Below, one piece after another: positions 1 through 52,638 of a stretch of 52,638 bases of DNA. The DNA comes from Deltaproteobacteria bacterium (GTDB lineage: Bacteria > Desulfobacterota > DSM-4660 > Desulfatiglandales > HGW-15). How positions within the stretch are numbered: the stretch's first letter is position 1; each line of letters starts with the position of its first letter. Below the pieces are notes generated by a model. The model was not told where the DNA came from, made no database searches, and saw only the letters and a list, made by a program, of their open reading frames with translations. The stretch spans positions 1 through 52,638 of the forward strand of contig JAFGFM010000129.1 in the NCBI GenBank assembly GCA_016931115.1. Direction: 5' to 3'. Made by a program: the position numbers and the translations under genes.

Positions 1-1185
1 ACAGAGGAGATAATAGCCGGGCTTTCAAAACACCCTGATCTATTTGTTACGGCCCGAAACTCATCATTTTATTACAAAGGCAAACCGTTGAAGGTCCAGG
101 AGGTAAGCAAAGAGCTGGGTGTGCGTTATGTGCTTGATGGCAGTGTCAGGCAGGATGGCGACAAGGTGAGGATCTCAGCCAAGCTGATCGATGCGGAGCA
201 GGGGTATAATATCTGGACAGAGACTTATGACCGTGAAAAAAAGGATATATTTGCACTCCAGTCCGAAATGATGTGGCATATTTTAAGGGAGGTGCGTACA
301 AGGCTGCTTGACAGAGGCCGCGTTCCTGACTTTCTGCCTGAAAAGAAAGACAGCATAGAGTATACAGAGACATACTATATCCTCTACCGTTGTTATAAAG
401 AAAGAACCCCTGACATGCTGAATACTGCAAAGGAGCTGGCTGATAAACTTATAGAAATAGCGCCTGACCCCTGGGTCTATTACATGAGGGGCTCTATTCT
501 TATAGCACTTGCAGGGCCTCCCAACAGTAAGGTAGCCGAATATCTTGATGAGGCTGAAAAGGATGCTAAAGCGGTAGAAAGCCTTGATAAGGGGGCAAGT
601 CTTGCTATTTTGGGGCAGCTGTATCTGGCGAAGTATGAACGTGAAAAGGCATTGGAACATCATGAAAAGGCATTGGAATATCTTGAAAAGGCATTGGAGT
701 ATTATCAAAAATGGGCAGAGATATCCCCCGATTCAAAGAATGCCCACTTTGGCCTGGGCTTTACCCTTTTGCTTTGGCAGCGTTATGATGAGTCAGCAAA
801 ACATTATAAGATCGGGACCGATTTAGACCCCCGGTCTGAGATCCAGAATTATGTATTTATGGGCATCTCCTATTCAAGCCCATCGCCAACCGGTTTTTCA
901 AACGTGGTAGAGGCAAAGAGGGAACTTGAAATGGCTTCAATGCCGCCGAACCAGAATAATTTCCTTGCACATCTGTATCTTACCCTTATCTATACCTATG
1001 AGGATCAGATGGAAAGGGCGCGCAGCCATGCAAAAGAGATACTCAGGATATATCCCTATTTCTCAACTGAGGCATACGCATACAGGTTATGGTTACCCAT
1101 GGACGAGGAGACAATCAAATTTCATAAGGAATTATTAAAAAAGGCAGGCATACCTGAAAAGAGCAGCTTTAATCCTTTTGAATAA
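1..1185 (+). CDS. TolB-like/TPR protein, 3' part of a gene cut by the window edge
   Basis: The frame is open from base 1, so this is the C-terminal 394 residues of a longer protein. Visible residues 1-90 resemble the TolB-like segment (VLDGSVRQDGDKVRISAKL, then IWTETYDRE) that often follows a class III adenylate/guanylate cyclase domain or a winged helix in bacterial regulators. The rest is helical TPR-type sequence, with units such as AHFGLGFTLLLWQRYDESAKH, likely a protein-binding surface. Codons 643-705 contain three in-frame 21-bp repeats encoding a repeated EKALE motif. It converges on the kinase gene, with 12 bp between stops. Whether a cyclase domain lies upstream cannot be seen. An internal TTG at 88 is not a credible start because homology continues upstream of it. 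Confidence 0.75.
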   Translation, partial: TEEIIAGLSKHPDLFVTARNSSFYYKGKPLKVQEVSKELGVRYVLDGSVRQDGDKVRISAKLIDAEQGYNIWTETYDREKKDIFALQSEMMWHILREVRTRLLDRGRVPDFLPEKKDSIEYTETYYILYRCYKERTPDMLNTAKELADKLIEIAPDPWVYYMRGSILIALAGPPNSKVAEYLDEAEKDAKAVESLDKGASLAILGQLYLAKYEREKALEHHEKALEYLEKALEYYQKWAEISPDSKNAHFGLGFTLLLWQRYDESAKHYKIGTDLDPRSEIQNYVFMGISYSSPSPTGFSNVVEAKRELEMASMPPNQNNFLAHLYLTLIYTYEDQMERARSHAKEILRIYPYFSTEAYAYRLWLPMDEETIKFHKELLKKAGIPEKSSFNPFE

Positions 1186-1197
1186 AAAAGGCGCAGG

Positions 1198-2484
1198 TCA
1201 GGGGTTCAGCCTCTGATCTGCCTCCCTGAAGCGTTCGGCAAGGGTGCGTATAAAAGGGCTGAGCCATGAACCGGTATCCAGCTCCTCCTTGAAGTACTGG
1301 CTTTTCACCACCGCAACTGTCACGTTGTCAACGGCCTCAACGCTCGCTGACCTGGGTTTTTCTGTCAATATGGCTGTTTCACCAAATACATCACCAGACC
1401 CCATGATGCGTAGTTCAACCTTTTCGCCATTGATGGTCTTAAAGGCGCGGCATTTACCGGATCTTATGATATATGCCTCATGTCCAATATCCCCTTCACG
1501 CACAATAAGGGTGCCGGGCCTGTATGTGTGGCCTGGAAACCTCTCGCTCCCCTCCAGAAAATTCTCAAGGTCGTTCTTGAGCTCTTCCACTGACTGGTAA
1601 CGATCCGCCGGCTCTTTGCTCATAGCCTTCATAGTAATCCTGATAAGCCCTAATGGCAGCGGGAAATCCACCCTCTCATCAGGGGGCGATATCTCGCATA
1701 TCCTTGCATTTATAACCATGTCCCTTAGTGAATCTCCAGGTATTGGGCGTAATCCTGTCAGGATCTCATACAGGGTCGCGCCTATGGAAAAGACGTCGCT
1801 CCGCTCATCAATGCTGTCCAGATCTCCCCTTGCCTGTTCGGGAGACATGTAACAGGGTGTGCCAAATATGTTCCCCTGCACCTCTTCACGCATGCTGAAC
1901 TGCTTGCGCTTTTTGATCTCCGGCAGCTCCATTTTTGCGATGTCTGACACCCCCCCCTTTTTGATACGAGCAATACCCCAGTCCATGAGATATACCTGGC
2001 CAAAACTTCCGACCATTATATTGTCAGGTTTGATGTCACGGTGTATAACACCTTTACTGTGGGCATATGACACAGCATCGCAAACCTTTATCATTATCTG
2101 TATCAGGTGGAATATGTCTTTATCTGTCCTCTGGGAAAGATCCTTTTCATTGATCAGTTCATAGAGCACCTTGCCGCGCACCTTTTTCATGGTGAAAAAG
2201 AGCCTCTCTTTTTTATCAAGTCCCAGCTCATATATGGGTATGATATTGGGATGATCCAGCTGTGCGGTAATCTGCGCCTCGACCACCATGCGGCTCAGTT
2301 CATAATCATCCTTAATCTTCTCATCCCTGGTAATCTTCATGGCAATTTGTCGCATAAGATTTGTGTCTATGGCATTCATTAGAAGGGACATGCCCCCTTC
2401 CTGAAACTTTTCACCTGTGATAAGCCGTTTTTCAGTCTTGTTTTCAGGCCTTCTCGGGTCTATAAATACAATATCTTCTGACAT
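1198..2484 (-). CDS. Ser/Thr protein kinase with C-terminal cyclic-nucleotide-binding domain
   Basis: This is a Hanks-type kinase of 428 residues. Visible motifs are the ATP lysine in IAMKI (K50), helix-C glutamate E69, the catalytic loop HRDIKPDN (148-155), DWG in place of DFG (168-170) and SPEQARG after the activation segment. The glycine loop is degenerate (FQEGGMSLLM), and the activation segment carries an extra basic stretch. Residues about 310-425 form a cNMP-binding beta-roll with the phosphate cassette FGETAILTEKPRSASV. No transmembrane helix is seen, so it should be cytoplasmic. The longest frame begins at 2538, but the ATG at 2484 has AAGG upstream and starts the family-like sequence, so I use it. 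A good sigma-70 promoter lies 100 bp upstream. I infer that cAMP or cGMP binding gates the kinase. A cyclase next door is possible but unproven. Confidence 0.9.
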   Translation of the reverse strand: MSEDIVFIDPRRPENKTEKRLITGEKFQEGGMSLLMNAIDTNLMRQIAMKITRDEKIKDDYELSRMVVEAQITAQLDHPNIIPIYELGLDKKERLFFTMKKVRGKVLYELINEKDLSQRTDKDIFHLIQIMIKVCDAVSYAHSKGVIHRDIKPDNIMVGSFGQVYLMDWGIARIKKGGVSDIAKMELPEIKKRKQFSMREEVQGNIFGTPCYMSPEQARGDLDSIDERSDVFSIGATLYEILTGLRPIPGDSLRDMVINARICEISPPDERVDFPLPLGLIRITMKAMSKEPADRYQSVEELKNDLENFLEGSERFPGHTYRPGTLIVREGDIGHEAYIIRSGKCRAFKTINGEKVELRIMGSGDVFGETAILTEKPRSASVEAVDNVTVAVVKSQYFKEELDTGSWLSPFIRTLAERFREADQRLNP

Positions 2485-2822
2485 AATTACCTTAAAACTT
2501 CCTGTTATAAAAAAAACCTGATTAAGAAACCGGGTCATGAATAATTTTTATTTATGGCCGGCAGGGTTGTTACCTGTTTTATGGACTATAAAAAATCAGA
2601 AATATCATGTCAAACTAAATTGAGACGTTGAGATGGGAGTTGATACTGTCTCAGGCGATAATTAACTCCGGCATTCAATAAGCTGCAGCCATTCTTTTGA
2701 GTCAGGTATAAAAACCTATCAATATACACCCATAATAATCTTTGCAAAGAAATGAAAATAGTTTTGGAAATTACCATACAAGAAAACAATTTTGACATAT
2801 TGTAAGGTAATCGGCGTATTAA
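2485..2822. other. 338-bp intergenic region
   Basis: This AT-rich stretch separates the kinase from the small ORF at 2823. It holds the kinase promoter (2585-2613). Near its right end, TTGACA at 2791-2796 is followed by TATTAA after a 19-bp spacer; this is a weaker candidate that would place transcription start inside the annotated TTG codon region. Nothing else is recognised. Confidence 0.5.
2585..2613 (-). promoter_or_regulatory. sigma-70 promoter for the kinase gene
   Basis: On the minus strand a perfect TTGACA (2613-2608) is followed after exactly 17 bp by TATAGT (2590-2585). The predicted transcript would start near 2578 and carry a leader of about 95 nt before the ATG at 2484. Confidence 0.7.
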
Positions 2823-3140
2823 TTGGCAATAAAAGGTGTTCTAAAAGAAGAGCTGGATAATTCCATCAGGATGAAGGAACGATATGAAAAGGAACTGGAA
2901 AAGCTACCAGTCGGAAGCCTTATCAAAAAAAAGATAAAAGGCCATGAGTATTATTACATAGTGCTCAGAGAAAATGGCAATGTAAAGTTTGAATATAAAG
3001 GCAGGGATGTACCGGATAAATTAAAAGATGAATATTCAAGATTGAAGGAATTGAGGAAAAAGTACCGGAACAATATTTCGCAGTTAAAAAAACAGATAAA
3101 GTTTTTAAATGGTGCATTACGTGGAAAAGAATCAATCTGA
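2823..3140 (+). CDS. Small coiled-coil protein, putative partner of the nucleotidyltransferase remnant
   Basis: The frame encodes 105 residues. It is strongly charged and mostly helical: an N-terminal helix (about 5-27), a short beta-like stretch HEYYYIVLRENGNVKFEYKG (about 40-60), then a lysine-rich coiled coil (65-98). The start is uncertain: TTG at 2823 gives the longest frame, while ATG at 2871 would give 89 residues. Its last 20 bp overlap the GTG start of the next, broken gene. That layout is typical of two-gene toxin-antitoxin or Abi-like modules in which a small protein precedes a GSWC-type nucleotidyltransferase. I do not recognise a named family, and function is inferred only from this context. 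Confidence 0.55.
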   Translation: MAIKGVLKEELDNSIRMKERYEKELEKLPVGSLIKKKIKGHEYYYIVLRENGNVKFEYKGRDVPDKLKDEYSRLKELRKKYRNNISQLKKQIKFLNGALRGKESI

Positions 3141-3465
3141 TCTATTTCTGGAGGTCCTGAGACGTCTTGATAAGGCTGGGATATTATCAAAGATAATACT
3201 CATTGGCAGCTGGTGTCTTATACAGGCATTATTATTCCAAGGAAAGTAACCTGACAACATTGAGCCCAGGGACATTGACTTTCTAGTCTCAAGAGATTTG
3301 AAGGTAAAAGATAAGGTTGATTTACCAAAATTGCTGGAGGACATTGGATTTATAGAAGATTACAAGTTTTCACAGGGCTATGTAAGGCTCATGCATCCTG
3401 AATTGATAATGGAGTTTTTTGATATCAGATGGGAAAATGAAGACATGCATAAAAGTCTCACATAA
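3121..3465 (+). pseudogene. Nucleotidyltransferase-fold gene, interrupted and truncated
   Basis: Read from GTG at 3121, the frame gives an N-terminal helix, then IGSWCLIQALLFQGK, a TAA stop at 3247-3249, and continues in the same frame with EPRDIDFLVSRDLK and about 60 further residues to TAA at 3463. The GSWC motif followed by DID is the signature of a nucleotidyltransferase fold like those in AbiEii-type and related toxin proteins. One in-frame nonsense codon splits the GS motif from the DID metal site, and the protein ends earlier than usual for such enzymes (commonly 200 or more residues). It is therefore probably inactive. Stop-codon readthrough or a sequencing error at 3247 is the alternative. 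Confidence 0.65.
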
Positions 3466-3540
3466 TTCACACATAGACTTGATACACAAAAAAAAGGGAT
3501 TAAGCCGAAACGGTTAATCCCTTCAATTTATAGTCATTTA

Positions 3541-3617
3541 TGGTGCGCCCAGCAAGATTCGAACTTGCGACCTGCGGATTCGTAGTCCGTCACTCTATCC
3601 ATCTGAGCTATGGGCGC
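3541..3617 (-). tRNA. tRNA-Arg(ACG)
   Basis: The minus strand folds as a full cloverleaf. The acceptor stem pairs GCGCCCA with TGGGCGC, the D arm contains AGCTCAGATGGATAGAG, the anticodon loop is CTACGAA (anticodon ACG), and the T arm contains GTTCGAATC. The terminal CCA is encoded (bases 3543-3541). The closing pair of the anticodon stem is an A-C mismatch; the other four pairs are sound. ACG (read as ICG) decodes CGU, CGC and CGA arginine codons. Confidence 0.95.
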
Positions 3618-3630
3618 ACAGAGAAAAAGA

Positions 3631-3659
3631 TTTTTAGCACATTGGTTATCAATTTTCAA
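3631..3659 (-). promoter_or_regulatory. Probable promoter of tRNA-Arg
   Basis: On the minus strand TTGAAA (3659-3654) lies 17 bp from TAAAAA (3636-3631), which is preceded by TGC and so forms an extended -10 element. Transcription would begin a few bases before the mature tRNA 5' end at 3617. The flanking repeated AATTGATAATTGAT sequence is AT-rich, like an UP element. Confidence 0.4.
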
Positions 3660-3700
3660 TGATCAATTATCAATTATCATTCAAAAAAAATATACCAATA

Positions 3701-3737
3701 AAAAAAGGCCAGGCAACTTCTGGTTGCATGGCCTTTT
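3701..3737 (-). terminator. Rho-independent terminator of the small secreted protein gene
   Basis: Read on the minus strand, GGCCATGCAAC pairs with GTTGCCTGGCC with one mismatch around a short loop, followed by a run of seven T. It lies just past the stop codon at 3755 and before the tRNA promoter. Confidence 0.8.
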
Positions 3738-3754
3738 ATAGGTACTAAAAGTAA

Positions 3755-4150
3755 TTACTTTGCTTTTTTAAGGACTATTGGAGGCATATCTCCCATTGCA
3801 GGTCCACCAGCTGGTGCGCCTTCGGGTGGAGCGGGCATATCCATCTTCATTTCAATGGTGTCGCCTTTTACTTCGCCCTTAAATACCATTGGCTGACCCA
3901 TACCGAAATCAAGAGCAAAAGAAAATTTGTTGCCATCGATCTTGCCATCTTTGATGGCCAGGTCGTTTCCGTCCATGCCCTTTGTGTTTCCTGTCAGTGT
4001 GCTGCCATCGGCCTTGAATGTATAGTTGATCTTCATGGGCTCGCCCCCGCCCATTCCTGCAACCTCTCCCTGCCAGTTGCCATCGATGTCAGCTGCAAAG
4101 GTCATCCCTGCTACAAGCATAAACAATACTGAAAAAATAAAAGCTCTCAT
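3755..4150 (-). CDS. Small secreted glycine/methionine-rich protein
   Basis: The 131-residue protein has a clear Sec signal peptide (MRAFIFSVLFMLVAGMTFAA, cleavage after about residue 19). The mature part begins DIDGNWQGEV and has alternating short strands separated by glycines (FKADGSTLTGNTKG, FKGEVKGDTIEMKM). This looks like a small beta-barrel or lipocalin-like fold of the kind found in many short periplasmic proteins. The tail is rich in Pro, Gly, Ala and Met and ends in basic residues. No catalytic motif is visible. The gene has its own promoter, a strong AGGAGG ribosome site 7 bp before ATG, and its own terminator, so it is a monocistronic, probably well-expressed unit. Function unknown. 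Confidence 0.8.
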   Translation of the reverse strand: MRAFIFSVLFMLVAGMTFAADIDGNWQGEVAGMGGGEPMKINYTFKADGSTLTGNTKGMDGNDLAIKDGKIDGNKFSFALDFGMGQPMVFKGEVKGDTIEMKMDMPAPPEGAPAGGPAMGDMPPIVLKKAK

Positions 4151-4209
4151 TTACGTTCCTCCTCTTTGGTTTTTTAATTTAATAAAAAAGAAATGCCATG
4201 TTGGGGCCA

Positions 4210-4238
4210 AGCATAGAGTCGATATCATCCTGTGTCAA
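4210..4238 (-). promoter_or_regulatory. sigma-70 promoter of the small secreted protein gene
   Basis: On the minus strand a perfect TTGACA (4238-4233) is separated by exactly 17 bp from TATGCT (4215-4210), about 60 bp before the ATG at 4150. Confidence 0.7.
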
Positions 4239-4353
4239 GAAGAAAATAAAATGCGGAAATTCAGCACTTATGGTCATAATATTTTAAAAAAGCGGTTTTA
4301 TGTGCAATATACCCTGAATCAAGGCTTAAATTGTCCATGTTAATGGATTTAGA

Positions 4354-5127
4354 CTAACTTTCTTCGATTTCTTCCTGCTCATTTTCATCATCTTCAGGGT
4401 ATTTACTTCCTAAAAGCTCAAGGTATGTATCTTCAAGCTCCTTCATCTCCCTCAGAATATCCATTGCGTGCCTTGTGCCCACCTCTGCTGCCTTTTCAGA
4501 GTCCCTCTGCTTGAATGCCTCAAGTATTTTGTCATGGTCACCATCATTGTGGATAATGGTGGTTACAGGTTTCATGGTCCTTATAAAGCTCTCTGTAAAG
4601 TCCATGATATTCTCCATGATAATGGAATATATCGGGTTTCCGCATGCACGGCCCACAAACCTGTGGAACAGGGCATAAAGGTTGTCAAGTTTGTCATGCT
4701 CCTTTATAACGGCATAAGAGGCCAATAGATCCTGCATCTCTTTTAACATTTTAGGCGTTGCATTCTGAGCCGTAAGCCTGCATACCTCAGGCTCAAGAAG
4801 TAGCCTTGCCCTGGCAAGATGATCTACCTTTACCCTCCTGTATCGGATAAGGTCTGCAAAGTCCTCCATGAAGGGCAATTGGTACAGCTCGCGCACAAAT
4901 GCGCCGCCTGTTATACCCCTTCTTATCTCAAGAAAACCGCGTGATTGAAGCACCCTGATCCCTTCCCTTATTACAGGCCTGCTAACGCCTAACATCCTTG
5001 CAAGCTCGGTCTCACTTGGAAGCGCCTCCCCTGTTTTGTATTTACCCGAGAGGATGGCCTTTTTTATCTCATTTACCACATCCTCATAGAGGTTTGTGGC
5101 ACGCTTTATCTTTTTAAATCCCTGCAA
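4354..5127 (-). CDS. FadR/GntR-family transcriptional regulator
   Basis: An N-terminal winged helix-turn-helix (about residues 10-75, with LPSETELARMLGVSRPVIRE as recognition region) is followed by an FCD all-helical ligand domain. Histidines in FHRF, GDHDKI and TRHAMDI match the metal/ligand site of that domain. An acidic tail (DDENEQEEIEES) ends the protein. A TTG at 5160 gives a longer frame; TTG at 5127 is preceded by GGAGAAGG and begins just before the conserved wing domain, so I prefer it. The gene is divergent from the TRAP transporter operon. FadR-type proteins often control such transporters in response to a carboxylic acid, so it probably represses dctPQM. The operator and effector are not visible. 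Confidence 0.85.
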   Translation of the reverse strand: MQGFKKIKRATNLYEDVVNEIKKAILSGKYKTGEALPSETELARMLGVSRPVIREGIRVLQSRGFLEIRRGITGGAFVRELYQLPFMEDFADLIRYRRVKVDHLARARLLLEPEVCRLTAQNATPKMLKEMQDLLASYAVIKEHDKLDNLYALFHRFVGRACGNPIYSIIMENIMDFTESFIRTMKPVTTIIHNDGDHDKILEAFKQRDSEKAAEVGTRHAMDILREMKELEDTYLELLGSKYPEDDENEQEEIEES

Positions 5128-5380
5128 TTTCCTTCTCCCTGCACAGAAAACTGGAGACAAAAACAGGAAAGAGAAAAAAGACCATTAACACCTCTTTTCT
5201 ATTTCCTCTATTCTCTTTTCTGGTCTTTTTCTATTCTCTTTTCCAGCTTTATATTTTCAATAGTTTGTGTTGTTTCAATGCCTTTCTTTATATCATGATT
5301 TAAAGCCCCTTTTCCACATCTTTTTGTTGCCGGAATTCTTTATATTTTTTTTTAGATGTGTTAAGGCTTTGTTTTAATGT

Positions 5381-5385
5381 GGAGG
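5381..5385 (+). promoter_or_regulatory. Ribosome binding site fixing the dctP start
   Basis: GGAGG followed by five bases and GTG at 5391. A longer frame from GTG at 5358 would add residues before the signal peptide with no such site, so 5391 is the start. Confidence 0.8.
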
Positions 5386-5390
5386 TAAAC

Positions 5391-6434
5391 GTGAAAGGAT
5401 ATTCCCGGATCATCCCTGCTTTTCTGTTATTCATAACCCTGCTGTTCCCATCCCTTGCAGGTGCAAAGAACATCACCCTGAGATTTTCTGACCAGAACTC
5501 CAAAACAGGGTGGGGCCCTATTCATGCATTAAGCCCCTGGGTCGAAATGGTTGAAGAGGCGGTAAGAAAAAATACAAGTCATGAATTGAAAATTATTATT
5601 TTCCCGAATCAGACCCTGGCAAAGGGCAAGGATAACTGGAATGCTGTCAGGACAGGCATTGCTGACATGGGCTGGTGTTTTCACGGATACTGGCCTGGTA
5701 TGACCCCCCTTGCAGATGTAATAAGCCTGCCTGCACTGCCCTTTACCACAGGTGAAAAGGGAAGTGAAACACTCTGGCGGCTCTATGAAAAGTTTCCTGA
5801 GATCAAAAATCAGTTTCATGACAACCACATACTGCTGCTTTATACCACAGAGCCATATTCACTCATAACCACCAGAAAACAGGTAAAGAGTCTTGGGGAT
5901 TTAAGCGGCCTGAAGATCAGGACTACAGGCGGCCCGCCAACAGACCAGATGAAGGCGCTTGGCGGTATTCCAATGTCCATACCCATGCCGGACGTATACC
6001 TGGCCCTTAAGCAGGGGGTGATTGATGGCATGGGTGTTTCATGGGAGGCGGTTCACTCATTCAGGCTGTATGAGGTGGCAGACCACTATACTCAGACACC
6101 ATTTCCCGCGGTCTATTTTTCCATAGCAGTAAATATTAAAAAATGGGATTCACTACCGGATGATGTTAAAAAGGCCATTACCTCGGTAAGTGGTGTAGAG
6201 GGTGCAAGGTTATGGGGTAAAAAATATGATATGGCAAAAGAGGGTGTTTATGAACTGGCCCGCAAAGAGGGTAAAAATATTAACTCTGTTACTCTTTCCG
6301 CTGATGAAATGAACAGGTGGCTTGAGACCGGTGGTAAACCATTATGGGATGAATGGGTAAAAAAGATGGAAAAGGAAGGGTATAAAAATGCCCGTGAGAT
6401 ACTGGATACAACCCTGAACTATTTGCAGGAATAA
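5391..6434 (+). CDS. dctP: TRAP transporter substrate-binding protein, DctP family
   Basis: This is a 347-residue periplasmic binding protein. It has a Sec signal peptide (hydrophobic IIPAFLLFITLLFPSLAGA ending near residue 23), then the DctP-type body. The segment GLKIRTTGGPPTDQMKALGG contains the arginine that pairs with a substrate carboxylate in this family, and LALKQGVIDGMGVSWEAVHS follows. It should deliver an organic acid to the DctQM membrane complex, driven by a sodium or proton gradient. It is the first gene of the operon. A 176-bp gap with an inverted repeat separates it from dctQ, which may let the binding protein be made in excess of the membrane parts. The substrate cannot be told from sequence. 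Confidence 0.92.
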   Translation: MKGYSRIIPAFLLFITLLFPSLAGAKNITLRFSDQNSKTGWGPIHALSPWVEMVEEAVRKNTSHELKIIIFPNQTLAKGKDNWNAVRTGIADMGWCFHGYWPGMTPLADVISLPALPFTTGEKGSETLWRLYEKFPEIKNQFHDNHILLLYTTEPYSLITTRKQVKSLGDLSGLKIRTTGGPPTDQMKALGGIPMSIPMPDVYLALKQGVIDGMGVSWEAVHSFRLYEVADHYTQTPFPAVYFSIAVNIKKWDSLPDDVKKAITSVSGVEGARLWGKKYDMAKEGVYELARKEGKNINSVTLSADEMNRWLETGGKPLWDEWVKKMEKEGYKNAREILDTTLNYLQE

Positions 6435-6442
6435 AATCAGGA

Positions 6443-6600
6443 AAGATGAACGTCGAACATTAAACATCGAACTTTCAACTTCCAATCTTAATACAATAAA
6501 GAGGTTATATTATTGCGTCTGAGGCACAATAATCAGTTATTGGTTTTTTTTAAATAATTCGATGTTGGACATTAAACGTTGGATGTTCATCTTTTTAAGG
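6443..6600. repeat. Imperfect inverted repeat between dctP and dctQ
   Basis: GATGAACGTCGAACATTAAA near 6446 and the reverse complement of ACATTAAACGTTGGATGTTC (near 6568-6590) form two related arms separated by about 90 bp. The arms are built from degenerate GAACATT/AACGTT words. This is the style of dispersed palindromic intergenic repeats seen in many proteobacterial genomes; an RNA copy could fold and stabilise or terminate the dctP message. Confidence 0.5.
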
Positions 6601-6610
6601 TGAAAAAGGG

Positions 6611-7114
6611 ATGCAGGTCATCAACCTGATAAACAAATTTAATACTCTTCTGGTTCTTATCCTGAGGCATATTGCCATATGGATACTTGCTGCCATGATG
6701 TTTCTTACTGCAGCTGATGTTTGCCTCAGGTATATTTTTAACAGCCCTGTCTCAGGGAGCTTTGAGCTTATAGAATACATGATGGCCCTTGCTGTGCCCT
6801 TCAGTATAGTATTTTGTGCAAAGGAGGGCGCCCATGTACAGGTGGATATCCTTCTTGATCATACTGGGAAAAGGTTCAGGTCATTTATCCGCTTTGCAGG
6901 TAACATTATCTCTTTGCTTCTTTTCAGCATTATTGCATGGCAGTCATGCATATATGTTACTGAAGAGCATGCATCAAAACTGACATCCTCAGTCCTTTAT
7001 ATCCCTGTTTACCCCTTTATAGGCGCCCTTGCAGCAGCCTTTATTATCCTGAGCCTGTTAACCCTTGCTGAGATCATCTATTACCTTACAGGGAAGGGAA
7101 AATGGAGCCGATAG
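6611..7114 (+). CDS. dctQ: TRAP transporter small membrane subunit DctQ
   Basis: A 167-residue protein with four hydrophobic segments (about 10-36, 48-68, 90-112, 130-155), the usual size and topology of DctQ. The stretch LRYIFNSPVSGSFELIEYMM is typical of the conserved first-loop region (RY...PVxGSxEL). With DctM it forms the membrane complex that accepts substrate from DctP. Its 3' end overlaps dctM by 13 bp, implying translational coupling. Confidence 0.9.
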   Translation: MQVINLINKFNTLLVLILRHIAIWILAAMMFLTAADVCLRYIFNSPVSGSFELIEYMMALAVPFSIVFCAKEGAHVQVDILLDHTGKRFRSFIRFAGNIISLLLFSIIAWQSCIYVTEEHASKLTSSVLYIPVYPFIGALAAAFIILSLLTLAEIIYYLTGKGKWSR

Positions 7115-8400
7115 CAATTGGCATCATAGGGGTAATTATCCTTATTATACTGCTCTTTTCAGGGCTACCAATAGGTGTGGGCATGGCACTCGTTGGTGTT
7201 CTGGGTTTTGCATATCTAACTGATATGGATGCGGCCCTTGGTATCCTGCGCACTGTCCCATATGCCACCTTTGCAAGCAACAGCTTAAGTGTAATACCTC
7301 TCTTCATACTTATGGGTGCCTTTGCCATGTCATCAGGCATGAGCGAGGCCCTTTTCAGGGCGGTCTACAGGTGGCTTGGACACATGAAGGGGGGTGTGGC
7401 CCAGGCCACTATTGCGGCATGCGCATGCTTTGCAGCCATAAGCGGTTCCAGCCTTGCCACAGCAGTAACCCTCGGTTCTGTTGCCCTCCCTGAGATGCGC
7501 AAATACAGGTATGATGACGCCCTTGCTACAGGCGCTGTGGCTGCGGGCGGGAGCATGGGCATACTTATACCACCCAGTGTGATACTCATCATATACGGTA
7601 TAATAACAGAGCAGTCCATTGGCAAACTGTTTCTGGCAGGGTTTATACCGGGCATGATGGAGATGGTTTTTTATATGATAACTGTGTGGCTGCTAACCAC
7701 CATAAAACCTGAACTCGGGCCAAAGGGGCCTAAGGCAGGTTTCAAGGAGAAGATGAATGCCCTGGGTCATACATGGGATGTAATACTTCTCTTTATTGTG
7801 GTGATAGGCGGCATCTATGCAGGGGTTTTTACCCCGACAGAGGCGGCAGGGATAGGGGCATTCGGGACATTCTTTATTGCCCTTGTAAGAAAAAGGCTCA
7901 CATGGGGGGTATTTAAAGAGAGCCTTTCAACCACCCTTGTTACCACCGGGATGCTGTTTCTTATAATGATGGGGGCAATGATCTTTGGATATTTTCTATC
8001 TGTCTCACAACTCCCCACTGAAATGGCCGCCTTTGTTGGCGGGTTGTCGGTGAACAGATACATCATACTTGCAGTTATCCTCATCATTGTGCTGATGCTG
8101 GGCTGCATCATGGATTCAATGGCCATTGTGCTCCTTACAATACCGGTATTTTACCCCCTTGTCATTGATCTGGGGTTTAACCCCATATGGTTCGGGATAC
8201 TGGTGGTAAGGGTAACCGAGATGGGCATGATAACACCCCCTGTAGGGATGAATGTATTTGTAATAAAGGGCATATCAGATGTACCGATAGGTACTATCTT
8301 CAGGGGGATCATGCCGTTTTTGATGGCGGATACCCTGCAGGTTATCCTCCTGATATTGTTTCCGCAGATTGTACTGTTTATACCGAATCTTATGTCATAA
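7102..8400 (+). CDS. dctM: TRAP transporter large permease DctM
   Basis: The 432-residue protein is almost entirely hydrophobic with about a dozen membrane segments, the normal length for DctM. Family motifs include SGMSEALFRAVYRWLGHMKG, GGSMGILIPPSVILIIYG, GVFTPTEAAGIGAFG and RVTEMGMITPPVGMNVFV. The paired PP-containing hairpins are the ion and substrate sites of the elevator-type transport domain. It completes the dctPQM operon. The ATG lies inside the end of dctQ. Confidence 0.95.
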   Translation: MEPIAIGIIGVIILIILLFSGLPIGVGMALVGVLGFAYLTDMDAALGILRTVPYATFASNSLSVIPLFILMGAFAMSSGMSEALFRAVYRWLGHMKGGVAQATIAACACFAAISGSSLATAVTLGSVALPEMRKYRYDDALATGAVAAGGSMGILIPPSVILIIYGIITEQSIGKLFLAGFIPGMMEMVFYMITVWLLTTIKPELGPKGPKAGFKEKMNALGHTWDVILLFIVVIGGIYAGVFTPTEAAGIGAFGTFFIALVRKRLTWGVFKESLSTTLVTTGMLFLIMMGAMIFGYFLSVSQLPTEMAAFVGGLSVNRYIILAVILIIVLMLGCIMDSMAIVLLTIPVFYPLVIDLGFNPIWFGILVVRVTEMGMITPPVGMNVFVIKGISDVPIGTIFRGIMPFLMADTLQVILLILFPQIVLFIPNLMS

Positions 8401-8418
8401 AAATTTAAGGGGCTTAAA

Positions 8419-8727
8419 ATGCAGGCAAAACCGATTGGAATGGTTAAAGAGATTGTTCAGACAGCAGGGTTAAGGGTTTCATGCTCCTATGATGACCTGA
8501 TATTTACAGAGGATAATTCATTGATTTTGCAGTTTGACAAAAAGGATAAAAAGAGGCTCAGGTTTTATATCAACAGTGCCTGTGAGTCCCCTTCTTCTGA
8601 CAAGCTTGAAAAAAGGCTTGGTGATGCGGCTCAAGAGGCTGGTTACACAGTTACAAAAAGCGGTGAATTCGAGATAGAAAAGAAAAAGGGTTCGGAGGAG
8701 ACTGAGATCAGGCTCCTTCCCTATTAG
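8419..8727 (+). CDS. Small conserved-looking protein of unknown function
   Basis: This 102-residue soluble protein has no signal peptide or membrane segment. An alternating alpha/beta pattern (LRVSCSYDDLIFTEDNSLIL, then KRLRFYINSAC, then a helix and a charged C-terminal strand) suggests a small compact domain. It sits 18 bp after dctM with a GGGG-containing ribosome site and 36 bp before hflX, so it is probably co-transcribed with one of them. I do not recognise the family. Confidence 0.65.
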   Translation: MQAKPIGMVKEIVQTAGLRVSCSYDDLIFTEDNSLILQFDKKDKKRLRFYINSACESPSSDKLEKRLGDAAQEAGYTVTKSGEFEIEKKKGSEETEIRLLPY

Positions 8728-8763
8728 CGTATTTACAGGATCGGCAAGGGATAATAATAAAAA

Positions 8764-10146
8764 ATGATTGAACTTTCAGATGATGATAAAAAAAAGAAGA
8801 CTGCGGTTCTCTTTTCTGTTCAGACCCAGGGTGTTACAGATGAGGAGAACAGCTCTTCCCTCATAGAGCTAAGGCGTCTTGTTAAAACCCTTGGTCTGAA
8901 GGTTGCAGGCACAGTTACCCAGCGGCGGACCAAACCTGACCCTGGCGTGCTGCTTGGTCCTGGAAAGCTTAAGGAGCTTGCAGGCTACACAGGGGGCACA
9001 GGGATAGTTGAAGGGTTCAGCAGTAAATCAGGCAATGAAGAATATGAAGAGATGGAAGAAGATATTTCTGAAGATGCCTACAACGATGATGCAACCAATA
9101 CCAGTTGTGCAGAAGAGGATGTTAAGGCCGGTGTTGTTGTATATGATGGTGAAATAACACCGAGGCAGCTGAGGAGCCTTGAAAAGGCCACAGGCGTTGA
9201 GGTGCTTGACCGCACAGGTGTAATCCTTGATATCTTCAGCCGCCATGCAAAGAGCCGTGAGGCAATGATACAGGTGGAGATAGCCAAGCTTGCCTATCTG
9301 GCACCAAGGCTAAGGGCCTCCCATATTGGTGGTGATAGGCAGGGTGCTGGTATCGGGACAAGAGGGGCAGGGGAGACCGCGCACGAACTGGACAAACGCC
9401 GTATACGTGACCGCATATCAGAGCTGAAGGCGCGCCTTGTTGAGATCCGAAAGGAGCAGGAGAGGCGTCGCGACCGCAGAAAAGAGACCTGTCAGGTATC
9501 CCTTGTGGGTTATACCAATGCAGGCAAGTCCTCCATCATGCGAAAACTCACAGGGAGCGATGTGCTGGTAGAGGATAAACTCTTTGCCACCCTTGACACC
9601 CGCATAAAGACCATGCAGCCTGAGGGCTTTCCGCCGGTGCTGGTATCTGATTCGGTCGGTTTTATAAAGAAACTGCCACATGACCTGGTTGCCTCTTTCC
9701 AGTCAACCCTTGACGAAGCTCTTGCAGCCTCATTGCTTTTGTATGTGGTTGATGTGGCTGATCCAGCATTCAGGTCACAGCTTGCTGTTACAAGGGAGGT
9801 TATAAAAGAGATCGGTGGTGAAAAGATTCCCGGGATACTTATCATGAATAAGTCAGACAAACTCACGGAAACAGAGCTTGAAACCCTGCGGTGTGAATTC
9901 CAGGACGGGGTATTCATGTCTGCCCATAACATGGATGATATCGCGGCTTTAAGAGGGAAAATTTATGATTTTTTTGAGGCAGGCATGGTCAAAGAAAAAA
10001 TAGTTATCCCCTATGAGAAAGGGAACATCCTTGGTCAGTTAAGAACTCGGGCGGAGATCATTAATGAGTCATACAATGATAAAGGCACTGAGATAATTTT
10101 TAAGACCTTCCCTGATACGCTGGCCTGGTTAAAGAAAAATTTATGA
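8764..10146 (+). CDS. hflX: HflX ribosome-associated GTPase with an acidic insert
   Basis: The 460-residue protein has the N-terminal HflX domain (QRRTKPDPGVLLGPGKLKEL), the signature GAGIGTRGAGETAHELDKRR, then a G domain: G1 GYTNAGKSS (about 249), G3 DSVGFI (about 294) and G4 NKSD (about 361). HflX binds 50S/70S ribosomes and splits stalled or hibernating ribosomes in other bacteria. Between GKLKEL and VVVYDGEITPRQ, at about residues 83-125, lies an unusual acidic stretch rich in Glu and Asp (NEEYEEMEEDISEDAYNDD) not present in typical HflX. The ATG follows a purine-rich AAGGGA site. Confidence 0.93.
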   Translation: MIELSDDDKKKKTAVLFSVQTQGVTDEENSSSLIELRRLVKTLGLKVAGTVTQRRTKPDPGVLLGPGKLKELAGYTGGTGIVEGFSSKSGNEEYEEMEEDISEDAYNDDATNTSCAEEDVKAGVVVYDGEITPRQLRSLEKATGVEVLDRTGVILDIFSRHAKSREAMIQVEIAKLAYLAPRLRASHIGGDRQGAGIGTRGAGETAHELDKRRIRDRISELKARLVEIRKEQERRRDRRKETCQVSLVGYTNAGKSSIMRKLTGSDVLVEDKLFATLDTRIKTMQPEGFPPVLVSDSVGFIKKLPHDLVASFQSTLDEALAASLLLYVVDVADPAFRSQLAVTREVIKEIGGEKIPGILIMNKSDKLTETELETLRCEFQDGVFMSAHNMDDIAALRGKIYDFFEAGMVKEKIVIPYEKGNILGQLRTRAEIINESYNDKGTEIIFKTFPDTLAWLKKNL

Positions 10147-10201
10147 AACAGGGCAGACCAGGAATTTCACCCTGGATGAAATTGCTCTTCATGTGTAAAA
10201 A

Positions 10202-11968
10202 ATGATAGAAACAAACTTGATGCTTCTAGCAATTATTATAATTACAGGAATCATAGCCCAGTGGCTGGCCTGGCGCATAAGGTTACCCGCTATCCTGCCA
10301 TTGCTGCTGGCTGGGATATTGATTGGCCCGGTGTTGAAGGTTATAGAGCCTGAAGCCCTTTTCGGGCCGGTTCTTCTGCCTTTTATATCCTTCACTGTAG
10401 CACTGATCCTTTTTGAAGGTGGACTGGGGTTAAAACTCAGGGACCTTTTGGGTATAGGGGCTGTCTTTAACAGGCTTATCACTATCGGGGCTGCAACAAC
10501 ATTTCTTCTGAGCTTTGCCGGCGCATATTTTATTCTTGATTTGAGTCCACAAATCTCAGCATTATTGAGCGCAATCCTGATTGTAACCGGCCCCACGGTC
10601 ATCCTCCCTATCGTGCGTCAGATCAGGCTGAAGCCGGATCTTAGTTCTCTGCTCAAATGGGAAGGGATAGTGATTGACCCTATTGGCGCTATTGTAGCTG
10701 TTATCACCTACGAGGTGATTCAGGTCAGCCAGGTGGGGGATGCTACTTCTGTAGTGTTGACCGGTTTTGTAAAGATTATGCTGGTTGGTGGGTCTATTGG
10801 TTTTTCGATGGCGTTTCTTCTTGCAGGTCTGATTCGTTCAAGGCAGATACCAGATTTTTTACATATCCCTGTGACCATGGCGCTGGTTATCGGATCTTAT
10901 ACAGCCTCAAATATGTTGCAGGCCGAGAGCGGGTTGCTGGCTGTAACATTGATGGGAATAGTTCTTGCCAATCAGAAAATGGTGCCTATCAAACATATAC
11001 TTGAATTCAAAGAAAACCTGGGTGTCCTGCTGCTGTCATTGTTGTTTATCGTTCTTGCGGCCCGCCTCAGGCTGGAAGAGCTTGTTTCGGTCCAATGGAG
11101 GAGTTTTCTGTTTTTCGGGTTGTTGATCCTGGTAGTGCGTCCAGTGGCGATTCTCCTCTCTACCGCAGGCACAAAACTTAACTGGCGCGAGCGAGGGTTC
11201 CTCATATGGATGGCTCCCCGGGGTATAGTAGCCGCATCAGTAGCAGTAATCTTTCAGGAGAAGACACAACAGCTGGGCATTGCCGACAGTGAGAGGCTTG
11301 TCCCCCTGGTCTTCTGGGTGATTATTTTAACTGTCCTGCTGTACGGGTTTTCCGCCCTGCCGCTGGCCAGAAAACTGGGTTTGACCCGTACACGCCTGAA
11401 TGGAGTTCTTATTGTGGGTGCACATGCATGGGCAAGGCGACTTGCAAAAGGCCTGCAGGAGCTATCTATTCCTGTGCTGATGGTTGATACCAATATCCAG
11501 AATACCATTTTTGCACAACAGGATGGCATACCTGTGTATGCTGGAGATATCCTCTCTGACGAGTTGCTTGAAGATGAAAAGCTTATGAAAGAGATGGGGC
11601 AGTTGCTGGCCCTGACCTCAAACGATGCGGTGAATACCCTTGCAATGCAGAGATACAGGGAATTATTCGGCGCCCATGCATATCAGCTGGCCCTGAGTGG
11701 TGGAAAGATGTCGAAAACTTTACAGGGAGAGATAGCCTTTGGAGAGGATGCTACATATGAACGCATGGAAAGGTTATTCTTAAGTGGCGTGGAGATTGTT
11801 GTTCTGGGGCTTGATACACTTGAGACCCCTGATCTGCGTGCTGTAAACGGCCTTCTATATCCGCTGTTTTTAATAAGCAATAAAGGGGTGACTCGGATTT
11901 ACACGCCGACATCTTTTACAAAAGAAAATTATAAAAGCCTGATCTATCTGCGTAATGCCGGGCAATAA
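10202..11968 (+). CDS. CPA1-type cation/proton antiporter with C-terminal nucleotide-binding domain
   Basis: Residues about 5-390 form a 12-13-helix exchanger with FEGGLGLKLRDL and LLKWEGIVIDPIGAI, which hold the acidic residues typical of the NhaP/CPA1 ion site. Residues 395-588 form a soluble Rossmann-like RCK/TrkA-N domain: a GVLIVGAHAWARRLAKGLQ dinucleotide loop, an acidic residue after the second strand in LMVDTN, and ALTSNDAVNTLA. It probably exchanges Na+ or K+ for H+, gated by a nucleotide or NAD(H). It follows hflX by 55 bp and could share its transcript. The ion specificity is not readable from sequence. Confidence 0.88.
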   Translation: MIETNLMLLAIIIITGIIAQWLAWRIRLPAILPLLLAGILIGPVLKVIEPEALFGPVLLPFISFTVALILFEGGLGLKLRDLLGIGAVFNRLITIGAATTFLLSFAGAYFILDLSPQISALLSAILIVTGPTVILPIVRQIRLKPDLSSLLKWEGIVIDPIGAIVAVITYEVIQVSQVGDATSVVLTGFVKIMLVGGSIGFSMAFLLAGLIRSRQIPDFLHIPVTMALVIGSYTASNMLQAESGLLAVTLMGIVLANQKMVPIKHILEFKENLGVLLLSLLFIVLAARLRLEELVSVQWRSFLFFGLLILVVRPVAILLSTAGTKLNWRERGFLIWMAPRGIVAASVAVIFQEKTQQLGIADSERLVPLVFWVIILTVLLYGFSALPLARKLGLTRTRLNGVLIVGAHAWARRLAKGLQELSIPVLMVDTNIQNTIFAQQDGIPVYAGDILSDELLEDEKLMKEMGQLLALTSNDAVNTLAMQRYRELFGAHAYQLALSGGKMSKTLQGEIAFGEDATYERMERLFLSGVEIVVLGLDTLETPDLRAVNGLLYPLFLISNKGVTRIYTPTSFTKENYKSLIYLRNAGQ

Positions 11969-12136
11969 TGTATGGGGCGGGATTTTAGACATCTGAAAGT
12001 TGAATATATGTAGAATGTAGAAAACGTTCGTGACTGTATCCTGCAATATTCAGAACAGGCAGATCTGGTTCGGGAAGAAAAATCAGATCATTTCCCCTCT
12101 TTTAAAATCCGGCCTGTCAGCTATCATGCAGTCCCT

Positions 12137-12862
12137 TTATAAAGCCACTAATTCAACCTCTCCCCATGCTGTCATCTCATCATCCATAATCGCGACAAGA
12201 CCCAGCACACCCTCAATCCGGCCTGCCCTTTCAGATAGTTTTTCAAGGTCTTTTTTTGTCTTCACCATATTACCGAGGGCGGTTGCAGCGGCATCAGCAA
12301 GTGCAGAAGATTTTGCTATTACACATACAACATCTGAGTTACCCATGCTGAGGGAGTGGCCTATTTTCCCCGATGAAGAACAGATACCCACAGGCATCAT
12401 CCTTTCAGGGATTTTAATCCCTATCCTGTCACTTAAGGGTGATGTGCCTGCATAAATGGATACGGTTACATCCCGAAAGAGATTCATGTATATGTCGCCG
12501 CCATTTTCTATGATTATTTGTTCTGATAAAGCTTTCAGCCCATATGCTACATACTGGGCCACTGCACCAGCGACAGCGGCCATGGGGCCAACACCAGCTG
12601 CCATTGAACATGCAATCATATCCCTTATGATTAAAGGCGCATACGGGTCAATCGGGTACGGGGTGAGGGTGGTAAAAAATTCGGGGTGCATCTCTATATA
12701 CCCTTCAAGCCTGAATCGTTGGTCTAGGACAATATCCTCTGTCTCCCTTGTAAGGTCTCGCTCTGCACTTACCCACAGGTCAGTTTCCTTTACAGATACA
12801 TGAAAAGTGTTCAGCTCTTTGACCTTAACCCTGCTTCTGTAATGGCGCTCTACATATTCCAT
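12137..12862 (-). CDS. UPF0280 family protein
   Basis: The 241-residue protein matches the UPF0280 family: an N-terminal YVERHYR segment, MIACSMAAGVGPMAAVAGAV, then IIENGGDIYMNL, GICSSSGKIGHSLSMGNSDV and a closing small-residue-rich helix. The family is distantly related to ApbE-type flavin-transfer/thiamine-associated proteins, but its reaction is unknown. The ATG directly abuts the stop codon of the 685-residue gene with no intervening base, so the two are translationally coupled and probably act together. Confidence 0.88.
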   Translation of the reverse strand: MEYVERHYRSRVKVKELNTFHVSVKETDLWVSAERDLTRETEDIVLDQRFRLEGYIEMHPEFFTTLTPYPIDPYAPLIIRDMIACSMAAGVGPMAAVAGAVAQYVAYGLKALSEQIIIENGGDIYMNLFRDVTVSIYAGTSPLSDRIGIKIPERMMPVGICSSSGKIGHSLSMGNSDVVCVIAKSSALADAAATALGNMVKTKKDLEKLSERAGRIEGVLGLVAIMDDEMTAWGEVELVAL

Positions 12863-14920
12863 CTATCTGCCCCTTTTTTTTACCATACACCGGTTTACGA
12901 TATTTCTGGCCTTCTCTCTTAGTGTAAGCCCTAAAGGGTTTTGGGTACTGATACTGTCATCCAGCGCTGACATGGTGTCATAATAGAGTCGCCAGGCCTT
13001 TCGTTCTTTTTCATACTGCCCCTTAAGCCCATTATCTTTACGCAGGCAGAAATCTATTGCAGCAGAGAGCCTCTTAGCACCGGAACAGATAAGCTCACTG
13101 GCCCAGTTTATCTTCCCCTCATGAGCAAGAGAGATGGCTTTAAAAGCAAGTCTTAAATAAACAACAGTCAGGGGGATTTGGGAGATAAAGCATCCTGTAT
13201 ATGGGTCCATAAGCCTTTTTACCCTGTCCCTGTTCCCAGGGATAAACTTTGAAAGGGTTGAAAAATTTAGAACACGGATATAATCACCTATGAGTTTTCC
13301 GACCTGGGTATTCATGACCTCTGCCCTGGCAAAGGACTCCTTGTCATGGCGCATTATGAGACCTGCCTCATGAAGGTATGCGAGGCGCTCTGGCCGGTTA
13401 AATAGGGTTGAGATGATATATACCTGATCCTCTGCCCTCCCTATAAAGGATGGGGTAAATGGCCTGTGCCTTTTAAGGTCTTCAACAAGGATACCGGTTG
13501 TGCCCCCTGTAACATGTATACGCTCTATGCATTCCTCCATGCCGTTTATGGGGCTACCTTCATTGTATCTTGTCATCATCTCTGCTTCAGTTGAAAGGGC
13601 CTGTGGCAGGCGGCTGAAGAATATCATTTCATCCGGTTTGAGCGCACCTGAAGGGTATGTTACATCAGGGGTAAAGAGCCCCTTTATGATGTCATCGTTG
13701 TTTACCAGTGCACCAGCTATCATACCCAGTTCTACAGGCGCCCCTTGTGAGTCAATGCCGGTTGCGCCCCATAGCCCGGTCTTGAGATGCTCAAATGCGG
13801 ATTTACCTGTTCCACGCACAAGCTCATCCTGAGGAAACACCTGGTCAAGGTCGATCTTGAATGTGGCCTTAACCCTCTCATCTATCAGTGTGTTCCAGAA
13901 CAGGGCCACAGCCTTTAAGAAGCTGTAATGGCGGCCATATTCGCCGTCAACACCAAAGATCAGCATAAGGTCTGAGGCGTTCCGATTAAGAAAACCCTCT
14001 GCTGCCGGCTCAAGAACATCCCTTACCATCTCCTGTGTATCCTTTTCAGTGAAGAGGCAGAGATCAAAATTATCAGGGCAATTCGTCTCTTTAAGGAGCC
14101 CCTCAAGGTATGGCACTGCGATATTGTGCAGCCCCCCGTGTGTTACTGAAACTGACATAAGCATCAGAGGATTTGATCCGCAAGGGAGATTTCCCCTCTC
14201 CCTTTCAAAGTTAAGCGCATCATCAAAACCCTTAAGCCCATATATAAACTCGCTGTTTTCAGTGTCAGCGCCCATCTCCATGGGGTGATCAAACCAGTAC
14301 AGCTGCTCTTCTTTCATTATTCGAGCAAGGTGTTCTTTTACAGGGTTACTCAAATTCAGGTTTTCTATCTTTACACATTCAGGCGGTACAGTAATGAGCA
14401 CATTTGATGTGAAGAGGATCTCTGAAGCAGGGTCAGTTACAGTGTCAGGATTCAGGGTTGTTATTTTTACCCGCCTTTTATCTCTCAGGGCCTGTTCCGC
14501 TGATGATTTATCAGGCAGGATGCTGCACCCTTCAGGAAAAAATAGAGACCATAGCTTTTCCACAGCCATCTGTTCACTGATACTGCATTGCCCTTCACTT
14601 AAAAAATGGGCAAGAGATTCCAGTCTGGTGAGAAAATCATCATCTCCATTTACTCTTTGTTCAATCTCTTCTTTAATGAGGGAAACCCCATTCAGGTAGA
14701 ATTTAGCGATATCCCCCCACAGGTGTGAATTGCTTTCAGATGATAAAATCCCTGTTGCCCCTCTGTTTTCCATGCCATTTTCATTTGTGACAGCACCAAG
14801 AAAGGCATGGGTCAGCTTAAGGGGCATATTCGTACTATTATCAATATCCTTTAAAAAACCTTCATTTTTAAACATATCAATGATGGCATTTATTATGGTT
14901 ATAAATGAATTGTTCATCAA
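12863..14920 (-). CDS. Large protein of unknown function, possibly glycosyltransferase-like
   Basis: This 685-residue soluble protein has no signal peptide. The middle third is the most enzyme-like: LMLMSVSVTHGGLHNIAVPY, then a strand ending LMLIFGVDGEYGRHYSFLKA, the acidic motif FKIDLDQVFPQDEL, a glycine-rich GLWGATGIDSQGAPVELG and later GRAEDQVYIIS. A DxD-like KIDLDQ together with a downstream ED recalls GT-A-fold glycosyltransferases, but I cannot confirm this. The N-terminal 200 and C-terminal 150 residues look all-helical. It is co-transcribed with the UPF0280 gene. Confidence is high that it is a real gene and low for function. Confidence 0.75.
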   Translation of the reverse strand: MMNNSFITIINAIIDMFKNEGFLKDIDNSTNMPLKLTHAFLGAVTNENGMENRGATGILSSESNSHLWGDIAKFYLNGVSLIKEEIEQRVNGDDDFLTRLESLAHFLSEGQCSISEQMAVEKLWSLFFPEGCSILPDKSSAEQALRDKRRVKITTLNPDTVTDPASEILFTSNVLITVPPECVKIENLNLSNPVKEHLARIMKEEQLYWFDHPMEMGADTENSEFIYGLKGFDDALNFERERGNLPCGSNPLMLMSVSVTHGGLHNIAVPYLEGLLKETNCPDNFDLCLFTEKDTQEMVRDVLEPAAEGFLNRNASDLMLIFGVDGEYGRHYSFLKAVALFWNTLIDERVKATFKIDLDQVFPQDELVRGTGKSAFEHLKTGLWGATGIDSQGAPVELGMIAGALVNNDDIIKGLFTPDVTYPSGALKPDEMIFFSRLPQALSTEAEMMTRYNEGSPINGMEECIERIHVTGGTTGILVEDLKRHRPFTPSFIGRAEDQVYIISTLFNRPERLAYLHEAGLIMRHDKESFARAEVMNTQVGKLIGDYIRVLNFSTLSKFIPGNRDRVKRLMDPYTGCFISQIPLTVVYLRLAFKAISLAHEGKINWASELICSGAKRLSAAIDFCLRKDNGLKGQYEKERKAWRLYYDTMSALDDSISTQNPLGLTLREKARNIVNRCMVKKRGR

Positions 14921-15125
14921 GGGGCTCCTGCATGGGGGTTATCTCTTCTTAAAAATCATACATTGAATAATGGTTTAATTTATTTTATAATCCGAATCAA
15001 GGTCTTGCAGAAAAAATAATCATCTCTGTCAGACCCGGCATGGACAATCCTGATGCTATATAAAGGAACATGCATTGGGCATATAATGGGCAATCATTTG
15101 TTAACCTGTAATCTAGGGGGCAAGA

Positions 15126-15602
15126 ATGGTTAGTCTTTTGGCAAAGGATATCATGAATACGGACGTTCTCTCAGTCGGACCGGACTGGTCAATAAGTCAG
15201 CTGGCAGATTTTCTCCTTTCTAACTCCATCTCTGGCGCACCGGTTATTTCCGAAGACAATAAACTGATGGGGGTTGTCTCCATGACTGACCTTATCAGGC
15301 ATACCAGTATGCCCGCAGTGGATGCATGCCTGGATTTAAAGGATGAGTGCTACATCCACTCGCATGAAAGTCAGTATTCTCCCTCTGAGATAGAATCATC
15401 CCGGATTGACGCCCAGTCTCTTGTTACCGTGCACGATATCATGACCCCTGTTACATTCAATGTAAATGAATACACCAGAATACAGGATGTCGCTGATGCC
15501 ATGTTACGGGGGCGGATACACAGGGTATTTGTAACCCGGGATGAATCCCTTGTAGGGATCATCACAACCATGGATTTACTCAGCGCGGTGAGAGAACTCT
15601 GA
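15126..15602 (+). CDS. Two-CBS-domain protein
   Basis: A 158-residue protein consisting of a single CBS pair. CBS1 spans about 8-62 (AKDIMNTDVLSVGPDWSISQ, ending MGVVSMTDLIRH); CBS2 spans about 97-157 (VHDIMTPVTFNVNEYTRIQD, ending VGIITTMDLLSAV). The linker contains an acidic, Ser-rich insert. Such stand-alone pairs bind adenine nucleotides or similar ligands and regulate partners. The AGGGGG ribosome site lies 5 bp before ATG. It is convergent with the zinc-ribbon gene, with 19 bp between stops. Its partner is unknown. Confidence 0.9.
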   Translation: MVSLLAKDIMNTDVLSVGPDWSISQLADFLLSNSISGAPVISEDNKLMGVVSMTDLIRHTSMPAVDACLDLKDECYIHSHESQYSPSEIESSRIDAQSLVTVHDIMTPVTFNVNEYTRIQDVADAMLRGRIHRVFVTRDESLVGIITTMDLLSAVREL

Positions 15603-15621
15603 TTTTGTCTGATGGCAGCCT

Positions 15622-15912
15622 TTATTTTCTGAAAAGCGCCTCAAGGGCCTCTCTTGCCTCTTTTGCCCTGTAGACAACCCCGCTCACTTCCTTTGAGCCC
15701 TTAGGGACAAAGTAGTCGCAGAAATTGGCTCTCTCCTTGTCTGTGGTCCTTTCTGCCATTACTTCCCTGCACTCATTATAGGCACGGGTATCAAAAAATT
15801 TACACTGTTTGCAGCAGCGCAGGTCGCGCTGGCAATGGGGACAGGTGTCCCGCCTGCCAATTTTCCCTTCTACAGGGACTTTCTTTCCGCAAAAAACGCA
15901 TTCCATTTTCAC
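15622..15912 (-). CDS. Small zinc-ribbon protein
   Basis: Ninety-six residues. A zinc ribbon is formed by CVFCGKK and CPHCQRDLRCC, and further cysteines occur in CKQCKFF, YNECRE and NFCDYF, giving up to two metal sites. A helical tail (YRAKEAREALEALF) follows. GTG at 15912 is preceded by GGGAGGGAAT and is chosen as start; an ATG two codons later is the alternative. The sequence resembles small conserved proteins annotated only as zinc ribbon. A role in binding nucleic acid or protein is a guess. Confidence 0.8.
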   Translation of the reverse strand: MKMECVFCGKKVPVEGKIGRRDTCPHCQRDLRCCKQCKFFDTRAYNECREVMAERTTDKERANFCDYFVPKGSKEVSGVVYRAKEAREALEALFRK

Positions 15913-16409
15913 ATTCCCTCCCGAATTTGAAAATTAAAATTTTTTTGCCAAATGGCCCACAGGGATAAAATCCCTTTGGACAGTTGATAATAAAAAACTA
16001 AAGAGTTGTGTTACTTCTATGAAAAACCGTTCTGAGACAGTAGTCTGAGACAGGATCTCTAACCATTCATCAATTCGTGCTTACGGTGATTTTTCATATA
16101 AAAAATTGCTATTTCTGAGAATCCCCGGTTTGAACCCTGCTTAAAAGGTAACAACTGATCCCTTTAATGCAAGCCCCTGGGGCATGGTACTTCCAGAATT
16201 TCTATTTTTTATTGTCTATCAACTATCTAATACAATATATAAATCGATTTCAAAACAAAAAAACTTTAATAAATTATCAGGCAAATTATTCCGGCAAATC
16301 TTCCATTAATGTTGTATACTAAGCCTGATTATTTTTCATTTAATATATCACAGATGTAAAAGCAACGAAAAAAATGGCCTTATGTGATTTTTTTTGGAGT
16401 CTGAAATAT
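15913..16409. other. Long intergenic region upstream of archease
   Basis: About 500 bp without a convincing gene. A 10-bp direct repeat TCTGAGACAG occurs at 16031-16040 and 16044-16053. TATACT near 16316, about 95 bp before the archease ATG at 16410, is a possible -10 box but has no good -35 at 16-18 bp. The first 12 codons of the longer archease frame (from 16374) fall here. No hairpin with a T tract was found. The length is unusual for this gene-dense window and leaves room for a regulatory RNA or activator sites. Confidence 0.4.
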
Positions 16410-16835
16410 ATGGAAAGGGATTTTTCTTATACGCTGTTAAGCCATACAGCTGATCTTGGGATGATAGTCAAAGGCGATTCATGTGAAGGGCTTTTCAGGA
16501 ATGCAGGTATGGCCCTTACAGATATCATGATACTGAGTAAGGGGCCCATGCCTGGTGTAAAAAAAGAAATTTCCATAAAGGGCAATGACCTCCCTGATCT
16601 AATGGTTAAATGGCTCTCAGAGATACTCTATCTCTTTGAGGGAGAGCATCTTATCACTACCGAAATAGTCGTTAATCAACTGAGCCGCAGCAGTATCAGC
16701 TCCACTCTTATAACAGGGGATTTTGACAGCAGATATCATGAGGTATTAAGAGAGATAAAGGCGGTTACATATCACCAGGTTGATGTCAGGGAAGATAGCG
16801 GAATATGGACAGCAAGGATTATTTTTGATCTATAG
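16410..16835 (+). CDS. Archease, RtcB activator
   Basis: The 141-residue protein matches archease in length and motifs: FSYTLLSHTADLGMIVKGDS at the N-terminus, KWLSEILYLFEGEH in the middle, and the C-terminal metal-site segment AVTYHQVDVREDSGIWTARI. Archease speeds guanylylation of the RNA ligase RtcB and allows multiple turnover. An in-frame ATG at 16374 would add 12 residues unlike the family; the ATG at 16410 with GGAG upstream begins the conserved sequence. RtcB follows after 8 bp, confirming the functional pair. Confidence 0.93.
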   Translation: MERDFSYTLLSHTADLGMIVKGDSCEGLFRNAGMALTDIMILSKGPMPGVKKEISIKGNDLPDLMVKWLSEILYLFEGEHLITTEIVVNQLSRSSISSTLITGDFDSRYHEVLREIKAVTYHQVDVREDSGIWTARIIFDL

Positions 16836-16843
16836 GGGTAAAC

Positions 16844-18277
16844 ATGAGAATAAAACTCGAAAAGATTGATGATAATCGGTGGATTATCCCGAAAACAGGC
16901 AGCATGAGGGTGCCTGGTATGATTTTTTCAAGCCAGGAGCTGATTGATGAGGTGCTTGATGGCGAAAGCATTACCCAGGTTGCAAATGTGAGCACCCTCC
17001 CGGGCATAGTGGGTTATTCCATAGCCATGCCGGACATACACTGGGGGTATGGCTTTCCTATTGGCGGGGTAGCGGCATTTCGAATGGAAGATGGTATTGT
17101 GTCGCCCGGGGGTGTCGGTTATGACATAAACTGCGGTTGCCGCCTCATGACCACCGGGCTTATGGCTGATGACATAAAACCCATGATAAGAGATATTGTG
17201 CTTGCACTGTACAGGGATATCCCATTGGGCGTAGGAAAGGGCGGGGAGATAAGGCTATCAAAAAAGGAAGGTGAGATGGTAGCCACCCTTGGGGCATCAT
17301 GGGCGACCAAACAGGGTTATGGCAATAAGGATGACCTGATCAGGACAGAGGAGAGGGGTGTTATGTCAGGTGCAGATCCTGATCTCTTAAGTGAAAGGGC
17401 TGTAAAAAGGGGAGTGGATCAGCTTGGCACCCTGGGTTCAGGTAACCATTTTTTAGAGATCCAGGTGGTTGATGAGATATATGACAGTAAAACAGCTGAC
17501 CTCTTTAATCTGCATAAAGGCGGTGTAACCCTCTTTCTGCACACAGGATCAAGGGGTTTCGGACACCAGATCTGTGATGATTTTTTAAAGAGGATGTCAG
17601 AGAATCCCCAGATTACAGGGCTTCCTGATAGGCAGCTTGCATGCGCCCCCATAGAATCTGATGCAGGCAAAAGGTATCTTGCGGCAATGGCATGTGCTGC
17701 CAATTATGCCTGGGCAAACAGGCAGGTGCTGATGCACCTTGCTCATGAATCAATGATGAAGGCACTCGGTACAACCCCGGTTGTGTTGCGTATGTCGCTC
17801 CTTTATGATGTCTCTCATAATATAGTCAAAATGGAACAACACAATGTGGATAACAGGAAGGCCCTTCTATGCGTGCACAGAAAAGGGGCAACCCGCGCCT
17901 TTCCACCCGGCCATGAAACACTGCTTGATATCTTCCGTGAGACAGGTCAGCCTGTGCTCATCCCCGGTGACATGGGGACTTGCTCCTATGTGCTTGCAGG
18001 AGACTACGGTTCTATGGATAAAAGCTTTGGTTCCAGCTGCCACGGGGCCGGGCGAACGCTTAGCAGGAGCATAGCCATAAAAAAGGCACAGGGGAGATCC
18101 ATACAGAAGGAGCTTGAGGAGAAGGGCATTTTTGTCCAGGCAGGGGGCAGGCACACCCTTAAGGAGGAGATGCCCGAGGCATATAAGGATGTATCCAAGG
18201 TGGTTGATGCAGTGCATAATGCAGGTCTGGCCAGAAAGATAGCCCGTTTAAGGCCTTTGGGCGTAATCAAGGGATAA
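16844..18277 (+). CDS. rtcB: RNA-splicing ligase RtcB
   Basis: The 477-residue protein is a full-length RtcB. Visible active-site motifs are MPDIHWGYGFPIGGVAAF, GVGYDINCGCRL with the metal-binding cysteine (about C97), GTLGSGNHFLEIQ, HTGSRGFGHQ, and SSCHGAGRTLSR with the histidine that becomes guanylylated (H400, equivalent to His404 of the Pyrococcus enzyme). It joins 2',3'-cyclic phosphate or 3'-phosphate RNA ends to 5'-OH ends using GTP and Mn2+, repairing tRNA or rRNA broken by stress nucleases. It sits between archease and a histidine kinase (19-bp gap). No RtcA or RtcR is nearby. Confidence 0.96.
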   Translation: MRIKLEKIDDNRWIIPKTGSMRVPGMIFSSQELIDEVLDGESITQVANVSTLPGIVGYSIAMPDIHWGYGFPIGGVAAFRMEDGIVSPGGVGYDINCGCRLMTTGLMADDIKPMIRDIVLALYRDIPLGVGKGGEIRLSKKEGEMVATLGASWATKQGYGNKDDLIRTEERGVMSGADPDLLSERAVKRGVDQLGTLGSGNHFLEIQVVDEIYDSKTADLFNLHKGGVTLFLHTGSRGFGHQICDDFLKRMSENPQITGLPDRQLACAPIESDAGKRYLAAMACAANYAWANRQVLMHLAHESMMKALGTTPVVLRMSLLYDVSHNIVKMEQHNVDNRKALLCVHRKGATRAFPPGHETLLDIFRETGQPVLIPGDMGTCSYVLAGDYGSMDKSFGSSCHGAGRTLSRSIAIKKAQGRSIQKELEEKGIFVQAGGRHTLKEEMPEAYKDVSKVVDAVHNAGLARKIARLRPLGVIKG

Positions 18278-18296
18278 TTATTTTTGGGGAGATAAA

Positions 18297-20255
18297 ATGA
18301 CTCAAAAACCATCCTGTAAAGAGCTGGAAAAAAGGGTAAAAGAGCTTGAAGAGCTGGTTCTAAAAGGCAAAGGCATAGAGCAGGAATTGGTTGAAAGCAA
18401 CAGGTTATTAAAGGAGGTCCAGAGGGTCGCAAGGATTGGGAGCTGGCTGTATGATCCTGTAACAGATGTTCTTACCTGGTCAGAAGAGATGTATGATATT
18501 TTCGGTCTTCCACATCAGGCCGGCCCGCCACTTTATGGTGATATCCGCACTCTGATACATCCTGATGACTGGGCTCCCTTTAATATGGCAGTGACCGGGG
18601 CATTAAGGAATGGAACCGGCTACAGTCTTGAAATAAGGATCATCAGGCCCAGCGGGGATCTAAGGTATCTCAATATAAGGGGTTATGCTGAAAAGGATGA
18701 TAAAGGCACAATAAAAAGGTTTATTGGCACAACACAGGATATTACTGAAAGTAAAAGGTCACAGGAGGCCCTGTTGGTGAGCGAGGAGCGTTACCGCGCC
18801 CTTTTTGACAATATCCCCATAAACACGGTGGTTGTGGACAGGAAAGGTAAAATCACGGCATTCAGGTTTCCTGAGCATGAAGAGCAGATACTAAAACCCG
18901 CTATTGGCGATGTGATGTATGTGGATTTTGCAAAATACCCGCATATGGATATGTATAGAGAGTTGATGGAGAGCATGGAGAGAGGGACTGAGAAGGAGTA
19001 CCTGGATCTAAGATATGGCGACAAATTTTTGCACATAAGGATAAATCCCTATAAGGATGGGGCGATAATCACAGCCATAGATACAACATCTGTCAGGAAA
19101 CTTGAATCTGAGCTCCAGCACAGCCGTAAAATGGAGTCTCTTGGCACGCTTGCAGGAGGTATTGCACATGAATTTAATAATATCCTCGGGATAATCCTTG
19201 GGAATGCCGAACTTGCAGTAGAATATATAGCTCAAAAAAATCCCGCCTCGGAATGTGTGAAAGAGATAATGGATGCATCGCTCAGGGCAAAGGATGTGGT
19301 GAGGCAGATCATGAGTTTTGCCAGAAGGAGCTATGTTGAAAAAAGGCCAATGCTTATTGCCAGCGTTATCAGGGACTCTGTAAAACTCATTGCCTCCACT
19401 ATCCCCAGGGGTATAAGGATAAGCGAAAAGATACTCTGCCATTCAGAGGTTATCCTGGGGAACAAAACCGAGGTAGGCCAGATCATCATGAACCTGTGTA
19501 AAAATTCTGAACAGGCCATTAAGGGGGGAGTAGGCGAGATAGAGGTATTACTGGAACCCCTGATCCTTGATGACCTTATGGCAGCTGAATATGAGAATCT
19601 TTCGCCCGGAAGTTATATAAGGCGTGCAATAAAGGATACTGGAGAGGGGATAGCCCCTGAGATCATGGATCGTATTTTTGAGCCATACTTTACCACCAAG
19701 GAGATTGATGAAGGGCTTGGCATGGGGCTTGCGGTTGTTTACGGGATTATAAAGAAGTATGATGGCGCGATAAGGATTAAGAGTGAACCTGGTAAAGGGA
19801 CCACTGTTGAGGTTCTTTTCCCCGTATCAGAGACAAAGGTCGATGAAATCGAATCAGTTTCAGAAATACTCCCGAAAGGCAGCGAGCATATCCTGTTTGT
19901 TGATGATGAACCCTCCCTTGTCAGGATCGCAGGCAATATAATGGAACAGCAGGGTTACCGGGTTACAGGGCTTACAAGCAGCATGGAGGCCCTCAACCTC
20001 TTTATAAAAGAACCTGACAGTTTTGATCTTATTATCTCTGACATCTCCATGCCTGATTTGCCCGGGGATGCGCTTGTAAGAGAGATCCATAAAATCAGGC
20101 CTGAAATCCCTGTCATACTCTCTTCAGGACAGAGTGACCCTGTAGGCTATGACCTTTTAAAGGAGCTTTCTGTTGTAGCCTTTGCCATGAAGCCCTTAAA
20201 AAGGAGGGAGCTTATCAGGACAGTCCGGGATATACTGGACAAGGCCGGGGTTTAA
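18297..20255 (+). CDS. Hybrid histidine kinase (PAS-PAS-HisKA-HATPase-REC) in the rtcB operon
   Basis: 652 residues, soluble. An N-terminal coiled coil (5-38) is followed by PAS/PAC 1 (45-155, RIGSWLYDPVTDVLTWSEEM), a shorter PAS 2 (163-270), HisKA with His291 in GGIAHEFNN, HATPase (about 385-505) with N box NLCKNSEQAI, G1 DTGEGI and G2 GLGMGLAVV, and a C-terminal receiver with phospho-Asp582 in SDISMPD and the lysine in AMKPLK. All catalytic residues are present. ATG lies 19 bp after rtcB, preceded by GGGGAG, so it is probably co-transcribed with archease and rtcB. A link between RNA damage sensing and phosphorelay is suggested by position only. Confidence 0.92.
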   Translation: MTQKPSCKELEKRVKELEELVLKGKGIEQELVESNRLLKEVQRVARIGSWLYDPVTDVLTWSEEMYDIFGLPHQAGPPLYGDIRTLIHPDDWAPFNMAVTGALRNGTGYSLEIRIIRPSGDLRYLNIRGYAEKDDKGTIKRFIGTTQDITESKRSQEALLVSEERYRALFDNIPINTVVVDRKGKITAFRFPEHEEQILKPAIGDVMYVDFAKYPHMDMYRELMESMERGTEKEYLDLRYGDKFLHIRINPYKDGAIITAIDTTSVRKLESELQHSRKMESLGTLAGGIAHEFNNILGIILGNAELAVEYIAQKNPASECVKEIMDASLRAKDVVRQIMSFARRSYVEKRPMLIASVIRDSVKLIASTIPRGIRISEKILCHSEVILGNKTEVGQIIMNLCKNSEQAIKGGVGEIEVLLEPLILDDLMAAEYENLSPGSYIRRAIKDTGEGIAPEIMDRIFEPYFTTKEIDEGLGMGLAVVYGIIKKYDGAIRIKSEPGKGTTVEVLFPVSETKVDEIESVSEILPKGSEHILFVDDEPSLVRIAGNIMEQQGYRVTGLTSSMEALNLFIKEPDSFDLIISDISMPDLPGDALVREIHKIRPEIPVILSSGQSDPVGYDLLKELSVVAFAMKPLKRRELIRTVRDILDKAGV

Positions 20256-20275
20256 ATATTGCAGGAGATTTTTTA

Positions 20276-20304
20276 TTGACATAAAAATTGCAACCCCATA
20301 TACT
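20276..20304 (+). promoter_or_regulatory. sigma-70 promoter of the MTHFR-like gene
   Basis: Perfect TTGACA (20276-20281), a 17-bp spacer and TATACT (20299-20304), about 57 bp before the ATG at 20361. A GAAAGAAGGGAA purine-rich ribosome site precedes that ATG. Confidence 0.75.
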
Positions 20305-20360
20305 TCAGCCCTCTAAAAGAGGATTCTTATCAACTATTTAAAGAAAGAAGGGAATGAAAA

Positions 20361-21149
20361 ATGAAGATATTATATGAATTTATCCCAAGGCTTGATTTTG
20401 TCAGCTCAGCAGCAAAGGTTAAGGATCTGGTAGACGGATTCAATATTACAGACAGCGCTGGTGGCGCACCTGCACCAGGTGGAATTTCTGTGGCATGCGT
20501 TTTAAAGCAGATATATCCGGACAAGGTAACCATACCCATGATGATTACCAACTACAAGGGGCCGGTTGAAGTGGGTGCATCTGCTCTTGCCGCAGAGGCA
20601 ATGGGCGTTGATGGCATTCTGCCTGACCCGGGCGATCCTCCGAGATATGGCACACTGATCAGGACACGTGAAGATGGCTCCTGCCAGACTATCTCTGACC
20701 CGGATGAAATCCTTGCATACAGGCGCTCTACAGGCCCGGCTGAAGAGGTAAGGAATTTTCTCCGCAAATCTATAAAGATAAACAAGACAAAAATTGGTTG
20801 TCTCCTGACCGCACGCGTACCTGCTGAGGCCGCTATTGAACGCATGAAGGATGACTGGGATTTCGGTTTTTTCCTGAGATTGGAAGAGTCAACCCTGCCC
20901 AAACTGAAAGAGATAGGCACAGAATGCAAACGCATGGGCAAATCCTTTTATCCATATTTTATAGTGGGTACAGAGAAAAACCAGAAGGTATTGCAGCGGA
21001 TCGGCTGGCCAGCCAGCGCAACCATGGAGACCGCTGAAAAATTTATTGCTGATATGGAAGGTTATGTAGACGGCATAATCGCCACCTGCCTTGGTGATGT
21101 AGCATCAGATATGGAACTGCTTGCAAAGGCTCAGAAATTCAGGGGTTAA
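20361..21149 (+). CDS. Methylenetetrahydrofolate reductase-like TIM-barrel protein
   Basis: The 262-residue protein begins with the MetF-type strand YEFIPRLDF and contains NITDSAGGAPAPGGISVACV, MMITNYKGPVEVGASALAAE and GVDGILPDPGDPPRYG. That order resembles the MTHFR family (cofactor-proximal Asp, then the Gly-Asp-x-Pro segment). MTHFRs reduce CH2-tetrahydrofolate to CH3-tetrahydrofolate on FAD. Here the usual LTGD box reads PDPGD, and the protein is short, so it may use another pterin or act in a complex. It has its own promoter and a terminator and stands alone. Family-level call moderate; the exact substrate is unknown. Confidence 0.65.
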   Translation: MKILYEFIPRLDFVSSAAKVKDLVDGFNITDSAGGAPAPGGISVACVLKQIYPDKVTIPMMITNYKGPVEVGASALAAEAMGVDGILPDPGDPPRYGTLIRTREDGSCQTISDPDEILAYRRSTGPAEEVRNFLRKSIKINKTKIGCLLTARVPAEAAIERMKDDWDFGFFLRLEESTLPKLKEIGTECKRMGKSFYPYFIVGTEKNQKVLQRIGWPASATMETAEKFIADMEGYVDGIIATCLGDVASDMELLAKAQKFRG

Positions 21150-21200
21150 TTTAAAGCCCGCTGAATATATTTTTGTTTAAATCTGCCCCCAGGGGTGAAT

Positions 21201-21235
21201 AAAAAAAGGCCGAAATTTGATTCGGCCTTTTTTAT
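21201..21235. terminator. Bidirectional rho-independent terminator
   Basis: AAAAAAAGGCCGAAATTTGA followed by TTCGGCCTTTTTT. GGCCGAA pairs perfectly with TTCGGCC around a 6-base loop, with A tract left and T tract right, so it can stop transcripts from both the MTHFR-like gene and the converging helicase gene. Confidence 0.85.
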
Positions 21236-21341
21236 GCCTGTAAAATCTGTAATTTTATTATCATATTTAACCTGAGTAGATGTTGGGTTAAATACAATAA
21301 TATTTACACCCCGTCGTTATCAATAAAGAAAGATTAAGTTA

Positions 21342-24300
21342 TTACAGACAAATTTTTTTATTATACCCGCAGAAGCGGCATTCGGCCCCTTTATCCCTTG
21401 TGGCCCTGACCTCTGCCTGCCATATCTCTTTATCCTCAAGCTCATCCATTTTTAGTGAGATATTATCGAGTATATCAGATGGATTTCCCGGCCAGTTGCA
21501 TTCAAGCAGGTGCCCGTTATCAAGAAAATAGATATACTGTTTTTCCACCTTTTTGTTCAATATCTTCTCCAGCGACCACCTGTAAAAGGCGAGCTGTATA
21601 TCATAGCCGCTTTCAATAACAATCTGCCCGGGGGATTTTTCTTTTGTATCATTGCTCTTCCAGTCTATGATTGTCCATAACCCTGTCTCAGGGTCCTCTA
21701 TTATCATGTCCATCACCCCCCTGAACTCTATTCCAGGCCTGGCAGTAACAAGAAATGGCACTTCAGTGAAAAGGTTCTTTCCTTTCATGAGATCAATCAA
21801 CCCTTTATCTCTTACTGTATTCATGAGCAGCTGTCTTATTCTTTCAAGGCAGAGATCCACTCTGCAATCATCAGGGGGCATCCTCTTTTTTATCTGTTCA
21901 AAGAGGGTCTCATCAAAGGGGCTTCCGAACCTGTGTCTTTCAAGGTAGCCATGGATAAAATTACCTGTATACAGTGCATTCTTTGAATCATAATCCTCCA
22001 TGCCCTCAGATAAGGTTATTTCATCAGGGAGCTCTTCATCATCATATGTGCTGTCATACTCGCCCTCCGTAAGCTTCAGGACTGTGTTAAAATAAAACCT
22101 GACAGGGCATTTTAAAAAGATGCGCACAGAGGTAAAGCTAACCTGCAAATAGGGGTTTGACCTTATTGGCCCGGTGAGATCAAGCTGCCTGATACTCTCG
22201 TCATATGCCCCAAAGGAATCCGGGTTTGGCCTTTGGGGCGAATATTCAATGCCCCTGAACCCCTCTATTTTTACCAGGGGCCTATTTATGATCGGGAAAA
22301 ACCTGTTATTGTCACTCTCTTCATCTTCGCCATACCCCAGGTTAAGGCTGTATATGTCAGTAAGAATCTGATTTATATTGGCCTTTTCCCTGTAGTCATC
22401 AGAGGTAAGGGCGGCAGGCTTTGTCTCCGGTTTTTCAGGATGTTCAACACACAGAAGCGCCAGGTGGTGCTCTGCCCTGGTGCACCCCACATAAAATACG
22501 CGCCTGTTTTCCGCTACCTCTTCAAGGTTGTTTCTGTGCATAAGCAGATGCATGAGCGGCCCCTTTTCCCTGCGAAAATCAAGGGATGGCACCTCAACAG
22601 GCCACAGGGGTATATCCCCTTCATGGCTGTTCCACCTTAAACTATTATTTTCTTCCGGCGTATAGAGCCTCAGGGGTTTACCTGTCTCAGGGGTAATCAC
22701 TATTTTTCTGTCAAGCTGGGGCAGGATCACCATAGGGAATTCAAGCCCCTTTGCTGCATGTATGGTCATAAGGGATATGGGGCTGTTTATGCCCCCTGCC
22801 ATGACTGCCTCTCCCTCATCCTCATCCTGTTCCGCCATATCAAGGCAATATGTTACAAAGTCGTGTAAAGAGCCCTTTTCTTCAAACTGGAACCGCCGTG
22901 CGATATCCATGAGCTTTTCCATGTTCATCAGGGTCTGGTCGCCCCTCTCACTTGCCGAATAGGAGGCTGTGAGAGAACGCCTTGAAATGATGGTACGTAT
23001 CAGCTCGGATATGGTAAGGCGTGAGGCAAGCTCCCTGAAGGATGTGATCTCCCTAAAGACCTTATTTATGTAGGGGTGGTCAGGGATGTTCTTTTCAATG
23101 GCCTGCCCCTTTCTGTTATAGAAGAGATCAAATACCTCAGGGTCAGTTAACCCGAAGATCTGCCCCCTCAGGCAGCTTAAAATGGATATCTCCTGCCTTT
23201 CATCAGTGAGATAATTCAGGAGCTGAAGCATCTCTATCACCTCGCTGCTCTTATAAAAACCCTTTCCCCTGTGGATTACAAATGGGAGGCCTGCCTCCCT
23301 TAATATGTTTTCAAATCTCCTGATATGGGTGAAGGCATAAAAGAGTATGCCAATTGCCTTTTCATTTTTATTTATTTTTTCACGTATATCCTGATAGGTC
23401 CTGTATTCATAGGTTTCTGTGCCCTGTTTCCCAAGGATAGATTCTATGAGGTTAACAATCAGGGTTGCCTCTGTTTCAGGGTCTCCTGCCTTTTCAGATT
23501 CAGAAGAGAGAGAAGGGGTATAAATGGTTACAGACCCTTTTGCCTGCGGGTCATTAATTTTGCCATCAGCGAGCATTATATCCCTGGGTGCGGTCTCATA
23601 ATTTTTTATATCACCAGCATGCCTGCTGCTGAATATCTCTTCAAAGGTCCTGTTGAAAAAGGCGACCGGATTCTTATCGCTCCTGAAATTATGGGGCAGA
23701 TAGATATCGCCGCTTAAGATACTTTTCTGATCCTCTTTAGATAAATTATTAAACCTGTCAGTAATGGCAGCAGGATCAAACCCATCATCTATCTCTTTGA
23801 TGCGTCCGGTCATCTCCTCTGATTGAAAAAAGAGGGGGCCAGGTTTTATGTTTGATTGCTCTATCTCCTTTATTACCCTTTCAAACACCGTGACATCGCC
23901 TCCCCTGAAGCGGTAGATTGCCTGTCTCTTGTCTCCAACAACAAATATCCTGCCCGGAAGCAGTGCATTAAGGCTTTGCCCTGACGTATCCATGCAAAGG
24001 GTCCTGATGATTTCCCACTGTATCCTGTTGGTATCCTGGAACTCATCCACCATAATATAGCTGTATCTATCCTGGATCTTTTTAAGGTGCGGGAGGTTCC
24101 TGTTTTCGAGCATCCTTTTTAGAAACATGAGAGACCTTGTCTCAAGGTCAGAAAAATCAAGGCTGTTGATCAGTCCCTTTTCATGTGCGTATTTTTCTAT
24201 GGAAGCCTTTACCACCTTCATGAAGGAGGTAAGCTCCTTTTCAAATATGGAATCAGGATTCTTAAGGAAAAACAGGTCAGGATAGTGTCCATTAACCATA

Positions 24301-25178
24301 TCAATATATGAAAGCTCTCTGAGCCCGGCATCAACGCTGCATCTTTTTCTTGCCCCGCCACCTGCGCTGGCAAGGCTTCTCATCCTGCCAAAAAGGGCAG
24401 GTATGCCATAGCCAGTATCTTCTCTTTCACTTGAAGAATGCCACTCTTCAAGGATGGAGATCAGCTCCTTAGCTGTATCATTTCTGTTTTCTAACCCTGC
24501 AAGCCCCTGCATATAGGGCAGCACGAACCTCTCTTTCAGGTACAGGCAGTAATCATTGAACACCTGATCCTTCCAGTCGCTGATACTGAAAAGGCGTTCC
24601 TTTGTATCAAACACCCTTTCATATAATGATGAATTTTCGCTCAGACTCCTGACCGCGCTTATCAGGCTGTTTTTGCCCCCGAATGAACGCAGGAGAGGAA
24701 TAAGCTCATCCCTGTTTTCATCCCATATGGTTTTTATTGCCTCTTCAATGGCCCTGTTAAGTAACATTCGCTGTCGCATGCCCTGGGTGATCTTAAAATC
24801 AGGGTCAGTGGCTGACTCCACAGGGTGCTCCCTTAACAGGTTTGCACAGAATGAGTGGATTGTAGATATCCTGTTTTTGTCAAACTGATCCTTTGCATCC
24901 CTGATCCTCTCTCTTAACCTGTTGTTGCCCCCCTGGCTGAACCTTTTATCCAGGCTGATAAGCATCTCATAGATGCGGCCCTTCATCTCCTCTGCGGCCT
25001 TTTCTGTAAATGTGAGGGTAAGTATCTGCGGAAGGGTAACCCTCTCATCGGTAAGAAGGATAAAGCAGAAGCGGTGGCTTAATATCCGTGTTTTGCCAGC
25101 GCCAGGGCCAGCGGTAACAACCATGTTTCGGTTGTAATCAAGGGCGCTGAGCTGCTGTATGGTGAGGTCATTGAACAT
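21342..25178 (-). CDS. AddA/RecB-type UvrD helicase with Fe-S PD-(D/E)XK nuclease domain
   Basis: 1278 residues. Helicase motif I is VVTAGPGAGKTRILSHR (about 20-36), motif II VDEFQDTN (about 378), motif III VVGDKRQAIYRFRGGD, motif V TIHAAKGLEFP (about 808) and motif VI VFYVGCTRAEHH (about 899). The C-terminal nuclease contains EFRGVMDMI and IIDWKSND (about 1173) with QLAFYRW. Cys near 1023 (FLKCPVRFYF) plus Cys1267, 1270 and 1277 match the four-cysteine Fe-S staple of AddB and Cas4 nucleases. It should unwind and resect double-strand ends. No AddB or RecC gene is adjacent. A 1278-residue length suits AddA-type proteins. Confidence 0.92.
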   Translation of the reverse strand: MFNDLTIQQLSALDYNRNMVVTAGPGAGKTRILSHRFCFILLTDERVTLPQILTLTFTEKAAEEMKGRIYEMLISLDKRFSQGGNNRLRERIRDAKDQFDKNRISTIHSFCANLLREHPVESATDPDFKITQGMRQRMLLNRAIEEAIKTIWDENRDELIPLLRSFGGKNSLISAVRSLSENSSLYERVFDTKERLFSISDWKDQVFNDYCLYLKERFVLPYMQGLAGLENRNDTAKELISILEEWHSSSEREDTGYGIPALFGRMRSLASAGGGARKRCSVDAGLRELSYIDMVNGHYPDLFFLKNPDSIFEKELTSFMKVVKASIEKYAHEKGLINSLDFSDLETRSLMFLKRMLENRNLPHLKKIQDRYSYIMVDEFQDTNRIQWEIIRTLCMDTSGQSLNALLPGRIFVVGDKRQAIYRFRGGDVTVFERVIKEIEQSNIKPGPLFFQSEEMTGRIKEIDDGFDPAAITDRFNNLSKEDQKSILSGDIYLPHNFRSDKNPVAFFNRTFEEIFSSRHAGDIKNYETAPRDIMLADGKINDPQAKGSVTIYTPSLSSESEKAGDPETEATLIVNLIESILGKQGTETYEYRTYQDIREKINKNEKAIGILFYAFTHIRRFENILREAGLPFVIHRGKGFYKSSEVIEMLQLLNYLTDERQEISILSCLRGQIFGLTDPEVFDLFYNRKGQAIEKNIPDHPYINKVFREITSFRELASRLTISELIRTIISRRSLTASYSASERGDQTLMNMEKLMDIARRFQFEEKGSLHDFVTYCLDMAEQDEDEGEAVMAGGINSPISLMTIHAAKGLEFPMVILPQLDRKIVITPETGKPLRLYTPEENNSLRWNSHEGDIPLWPVEVPSLDFRREKGPLMHLLMHRNNLEEVAENRRVFYVGCTRAEHHLALLCVEHPEKPETKPAALTSDDYREKANINQILTDIYSLNLGYGEDEESDNNRFFPIINRPLVKIEGFRGIEYSPQRPNPDSFGAYDESIRQLDLTGPIRSNPYLQVSFTSVRIFLKCPVRFYFNTVLKLTEGEYDSTYDDEELPDEITLSEGMEDYDSKNALYTGNFIHGYLERHRFGSPFDETLFEQIKKRMPPDDCRVDLCLERIRQLLMNTVRDKGLIDLMKGKNLFTEVPFLVTARPGIEFRGVMDMIIEDPETGLWTIIDWKSNDTKEKSPGQIVIESGYDIQLAFYRWSLEKILNKKVEKQYIYFLDNGHLLECNWPGNPSDILDNISLKMDELEDKEIWQAEVRATRDKGAECRFCGYNKKICL

Positions 25179-25270
25179 ATTTTCTGATCTTTAAAATTTT
25201 CTTCATTATGTTGAGTCTGTGAATTTACATTTAATTATAATAATTGTAAACTCACTATCATATGAAAATT

Positions 25271-25299
25271 GTAGAGACGGGTTTTAAACCCGTCTCTAC
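25271..25299. repeat. 29-bp perfect palindrome
   Basis: GTAGAGACGGGTTT, one central T, then AAACCCGTCTCTAC: 14-bp arms with no mismatch. It lies between the divergent helicase and nucleotidyltransferase genes, without a T tract. The GTAGAGAC...GTCTCTAC ends are typical of dispersed palindromic repeats found in many bacterial genomes. Confidence 0.8.
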
Positions 25300-25320
25300 C
25301 TGATAATAAGGAGAATTGAA

Positions 25321-26127
25321 TTGGGAAAAAACCAGAAGATCGCATCACTTATATTTGCAGCGGGAAAAGGTAGCCGGGTAAAGGGCTATGAAGGCAACAA
25401 GACGCTTCTTCCACTTGTGCCAAAAGGAGGGGAAGTTTTTCAGGGGGATAAACCCATCCTTTTAATCATAATTGATAAACTGCCTCAGGGGCCAAAGGCC
25501 ATTGTGGTAAATCACAAAAAGGAGGATGTGATAAGGGCGACCGGTACCTGTAATGCAAAGTATTATGAGCAGCCTGAGCTTAATGGCACTGGCGGTGCAT
25601 TGCTCGCTGCAAGAGACTTTATAAAAAATGAGCAGTATGACTCACTACTTATAACAATGGGCGATACCCCACTGATAAAGGCATCCACATTTCAGGGCCT
25701 GGTGGATGGTTTGTCAGTGTGTGACCTGACCATTCTGGGGTTTGCTCCACGTGACAAAAAGAAATATGGTGTGCTTGATATTGAAGGCAATTATGTAAAA
25801 AGGATCGTTGAATGGGAATACTGGCATAAATTCCCGGCCCAGGAACAGGAAAGACTCAGCATAGTGAATGGGGGCATATATGCCGTGAAAAAGGATGCCC
25901 TGATAAAATATCTTGAATTATTAAGTGCTCAGCCCCATATAGTTATTAAGGAAAGAGAAGGAAAACAGGTTGAGGTAAAGGAGTATTTTATCACCGACAT
26001 GGTTGAGATGATGTACAATGATGGCCTGAAAACAGGCTATGTGGTTGCCGCAGATGAAGATGAGGTTATGGGAATTGATGATGTGGACTCACTCAAAAAG
26101 GCGCAGGGGCTGTATGAAAATCAGTAG
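25321..26127 (+). CDS. Nucleotidyltransferase (GlmU N-terminal-like sugar-nucleotide pyrophosphorylase)
   Basis: 268 residues with the GT-A/NTP-transferase fold. The nucleotide loop is LIFAAGKGSRVKG with a downstream lysine (NKTLLPLV); NGTGGALLAARDFI resembles the GlmU uridine-binding segment, and LLITMGDTPLIK supplies the metal Asp. It lacks the left-handed beta-helix acetyltransferase half of GlmU, so it probably activates a sugar phosphate with UTP or another NTP. TTG start with AAGGAGAATTGAA upstream. The last 86 bp of similarity are duplicated at 26714-26799, downstream of hicBA. Confidence 0.85.
   Translation: MGKNQKIASLIFAAGKGSRVKGYEGNKTLLPLVPKGGEVFQGDKPILLIIIDKLPQGPKAIVVNHKKEDVIRATGTCNAKYYEQPELNGTGGALLAARDFIKNEQYDSLLITMGDTPLIKASTFQGLVDGLSVCDLTILGFAPRDKKKYGVLDIEGNYVKRIVEWEYWHKFPAQEQERLSIVNGGIYAVKKDALIKYLELLSAQPHIVIKEREGKQVEVKEYFITDMVEMMYNDGLKTGYVVAADEDEVMGIDDVDSLKKAQGLYENQ
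26029..26114 (+). repeat. 86-bp direct repeat, copy A (3' end of the nucleotidyltransferase gene)
   Basis: Aligns without gaps to 26714-26799 with 76 of 86 positions identical by eye. Both copies are in frame and encode the KAQ-containing C-terminal helix with MGIDDVDSLKK. The copies flank hicBA. Confidence 0.9.
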
Positions 26128-26194
26128 AACCTTAGCTACTTTGTATCTGAATTTTTATCAGGATTTCCATTTTAATTGTTATCAGGTATGATGA

Positions 26195-26227
26195 ACAAAA
26201 TTGTTTTAATACTGGTTTATATTTTGT
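26195..26227. promoter_or_regulatory. Possible hicBA operator
   Basis: ACAAAAT (26195-26201) and ATTTTGT (26221-26227) form a 7-bp inverted repeat with a 19-bp spacer, ending 15 bp before the hicB ATG. HicB proteins commonly repress their own promoter. The AT-rich composition makes a chance match possible. Confidence 0.3.
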
Positions 26228-26242
26228 CGGAGGTTTTTGCAA

Positions 26243-26446
26243 ATGAAGTTAAAAGTAATTCTTGAGCCAAGTGAAGAAGGCGGGTACACCGCCTATGTGC
26301 CAAGCCTTCCCGGTTGCATTAGTGAAGGGGATACAAAAAAAGAGGCACTGGAAAATATCAGGGAGGCTGTTGAGCTATATATAGAACCAGTTGTTGACGA
26401 TATGAACATCGTACCAGGAACAGAGATACTGGAAATTGCGGTATGA
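26243..26446 (+). CDS. hicB: HicB-type antitoxin
   Basis: 67 residues from the ATG at 26243, which has CGGAGG 9 bp upstream. The short HicB fold is clear: LKVILEPSEEGGYTAYVPSL, PGCISEGDTKKEALENIREA. It is the partial RNase H-like HicB module that binds HicA. This short form lacks a C-terminal DNA-binding domain of the longer HicB class. Its end overlaps hicA by 4 bp (ATGA). In the classic locus hicA comes first; here hicB leads. The pair is flanked by duplicated nucleotidyltransferase sequence. Confidence 0.88.
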   Translation: MKLKVILEPSEEGGYTAYVPSLPGCISEGDTKKEALENIREAVELYIEPVVDDMNIVPGTEILEIAV

Positions 26447-26670
26447 CGAAAATTCCAAGCGTATCATTTGACAAGGTAGTTAAGGCACTTCAACGGGATG
26501 GGTGGGTAGTCGTCAGGCAGAAGGGTAGCCATATCAGGATGCAGAAGCGTACGCAAGATGAAGTCCTCAAATTGACAATCCCCGCCCACAAGCCAATCAA
26601 ACGTTCGACGCTTTCCCATATTTTGAAACAAGCCAGGATGAATGTAGAATCTTTCCTTGAATTGATGTGA
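26443..26670 (+). CDS. hicA: HicA-type mRNA interferase toxin
   Basis: 75 residues with the double-stranded-RNA-binding-like HicA fold: SFDKVVKALQRDGWVVVRQK, GSHIRMQKR with the catalytic histidine, and IPAHKPIKRSTLSHILKQA. HicA cleaves mRNA in a translation-linked way and is neutralised by HicB. All expected elements are present, so the toxin looks intact. It is translationally coupled to hicB. Confidence 0.9.
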   Translation: MTKIPSVSFDKVVKALQRDGWVVVRQKGSHIRMQKRTQDEVLKLTIPAHKPIKRSTLSHILKQARMNVESFLELM

Positions 26671-26713
26671 GAAATATCAAATAAGATAGTGTAATTTTTC
26701 CTTTTGTATTTTT

Positions 26714-26799
26714 AAAACAGACTATGTGGTTGCAGTGGATAAGGATGAGGTTATGGGGATTGATGATGTGGATTCACTCAAAAAGGCGCAGGAGTTGTA
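26714..26799 (+). repeat. 86-bp direct repeat, copy B (remnant of a duplicated nucleotidyltransferase gene)
   Basis: Matches 26029-26114 with about ten substitutions and no gaps, and keeps the open frame (VMGIDDVDSLKKAQELY, ending at a TAA at 26812). No upstream part of the gene remains; the sequence before 26714 belongs to the hicA downstream region. It is the 3' scar of a second gene copy. Confidence 0.88.
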
Positions 26800-26804
26800 C
26801 AACT

Positions 26805-27149
26805 ATGGAAGCTAAAATAGTAGAATTGGGGCCTAAAAAGTTTATTGGGGCATGGATGATGATGTCATTATCAGACAATAAGACACCGGATCTTTGGCGG
26901 CAGTTTATGCCTAAGCGGGGAGAAATAAAAAACAGAGTCTCAGGAGATTTTATCTCTTTACAGAATTACGGCGAAAACTGGGATTTTTCCCCGGATAAAC
27001 CTTTTAAAAAATGGGCGTTTGTTGAAGTATCAACTGTGGCGGAAATACCTTCTAATATGGAGGTCTATGATTTACAGGGCGGTAAAACCGGTTTGTCACC
27101 CAGTCATGTCCTGCCTTTAAATCCTCTGCTGACATCTTTGCTGGTGTAA
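26805..27149 (+). pseudogene. GyrI-like effector-binding protein, 3'-truncated
   Basis: From ATG at 26805 the first about 90 residues match the GyrI-like small-molecule-binding domain (KKFIGAWMMMSLSDNKTPDL, MPKRGEIKNRV, FKKWAFVEVSTVAEIPSNME, VYDLQGG). After LQGG the frame runs into sequence that is the reverse strand of a radical SAM gene, adding about 25 unrelated residues. The second half of the domain is therefore missing, and the protein is unlikely to fold normally. The ATG overlaps the end of the nucleotidyltransferase remnant, suggesting the two were once coupled. Confidence 0.7.
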
Positions 27150-27899
27150 AGACAACATTATGAAAATCATAATTTGACCAGTTATGGTCAGTAATACGAT
27201 CCTTCATAGTCGTAAATCTGGGGGTGCCGGGGAGAGGGGTAAAGATGGAAACCTGTATTGCATCCACTTCAAGCCTGTCAAGGGTTGCAAGGGTATTTTT
27301 AAAAACATCGGTCGTGTCATTGTCAAAGCCGAATACAATACCGGCCTCTACACCGATTCCGTATGAGTGCAATAACCTGATAGCCTCTCTGTATTGATCA
27401 ACCCTGTGACAGGTTTTGTTTATCAAATCCAGATTTTCGCTTTTAAATGTCTCAAGCCCTTTAAATCCACAGGGGCTTCGTTTTTATATATACCTTTAAC
27501 ACGGCCCAGCCTTGCATCCTCAATTACCTTTTTCCAGATACCCTCAGCATCTCCAACTACAACTGCACCAGCGTAATGAATAGCCTCTTCCGGGCAGAAA
27601 GAGGGGTGCATTCCACCAAGCACTACAGGTATGCCCCTCTTCCTAAAACCTGCTGATATCTCATATGCGCGTTCAGCAAGCGCTGTCATGCAGGTTATTC
27701 CAACAAGATCAAACTTTTGTTCCCATGGTATGTCATCAACCTGCTCATCAATAATCTTTATCTCTATGTCACCGGGTGTTTCTGCCGCAACACTTAACAG
27801 GCTCAGCAGCGAAAACCTGAATGCCTTACCATTAAAAATGGGTGAGTTGCCGATCTTTTTCCATCTGCCCGAGGCAGGGGCTATCAATAGAATCTTCAT
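27052..27899 (-). pseudogene. B12-binding radical SAM protein with deleted catalytic core
   Basis: From ATG at 27899 (AAAGGAGAG upstream) residues 1-150 form a cobalamin-binding-type Rossmann domain (MKILLIAPASGRWKKIGNSP, FDLVGITCMTALAERAYEIS, VVLGGMHPSFCPEEAIHYAG, VVVGDAEGIW). After DLKGLRHLK the frame stops. A different frame then resumes with ENLDLINKTCHRVDQYREAI, GIVFGFDNDTTDVF and IQVSIFTPLPGTPRF, the late part of the radical SAM barrel. The CxxxCxxC cluster site and about 200 residues between are gone, with a frameshift. The 3' end is also truncated at the junction with the GyrI-like gene. Non-functional as a radical SAM enzyme. Confidence 0.85.
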
Positions 27900-28253
27900 G
27901 ATACTCTCCTTTATATTAATCTTTATGCCTGTGTATGGCGCCATGCTGATCCCTTCTCTTTTTGGGAAGGGGCCTGGGAGAAGAGATCAGCGGCAGTCCC
28001 ATCTCCTTTTCACCTTCCTGCATCTGCTGTTGTGTAAGTCTGGTAAGTGATCGGGATATGAATGCATATAATGGCAATGATTATGCCAGAAGGTTGTTAT
28101 GTGGATAACCTGTTTAATTTGTTGATTTATTAAATTTGATCTGTATCAGGATGATAGACTGAGAAAGTATTTGATATACAAATATTGGATGCTGATATCC
28201 AAAGTATGCATATAGCAGTCGAATATTATACAGCCATTCTACATTTTTATTGG
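27900..28253. other. 354-bp intergenic region with a stem-loop
   Basis: Sequence between two leftward units: the radical SAM remnant and the hybrid kinase that ends at 28254. It contains one strong hairpin (27945-27991), listed separately. The remainder is AT-rich with no credible ORF; no terminator for the kinase gene was found. Confidence 0.5.
27945..27991. repeat. Imperfect inverted repeat / stem-loop
   Basis: GCTGATCCCTTCTC pairs with GAGAAGAGATCAGC with a single C-A mismatch across 14 positions, loop about 19 bases. No T tract follows on either strand, so it is more likely a repeat element or mRNA leader structure than a terminator. Confidence 0.6.
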
Positions 28254-31085
28254 TTACCGTTTACCGAGTATCTCCCTCACCTTGCAGGCAATATCGCTTA
28301 TAACAATGGGCTTCATGATAAACTCCTTTATGCCTATTGCCTTTGCCTCCTCTTCGGAGATGACATCGCTGAAGCCTGTGCATAAAATTATCGGGATATC
28401 AGGCCTTATTTTCATGAATTCTTTTGCAAGCTGGGCTCCTGTCATCTTGGGCATGGTCTGGTCTGTGATTACTATGTCAAATCGTTTTGGGTCTGCCCTG
28501 AATGCCTCAAAAGCCCCAAGGCTGCTTGAATGGGTCTCCACCCTGTAGCCCAGCCTCTCAAATATCTTTTTCTGGGCAACAAGCAGACCCTCTTCATCAT
28601 CCACCAGTAACATTGTCTCAGTGCCGTGAGGTATGGGGCGCGCCTCATCAGCTTCGGTTTTAGCCGGTCTTTGTATCCTTGGTAAAAGTATGGTGAAGCC
28701 TGCGCCCATATCTTTTTCACTCTCCACCCTGATGGTGCCTTTAAGCTCCTTTATAATGCCATAGACTACAGCCAGCCCCAGCCCTGTTCCCTCTCCACGC
28801 TCCTTTGTGGTGAAAAAGGGATCAAATATCCGGTCAAGAATATTTTTATCAATGCCGCATCCTGTATCGCTTACACTCAGACAGACATACGGCCCTGGTA
28901 TTAGTTCAGGGTAAAGAGTAGCAGATTCAGGCTGTATAAGAAGCGGTTCAAGCTTAACGCTAAGAGTGCCCCCTTTTTCACGCATGGCATGGGCCGAATT
29001 AGTGCAGAGGTTCATTACCACCTGATGTATCTGGGTCGGGTCTGCAAGGGCCAGGTCATCCTCAGTGGATATGCTGGTGGTGATCTCTATTGTTGAAGGG
29101 AGTGAAGACCTGAGCATCTTGAGTGCCTCTTTTACAACAAGGCTTATCTTTAGGGGCCTTAACTCTATCTCGCTCTGCCTGCTGAAGGTGAGTATCTGCT
29201 TTACAAGATCTGTTGCCCGCTTTGATGCCTTTAACACCTCATCCATTCGGTGCTGCACAACGTTATTCCCGCTGTTTTCAAACTGGGCCAACTCGGTGTT
29301 GAGCATGATTGACTGAAGAATATTATTGAAATCATGGGCTATGCCGCCTGCCAGAGTTCCTATGGCCTCCATCTTCTGTGCCTGCTGTAAAAGTACCTCC
29401 ACCTGCTTTTTTTTCTCTTCAGTATTCATCCTTTCTATCTCAGCGGATGTACGGGCAGCAAGTATCTTCATAACATCCTCTGCCCTTTTGGGGAGTATAA
29501 GCCAATCCTTTGACATGGCCGCAAGAACCCCGATAGGTTCCCCCTCTTTGTTCAGAAGCCGGATACCCACAAACCCGGTTATATCAAAGTCATTGAGTTG
29601 CACCGCTTCAGGGAAAAGCTCCTTCAACCCTACCGGGTGGTAGAAGTAGCCCTTTTTTATTACCTCCATACATGGTGTGTTTATAAGGGGGTATGAATAA
29701 ACCTTTGATAATTTTCCATCTGTTATGATGGATATGGACTCGATAGATGAACTTTTTGTGACCTTCCCTATCAGGGCTACATTGCAGTCAAGCCATGATG
29801 AGAGTTCTTTAACGATTTTATCAAAAAAGTCCTGGCCTGTTACCCATGAGGTGCCCTCCAGTATTGCGTTGAAGGCCTTTTCTGACTGCTTTTTTTCTGT
29901 GACATCCTCTGATATTCCAACAATGCGGTATAGCTTTTTCTCTTCATTGTAAACAGGGTATCCCCGTGCCGATATCCAGCGGATAGACCAGTCAGAATGA
30001 ATTATCCTGTATTCAGGAAAGATTATTTCATCCAGATCACCATCAGCCTTTTCAGCAAGATAAGAGAGCACCGAATCTCTGTCTTCTTTAATAATAGAGT
30101 TTATCCATGACATCGGATCTTTATAGAGGCTCTCACATGAAAGCCCCCACACCTTTTCATAGGCAGGGCTTATATAATGCACCTCTTTCCAGTCAGGAGA
30201 GACTACCCAGAAGACCTCCTGGATATTTTCAGCAAGCTGCCTGAACCTCTCCTCACTTTCCATGAGGGCAACCTCTGCCACCTTGTGTTTTGTCTCATCA
30301 GTATATACTGCAACGATCTCATCTGAGGGAAGCCTGTAAACATAGTTCTCTCGCCACCCCACAATACGCGAATCCCTGTATAACCTCACAGGGAGCCTCT
30401 CAGGGATACCGGTTTTTAGCACCCTTCTGAATACCTCAAGCAGACCGAATTCAATTACCCCTGGAAAGACCTCTGTCACCGGTTTGCCTATAATGTCCTC
30501 TCTTTTTACCTTTTCTATCTTTTCCGCGGCCCTGTTAAATTCAACAATAATAAAATCCTTTCCTGAATCCTGGGGCCTGTATATTACGATTGCGTTTATT
30601 GTATTTTGAAAGATACCCTCATGTCTTTCCTGGTATTTTCTAATCTCTTCTGCGCTCTCTGGGCACTTTGTCTCATCGCGTGAAATCCTTGTTTTTAGCT
30701 CCGATTCAGCCCTGCTCAACCTGATCATAGACCTCACAGTTGATTCAATGCTGTATTTATTCAATGGCCATGTCAATATGCCTTCTACATCTCTCTTAAT
30801 GCATTTATCGGATAGTGTAATGAGATGCCTTTCATCAATCAGGAGTACAACAGGGATCAGTGCAGTCTCTTTTTCAGCCCTGCGTTTTTCCAGAAAGGCA
30901 GTCAGGATCCCTGCTTCAATGGATGACCTGACAAAGATCATGTCAGGGCTGTCATCAAGGGCATTTATTATATCTTCCTGCACAGGAGGCTGCTTGATGG
31001 TGCAGCCGGGAAACAGCTCTACCAGAAGCCCTCGGAGCTCAGAGGCCAGATTATCTTTATCATCCACTATTAGAAATGAAATCAT
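28254..31085 (-). CDS. Hybrid histidine kinase with N-terminal pseudo-receiver (REC*-PAS-PAS-GAF-HisKA-HATPase-REC)
   Basis: 943 residues, soluble. Residues 1-130 have receiver-like secondary structure (FLIVDDKDNLASELRGLL) but the phospho-acceptor strand reads DMIFVRSSIEAG, with no Asp at the usual place, so it is probably a protein-interaction pseudo-receiver. PAS domains occupy about 155-275 and 280-400, a GAF domain about 405-560, HisKA contains His584 (GGIAHDFNN), and HATPase has NLCTNSAHAM, DTGCGI and GTGLGLAVV. The C-terminal receiver has Asp875 (TDQTMPK) and the lysine in IMKPIV. It is divergent from the membrane kinase at 31432. Confidence 0.93.
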   Translation of the reverse strand: MISFLIVDDKDNLASELRGLLVELFPGCTIKQPPVQEDIINALDDSPDMIFVRSSIEAGILTAFLEKRRAEKETALIPVVLLIDERHLITLSDKCIKRDVEGILTWPLNKYSIESTVRSMIRLSRAESELKTRISRDETKCPESAEEIRKYQERHEGIFQNTINAIVIYRPQDSGKDFIIVEFNRAAEKIEKVKREDIIGKPVTEVFPGVIEFGLLEVFRRVLKTGIPERLPVRLYRDSRIVGWRENYVYRLPSDEIVAVYTDETKHKVAEVALMESEERFRQLAENIQEVFWVVSPDWKEVHYISPAYEKVWGLSCESLYKDPMSWINSIIKEDRDSVLSYLAEKADGDLDEIIFPEYRIIHSDWSIRWISARGYPVYNEEKKLYRIVGISEDVTEKKQSEKAFNAILEGTSWVTGQDFFDKIVKELSSWLDCNVALIGKVTKSSSIESISIITDGKLSKVYSYPLINTPCMEVIKKGYFYHPVGLKELFPEAVQLNDFDITGFVGIRLLNKEGEPIGVLAAMSKDWLILPKRAEDVMKILAARTSAEIERMNTEEKKKQVEVLLQQAQKMEAIGTLAGGIAHDFNNILQSIMLNTELAQFENSGNNVVQHRMDEVLKASKRATDLVKQILTFSRQSEIELRPLKISLVVKEALKMLRSSLPSTIEITTSISTEDDLALADPTQIHQVVMNLCTNSAHAMREKGGTLSVKLEPLLIQPESATLYPELIPGPYVCLSVSDTGCGIDKNILDRIFDPFFTTKERGEGTGLGLAVVYGIIKELKGTIRVESEKDMGAGFTILLPRIQRPAKTEADEARPIPHGTETMLLVDDEEGLLVAQKKIFERLGYRVETHSSSLGAFEAFRADPKRFDIVITDQTMPKMTGAQLAKEFMKIRPDIPIILCTGFSDVISEEEAKAIGIKEFIMKPIVISDIACKVREILGKR

Positions 31086-31431
31086 TCTACGCCCTTCTTT
31101 AAAAGGTTAGCATAAAATAACTCTTAAGGATTTATTATATAGGATGTCGGTAAGATCCTTGATAATAATTAAACTAATTATTCATATAAGGCTTTCAGGT
31201 AATTATACATGATACATAAAATAAAGCATCCTTTTTTTGATGAGGGTTATTATCAGGGGATTTCAATATATTGAGTATATTTTAATCATATGGATACAAA
31301 ATATCCTAATATCGAATAAGGGGTGTGTATAAAGTATGCGTATGTGGGCAAAAAAATATTGCTATATTTATACTGTTTATCTTAAAATGTCCTTGTACTA
31401 ATAACAGTATAATGGAACGGATGTTGCTAAT
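31086..31431. other. 346-bp divergent promoter region
   Basis: A very AT-rich spacer between two divergent kinase genes. A TATAAT occurs on the minus strand near 31135-31142 for the leftward gene but lacks a good -35. For the rightward gene, TTGAGT (31271) with a 17-bp spacer to ATACAA, and TATACT near 31372, are weak candidates. No operator-like perfect palindrome was found. Confidence 0.4.
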
Positions 31432-33243
31432 ATGCATCATATGACTAATAATTTTCAAAATACAGCAAGGGCAAAATTCAGGCCACTGTTATGGATAATG
31501 GCCGGGTGTATTATTGTACTCCTCCCCATATTTATCTTCTGGACATCCGATAATATTAACAGGCAAAAACGGGCAATTGAAAGGCTTCTTACAGACAAAG
31601 GGGAAAGCATCATCATAAATTTTGAATTTTTCACAAGGGCCAATATGATGGCTCCAATGGAAAACCGTTTCCCTGTGCCTGATGCATTTAATCAACTGAG
31701 GGATCAGAACCCCATGCAGAGTCTTGTTACAATTATATCTCAGAATCCGGATATCTCGTTTATCATGTTGACCGATTTTGAAGGGATTATCACAAATCAC
31801 AGTAATCCTGATCAGATTGGAGAAACCTATGATAAGAAAATTGATTTTAAAAAACTTATTGAGACAAAGGAACTCATGAAAAGAGAGGTCACCGGCAGGG
31901 ATGGAGGCAGGGTATTTGAGGTATACAGGTTGTTCCTGCCTGAAATAAATATGCAGGGCCCATTTAACAGGCAGGGCAGCGGACCGCAACAGAGAAACAG
32001 GCGGAATTTTTATATGGTCAACCCTTACTATCCTGAGGAAGAGAGCAGGATTATCTATGTTGGCCTTGATATGAGCCATATAGAAGCACAGAGCAGGGAA
32101 GATACAAGGGAGTTTATTAAAAAAGGATTTTACCTGCTTTTGATCGGATTTGCAGGCATTTCCGTGCTGATACTTGTACAGGCATACAGAACAGCCCAGA
32201 CATCCCTTTCAAGGATAAAGGCACTTTCTGATAACATTGTGGAAAACATGCCTATCGGGCTTATTGTGCTTGACACCGATTCAAAAATTGTATCCTTCAA
32301 CTATATCGCTGAAACACTGCTCCATATGCCAGGCGAGGATACACTGGGTAAACCGGTTGCTGAGAAACTGCCTGAAGATCTGATACAACTGATAAATGAA
32401 TTGCAGCTTAACGAAAAAAACATAGTTAAGGAGCTTGAGATAGACCTTGAAGAACACGGCAAGGTATATCTGGATCTTAACCTCTCTATCCTTAAAGACA
32501 ATTCAGGTACTCTCCTCGGTTATATAATACTTTTCCGTGACCTGTCAGAGGTAAAGGAGCTCAAAAAGGAGGTTGAGCGCAGCACCAGGCTTGCATCCAT
32601 AGGCAGGCTTGCTGCCGGTGTGGCCCATGAGATCAGAAACCCGTTAAGCTCTATCAAAGGTTTTGCCACATACTTTGGCGAGAGATACAAGGATGTGCCG
32701 GAGGATAAAAATACGGCCCAGATCATGGTAAGCGAGGTGGAGCGGCTGAACAGGGTAATCACCCAGCTACTTGATTTTGCCCGTCCGGTTGATATCAAAA
32801 AGGAGATACTCGATATCAGGAAGGTGATCAACCACTCTACCAAGATGATTGAAAGAAATGCAAATGAACACAATATCAGCGTAAAGGTTGACATAGCCCC
32901 GGGGATTCCCCATATCTCCTTTGATACAGACCGCATGAACCAGGTGTTTCTGAACCTCTTTTTAAACAGCATTGAGGCAATGGAAAATGGCGGGGAGTTA
33001 TCTGTAAAGGCGGATTATGACAAGGATATGGAGATAGTCAGGATTACTGTAAGCGATACAGGTAAAGGGATTGCCCCCGGTGACATAGGGAGTATCTTTG
33101 ACCCCTATTTCACAACAAAACAGTCAGGCACTGGCCTTGGGCTTGCTATTGTTCACCGCATAATAGAATCGCATAATGGTGAGATAAAGGTGGATAGCAA
33201 CCCGGAACAAGGTACAAATGTGATTATTACCCTACCGCTATAA
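31432..33243 (+). CDS. Membrane sensor histidine kinase, ZraS/NtrB-like
   Basis: 603 residues. TM1 (about 17-38, LLWIMAGCIIVLLPIFIFW) and TM2 (about 226-246, YLLLIGFAGISVLILVQAY) enclose an extracytoplasmic sensor region of about 185 residues with a Gln/Arg/Asn-rich loop (FNRQGSGPQQRNRRNF). Then come PAS (about 265-380), HisKA with His399 in AGVAHEIRNPLSSIKG, and HATPase (about 490-600; LFLNSIEAME, DTGKGI, GTGLGLAIV). It is the cognate kinase of the sigma-54 activator 235 bp downstream, as in ZraSR or HydHG pairs. Signal unknown; there is no Cys/His-rich metal site in the sensor loop. Confidence 0.93.
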   Translation: MHHMTNNFQNTARAKFRPLLWIMAGCIIVLLPIFIFWTSDNINRQKRAIERLLTDKGESIIINFEFFTRANMMAPMENRFPVPDAFNQLRDQNPMQSLVTIISQNPDISFIMLTDFEGIITNHSNPDQIGETYDKKIDFKKLIETKELMKREVTGRDGGRVFEVYRLFLPEINMQGPFNRQGSGPQQRNRRNFYMVNPYYPEEESRIIYVGLDMSHIEAQSREDTREFIKKGFYLLLIGFAGISVLILVQAYRTAQTSLSRIKALSDNIVENMPIGLIVLDTDSKIVSFNYIAETLLHMPGEDTLGKPVAEKLPEDLIQLINELQLNEKNIVKELEIDLEEHGKVYLDLNLSILKDNSGTLLGYIILFRDLSEVKELKKEVERSTRLASIGRLAAGVAHEIRNPLSSIKGFATYFGERYKDVPEDKNTAQIMVSEVERLNRVITQLLDFARPVDIKKEILDIRKVINHSTKMIERNANEHNISVKVDIAPGIPHISFDTDRMNQVFLNLFLNSIEAMENGGELSVKADYDKDMEIVRITVSDTGKGIAPGDIGSIFDPYFTTKQSGTGLGLAIVHRIIESHNGEIKVDSNPEQGTNVIITLPL

Positions 33244-33316
33244 GTTAGCGGTGTATTGCAAAAGAAGAGTCAGGTGAATAGTATTATTTAATTATATTTA
33301 ATTAAATATATTTCAC

Positions 33317-33343
33317 CACGGAGAGCACGGAGAACACGGAGAT
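33317..33343. repeat. 9-bp tandem repeat, three copies
   Basis: CACGGAGAG, CACGGAGAA, CACGGAGAT in direct tandem, between the kinase and its response regulator gene. CACGGAG arrays of this kind are common intergenic filler in bacterial genomes. Confidence 0.7.
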
Positions 33344-33362
33344 TTAAAGATATATTTTTATG

Positions 33363-33409
33363 ACTCTTGCTCTTGATCTTAATCTCGTTTTTGAGTTGAG
33401 AGCAAGAGT
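33363..33409. repeat. Inverted repeat in the kinase-regulator spacer
   Basis: ACTCTTGCTCT (33363-33373) and AGAGCAAGAGT (33399-33409) are perfect 11-bp complements around a 25-bp loop. They may attenuate or process the transcript before the regulator gene; no T tract follows. Confidence 0.6.
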
Positions 33410-33478
33410 AAAAGGCAGAGTAAAAGTAAGAATTCAGTAGAGATTGAATCCTTATAAACATAAAGACCAGGGAATATT

Positions 33479-34852
33479 ATGAGTACAGATAAAAAAAATA
33501 CAATACTGGTTGTTGATGATGATACAGCGCATCGCACCATGCTTAAGACACTGCTTTCAGGGTGGGGATACCTTATTGATGAGGCGGACGACGGCTCTAC
33601 CGCTATTATAAAGGTGGAGGAGCGAGCCTATGACCTGATACTCATGGATATCCGCATGATTAAGGTGTCAGGCATTGAAGCATTAAAGGAGATTAAGGTC
33701 ATCAACCCGGCCATCCCAATCATAATCATGACCGCCTATTCATCTGTTGAAACCGCTGTTGATGCCCTTAAAAACGGGGCATATGACTACCTCATCAAAC
33801 CCCTGGATTTTGATGAACTCAGGATATCACTTATAAGGGCAATGGATCATACGGGTTTAAGAGAGGAAAACCGCCTGCTCAAGGAGAGTATGGTAAGCCA
33901 TTTTGACAGGAGAAATATCATTGGCAGAAGCCCTGTTATGGTAAAGCTCCTTGAAACAGTGGCCCAGGTCTCATCTTCAGAGGCAACCGTGCTTATCACA
34001 GGTGATTCAGGTACAGGCAAAGAGATGATAGCAGGGGCCATACATTATAACAGCCCCAGAAAGGACGCACCTTTTATCAAGATTAACTGCGCCGCCATTA
34101 CAGAAACACTCCTTGAATCGGAACTGTTCGGCCATGAAAAGGGGGCATTCACAGGGGCACAGAGACGCAAGGAGGGCAAGTTCCGCCTTGCTCACGGGGG
34201 TAGCATATTTCTTGATGAGATAGGTGAGATGCCCATGTCCATGCAGGTCAAGCTCCTGAGGGTGCTTCAGGAAAGGGAGATAACGCGTGTAGGCGGTGAA
34301 GAGGTGATAAAGGTGGATGTGCGCATAATAGCCGCATCAAACAGGGACCTGTTAAAGGATATAGAGAATAGCCGGTTCAGGGAAGACCTCTATTACAGGC
34401 TTAATGTGGTGGAACTCAGGATGCCGCCATTAAGGGATCGGAAGGAGGATATCCCGCTCCTTGCCCAGCATTACCTTGAACTCTTCTCTGAAAAAAACCA
34501 TAAGCAGGCAAAGGGGTTTACACCCCGTGCCATGGATATGCTTTTAAAATATGAGTGGCCTGGGAACATAAGGGAACTTATGAATGTAATAGAAAGGTGT
34601 GTGGTGCTTTCCACTGCCGATTATATTGACCAGAACGATCTCCCGTTTGGCGCTGAAGAAGATGATGAGGATCAGCCTTTATTCTCCCCTTCCATGATCA
34701 CAGGGGATGTCCCCCTGGAAGAGGTGGAAAAGGCAACCATCCTGAACACCCTTGAGTTTACCAGCGGGAACAAGAGCGAGGCAGCAAGAAGGCTAGGCAT
34801 TACCAGAAAGACTCTCCATAAAAAGCTCAAAAAATATGGTGTTATGGACTGA
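33479..34852 (+). CDS. Sigma-54-dependent response regulator, NtrC/ZraR family
   Basis: 457 residues. An N-terminal receiver (1-125, Asp57 in LMDIRMIKV, lysine in LIKPLD) is followed by an AAA+ domain (about 145-385) with Walker A GDSGTGKE (about 175), the sigma-54 contact loop GAFTGA (about 222), Walker [13 protein letters not shown] and arginine fingers in [13 protein letters not shown]. The C-terminal Fis-type HTH is [20 protein letters not shown]. All residues for activation of RNA polymerase-sigma-54 are present. It is paired with the membrane kinase upstream. No -24/-12 promoter was convincingly found nearby, so its targets may lie elsewhere. Confidence 0.96.
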
Positions 34853-34859
34853 TAGTCGC

Positions 34860-34879
34860 GGGCACGGTGCGCCGTGCCC
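34860..34879. repeat. GGGCACGG/CCGTGCCC palindrome
   Basis: GGGCACGG, TGCG loop, CCGTGCCC, lying 8 bp after the sigma-54 regulator stop codon and flanked by CTAC on the right. The 8-bp perfect stem could act as a weak terminator or mRNA stabiliser, but no T run follows. Confidence 0.65.
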
Positions 34880-34991
34880 CTACAGAAAAAAACCAATTCA
34901 TTGATACATAGCTTAAACTGTGATAAGATTCCTGACAATTTAACTTTTGCTCATTCAAAAAAAAGGCAAATTCTGAGTATGGTCTTCAGTG

Positions 34992-35037
34992 ATCAGCGGT
35001 CAGTTAACCCATTCTATCATTTAATCTGACGGCTGAT
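34992..35037. repeat. ATCAGCGGTCAG inverted repeat
   Basis: ATCAGCGGTCAG (34992-35003) and CTGACGGCTGAT (35026-35037) are complementary except at one position, spacer 22 bp. Further CTGATAG words follow. It resembles dispersed CTGAT/GTCAG intergenic repeats. Confidence 0.6.
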
Positions 35038-35095
35038 AGCTGATATCTTTTTTTTGAGGTGGATACTAACTTACTGATATTTCTGGAGTTTACAA

Positions 35096-35374
35096 ATGGA
35101 TAAGGAGTTGCTTTTTATAACAGTGATCGGTGCAGATAAAAAAGGGATTGTGGCCAAGGTTTCAAACCTTCTGTACCAGTGCGATATCAATATTGAGGAC
35201 ATAAATCAGAGAATCATGGGCACATATTTTGTTATGACCATGCTTGTTGACATGAAGGAATCAAAACTAAGCCTTGAAAAGGTCAGGGAAGAGCTTGAAA
35301 AGATAGGTGCTGAACTTAAGCTCAAGATCCAGATACAGCATGAGAACATCTTCAAGATGATGCACAGGATATAA
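35096..35374 (+). CDS. ACT-domain protein (UPF0237 type)
   Basis: 92 residues, a single ACT domain: LFITVIGADKKGIVAKVSNL, then CDINIEDINQRIMGTYFVMT, with a C-terminal helix and IQIQHENIFKMMHRI. The family is the small ACT protein almost always encoded next to UPF0210 proteins. It probably binds an amino acid or other small ligand and dimerises. ATG is preceded by TTCTGGAG. The stop lies 3 bp before the UPF0210 ATG, so both are one transcript. Confidence 0.92.
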   Translation: MDKELLFITVIGADKKGIVAKVSNLLYQCDINIEDINQRIMGTYFVMTMLVDMKESKLSLEKVREELEKIGAELKLKIQIQHENIFKMMHRI

Positions 35375-35377
35375 AAA

Positions 35378-36736
35378 ATGACAATATCCGTTGAAGAGGT
35401 ATTTGAAACCGCAAGCATGATCCTGTATCAGAACCTTGATATCAGGACAACCACCATGGGTATAAACCTTAAAGACTGCATAGATAACGATTTTGATCGG
35501 TTTACCTCTAAGGTATACGAGAAGATCAATTCCAATGCCATAAGGCTTGTTAAAGAGGCAAAGCGCATGGAATTGAAGTATGGCATCCCCATTGTCAACA
35601 AGAGGATATCAATAACACCCGTAAGCCTTATTATGGAAACACACTGCGAAAAGGCCAAATTTGTCCAGATGGCAAAGGCCATGGATCGGGCGGTTGAAGA
35701 CGCAGGCATAGATTTTATAGGCGGGTTCGGGGCCATTGTCCACAAGGGGCTCACCCCTTCTGACAGGATGCTGATAGAGGCACTCCCTGATGTATTTGCC
35801 GAGACAAAAAGGGTCTGCTCCTTTCTGAATGTGGGCACAAACACGGCAGGCCTTAATCTTGATGCCATAAACCTGATAGGGCCTATGCTTAAGAAAACCG
35901 CTTTAATGACAAAGGATGCGATTGGTTGCGCCAAGTTTGTGGTGTTTGCAAATGCACCTGAGGACAATCCCTTTATGGCAGGGGCCTTTCACGGCATAGG
36001 GGAGGCTGATATGACGCTCAATATTGGTATCAGCGGCCCAGGGGTGGTTCACAGCGTGGTGGAAAAAAACCGCGACTGCGACCTGACCCAGCTTTCCGAG
36101 GTGATAAAACGCACGGTCTTCAAGATTACCAGGGGAGGTGAACTTATAGGCAGGGAGCTGGCCAAAAACCTTGATATACCTTTTGGTATTGTAGATATCT
36201 CCCTTGCCCCCACAACTGCGACAGGAGATTCTGTTGCAAATATTATTGAGTCATTCGGTATTGAATCGGTTGGCGCCCATGGTTCTACACTTGCGGTAGC
36301 CCTCTTAATGGATGCGGTTAAAAAAGGGGGTGCTATGGCAAGTGGCAATGTGGGAGGTTTAAGCGGTACATTCATACCGATAAGCGAAGACACAGGTATG
36401 ATAAATGCTGTAAAAAACGGTTTTTTAAGCCTTGATAAACTGGAGGCCCTCACATCGGTATGCTCTGTGGGTCTTGATATGTTTGCTATACCCGGCGATA
36501 CACCTGAAAGCACCATCAATGCCATTATAGCTGATGAACTTGCTATAGGTGTTATCAACAACAAGACAACCGCTGTAAGGGTAATACCTGTACCGGGTAT
36601 GAAAGAGGGTGAATCAGTTGACTTTGGGGGGCTTCTGGGTGAGGCACCTATCATGAGGGTGAACAGGGGCTCATCCGCGAATTTTATGAAGAGGGGAGGG
36701 CGTATGCCCGCACCTGTAACAAGCATGAGAAATTAA
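35378..36736 (+). CDS. UPF0210 (DUF711) family protein
   Basis: The 452-residue protein is full length for the family. Recognisable blocks are ISVEEVFETASMILYQNLDI at the N-terminus, VNKRISITPVSLI, DFIGGFGAIVHKGLTP, then DISLAPTTATGDSVANIIES and the C-terminal RGSSANFMKRGGRMPAPV. The fold is related to glycyl-radical enzyme-like or PFL-like barrels, but no glycyl radical motif is visible, and the reaction is unknown. Constant pairing with the ACT protein suggests a ligand-controlled enzyme. The next kinase gene starts 5 bp after its stop. Confidence 0.92.
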   Translation: MTISVEEVFETASMILYQNLDIRTTTMGINLKDCIDNDFDRFTSKVYEKINSNAIRLVKEAKRMELKYGIPIVNKRISITPVSLIMETHCEKAKFVQMAKAMDRAVEDAGIDFIGGFGAIVHKGLTPSDRMLIEALPDVFAETKRVCSFLNVGTNTAGLNLDAINLIGPMLKKTALMTKDAIGCAKFVVFANAPEDNPFMAGAFHGIGEADMTLNIGISGPGVVHSVVEKNRDCDLTQLSEVIKRTVFKITRGGELIGRELAKNLDIPFGIVDISLAPTTATGDSVANIIESFGIESVGAHGSTLAVALLMDAVKKGGAMASGNVGGLSGTFIPISEDTGMINAVKNGFLSLDKLEALTSVCSVGLDMFAIPGDTPESTINAIIADELAIGVINNKTTAVRVIPVPGMKEGESVDFGGLLGEAPIMRVNRGSSANFMKRGGRMPAPVTSMRN

Positions 36737-36741
36737 TATCT

Positions 36742-37965
36742 ATGCCAGAGACAGAAGCGCTCAAGAAAAGAATTAAGGCCCTTGAAGATCAGCTGAAAAG
36801 GGCAGAGGATGAACTCAGACGATCCAAAATAGGGGATCATCTGGGCAGCTATGCCGGAATTGTAGCACATGATCTGAATAACCTCCTTGCCGGTATTATT
36901 ACCTATCCTGAGCTTATATTGATGGAACTCTCCGAGGATAACCCCTTAAGAAAACATGCCTGTGCAATAAAGCTGGCAGGCGAAAAGGCTGCGAATATTG
37001 TCCAGGATCTCATGATGCTCACGCATGATTCTGCTGCTGCCACCCATACCCTTAACCTTAATGAGATAATTTCTGAACTTAAGAAAAGCCCTGATTTTAA
37101 GGCAATGAGGGCTGGTCACCCTGATGTAAAGGTTGTATTTGATCTTGAGATACCCCTTGATAATATCAAGGGTGCCTCCGCGCAAATAACAAAATCGGTG
37201 ATGAATATATTGCGTAATTCGGTTGAATCGATAAACGGACAGGGCAGGGTCACTGTATCCACCGCAAACAGGAGACTTAAAGCCCCTGAAAGGGGATATA
37301 AGCAGATGATTGCAGCAGGAGATTATGTCACGGTCACCATTCAGGATACTGGTAATGGCATGACCGAAAAGGATATTTCAAGGCTTTTTGAACCTTTTTA
37401 TACTAAAAAGGTGATGGGAAGAGGCGGGTCAGGGCTAAGCATGGCTGTTGTATGGGAAACCATCAGGCAGGTCAATGGCTATATCAATATAATCAGCGCT
37501 GAGGACAGGGGGACAACCTTTACCCTTTACTTCCCTGTAACCGGTGATAATGACAGAAAAAAGGCGCCTCATGATGAGATGGTTAATTGCAGGGGAAACG
37601 GGGAATCCATGCTTATAGTAGATGATATGGCTGAACAGAGAGAACTCGCATGCGCTATCCTGAAAAGGCTTGGATATTCAGTCTGCTCTGTACCCTGCGG
37701 TGAAGAGGCAGTGGAGTATCTCAGGGCTAAAAAGGCGGACATGGTCATACTGGACATGATCATGGACCCGGGCATAGACGGCCTTGAGACCTTCAAAAGG
37801 ATATCTGAATTCAGACCGGATCAGAGGTTTGTTATTGTAAGCGGTTATGCTGAGACCGAAAGGCTTAAGGAGATACAGAGAATGGGCTGCCATTTCTGTA
37901 TTAAAAAACCCTATTCTATCGCTGAAATCGGTGAGGCTGTCAAAAAGGGGCTTGGCGTCCTGTAA
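36742..37965 (+). CDS. Compact hybrid histidine kinase (HisKA-HATPase-REC) behind UPF0210
   Basis: 407 residues with no PAS or other sensor domain; only a 35-residue coiled coil precedes the phospho-acceptor His43 (IVAHDLNNLLAGI). HATPase has a weak N box (SVMNILRNSVESI), DTGNGM, LFEPFYTKK and GRGGSGLSMAVVW, where the usual GTGLGLA is GSGLSMA. The receiver (about 290-405) carries Asp338 (VILDMIMDPG) and the lysine in IKKPYS. The ATG is 5 bp downstream of UPF0210 with no clear ribosome site, implying coupling. Being sensorless, it may take its signal from a partner such as the ACT protein; this is inference. Confidence 0.88.
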   Translation: MPETEALKKRIKALEDQLKRAEDELRRSKIGDHLGSYAGIVAHDLNNLLAGIITYPELILMELSEDNPLRKHACAIKLAGEKAANIVQDLMMLTHDSAAATHTLNLNEIISELKKSPDFKAMRAGHPDVKVVFDLEIPLDNIKGASAQITKSVMNILRNSVESINGQGRVTVSTANRRLKAPERGYKQMIAAGDYVTVTIQDTGNGMTEKDISRLFEPFYTKKVMGRGGSGLSMAVVWETIRQVNGYINIISAEDRGTTFTLYFPVTGDNDRKKAPHDEMVNCRGNGESMLIVDDMAEQRELACAILKRLGYSVCSVPCGEEAVEYLRAKKADMVILDMIMDPGIDGLETFKRISEFRPDQRFVIVSGYAETERLKEIQRMGCHFCIKKPYSIAEIGEAVKKGLGVL

Positions 37966-38086
37966 ACCCTTTATTGCTTTGTTACAACAGGTAAACGATA
38001 TTTTCCTTTAGTTTCTAGTATGTTATGTCGATTATAATGCATAGGCCCATTTCTTTTGATCTTAAAAATAAAGGGAATCATTTTAT

Positions 38087-39301
38087 ATGAACAATAATCC
38101 GGAAAAACAAATTCAAGCTGAAAACCCTCTTCTCATGGAATTTGATCACAGCAGATTCAGAGATTTCATTGCCGGAAAAGAAGAGTGGCTCATGAAACAG
38201 ATACTCTTTTATGCAAAAAGGCATGACTACTCAAGGTACACATCCACACTCATGGAGGCCTGGCGTTTATCCATTTCAGGGATATCATATAACCTTATCA
38301 CATCCTCTTCACACGACCTTGAACTCTCTCCTGATGAAGATTATACAAGAGACCCTGCCGCAGCCTTTGGAATACTTGAGGCAAAGCGTCACAGGGAGCG
38401 TGGTGTCAGTCTCTCCATGTTTCTGGGGCTTCTGAAATACTACAGGCAGTCTTACATGGACCTGATTGAACAGGAGATTGAGCCTGGCGCATACAGAGAC
38501 AAATGCAGGATCAGGACTGAGAGATTTTTTGACCGGATGGAGCTTGGTTTCTGTACAGAGTGGTGCTCTCAGACTGAAAACGCAAAATTAAAGGAACTAC
38601 AATCTAAAAACAGAGAGATACTCAATGAAAAAAACAGGTATCTCTCCATCTTTGAAACCATACATGCCCCTGTTGTACTGATAAATGAAGAGAACAGGGT
38701 GGAAAATTATAACCAGGCATGGAATGAACTCTTTGAGGAGTCATCCATACCCGGTTCCATTTATTATAACAGGGATATGAAACCCGGTAAAAAGGCGCCC
38801 GGATTCCTGGATGAAATCCTGCCTTTATTACAGAATGATGTCAATGATTATACCCTTGAAAAGAAACTGGTTACTAAAAATGGGGTAAGATTTTTCCAGA
38901 TACGAATAAAAAGGATGCTTGATATCAGTGAAAAGTACCATGGCATGGTTATCATACTTAATGATATTACCGACATTAAAAAGGCTGAAAAGGACAGGGT
39001 ATACAAGGAAAAGCTGGAAGGTGTGCTTGAGATGGCAGGTGCAGTATGCCATGAAATAAATCAGCCGCTTCAGGTTATTATGGGGCAGTCAGAGATTATC
39101 AAGCTTGGATCAGGCAAGGATAGCCCCATTAATAAAAATCTTGATATCATAACTGCTCAGATAGAAAAGATGGGCGAGATAACTAAAAAGCTTATGAACA
39201 TAACGAAATATGAGACAAAGGCTTATCTTACAAAGACAATAATAGATATTGAAAAGGCATCACCTGAAAAGGGCAGAAATTCTACAGAATATATTGATTA
39301 A
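38087..39301 (+). CDS. HATPase-less histidine kinase-like protein (helical-PAS-HisKA)
   Basis: 404 residues. The N-terminal 165 residues are helical (SRFRDFIAGKEEWLMKQILF, HRERGVSLSMFLGLLKYYRQ), reminiscent of RsbR-type sensor domains. A PAS domain follows (about 190-300) and then HisKA with His322 (GAVCHEINQPLQVIMGQ). The protein ends about 60 residues after the histidine (KLMNITKYETKAYLTKTIID), with no ATP-binding domain. It therefore cannot phosphorylate itself alone and would need an HATPase in trans or serve as a phosphotransfer or scaffold protein. The end looks family-like rather than a sudden break. Confidence 0.85.
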   Translation: MNNNPEKQIQAENPLLMEFDHSRFRDFIAGKEEWLMKQILFYAKRHDYSRYTSTLMEAWRLSISGISYNLITSSSHDLELSPDEDYTRDPAAAFGILEAKRHRERGVSLSMFLGLLKYYRQSYMDLIEQEIEPGAYRDKCRIRTERFFDRMELGFCTEWCSQTENAKLKELQSKNREILNEKNRYLSIFETIHAPVVLINEENRVENYNQAWNELFEESSIPGSIYYNRDMKPGKKAPGFLDEILPLLQNDVNDYTLEKKLVTKNGVRFFQIRIKRMLDISEKYHGMVIILNDITDIKKAEKDRVYKEKLEGVLEMAGAVCHEINQPLQVIMGQSEIIKLGSGKDSPINKNLDIITAQIEKMGEITKKLMNITKYETKAYLTKTIIDIEKASPEKGRNSTEYID

Positions 39302-39348
39302 GTTATTCTTACAGTTTTCTTCTGTTTACAACTTAAGGAGAAGTAATA

Positions 39349-39792
39349 ATGGGCAATCATACGATATTACTGGTAGATGATGACTCCGGTGTAAGAAACG
39401 CAATTGAAAGAATCCTGCGCAATGAACCATATCAAAGGATGTATGCATCAGATGCAATTGAAGCCCAGAAATATATCAGGAGAAATAAGGTTCATCTGGT
39501 TATTACTGATATTATGATGCCAGGCATTATGGGAAACCCGATCCAGATTAAGCAGATTTTTGACAATGTAATAAAAAATGCGATTGATGCAATGGAGAAG
39601 TCAGAGCAGAAACAACTGACCATTGAGATATTTGAAAAGGATGGATTTATAGTATTAAAGTTTTCAGACACAGGAGAAGGTATTCCTAAGGAAAATATCG
39701 CAAAGGTATTTGAACCTGGTTTTACGACAAAGCCGATAGGCAAAGGTTCCGCAGTTATTATTTGCCTCCCTGTTAAAATAGAAATTGAATAG
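39349..39792 (+). CDS. Receiver/HATPase chimera with two internal deletions
   Basis: 147 residues. Residues 1-60 are the first half of a receiver (ILLVDDDSGVRNAIERIL, phospho-Asp54 in VITDIMMPGIMG). Immediately after MG comes the N box of a kinase ATPase domain (NPIQIKQIFDNVIKNAIDAM), then DTGEGIP and KVFEPGFTTKPIGKGS. After GKGS (residue about 131) the GTGLGL box and about 30 residues are missing, and the last strand VIICLPV ends the protein. Thus the receiver lacks its Thr/Lys half and the ATPase lacks its G2 box. The frame is intact with a good AAGGAG ribosome site. Likely inactive as either domain; a domesticated fragment is the alternative. Confidence 0.8.
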   Translation: MGNHTILLVDDDSGVRNAIERILRNEPYQRMYASDAIEAQKYIRRNKVHLVITDIMMPGIMGNPIQIKQIFDNVIKNAIDAMEKSEQKQLTIEIFEKDGFIVLKFSDTGEGIPKENIAKVFEPGFTTKPIGKGSAVIICLPVKIEIE

Positions 39793-39822
39793 TGATAAAA
39801 ATGTCATTAGTAGGAATCTGAT

Positions 39823-40167
39823 ATGGGTCACTTTAAAGTATGTCCATCTTGCTGCCAGGCATGGGAATCTAGATCGGATTTTATTGTTGATGATCAACTA
39901 GAATTGAATGGGTATAAATCGGATTTCGAAAAGTTGGAATATGGTTTGTTTTTCTTTACTCACAAAAAACCGGGTTGTTATTCAACAATGACTATTAATG
40001 TTATGGATTTTAGAGACCTTTATTCAGGTGAAATATATCAGGAGCGCAAAACAGGAAGTGAAGAATGTCCAGGGTATTGTCTTGATAGTGAACAATTCAG
40101 TAGATGCAATGCGTTATGTGAATGTGCATATGTAAGAGAGATAATTCATATTTTAAAGAATAAATAA
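39823..40167 (+). CDS. Small cysteine-rich protein inside the signalling cluster
   Basis: 114 residues with nine cysteines: FKVCPSCCQAW at the N-terminus, KKPGC in the centre, then EECPGYC and SRCNALCECAY. The first block resembles one half of a zinc ribbon and the C-terminal group could hold a second metal or a disulfide cluster. There is no signal peptide, so a cytoplasmic zinc-binding role is more likely. It starts 31 bp after the receiver/HATPase chimera and ends 9 bp before a hybrid kinase, so it is probably co-transcribed. Family not recognised. Confidence 0.7.
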   Translation: MGHFKVCPSCCQAWESRSDFIVDDQLELNGYKSDFEKLEYGLFFFTHKKPGCYSTMTINVMDFRDLYSGEIYQERKTGSEECPGYCLDSEQFSRCNALCECAYVREIIHILKNK

Positions 40168-40175
40168 GGAGAACT

Positions 40176-41795
40176 ATGTCAATATTAGTTGCAGATGATT
40201 CATCTGTATCAAGAGAGTTACTTGCGAAAACTCTTAGGAAATGGGGATTTGATGTATTTACTGCAAATAATGGTCTTGAAGCCCTTGAGGTTTATAAAAA
40301 CAACAGGATCAATATTGTCATTACCGACTGGGTAATGCCCAATATGGACGGGCTTACACTATGTGAAGAAATCCGAAAATTCATTAAGAACAGCTATACT
40401 TATATCATCATTATTACAGCAAAAGATCAGAGTTCAGATATCAAAGAAGCGTTAGATAAAGGGGCTGATGAATATATTACAAAGCCTATTGATATGGAAA
40501 GGCTGAGGGTAAGCCTGAAAACCGCACGCCGTATAATATCTCTATCTGAAAATCTGAATCTTGAAATCGATAAAAACAAGCTGCTCCTTGAAAACATGAA
40601 AGAAGGATTATTAAGGGTAGATCACGAAGGGATACTAACCTTCGTTAACGATAGCCTCTGTCAGATGCTCGGATATACCAGAGAAGAACTAATAGGAAAA
40701 AAAATCCTCTCCATCCATGAAAAAGAGGATAATGAGATAGCTGAACGGAAGTTGAATAGGAGAAGGGAGGGAATAGGTGATTCGTATGAGTTGAATTATA
40801 TAACTAAAGAAGGCGGTGTAATCCCTACTCTTGTATCAGCAAAACCTATTTTTAATTCATCAGGGCAGCATGATGGGACTGTTGTTGTTATTACAGATAT
40901 CTCAAAAATCAAACAGGCAGAACAGGAAAGAAAATTGATCGAGGCACAGCTCAGGCAGTCTGATAAAATGGCCTCTATCGGTCAGCTTGCAGCAGGCGTG
41001 GCCCATGAGATAAATAATCCTACAGGTTTTGTAAGCAGCAATCTGAATACATTATCCACCTACATAAAAGACTACAATATAATTATTGACCGGTATGAGG
41101 CCCTTGTAAAGCAGCTGGAAAACAGCGGGAAATCAGATGATTTTGCTGATTTTCTGCAAGAGATCAAAGAGCAGGAGGATAATATGGATATCGGTTTTTT
41201 AAAAGACGATATCTCCCAACTGATACATGAGAGCCTTGAGGGCACCGAGAGGATCAAAAAGATAGTGCAGGATTTAAAGGATTTTGCGCACCCTGGTGAT
41301 GATAAACCCAAGTATGCAGATATTAACAGGTGTATTGACTCTACCCTTAATATTGTATGGAATGAGATCAAATATAAGGCGCAGGTTAAAAAAGAATATG
41401 GTGATTTACCTGAAGTACTCTGTTTCCCACAGCAGCTCAATCAGGTCTTTGCAAATATCCTGGTCAATGCTGCTCAGGCCATTACTGAGCAGGGTGAGAT
41501 CAGCATAAGGACAAGTCTGTCAGATGAAAATATTGAGATCACAATAAGTGATACCGGATGCGGAATACCAAAAGAAAGCCTGACAAAGATATTTGACCCC
41601 TTTTTTACAACCAAGGATGTTGGTAAAGGAACAGGCCTGGGGCTCAATGTGGCTTATAATATTGTAAAAAAACATAATGGAAAAATATCTGTAGAAAGTG
41701 AAGTAGGGTGTGGTACAACATTTACTATACTCGTTCCTGTAAATAATACCGATGAAAGCTTGAGTGCCAGTACTTCTGGGAAGGATTCTGTTTAA
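40176..41795 (+). CDS. Receiver-PAS-histidine kinase
   Basis: 539 residues. Receiver 1-120 ([20 protein letters not shown], Asp51 in [12 protein letters not shown], lysine in ITKPID), PAS 130-255 ([20 protein letters not shown]), HisKA with His277 ([20 protein letters not shown]). A long helical insert of about 80 residues precedes [15 protein letters not shown], and the HATPase (about 400-525) has [15 protein letters not shown] and [11 protein letters not shown]. All catalytic residues are present. The order with the receiver at the N-terminus suggests it is itself controlled by another kinase, so it can link neighbours in a relay. Confidence 0.94.
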
Positions 41796-41823
41796 TCAAT
41801 TGAACTTCATATGAGGAAACATA

Positions 41824-43167
41824 ATGGAATTAAAGTATAAACATACAATCATGGTTGTTGATGATGAGGTGCCTATTACCAAGACCCTTAATAGACTGTT
41901 GCGAAAAGAGGGGTTTGGTGTAATCGAGGCAAACAGCGGTGCGGATGCCCTGGAGATATTAGGCAAGCTTGAAAAACCTGTGTCAGGTATTATTTCTGAT
42001 CAGCGTATGCCCGGTATGACAGGGTCACAATTAATGGAAAAGGTAAAAAAGATAGTGCCTGATGGTTTCAGGATACTGCTTACCGGCTTTGCCGATATTA
42101 ATGCCATTACTGATGCCCTGAACCTCGGGCAAATCCACAGATACATAACAAAGCCGTGGAACGATGCCGAGCTTATTTTCCATATACGAGAGGCATTGTA
42201 TCAATATGAACTAATCCTTGAAAACAAAAGGCTTAACAATCTGGTAAAAAAGCAAAATCTGGAGCTGAAGAAGATAAACAAATCCCTTGAACAAAAGGTT
42301 GAAGAGAGGACCAGGGAAATTCAGGTAAAAAACCAGGAGCTTGAACAGGGCCTTTATAACACTGTAAGGGCATTTGCATCACTGGTGGATAATAGCTCGC
42401 CTGCTATGGAAGGGCATGGAAGGCGTGTCAGCCTTATGTCAAAACAGCTGGCCCAGGCATTGAAACTCTCTGAAATAGAAATAATGAATGTGGAGATTGC
42501 AGCTCTGTTGCATGACATCGGTAAAATTGGCCTTCCTGAAAGGTTATTTTTTATTGATAGCTCAAAAATGTCAGAAGAGGAGAAAGGATTATATAATAAT
42601 CATCCTGAAGAGGGTCAGGGTGTGGTAAAGTTTATACACAAACTTGATCATGTGGGGCTGTTAATCAGGTCACATCATGAGAGATATGATGGCAGAGGCT
42701 TTCCGGATCAGCTCAGCGGGGATCTCATTCCACTGGAATCACAGATTATATCGGTGGCAGACAGATATGACAAGATCGTTCACCTTGGTATAGACAAAGA
42801 AAAATGCATTAAGGATTATCTCAGGGAGAGAAATATTACTCAGGACCATTTTGCTCCTGAAGCGCTTATTAAGGCAGCAGCAGCTTTTTATATTAAAAAA
42901 AATGCATTTATCGAGTTTGCGCCGGATGTTGTTAAGGTCTTTCTTAATTATATAGAAAAACAGGGGGTAAATGATGAGGATGAAAAAGAGATACCGGTAG
43001 AAAAAATTATTGCAGGAATGATACTTTCAAGATCCCTCTATACAACAAATGGCCGATTTTTACTCCCATATAACACCAAACTGACACCAGACCTTGTAAA
43101 CAAGCTGAAGGCGCTCCAGCAGCGTAACCCGATAATTGGCAATATCTATGTGAAAAAGAAAATATAA
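41824..43167 (+). CDS. Receiver-HD-GYP cyclic-di-GMP phosphodiesterase, RpfG-like
   Basis: 447 residues. Receiver 6-125 (Asp59 in ISDQRMPGM, lysine in ITKPWN), a coiled coil (140-180) and an HD-GYP domain (about 185-345): GHGRRVSLMSKQLAQALKLS, HDIGKIGLPE with metal residues His230-Asp231, then HHERYDGRGFPDQLSGDLIP. The GYP signature reads GRGFP, a common variant. An extra 100-residue C-terminal domain follows (AGMILSRSLYTTNGRFLLPY) of the type often found at the end of such proteins. It should hydrolyse cyclic di-GMP when phosphorylated and is the clearest output protein of the cluster. Confidence 0.93.
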   Translation: MELKYKHTIMVVDDEVPITKTLNRLLRKEGFGVIEANSGADALEILGKLEKPVSGIISDQRMPGMTGSQLMEKVKKIVPDGFRILLTGFADINAITDALNLGQIHRYITKPWNDAELIFHIREALYQYELILENKRLNNLVKKQNLELKKINKSLEQKVEERTREIQVKNQELEQGLYNTVRAFASLVDNSSPAMEGHGRRVSLMSKQLAQALKLSEIEIMNVEIAALLHDIGKIGLPERLFFIDSSKMSEEEKGLYNNHPEEGQGVVKFIHKLDHVGLLIRSHHERYDGRGFPDQLSGDLIPLESQIISVADRYDKIVHLGIDKEKCIKDYLRERNITQDHFAPEALIKAAAAFYIKKNAFIEFAPDVVKVFLNYIEKQGVNDEDEKEIPVEKIIAGMILSRSLYTTNGRFLLPYNTKLTPDLVNKLKALQQRNPIIGNIYVKKKI

Positions 43168-43204
43168 AAGAGAGGCCGGCTTTATATTTAAGGAGATCAA
43201 TCCG

Positions 43205-44038
43205 GTGGAGAAGAAAAAAACAATATTGATCGTCGATGATGAAGAGTACGTTATAAACAGCCTTAAACGCATGCTGCACAGGGACGGCTACAGGATTTTG
43301 ACAGCCCTGAGCGCTGAGGAGGGCTATAAAATAGTGAGTGAAAACAACGTTCAGCTTATCATGTCCGATCAGAGGATGCCAGGCGAAAGCGGCACCGAAT
43401 TCTTAGCTAAAATCAAGGTAGATTTTCCGGATATAATTAGAACAATCATCTCAGGTTATACAAATGTGGATTCCATAACCGAGTCTATCAATAAGGGGCA
43501 TATCTATAAATATTTTAATAAACCCTGGGATGAAAATAACCTGAGGCTGGAGATAAAGCAGTGTTTTGAACAGTATGAATTAATAAGGAAGAACCGGGAA
43601 CTTAATGAACTTATAGTGAAAAAAAACGAAGAGCTGGAACATATCAATGATGAACTGGTAAGGATAAACACAAACCTGGAATCAATAGTGCATGAAAGGA
43701 CAAAAGACCTTGAGATACAGAATAAGGCACTGGAATTGTTCCGTGCAATTATTGAAGATATGCCTCTTCCGGTGATTGGCATAAGCTCAGACGGCATGAT
43801 AGTGATGAGAAATAAAAAGGCACTGGATATAACTTTTGGCAATGCTGGGTTTGAGGTTGGTAATTACATCTCTGATTGTTTCCCCAGTTATTTAAATGAA
43901 CACATTGACAGGACAATCAAAGAAGGCGAATTAGATGTGATGAGTGATTGCCCTGTCATGGGCACAAATTTTAAAATATTTATTGCCCCGCTCATTGGTC
44001 AATTCAAGGGAAAAGGTGTTACTCTGATATTCGTATGA
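43205..44038 (+). CDS. Receiver with coiled coil and PAS-like domain, no output enzyme
   Basis: 277 residues from GTG at 43205 (AAGGAG 10 bp upstream). Receiver 1-125 (ILIVDDEEYVINSLKRMLHR, Asp55 in MSDQRMPGE, lysine in FNKPWD), coiled coil 125-190 (IVKKNEELEHINDELVRINT) and a PAS-like domain 190-275 (IIEDMPLPVIGISSDGMIVM). The receiver and linker are similar to the HD-GYP protein just upstream, but the HD-GYP domain is replaced by PAS. It therefore probably acts by binding another protein, perhaps competing for the same kinase. Confidence 0.88.
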   Translation: MEKKKTILIVDDEEYVINSLKRMLHRDGYRILTALSAEEGYKIVSENNVQLIMSDQRMPGESGTEFLAKIKVDFPDIIRTIISGYTNVDSITESINKGHIYKYFNKPWDENNLRLEIKQCFEQYELIRKNRELNELIVKKNEELEHINDELVRINTNLESIVHERTKDLEIQNKALELFRAIIEDMPLPVIGISSDGMIVMRNKKALDITFGNAGFEVGNYISDCFPSYLNEHIDRTIKEGELDVMSDCPVMGTNFKIFIAPLIGQFKGKGVTLIFV

Positions 44039-44074
44039 ATAAAACCTGATGTTTTAATCCAAAAGGAGTTAGCT

Positions 44075-44938
44075 ATGGGTGTAAATCTTTCAAAAGAGAA
44101 ACTAATGAACGAAGTAAAAGCACTCAAAGCAAAATACAAGGTTAAAAAAAGTGTGATTGATGGCTTGTGTGAAGCAATCCAGGAATTAGAAATACTCCAA
44201 AAAGAGCTTAGTGCATTAATGAATGGGGCCAAGGCTGTTCTTGCTCAAAAAGGTTTTACTGAATCCGCACGGGCTATTTTTGATCACTGTAAAGATTTAA
44301 TCGGGGCTACCTCCGGCTATGTTGCCCTGCTTAGTGATGATGGTGAAGAAAATGAGGTGCTTTTTCTTGAGGCAGGCGGGCTACCCTGTAATGTTGACCC
44401 TGCGCTTCCCATGCCGATTCGCGGATTACGTGCAGAGGCATATCAAACAAATAAGGCGGTCTACCATAATGATTTTATGAACAGCAAATGGGTTGATTTT
44501 ATGCCGGCTGGTCATGTTGTCCTGAAAAATGTCATGTTCGCCCCCCTGGTTCTTGATCAAAAAACAGTTGGGATAATAGGTCTCGCAAACAAGAATTCGG
44601 ATTTTAATGATGATGACGCTAAAATCGCTACAAGTTTTGGCGAACTGGCCGCCATTGCTCTTCAAAACAGTAGAAACCTCGATAAAAGAATCATTGCTGA
44701 AATAGAACGTGAAAAGGTAATATTGGAGCTGAACCAGGCCCTGTCTGATGTTAAAAGATTAAGCGGGCTTTTACCCATTTGCTCCTATTGTAAAAAAGTA
44801 CGTGATGACAAGGGGTACTGGACTCAGATTGAAGCTTATATTCATGAACATTCTGAGGCCGATTTCAGCCACAGCATATGTAATGAATGTATGGAAAAAT
44901 ATTACCCGGATATGGATACTCCTGATGAAAATGAATAG
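44075..44938 (+). CDS. GAF-domain protein with C-terminal cysteine motif
   Basis: 287 residues. A coiled coil (1-60) leads into a GAF domain (about 65-205: FDHCKDLIGATSGYVALLSD, FAPLVLDQKTVGIIGLANKN), then a coiled coil and the tail LLPICSYCKKVRDDKGYW with SHSICNECMEKYYP. This CxxC...CxxC tail is a recurring module at the end of GAF/PAS/receiver proteins in Desulfobacterota and is probably a zinc ribbon used for protein contacts; no enzyme domain follows. Consistent with a sensor or scaffold subunit for the neighbouring kinases. Confidence 0.88.
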   Translation: MGVNLSKEKLMNEVKALKAKYKVKKSVIDGLCEAIQELEILQKELSALMNGAKAVLAQKGFTESARAIFDHCKDLIGATSGYVALLSDDGEENEVLFLEAGGLPCNVDPALPMPIRGLRAEAYQTNKAVYHNDFMNSKWVDFMPAGHVVLKNVMFAPLVLDQKTVGIIGLANKNSDFNDDDAKIATSFGELAAIALQNSRNLDKRIIAEIEREKVILELNQALSDVKRLSGLLPICSYCKKVRDDKGYWTQIEAYIHEHSEADFSHSICNECMEKYYPDMDTPDENE

Positions 44939-44985
44939 GTGATCAGTGCCCATTTTGTACTTCTTATTTAAAGGAGGGTGTAATA

Positions 44986-47766
44986 ATGGTCCATTCATCA
45001 CAGCAGAAAATTCTGGAAGAAAGAATTAGAGAACTTGAAAACAAAATAAAGGATATGGAAGAGGCCAATAATGCACAAAAGGCCTTGAGAGAAAGCGAAG
45101 ACGACTTCAAATATGTATTTGAAAACTCCATAATCGGGAAATCAATTACCGATAATTCAGGTAAAATGCATGCGAACAAGGCATTCTCTGACATGCTGGG
45201 CTATACACAGGATGAATTCGTAAGATTCACCTGGCGGGATATCACCCTTCCGGATGATATTGAAACTTCTCAAAAAGTTATTGATTCGCTTCGTTCAGGT
45301 GAAAAGGATTCCTGGCGCTACACCAAGAGATATATCCATAAAAACGGCTCTATAGTATGGACAGATATAAGCACTGTATTAAGGAGGGATGAGCAAGGGA
45401 AACCGCTTTATTTTATGACCACTGTAAGCGATATTACAGAACAAAAGCAAATGGAGAAGGAGATAATCAGAGTATCAAATGAATGGCAAACTACATTTGA
45501 CTCCACCCGAAGCGCTATCTGGGTTCTTGATAAAAACCAGAAGGTGATACGTTCAAACAGGACATCGGAACAGGTTTTTCAGCAGCCAAATGACCAGATA
45601 GTTGGTAAGTACTGCTGGGAGATCGTTCATGGTACAAAACAACCGATCCCTGAATGTCCGACCCTGCGGGTGCGCAATAGCCTGAAACGCGAAGAGATGG
45701 AATTACAAGTTGGTGACAAGTGGTTTCATGAAACTGTCGACCCTATATTAGACTCAAAAGGGGTTTATTCCGGTGCAGTGCATATCGTCATGGATGTTAC
45801 CAATCTTAAACATGCGGAAAATGAATTAAAAGAAAGTGAAGAAAAATTCAGGGCAATATTTGAATCCACCAGCGATGGCATCCTGCTCGCTGATCCTGAT
45901 TCTAAACAATTTATTATGGCTAATAAGAAGATATGTGAAGTGCTGGGGTATACAAAAGATGAGATTACAGGGTTAACGGTCAAGGATATACACCCGGATG
46001 AATCAATTGAATATGTCCTGAAAGAATTTGGCAGGCTTATAAAAAAGGAAATTACGGTTACGGAAGAGATACCTGTAAAACGAAAAGATGGGCATATTTT
46101 TTATGCTGATGTCAGCGCTTCACCTATTATGGTAAATGAAAAAAAGTATTTATTAGGCAGTTTCAGAGATACTACAAAGCAGAGACAGAGCAGGGAAGCG
46201 CTAAAAAAGGCACAGAGTCAATTATCTCATGCTATGGAAATGGCTCATCTGGGACACTGGGAATATGATGTAGCCACAGACACCTTCACATTCAATGATC
46301 AGTTTTACAAAATATTCGGAACCACAGTAGAGGCGGTTGGCGGTTATGAAATGAGATCAGAGGAATATATAAACCGATTCATATATCCTGATGATATCCC
46401 TATTGTCAGAGAAGTAACTCAGAAAACCATCAAGGCTGACGATCCTGACTATAAAGAATTGGCCGAACACCGTATCATATATTCTGATGGCTCAATCAGA
46501 CATATTTCAGCGCTAATTTATGCTATCAAGGATGCTTCAGGTAAAACAATAAAAACCTATGGTGTAAATCAGGACATTACCGACCGGGTCAGGGCTGAAG
46601 AGAAGAGAAAAGATATTGAAGCGCAATTGAGACAGGCCCATAAAATGGAAGGGATAGGCACATTGGCTGGCGGTATTGCGCATGACTTTAATAACATCCT
46701 TACCCCCATACTGCTTCATTCCGAAATGATTATGATGAGCCTTGATTCAAATGCCCCTTTGCTGAATGATATAAAAGAAATATATAAATCAGCAGAACGG
46801 GCCAGGGATCTGGTAAAACAGATTCTGACTTTTTCAAGAAAGAGGCCTGAAGAAAAGATTGTCCTTAAGGCCTCATTACTACTTAAAGAGATAATAAATT
46901 TTTTACGTGCTACCATTCCGGCCATTATTGAAATAAGATTTGATAACAGGGCAGAGCATGACATGGTTCTGGCAGACCCTACGCAACTGAATCAAATAGT
47001 GCTGAACCTCTGCACTAATGCAGCCTACGCTATGAAAGACAATGGCGGACTATTGGAAATATCCCTTGAAAACGAACATGTACCAGAAGAAAAGGCAAAC
47101 AGGTTTATTGGCCTGAAACCCGGTTATTATCTTAAGCTCTCTGTAAAAGATACAGGCACAGGTATATCCCCTCAAGTTAAAGAGAAAATTTTTGAACCCT
47201 ATTTTACAACCAAAGCGGTTGGAGAAGGTACCGGATTCGGATTGGCAATTGTTCACAGTATTGTTCAGAGTTATGGCGGCCAAATAATTGTTGATAGTGA
47301 AGTAGGAGCAGGTTCGACTTTTACTGTTTACCTGCCAGCAAAAAAAATCGAGATTGCTACAGTGAAACCCATAACCACAGAGATACCAAGAGGAGATGAA
47401 AGCATACTGATTGTTGATGATGAGAAACCTATTGTAAACATAATGAAAAAATATCTTGAAACCATTGGATATAAAGTTACAACCAGAACAAGCAGCTCCG
47501 AGGCCCTTGAAACCTTTCGTGACACCCCTGATGCATTTGATCTGGTAATCACAGATATGACCATGCCAGTCATTACAGGTGAAAGCCTTGCAAAGGTATT
47601 ACTGGATATAAAGCCTGAACTGCCCGTGATTTTATGTACAGGTTTCAGCAACAAAATTGATGAAAAAAAGGCTAAAGAAATAGGTATCAGTGCTTTTATT
47701 ATGAAACCGATTGTTATGGGAGATTTGGCTAGAACAATCCGGAAGGTTATGGATAATTTAAAGTAA
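44986..47766 (+). CDS. Hybrid histidine kinase with four PAS domains
   Basis: 926 residues, soluble. A coiled coil (1-35), PAS domains at about 35-150, 160-275, 280-400 and 405-525 (the last begins MEMAHLGHWEYDVATDTFTF), HisKA with His566 (GGIAHDFNN), and HATPase (about 650-765; NLCTNAAYAM, DTGTGI, GTGFGLAIV with Phe replacing the usual Leu). The C-terminal receiver has Asp857 (ITDMTMPVITG) and the lysine in IMKPIV. The second PAS contains ELIPECPTLR-like cysteine spacing (WEIVHGTKQPIPECPTLRVR) often seen in PAS domains that may bind metal or redox groups. A GGAGGG ribosome site precedes ATG. Confidence 0.94.
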   Translation: MVHSSQQKILEERIRELENKIKDMEEANNAQKALRESEDDFKYVFENSIIGKSITDNSGKMHANKAFSDMLGYTQDEFVRFTWRDITLPDDIETSQKVIDSLRSGEKDSWRYTKRYIHKNGSIVWTDISTVLRRDEQGKPLYFMTTVSDITEQKQMEKEIIRVSNEWQTTFDSTRSAIWVLDKNQKVIRSNRTSEQVFQQPNDQIVGKYCWEIVHGTKQPIPECPTLRVRNSLKREEMELQVGDKWFHETVDPILDSKGVYSGAVHIVMDVTNLKHAENELKESEEKFRAIFESTSDGILLADPDSKQFIMANKKICEVLGYTKDEITGLTVKDIHPDESIEYVLKEFGRLIKKEITVTEEIPVKRKDGHIFYADVSASPIMVNEKKYLLGSFRDTTKQRQSREALKKAQSQLSHAMEMAHLGHWEYDVATDTFTFNDQFYKIFGTTVEAVGGYEMRSEEYINRFIYPDDIPIVREVTQKTIKADDPDYKELAEHRIIYSDGSIRHISALIYAIKDASGKTIKTYGVNQDITDRVRAEEKRKDIEAQLRQAHKMEGIGTLAGGIAHDFNNILTPILLHSEMIMMSLDSNAPLLNDIKEIYKSAERARDLVKQILTFSRKRPEEKIVLKASLLLKEIINFLRATIPAIIEIRFDNRAEHDMVLADPTQLNQIVLNLCTNAAYAMKDNGGLLEISLENEHVPEEKANRFIGLKPGYYLKLSVKDTGTGISPQVKEKIFEPYFTTKAVGEGTGFGLAIVHSIVQSYGGQIIVDSEVGAGSTFTVYLPAKKIEIATVKPITTEIPRGDESILIVDDEKPIVNIMKKYLETIGYKVTTRTSSSEALETFRDTPDAFDLVITDMTMPVITGESLAKVLLDIKPELPVILCTGFSNKIDEKKAKEIGISAFIMKPIVMGDLARTIRKVMDNLK

Positions 47767-47854
47767 TCCTTCAAATATATTTCTTATTCCATGATTGCTA
47801 AAAAGGTATTGAAGTAATATGCTGATTTCAAGGCTATAAAGAAAAAGGAATAAC

Positions 47855-49978
47855 GTGATGACATCTGATCGGGGTAAAAAGCATTATTTCTATCTTTTCT
47901 TATACCTATCTATTAGCTTCTTTACACACCTATATTCAGTAATTCCATCTGCACAGGCTGCTGAGAAGACTGTTCGGGTTGGAATCTATGAAAACGCCCC
48001 AAAGGTTTTTACCTCCGAATCCGGTAAACCCTCAGGGATCTTTATTGATATTATAGAATCTATCGCAAAAGATGAAGGGTGGCGGCTTCAATATGTTCCT
48101 GGAACATGGGGTGAAGGACTGGACAGACTTATAAAAGGTGAGATAGATCTTATGCCCGATGTCGTCCATACCTCGGACAGAGAGAATATCTACTCTTTTC
48201 ACAAGGTGCCTGTTCTAACCTCCTGGTTTCAGGTTTATGCCCGTAAAGGCAGTGGGATAAAATCCATATTGGACCTCCATGGAAAACGCATAACAGTTCT
48301 TGAGCGTTCTGTTCAACAAGAGGCTTTTACCAGATTAGCTGAGAGCTTTGAGTTGAAAAGCATCATTATTCCATTGCCTGATTACCAGACTATTTTTGAA
48401 AGGATAGTAAATGGTGAAGCTGATGCAGCCATTACCAATCGTTTCCATGGGCTGGTACACGCAAAAAAGTACGGCCTTGAAGATACAGCAATAATCTTCT
48501 ACCCTTCCGAGCTTTATTTCGCTGCGCCTAAAGGGGCTAATAAAAATCTGCTGATAGCTATAGACAGGCACCTGACTATTCTTAAAAAAAATCCCCAATC
48601 GATTTATTATGATTCATTAAAGAGATGGACTTCTGAAGATATTCAATTTAAACTTCCAGCATGGACAAAGACTATTGGAATGATCACAGGAATAATCCTT
48701 TTAACTAGCCTTGCAGTAAGTATCTTTTTAAAGCATCAGGTGAAAAAGCGCATCCGGGAAATAAACGAAATGAATGAAATGTTGCGTGCAAGCGAGAAAA
48801 AATACCGGGAGCTTGTGATGTCTGCCAATAGTATTATTTTACGCTGGACGCGTGACGGGCGGATTACCTTCCTGAATGAATTTGGGCAAAGGTTTTTTGG
48901 CTATACTGAAAAAGAGATTCTTGGCCGTCATGTAGTCGGGACAATAGTCCCTGAGACAGAAAGCACAGGCAGAGATTTACGACCTTTGATGGAAGATATC
49001 TTAGCCGATCCTAAAAAGATTGAGCGTAATATTAATGAGAATATGCGCCGAAATGGTGAACTGGTCTGGATCGAATGGACAAACAAAATCGTACTCGATG
49101 AACAGAATCAGATAAAGGAAATCATGAGTATCGGTTTAGATATCACTGACCGGAAGCATGCTGAAGAAGAGATACATAGTCTCCATAATGATTTGCAGCG
49201 TCATGCTGAAAACCTGGAAAAACGCGTGCAAGAGCGAACCGCAGAGCTGGCGGTTGCCAAAGAGAAGGCAGAGTCGGCAGACCGGCTTAAATCTGCATTT
49301 CTCGCTACCATGTCCCATGAATTGCGCACACCTCTGAACTCTATTATCGGCTTTACAGGCATCATGATAAAGGAACTGGCGGGTCCACTTAACCAGGAAC
49401 AACATAAACAATTAGGCATGGTTCAAAACAGCTCCAGGCATCTCTTAGCCTTAATTAATGATGTGCTCGATATTTCCAAGATTGAAGCTGGGCAACTGGA
49501 TCTCTTTTTATCATCTTTTGAATTAAGACAATCAATAGAGGCGATGACCAGCCTGGTTAGCCCGCTGGCCGAAAAAAAAGGCTTGGATTTGAAGGTTGAA
49601 ATCGCAAATGATGTTGAAAGAGTAACTACAGATCAGCGTCGGCTTGAACAGATCATTCTAAATCTTTTAAACAATGCGGTAAAGTTCACTGAAACGGGAT
49701 ATGTGGCAGTTTCATGCGAACGGGGTAATGGTGAATACATCCTATCTGTTACGGATACCGGCATAGGCATTGGGGAAGAAGAAATACCTAAACTTTTTCA
49801 TCCATTTCATCAGGTTGATACAGGGTTGGCACGTAAACACGAAGGTACCGGTCTTGGCCTTTCCATATGCAGGAAGCTGATAAATATAATGAGCGGATCT
49901 ATTGATGTTCGAAGCCAAATGGGTCAGGGAAGCACCTTCACTATTCGTTTGCCAATAGAGAAAGGAGGTTCAGTATGA
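47855..49978 (+). CDS. BvgS/EvgS-like histidine kinase with periplasmic solute-binding domain
   Basis: 707 residues. An N-terminal signal/anchor segment (about 10-32), a periplasmic SBP_bac_3 domain (about 40-265: VRVGIYENAPKVFTSESGKP, GEIDLMPDVVHTSDRE, GEADAAITNRFHGL), TM helix (about 273-292), PAS (315-435), coiled coil, HisKA with His488 (MSHELRTPLNSIIGF) and HATPase (about 585-700; LLNNAVKFTE, DTGIGI, GTGLGLSIC). This HisKA is of the classic HELRTP type, unlike the HDFNN type of its neighbours. Its own receiver is missing, but a lone receiver overlaps its 3' end by 4 bp. Likely senses an amino acid or similar small molecule. Confidence 0.93.
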   Translation: MMTSDRGKKHYFYLFLYLSISFFTHLYSVIPSAQAAEKTVRVGIYENAPKVFTSESGKPSGIFIDIIESIAKDEGWRLQYVPGTWGEGLDRLIKGEIDLMPDVVHTSDRENIYSFHKVPVLTSWFQVYARKGSGIKSILDLHGKRITVLERSVQQEAFTRLAESFELKSIIIPLPDYQTIFERIVNGEADAAITNRFHGLVHAKKYGLEDTAIIFYPSELYFAAPKGANKNLLIAIDRHLTILKKNPQSIYYDSLKRWTSEDIQFKLPAWTKTIGMITGIILLTSLAVSIFLKHQVKKRIREINEMNEMLRASEKKYRELVMSANSIILRWTRDGRITFLNEFGQRFFGYTEKEILGRHVVGTIVPETESTGRDLRPLMEDILADPKKIERNINENMRRNGELVWIEWTNKIVLDEQNQIKEIMSIGLDITDRKHAEEEIHSLHNDLQRHAENLEKRVQERTAELAVAKEKAESADRLKSAFLATMSHELRTPLNSIIGFTGIMIKELAGPLNQEQHKQLGMVQNSSRHLLALINDVLDISKIEAGQLDLFLSSFELRQSIEAMTSLVSPLAEKKGLDLKVEIANDVERVTTDQRRLEQIILNLLNNAVKFTETGYVAVSCERGNGEYILSVTDTGIGIGEEEIPKLFHPFHQVDTGLARKHEGTGLGLSICRKLINIMSGSIDVRSQMGQGSTFTIRLPIEKGGSV

Positions 49979-50352
49979 AAAATACTCTGTTGATAATTGA
50001 AGACAACCAGCAGAATTTTTACATGATGCAATTTCTACTCGAAAAAAATGGTTTTAATATCATTGGCGCAGAAAACGGCCGGGATGGTATAGCTAAAGCC
50101 TTACTCCACAGACCGCAGGCCATATTGCTGGATATCCAGCTTCCTGAAATGGACGGCTATGCCGTTGCTGCGGAGCTCAAAAAACACAGTGAACTGAATG
50201 AAGTGCCAATTATTGCTGTCACATCATATGCCATGATGGGAGACCGTGACCGGATAATCGCTGCCGGTGCAACGGGTTACATAGAAAAACCAATCAATCC
50301 GGATACCTTTGTTTCCCAGATTAAAGAGTACCTGCCGAAAAAATCTTATTAG
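49975..50352 (+). CDS. Stand-alone receiver, DivK-like
   Basis: 125 residues, receiver only: TLLIIEDNQQNFYMMQFLLE, phospho-Asp53 in LLDIQLPEMDGY, Thr in AVTSYAMMGD, lysine in YIEKPIN. Overlaps the BvgS-like kinase by ATGA, so it is almost certainly its phospho-partner, with the receiver split off rather than fused. It has no output domain and probably acts by binding another protein, such as the next hybrid kinase 13 bp downstream. Confidence 0.93.
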   Translation: MKNTLLIIEDNQQNFYMMQFLLEKNGFNIIGAENGRDGIAKALLHRPQAILLDIQLPEMDGYAVAAELKKHSELNEVPIIAVTSYAMMGDRDRIIAAGATGYIEKPINPDTFVSQIKEYLPKKSY

Positions 50353-50365
50353 TGGGAGAGTGATA

Positions 50366-52429
50366 ATGAAAGTACTTATTGTGGATGACAGGGAAGATAA
50401 CCGATACCTGCTTGAAGTCCTCCTCAAAGGAAATGGTCATGAAGTCGAAACGGCGGCAAATGGTGCAGAGGCATTTGAAAAGCTCAAGGTCGAGGGAATA
50501 GATTTGATTATCAGTGACATCCTGATGCCGGTTATGGACGGTTTTCAATTGTGCCAGAAGGTAAAATCAGATGAAAAGCTTCGGCGTATTCCTTTCATTT
50601 TTTATACTGCAACTTACACTGGGCCACAAGATGAGGCGCTTGCAAATAAAATTGGCGCAGATCGTTTCATTGTCAAACCCTGTGAACCGGACCTGTTTAT
50701 TAAGGCGGTTCAGGAAGTGATGACAGCAGTAAGAAAACCGGATACTAATCCAAACCCGATAATGGTACATGAAGAAGAAATGCTCAAACTATACAATGAA
50801 CGACTGGTGAGAAAACTAGAGCAAAAGATGTTGCAGTTGGAAAAAGAGGTGCAGGTAAGAAAAGAGACAGAAGAGGAACTACGTAAAGCAAATTCCTTCC
50901 TTGATTCTATCTTTGAAAATATTCCTGATATGATTTTCCTTAAGGATGCTAAACAACTTCGGTATGTCCGGTTCAACAAGGCTGGAGAGGACATTCTGGG
51001 TTATTCAAGAGATGAACTCATTGGCAGGAGTGACTATGATTTCTTTCCAAAAGAACAGGCGGAATCTTTTACTGAAAATGATCGAAAAGTTATAAGCAGT
51101 AAAGAGGTTTTGGATATTTCTGAGGAGGAACTGCAAACTCGCTGCAAGGGTGCCCGAATTGTACACACCAAAAAGGTGCCCATAATTGATTCGAAAGGTG
51201 ATCCTTTGTACATCCTGGGCATTTCAGAAGATATCACCGATTTGAAAAAGGCAGAAGTGGAACGTAACAAATTGAACGTCCAGTTGCATCAGGCCCAAAA
51301 ACTTGAATCTCTCGGGAATCTTGCCGGTGGGATCGCACATGACTTTAACAATATCCTTTCAGTAATAATAGGATTCACTGAGATGGGGTTATTGGATGTT
51401 AATAAAGGCTCAAATATTGAAGAAAGTTTGCAGGAAATATATAAGGCCGGAATAAGGGCCAAGGATCTGGTTAAGCAAATACTGACCTTTGCAAGGCGCT
51501 CTGATGAGGAGATTAAACCGGTAAAGGTAAAATATATAATAAAAGAGGTGCTTGAATTTCTGCGATCTTCAATCCCCACCACGATCCAGATTAAACAGAA
51601 TATACAAAGTGACTCGTCAATAATGGGAAATCCTACCCAGTTGCATCAGGTGCTGATGAACCTGTGTACAAACGCCGCTCATGCAATGGAAGAGGATGGA
51701 GGCGTTTTGGAAATCAGCCTGGACGATATCAGATTTGATGTAAACCGGCTAATCAAGGGGGAGGAGCTGATGCCTGGAGAATATGTAAGGTTAAAGGTGT
51801 CAGATACCGGTATTGGAATATCGCCAGAGGTTATCGGAACCATATTTGAACCATATTTTACTACAAAAATGCAGGGGAAAGGCACCGGATTGGGCCTTGC
51901 CCTTGTTCACAGCATTGTTGACAGCTATGGAGGCAAGGTTGATGTTAAAAGTGAATTGGGTAAAGGTTCGGTTTTTGAGGTTTATATACCAGTCACTGAA
52001 AAGATTGGGTTAAATACTCCGGATGAAAAAGAGAAGCTGCCCGTTGGAACTGAGCGAATACTGTTTGTGGATGATGAAGCCGCAATAGCTAAAGTGGGCA
52101 GTCAGTTAATCAAACAATTGGGTTATATGGTTATAAGTTGTACAAGCAGTATTGAGGCGCTTGAATTATTCCGGCAAAAACCTGATGAATTTGATCTGAT
52201 AATTACTGATACCACCATGCCGGGCATGTCCGGTGATAAACTTGCAATTCAGTTGATGAAAATAAGAAAGGATATACCTGTAATTTTATGCACCGGATAC
52301 AGTAAAAAGATATCAGAAGATATCTCCAGGCAGATAGGGGTTAAAGAACTGATATACAAACCTTTTATCATGGCTGATCTGGCAAGAAAAATAAGGAGCG
52401 TTCTTGATGAAGTTAAGCGCGTAAAGTAG
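50366..52429 (+). CDS. Receiver-PAS-histidine kinase-receiver hybrid
   Basis: 687 residues from ATG at 50366, preceded by GGGAGAG; a longer frame from 50309 lies inside the previous gene and is rejected. Receiver 1 (1-120, Asp51 in ISDILMPVMDG, lysine in IVKPCE), coiled coil (140-180), PAS (180-300, IFENIPDMIFLKDAKQLRYV), HisKA with His325 (GGIAHDFNN), HATPase (about 420-540; NLCTNAAHAM, DTGIGI, GTGLGLALV) and receiver 2 (565-685, Asp615 in ITDTTMPGMSG, lysine in IYKPFI). Two receivers flank the kinase, so it can be both target and source in a relay with the lone receiver or the BvgS-like kinase upstream. Confidence 0.93.
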   Translation: MKVLIVDDREDNRYLLEVLLKGNGHEVETAANGAEAFEKLKVEGIDLIISDILMPVMDGFQLCQKVKSDEKLRRIPFIFYTATYTGPQDEALANKIGADRFIVKPCEPDLFIKAVQEVMTAVRKPDTNPNPIMVHEEEMLKLYNERLVRKLEQKMLQLEKEVQVRKETEEELRKANSFLDSIFENIPDMIFLKDAKQLRYVRFNKAGEDILGYSRDELIGRSDYDFFPKEQAESFTENDRKVISSKEVLDISEEELQTRCKGARIVHTKKVPIIDSKGDPLYILGISEDITDLKKAEVERNKLNVQLHQAQKLESLGNLAGGIAHDFNNILSVIIGFTEMGLLDVNKGSNIEESLQEIYKAGIRAKDLVKQILTFARRSDEEIKPVKVKYIIKEVLEFLRSSIPTTIQIKQNIQSDSSIMGNPTQLHQVLMNLCTNAAHAMEEDGGVLEISLDDIRFDVNRLIKGEELMPGEYVRLKVSDTGIGISPEVIGTIFEPYFTTKMQGKGTGLGLALVHSIVDSYGGKVDVKSELGKGSVFEVYIPVTEKIGLNTPDEKEKLPVGTERILFVDDEAAIAKVGSQLIKQLGYMVISCTSSIEALELFRQKPDEFDLIITDTTMPGMSGDKLAIQLMKIRKDIPVILCTGYSKKISEDISRQIGVKELIYKPFIMADLARKIRSVLDEVKRVK

Positions 52430-52494
52430 GTTGTATATTGAGCTTTAAAGGATAGAACAGCAAGCAGGCTGTAACCAAAAGGGAAAACAAACTA

Positions 52495-52638
52495 CTAATT
52501 CTTTATGAAGATATATCGGCCTGAGGGTAATACTGTTAAATCCAGCTTACTACCTTCTCCCATTTTTTTTGTAATTACCTTAGAGAAGGCATTGACAATC
52601 TCCGGATCAAAAGATTTTCCCGATAGACCTACAATTTC
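52495..52638 (-). CDS. C-terminal end of an HD-GYP-type protein, cut by the window edge
   Basis: The minus strand is open from 52638 to TAG at 52495 and encodes 47 residues: EIVGLSGKSFDPEIVNAFSK, then a polar tail. A G-K-S/x-FDPEIVNAF segment is typical of the last helix of HD-GYP domains. It converges on the hybrid kinase, with 65 bp between stops. The catalytic HD part is outside the window, so the call is family-level only. Confidence 0.6.
   Translation of the reverse strand, partial: EIVGLSGKSFDPEIVNAFSKVITKKMGEGSKLDLTVLPSGRYIFIKN

Follow-up and report, generated by a model that had tools for sequence, protein, structure and literature searches.

A gene for a HisKA protein that lacks an HATPase domain, followed on the same strand by a gene in which half a receiver is fused to part of an HATPase, raises the question whether such a pair is one kinase divided over two proteins, the decaying remains of a kinase and its regulator, or neither. 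The pair lies within a stretch of 52,638 nucleotides that was analysed as a whole (hereafter the window; Table 1). Taken together, our data make it likely that the 404-residue HisKA protein (HisKA404) is an intact member of a family acting in trans and that its 147-residue neighbour, the chimera, is a deletion remnant; this joint judgement does not include the phosphorelay role that is discussed below.

Table 1. Features of the HisKA404 region, with positions in the window.
Feature	Position	Strand	Remarks
HisKA-HATPase-REC hybrid kinase	36742..37965	+	Directly upstream of HisKA404; resembles CckA models; candidate phosphodonor
HisKA404 gene, 404 aa	38087..39301	+	N-terminal module, PAS, HisKA (DHp) and conserved tail; without HATPase
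N-terminal module of HisKA404, aa 1-175	38087..38611	+	No Pfam match; common to other signalling proteins of the phylum
PAS domain of HisKA404, aa 184-296	38636..38974	+	Pfam; AlphaFold2 model
HisKA domain of HisKA404, aa 315-376	39029..39214	+	Pfam, E 3e-8
Phospho-acceptor His322 of HisKA404	39050-39052	+	H-box His, in CHEINQP
Conserved tail of HisKA404, aa 371-392	39197..39262	+	Y375, T377, Y380, I385, D387, I388; predicted beta hairpin; replaces HATPase
Shine-Dalgarno AAGGAG of chimera ORF	39335..39340	+	Read from the sequence
Chimera ORF, 147 aa	39349..39792	+	Most likely what deletions left of a REC-HisKA-HATPase gene
Receiver half of chimera, aa 1-59	39349..39525	+	Acidic pocket and phospho-Asp retained; second receiver half missing
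HATPase N box, G1, F box to GKGS, aa 60-134	39526..39750	+	Pfam and comparison with L030, L031
Last HATPase strand, AVIICLPVKIEIE	39751..39789	+	Follows GKGS directly; about 28 residues including G2 lost
Cys-rich ORF, 114 aa	39823..40167	+	Absent from sister species
REC-PAS-HisKA-HATPase kinase	40176..41795	+	First gene of cluster kept in sister species
REC-HD (HD-GYP-like) response regulator	41824..43167	+	Pfam domains
REC protein with C-terminal extension	43205..44038	+	Homologue in G069 (L172) directly precedes intact chimera parent

HisKA404 and the HATPase-less HisKA family

A sequence-only reading of this DNA had described HisKA404 as a PAS-HisKA protein with His322 and no ATPase domain, and both the open reading frame and the Pfam scan, which finds PAS and HisKA and no HATPase, agree with this. 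Compared to an orthodox HisKA histidine kinase, the HisKA domain with its phospho-acceptor His is present and the C-terminal HATPase_c domain is absent. The AlphaFold2 model (mean pLDDT 84.6) shows the PAS domain and a helical hairpin, after which comes a short beta hairpin; the DHp helical hairpin with the phospho-His is present in the monomer, and Foldseek places the model close to the solved PAS-DHp kinases 4gcz and 3a0r. Judged by its sequence, the N-terminal region (aa 1-175) is an unnamed, putatively sensor-like module. Beyond the genus, 20 genomes of the phylum contain matches to it of 31-55% identity, fused to various signalling proteins, HATPase kinases included; it has no match among the viral contigs searched.

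Relatives of HisKA404 in other genomes of the order end at the same place. A pattern search with the full 404 residues found no close relatives, and the family search was begun from an 11-row alignment. Among one-per-species genomes, 281 coding stretches encode a relative, a count obtained with H-box or tail patterns and thus biased toward members with these features. Of 297 phylum genomes, 49 gave a match in a profile search that required neither the H box nor the tail, and all loci from it with a readable open reading frame stop 0-21 residues past the tail, without an HATPase. Cultured species such as Desulfosarcina widdelii and Desulfospira joergensenii are among the carriers of a family gene. 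From the extracted sequences 106 distinct proteins were obtained, 104 of which end 69-93 residues past the phospho-His; the exceptions are one with an HATPase (a weak match, 32 bits) and one with a longer end. Pfam recognizes HisKA in 46 of 46 family members analysed, a receiver in eight and an HATPase in none. HisKA404 itself ends within about 100 residues of its His, after the conserved tail, as is characteristic of the family. When 147 HisKA regions (92 columns), 43 of them from HATPase-bearing kinases, were placed in one tree, the HATPase-less proteins fell on one side of a branch with support 100/99; this supports a single origin but does not prove it, given the small number of aligned positions and the unlike ways in which the HATPase-less and HATPase-bearing sets had been selected.

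HisKA404 is thus an intact member of an unnamed HATPase-less HisKA family, and not half of a broken kinase. The family is one bacterial group, mainly found in Desulfobacterota, and is widespread; its presence in roughly one in six genomes sampled from the phylum, together with the conserved tail, suggests that the loss of the ATPase is old and stable and does not reflect decay. Such proteins are often annotated as histidine kinases despite missing the part that makes a kinase. HisKA proteins without HATPase are a recognized category in archaea ('possible incomplete histidine kinase' or 'HisKA, no HATPase'), and P2CS counts them as phosphotransfer proteins (PMC5847659, PMC2716373). HisKA404 has the corresponding composition, with a HisKA domain and neither HATPase nor receiver, and shares with these proteins the arrangement of sensor domains followed by a C-terminal HisKA with a conserved His. 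In contrast to the archaeal proteins, the family of HisKA404 is bacterial, mainly from Desulfobacterota, and carries a conserved tail after the DHp domain. No description of the family or of this tail was found in the open-licence papers searched, and although the category is known, both appear to be undescribed in that literature.

The tail follows the consensus Y-x-T-x-x-Y...K-I-[IV]-D-I and takes the place of the ATPase domain; in the AlphaFold2 model it forms a beta hairpin at the position from which a kinase would continue into its ATPase domain. Across 46 sequences Y380, I385, D387 and I388 never vary and Y375 and T377 do so only rarely; the full set of invariant residues is C, H, Q, P, Y, I, D and I. 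Mean entropy in the same sequences is 1.27 bits for the tail, versus 2.79 for the PAS domain and 2.61 for the residues past the tail. As the tail is conserved though the ATPase is absent, it may well have a function of its own.

Selection on HisKA404 was assessed by comparison of the genome under study (G000) with the sister species (G001), the sole other genome of the genus that was searched. The orthologue in G001 is 90% identical, has the same end and likewise lacks an HATPase, and it occurs without the chimera. The whole gene has a dN/dS ratio of 0.109 and the HisKA domain plus tail one of 0.096, similar to the intact neighbouring genes that start at 40176 (0.101) and 41824 (0.097); the gene is therefore under purifying selection and not in decay.

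A probable role for HisKA404 in trans

Without the domain that makes phospho-His from ATP, HisKA404 must work in trans. Its likely role is that of a sensor-gated phosphotransfer or phosphatase protein, perhaps together with the hybrid kinase encoded directly upstream. HisKA404 would fold as a PAS-DHp dimer that ends in the beta-hairpin tail, and His322 would receive a phosphoryl group from, for example, the receiver of this hybrid kinase and hand it to the receivers of the neighbouring response regulators; the N-terminal and PAS domains would control the transfer. The phosphate source and the targets of HATPase-less HisKA proteins are a biochemical question that the family raises.

The reading that we favour, though tentatively and by analogy, is that HisKA404 is a phosphorelay protein comparable to ChpT of Caulobacter and Spo0B of Bacillus. 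Both are phosphotransferases with a DHp-type four-helix bundle that carry the phosphate on a His residue. ChpT obtains its phosphate from the hybrid kinase CckA and does not autophosphorylate with ATP (PMC3433190); similarly, the kinase upstream of HisKA404 resembles CckA models. Differences are evident as well, as ChpT retains an atypical ATPase-like domain where HisKA404 has a short tail, and HisKA404, in contrast to both ChpT and Spo0B, brings along PAS and N-terminal modules of its own.

A HATPase-REC hybrid kinase is the upstream neighbour of the family members at L026 and L029, as in the window, but an HATPase gene on the same strand directly adjoins just 13 of 90 family members, which speaks against the relay. 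A receiver-only gene adjoins eight of the 90 and a second HATPase-less gene 12. With similar reserve we consider that HisKA404 may not be a relay protein, and may instead dephosphorylate response regulators under sensor control or form mixed dimers with a complete kinase; these roles are about as likely as the relay. The intact H box with its conserved E and Q would suit such a role, most family members are orphans (61 of 90 have zero two-component genes within three genes), and HisKA-only proteins of archaea have been suggested to act as phosphatases (PMC5847659); the hybrid kinase and several receivers that adjoin HisKA404 in the window speak against it.

Of the 13 HATPase neighbours, nine are hybrids. 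Hybrid kinases seemed over-represented among these neighbours (Fisher p 5e-5, relative to a background of 3/37 that is biased and partly truncated), a claim that was dropped because of these flaws and since five of the eight intact HATPase proteins in the window are hybrids already. Between the two species, the upstream hybrid kinase has a dN/dS of 0.284, versus 0.04-0.11 for its neighbours. HATPase-less HisKA genes are paired with a second, different copy at L074, L095, L106, L110, L113, L133 and L136.

It is also conceivable, though we think it unlikely, that the tail is a docking element with which an HATPase-less sensor recruits, in trans, the ATPase domain belonging to another kinase. If so, one kinase could serve several interchangeable sensor proteins.

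The chimera as a probable deletion remnant

The gene that starts 47 bp after HisKA404 had been read as half a receiver fused to the N box, G1 and F box of an HATPase, with the missing G2 box arguing against ATP hydrolysis. Pfam bears out the fusion, with a Response_reg match over profile positions 1-57 of 111 (aa 6-62) and an HATPase_c match over positions 1-69 of 111 (aa 62-128). Both halves have their best relatives in one pair of proteins, L030 (391 aa, genome G032) and L031 (394 aa, genome G069), each of which consists of a receiver, a HisKA-like region and an HATPase and which together define a parent type of about 390 residues. In contrast to these complete proteins, the chimera has neither a complete receiver nor a complete HATPase. 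Relative to both, about 213 residues are missing in frame between MPG in the receiver and GNP in the HATPase, and a further 28 between two GKG[ST] words, so that GKGS is followed directly by the last strand and G2 is lost. Alignment with the undeleted proteins thus corroborates the jump and the argument against ATP use, as well as the proposal that the jumps coincide with short repeated words (MPG / LPGIMG and GKG[ST]). At the protein level, recombination between such short homologies thus fits as an explanation of the jumps.

The chimera is therefore, as far as can be told from these alignments, most likely what remains of a REC-HisKA-HATPase gene after two in-frame internal losses. The parent type occurs in two related genomes; searches of G000 and G001 gave no intact parent, and neither did one of 297 genomes of the phylum at E 1e-50, a set that held no positive control. 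A parent in the cluster of the window is plausible, as the parent gene in G069 clusters with homologues of the window genes that start at 40176, 41824 and 43205 (L172). The chimera illustrates the erosion of tandem receiver-kinase genes through in-frame deletion, and such remnants call for caution before they are called new architectures. The parent-type protein of G069 (L031:1402-2583) has an Asn in place of the phospho-His (VNNLNNPL), and may thus be a kinase without its own phospho-acceptor.

The sister species provides a second view of the site. The chimera is absent from G001, and the gap before the next gene encodes PDWNEGTTFTISLPVKTGDDLQV, which corresponds to an HATPase end of about 22 codons (L020:9424-9495); a motif of this kind was obtained in 0 of about 20,000 shuffles. 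At the DNA level it scores 42 against the end of the REC-PAS-HisKA-HATPase gene and 23 against the end of the chimera, so that it documents the erosion of an HATPase gene at this site, though not surely of the parent of the chimera; it may come from another gene. This fossil lies six codons past the stop of the HisKA gene, in the same frame.

Could the chimera have been kept as a small regulatory protein, such as a decoy that binds the DHp domain of HisKA404 or of a neighbouring kinase? Its frame of 147 codons is open despite two deletions, the Shine-Dalgarno sequence is strong, which makes translation probable, and signature residues of both domains are retained; the chimera may thus be recent or still retained. 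We nevertheless consider this function rather unlikely. The same architecture was expected in at least two species if the chimera had been retained, but its full-length sequence matches only itself among 99 genomes, with the sister species and 98 other genomes searched all lacking it, and a plasmid search with the chimera region gave no match. Moreover, the receiver half carries 17 unique changes versus 7 and 8 for its counterparts of the parent type, and the HATPase part 14 versus 7 and 13; in this comparison, which has no outgroup, the excess hints at relaxed constraint. A single-sequence fold of the chimera, made with no alignment, has a pLDDT of 50 and is uninformative in this respect.

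An assembly error is very unlikely. The assembly is a draft of 240 contigs, but the words shared at the junctions are only about 10-13 bases long, shorter than the usual assembly k-mers, and an eroded HATPase gene is found at the site in the sister species too. We give even less credence to the proposal that an ordinary kinase and its regulator once stood here and that the two genes are their decaying parts. The chimera and the fossil in the sister species do show decay at the site, but this does not extend to HisKA404, which has the full length of its family, is conserved across the phylum and has a dN/dS of 0.11; the HATPase, moreover, is absent family-wide.

Phospho-His and ATPase can reside on separate proteins, as in the split kinase CheA3/CheA4 of Rhodobacter sphaeroides (PMC3591291), and HisKA404 likewise carries its phospho-His without an ATPase; in contrast to that system, the analysis identified no complete partner ATPase for HisKA404. 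As the chimera has neither an intact receiver nor, without G2, a complete ATP site, it very probably does not supply the ATPase that HisKA404 lacks. That the two proteins form the halves of one working kinase is accordingly the least probable explanation: the genes are adjacent, on the same strand and complementary in domains, but the chimera lacks G2 and a complete ATP lid, HisKA404 is full length for its family with the low dN/dS given above, the sister species keeps the orthologous HisKA gene without the chimera, and no such neighbour is found beside other family members.

The 114-aa open reading frame that follows the chimera is, like the chimera, absent from G001. It contains the Cys motifs CPSC, ECPGYC and CNALCEC and has no Pfam or NCBIfam match; relatives with 37-65% identity are present in four distant genomes of the phylum.
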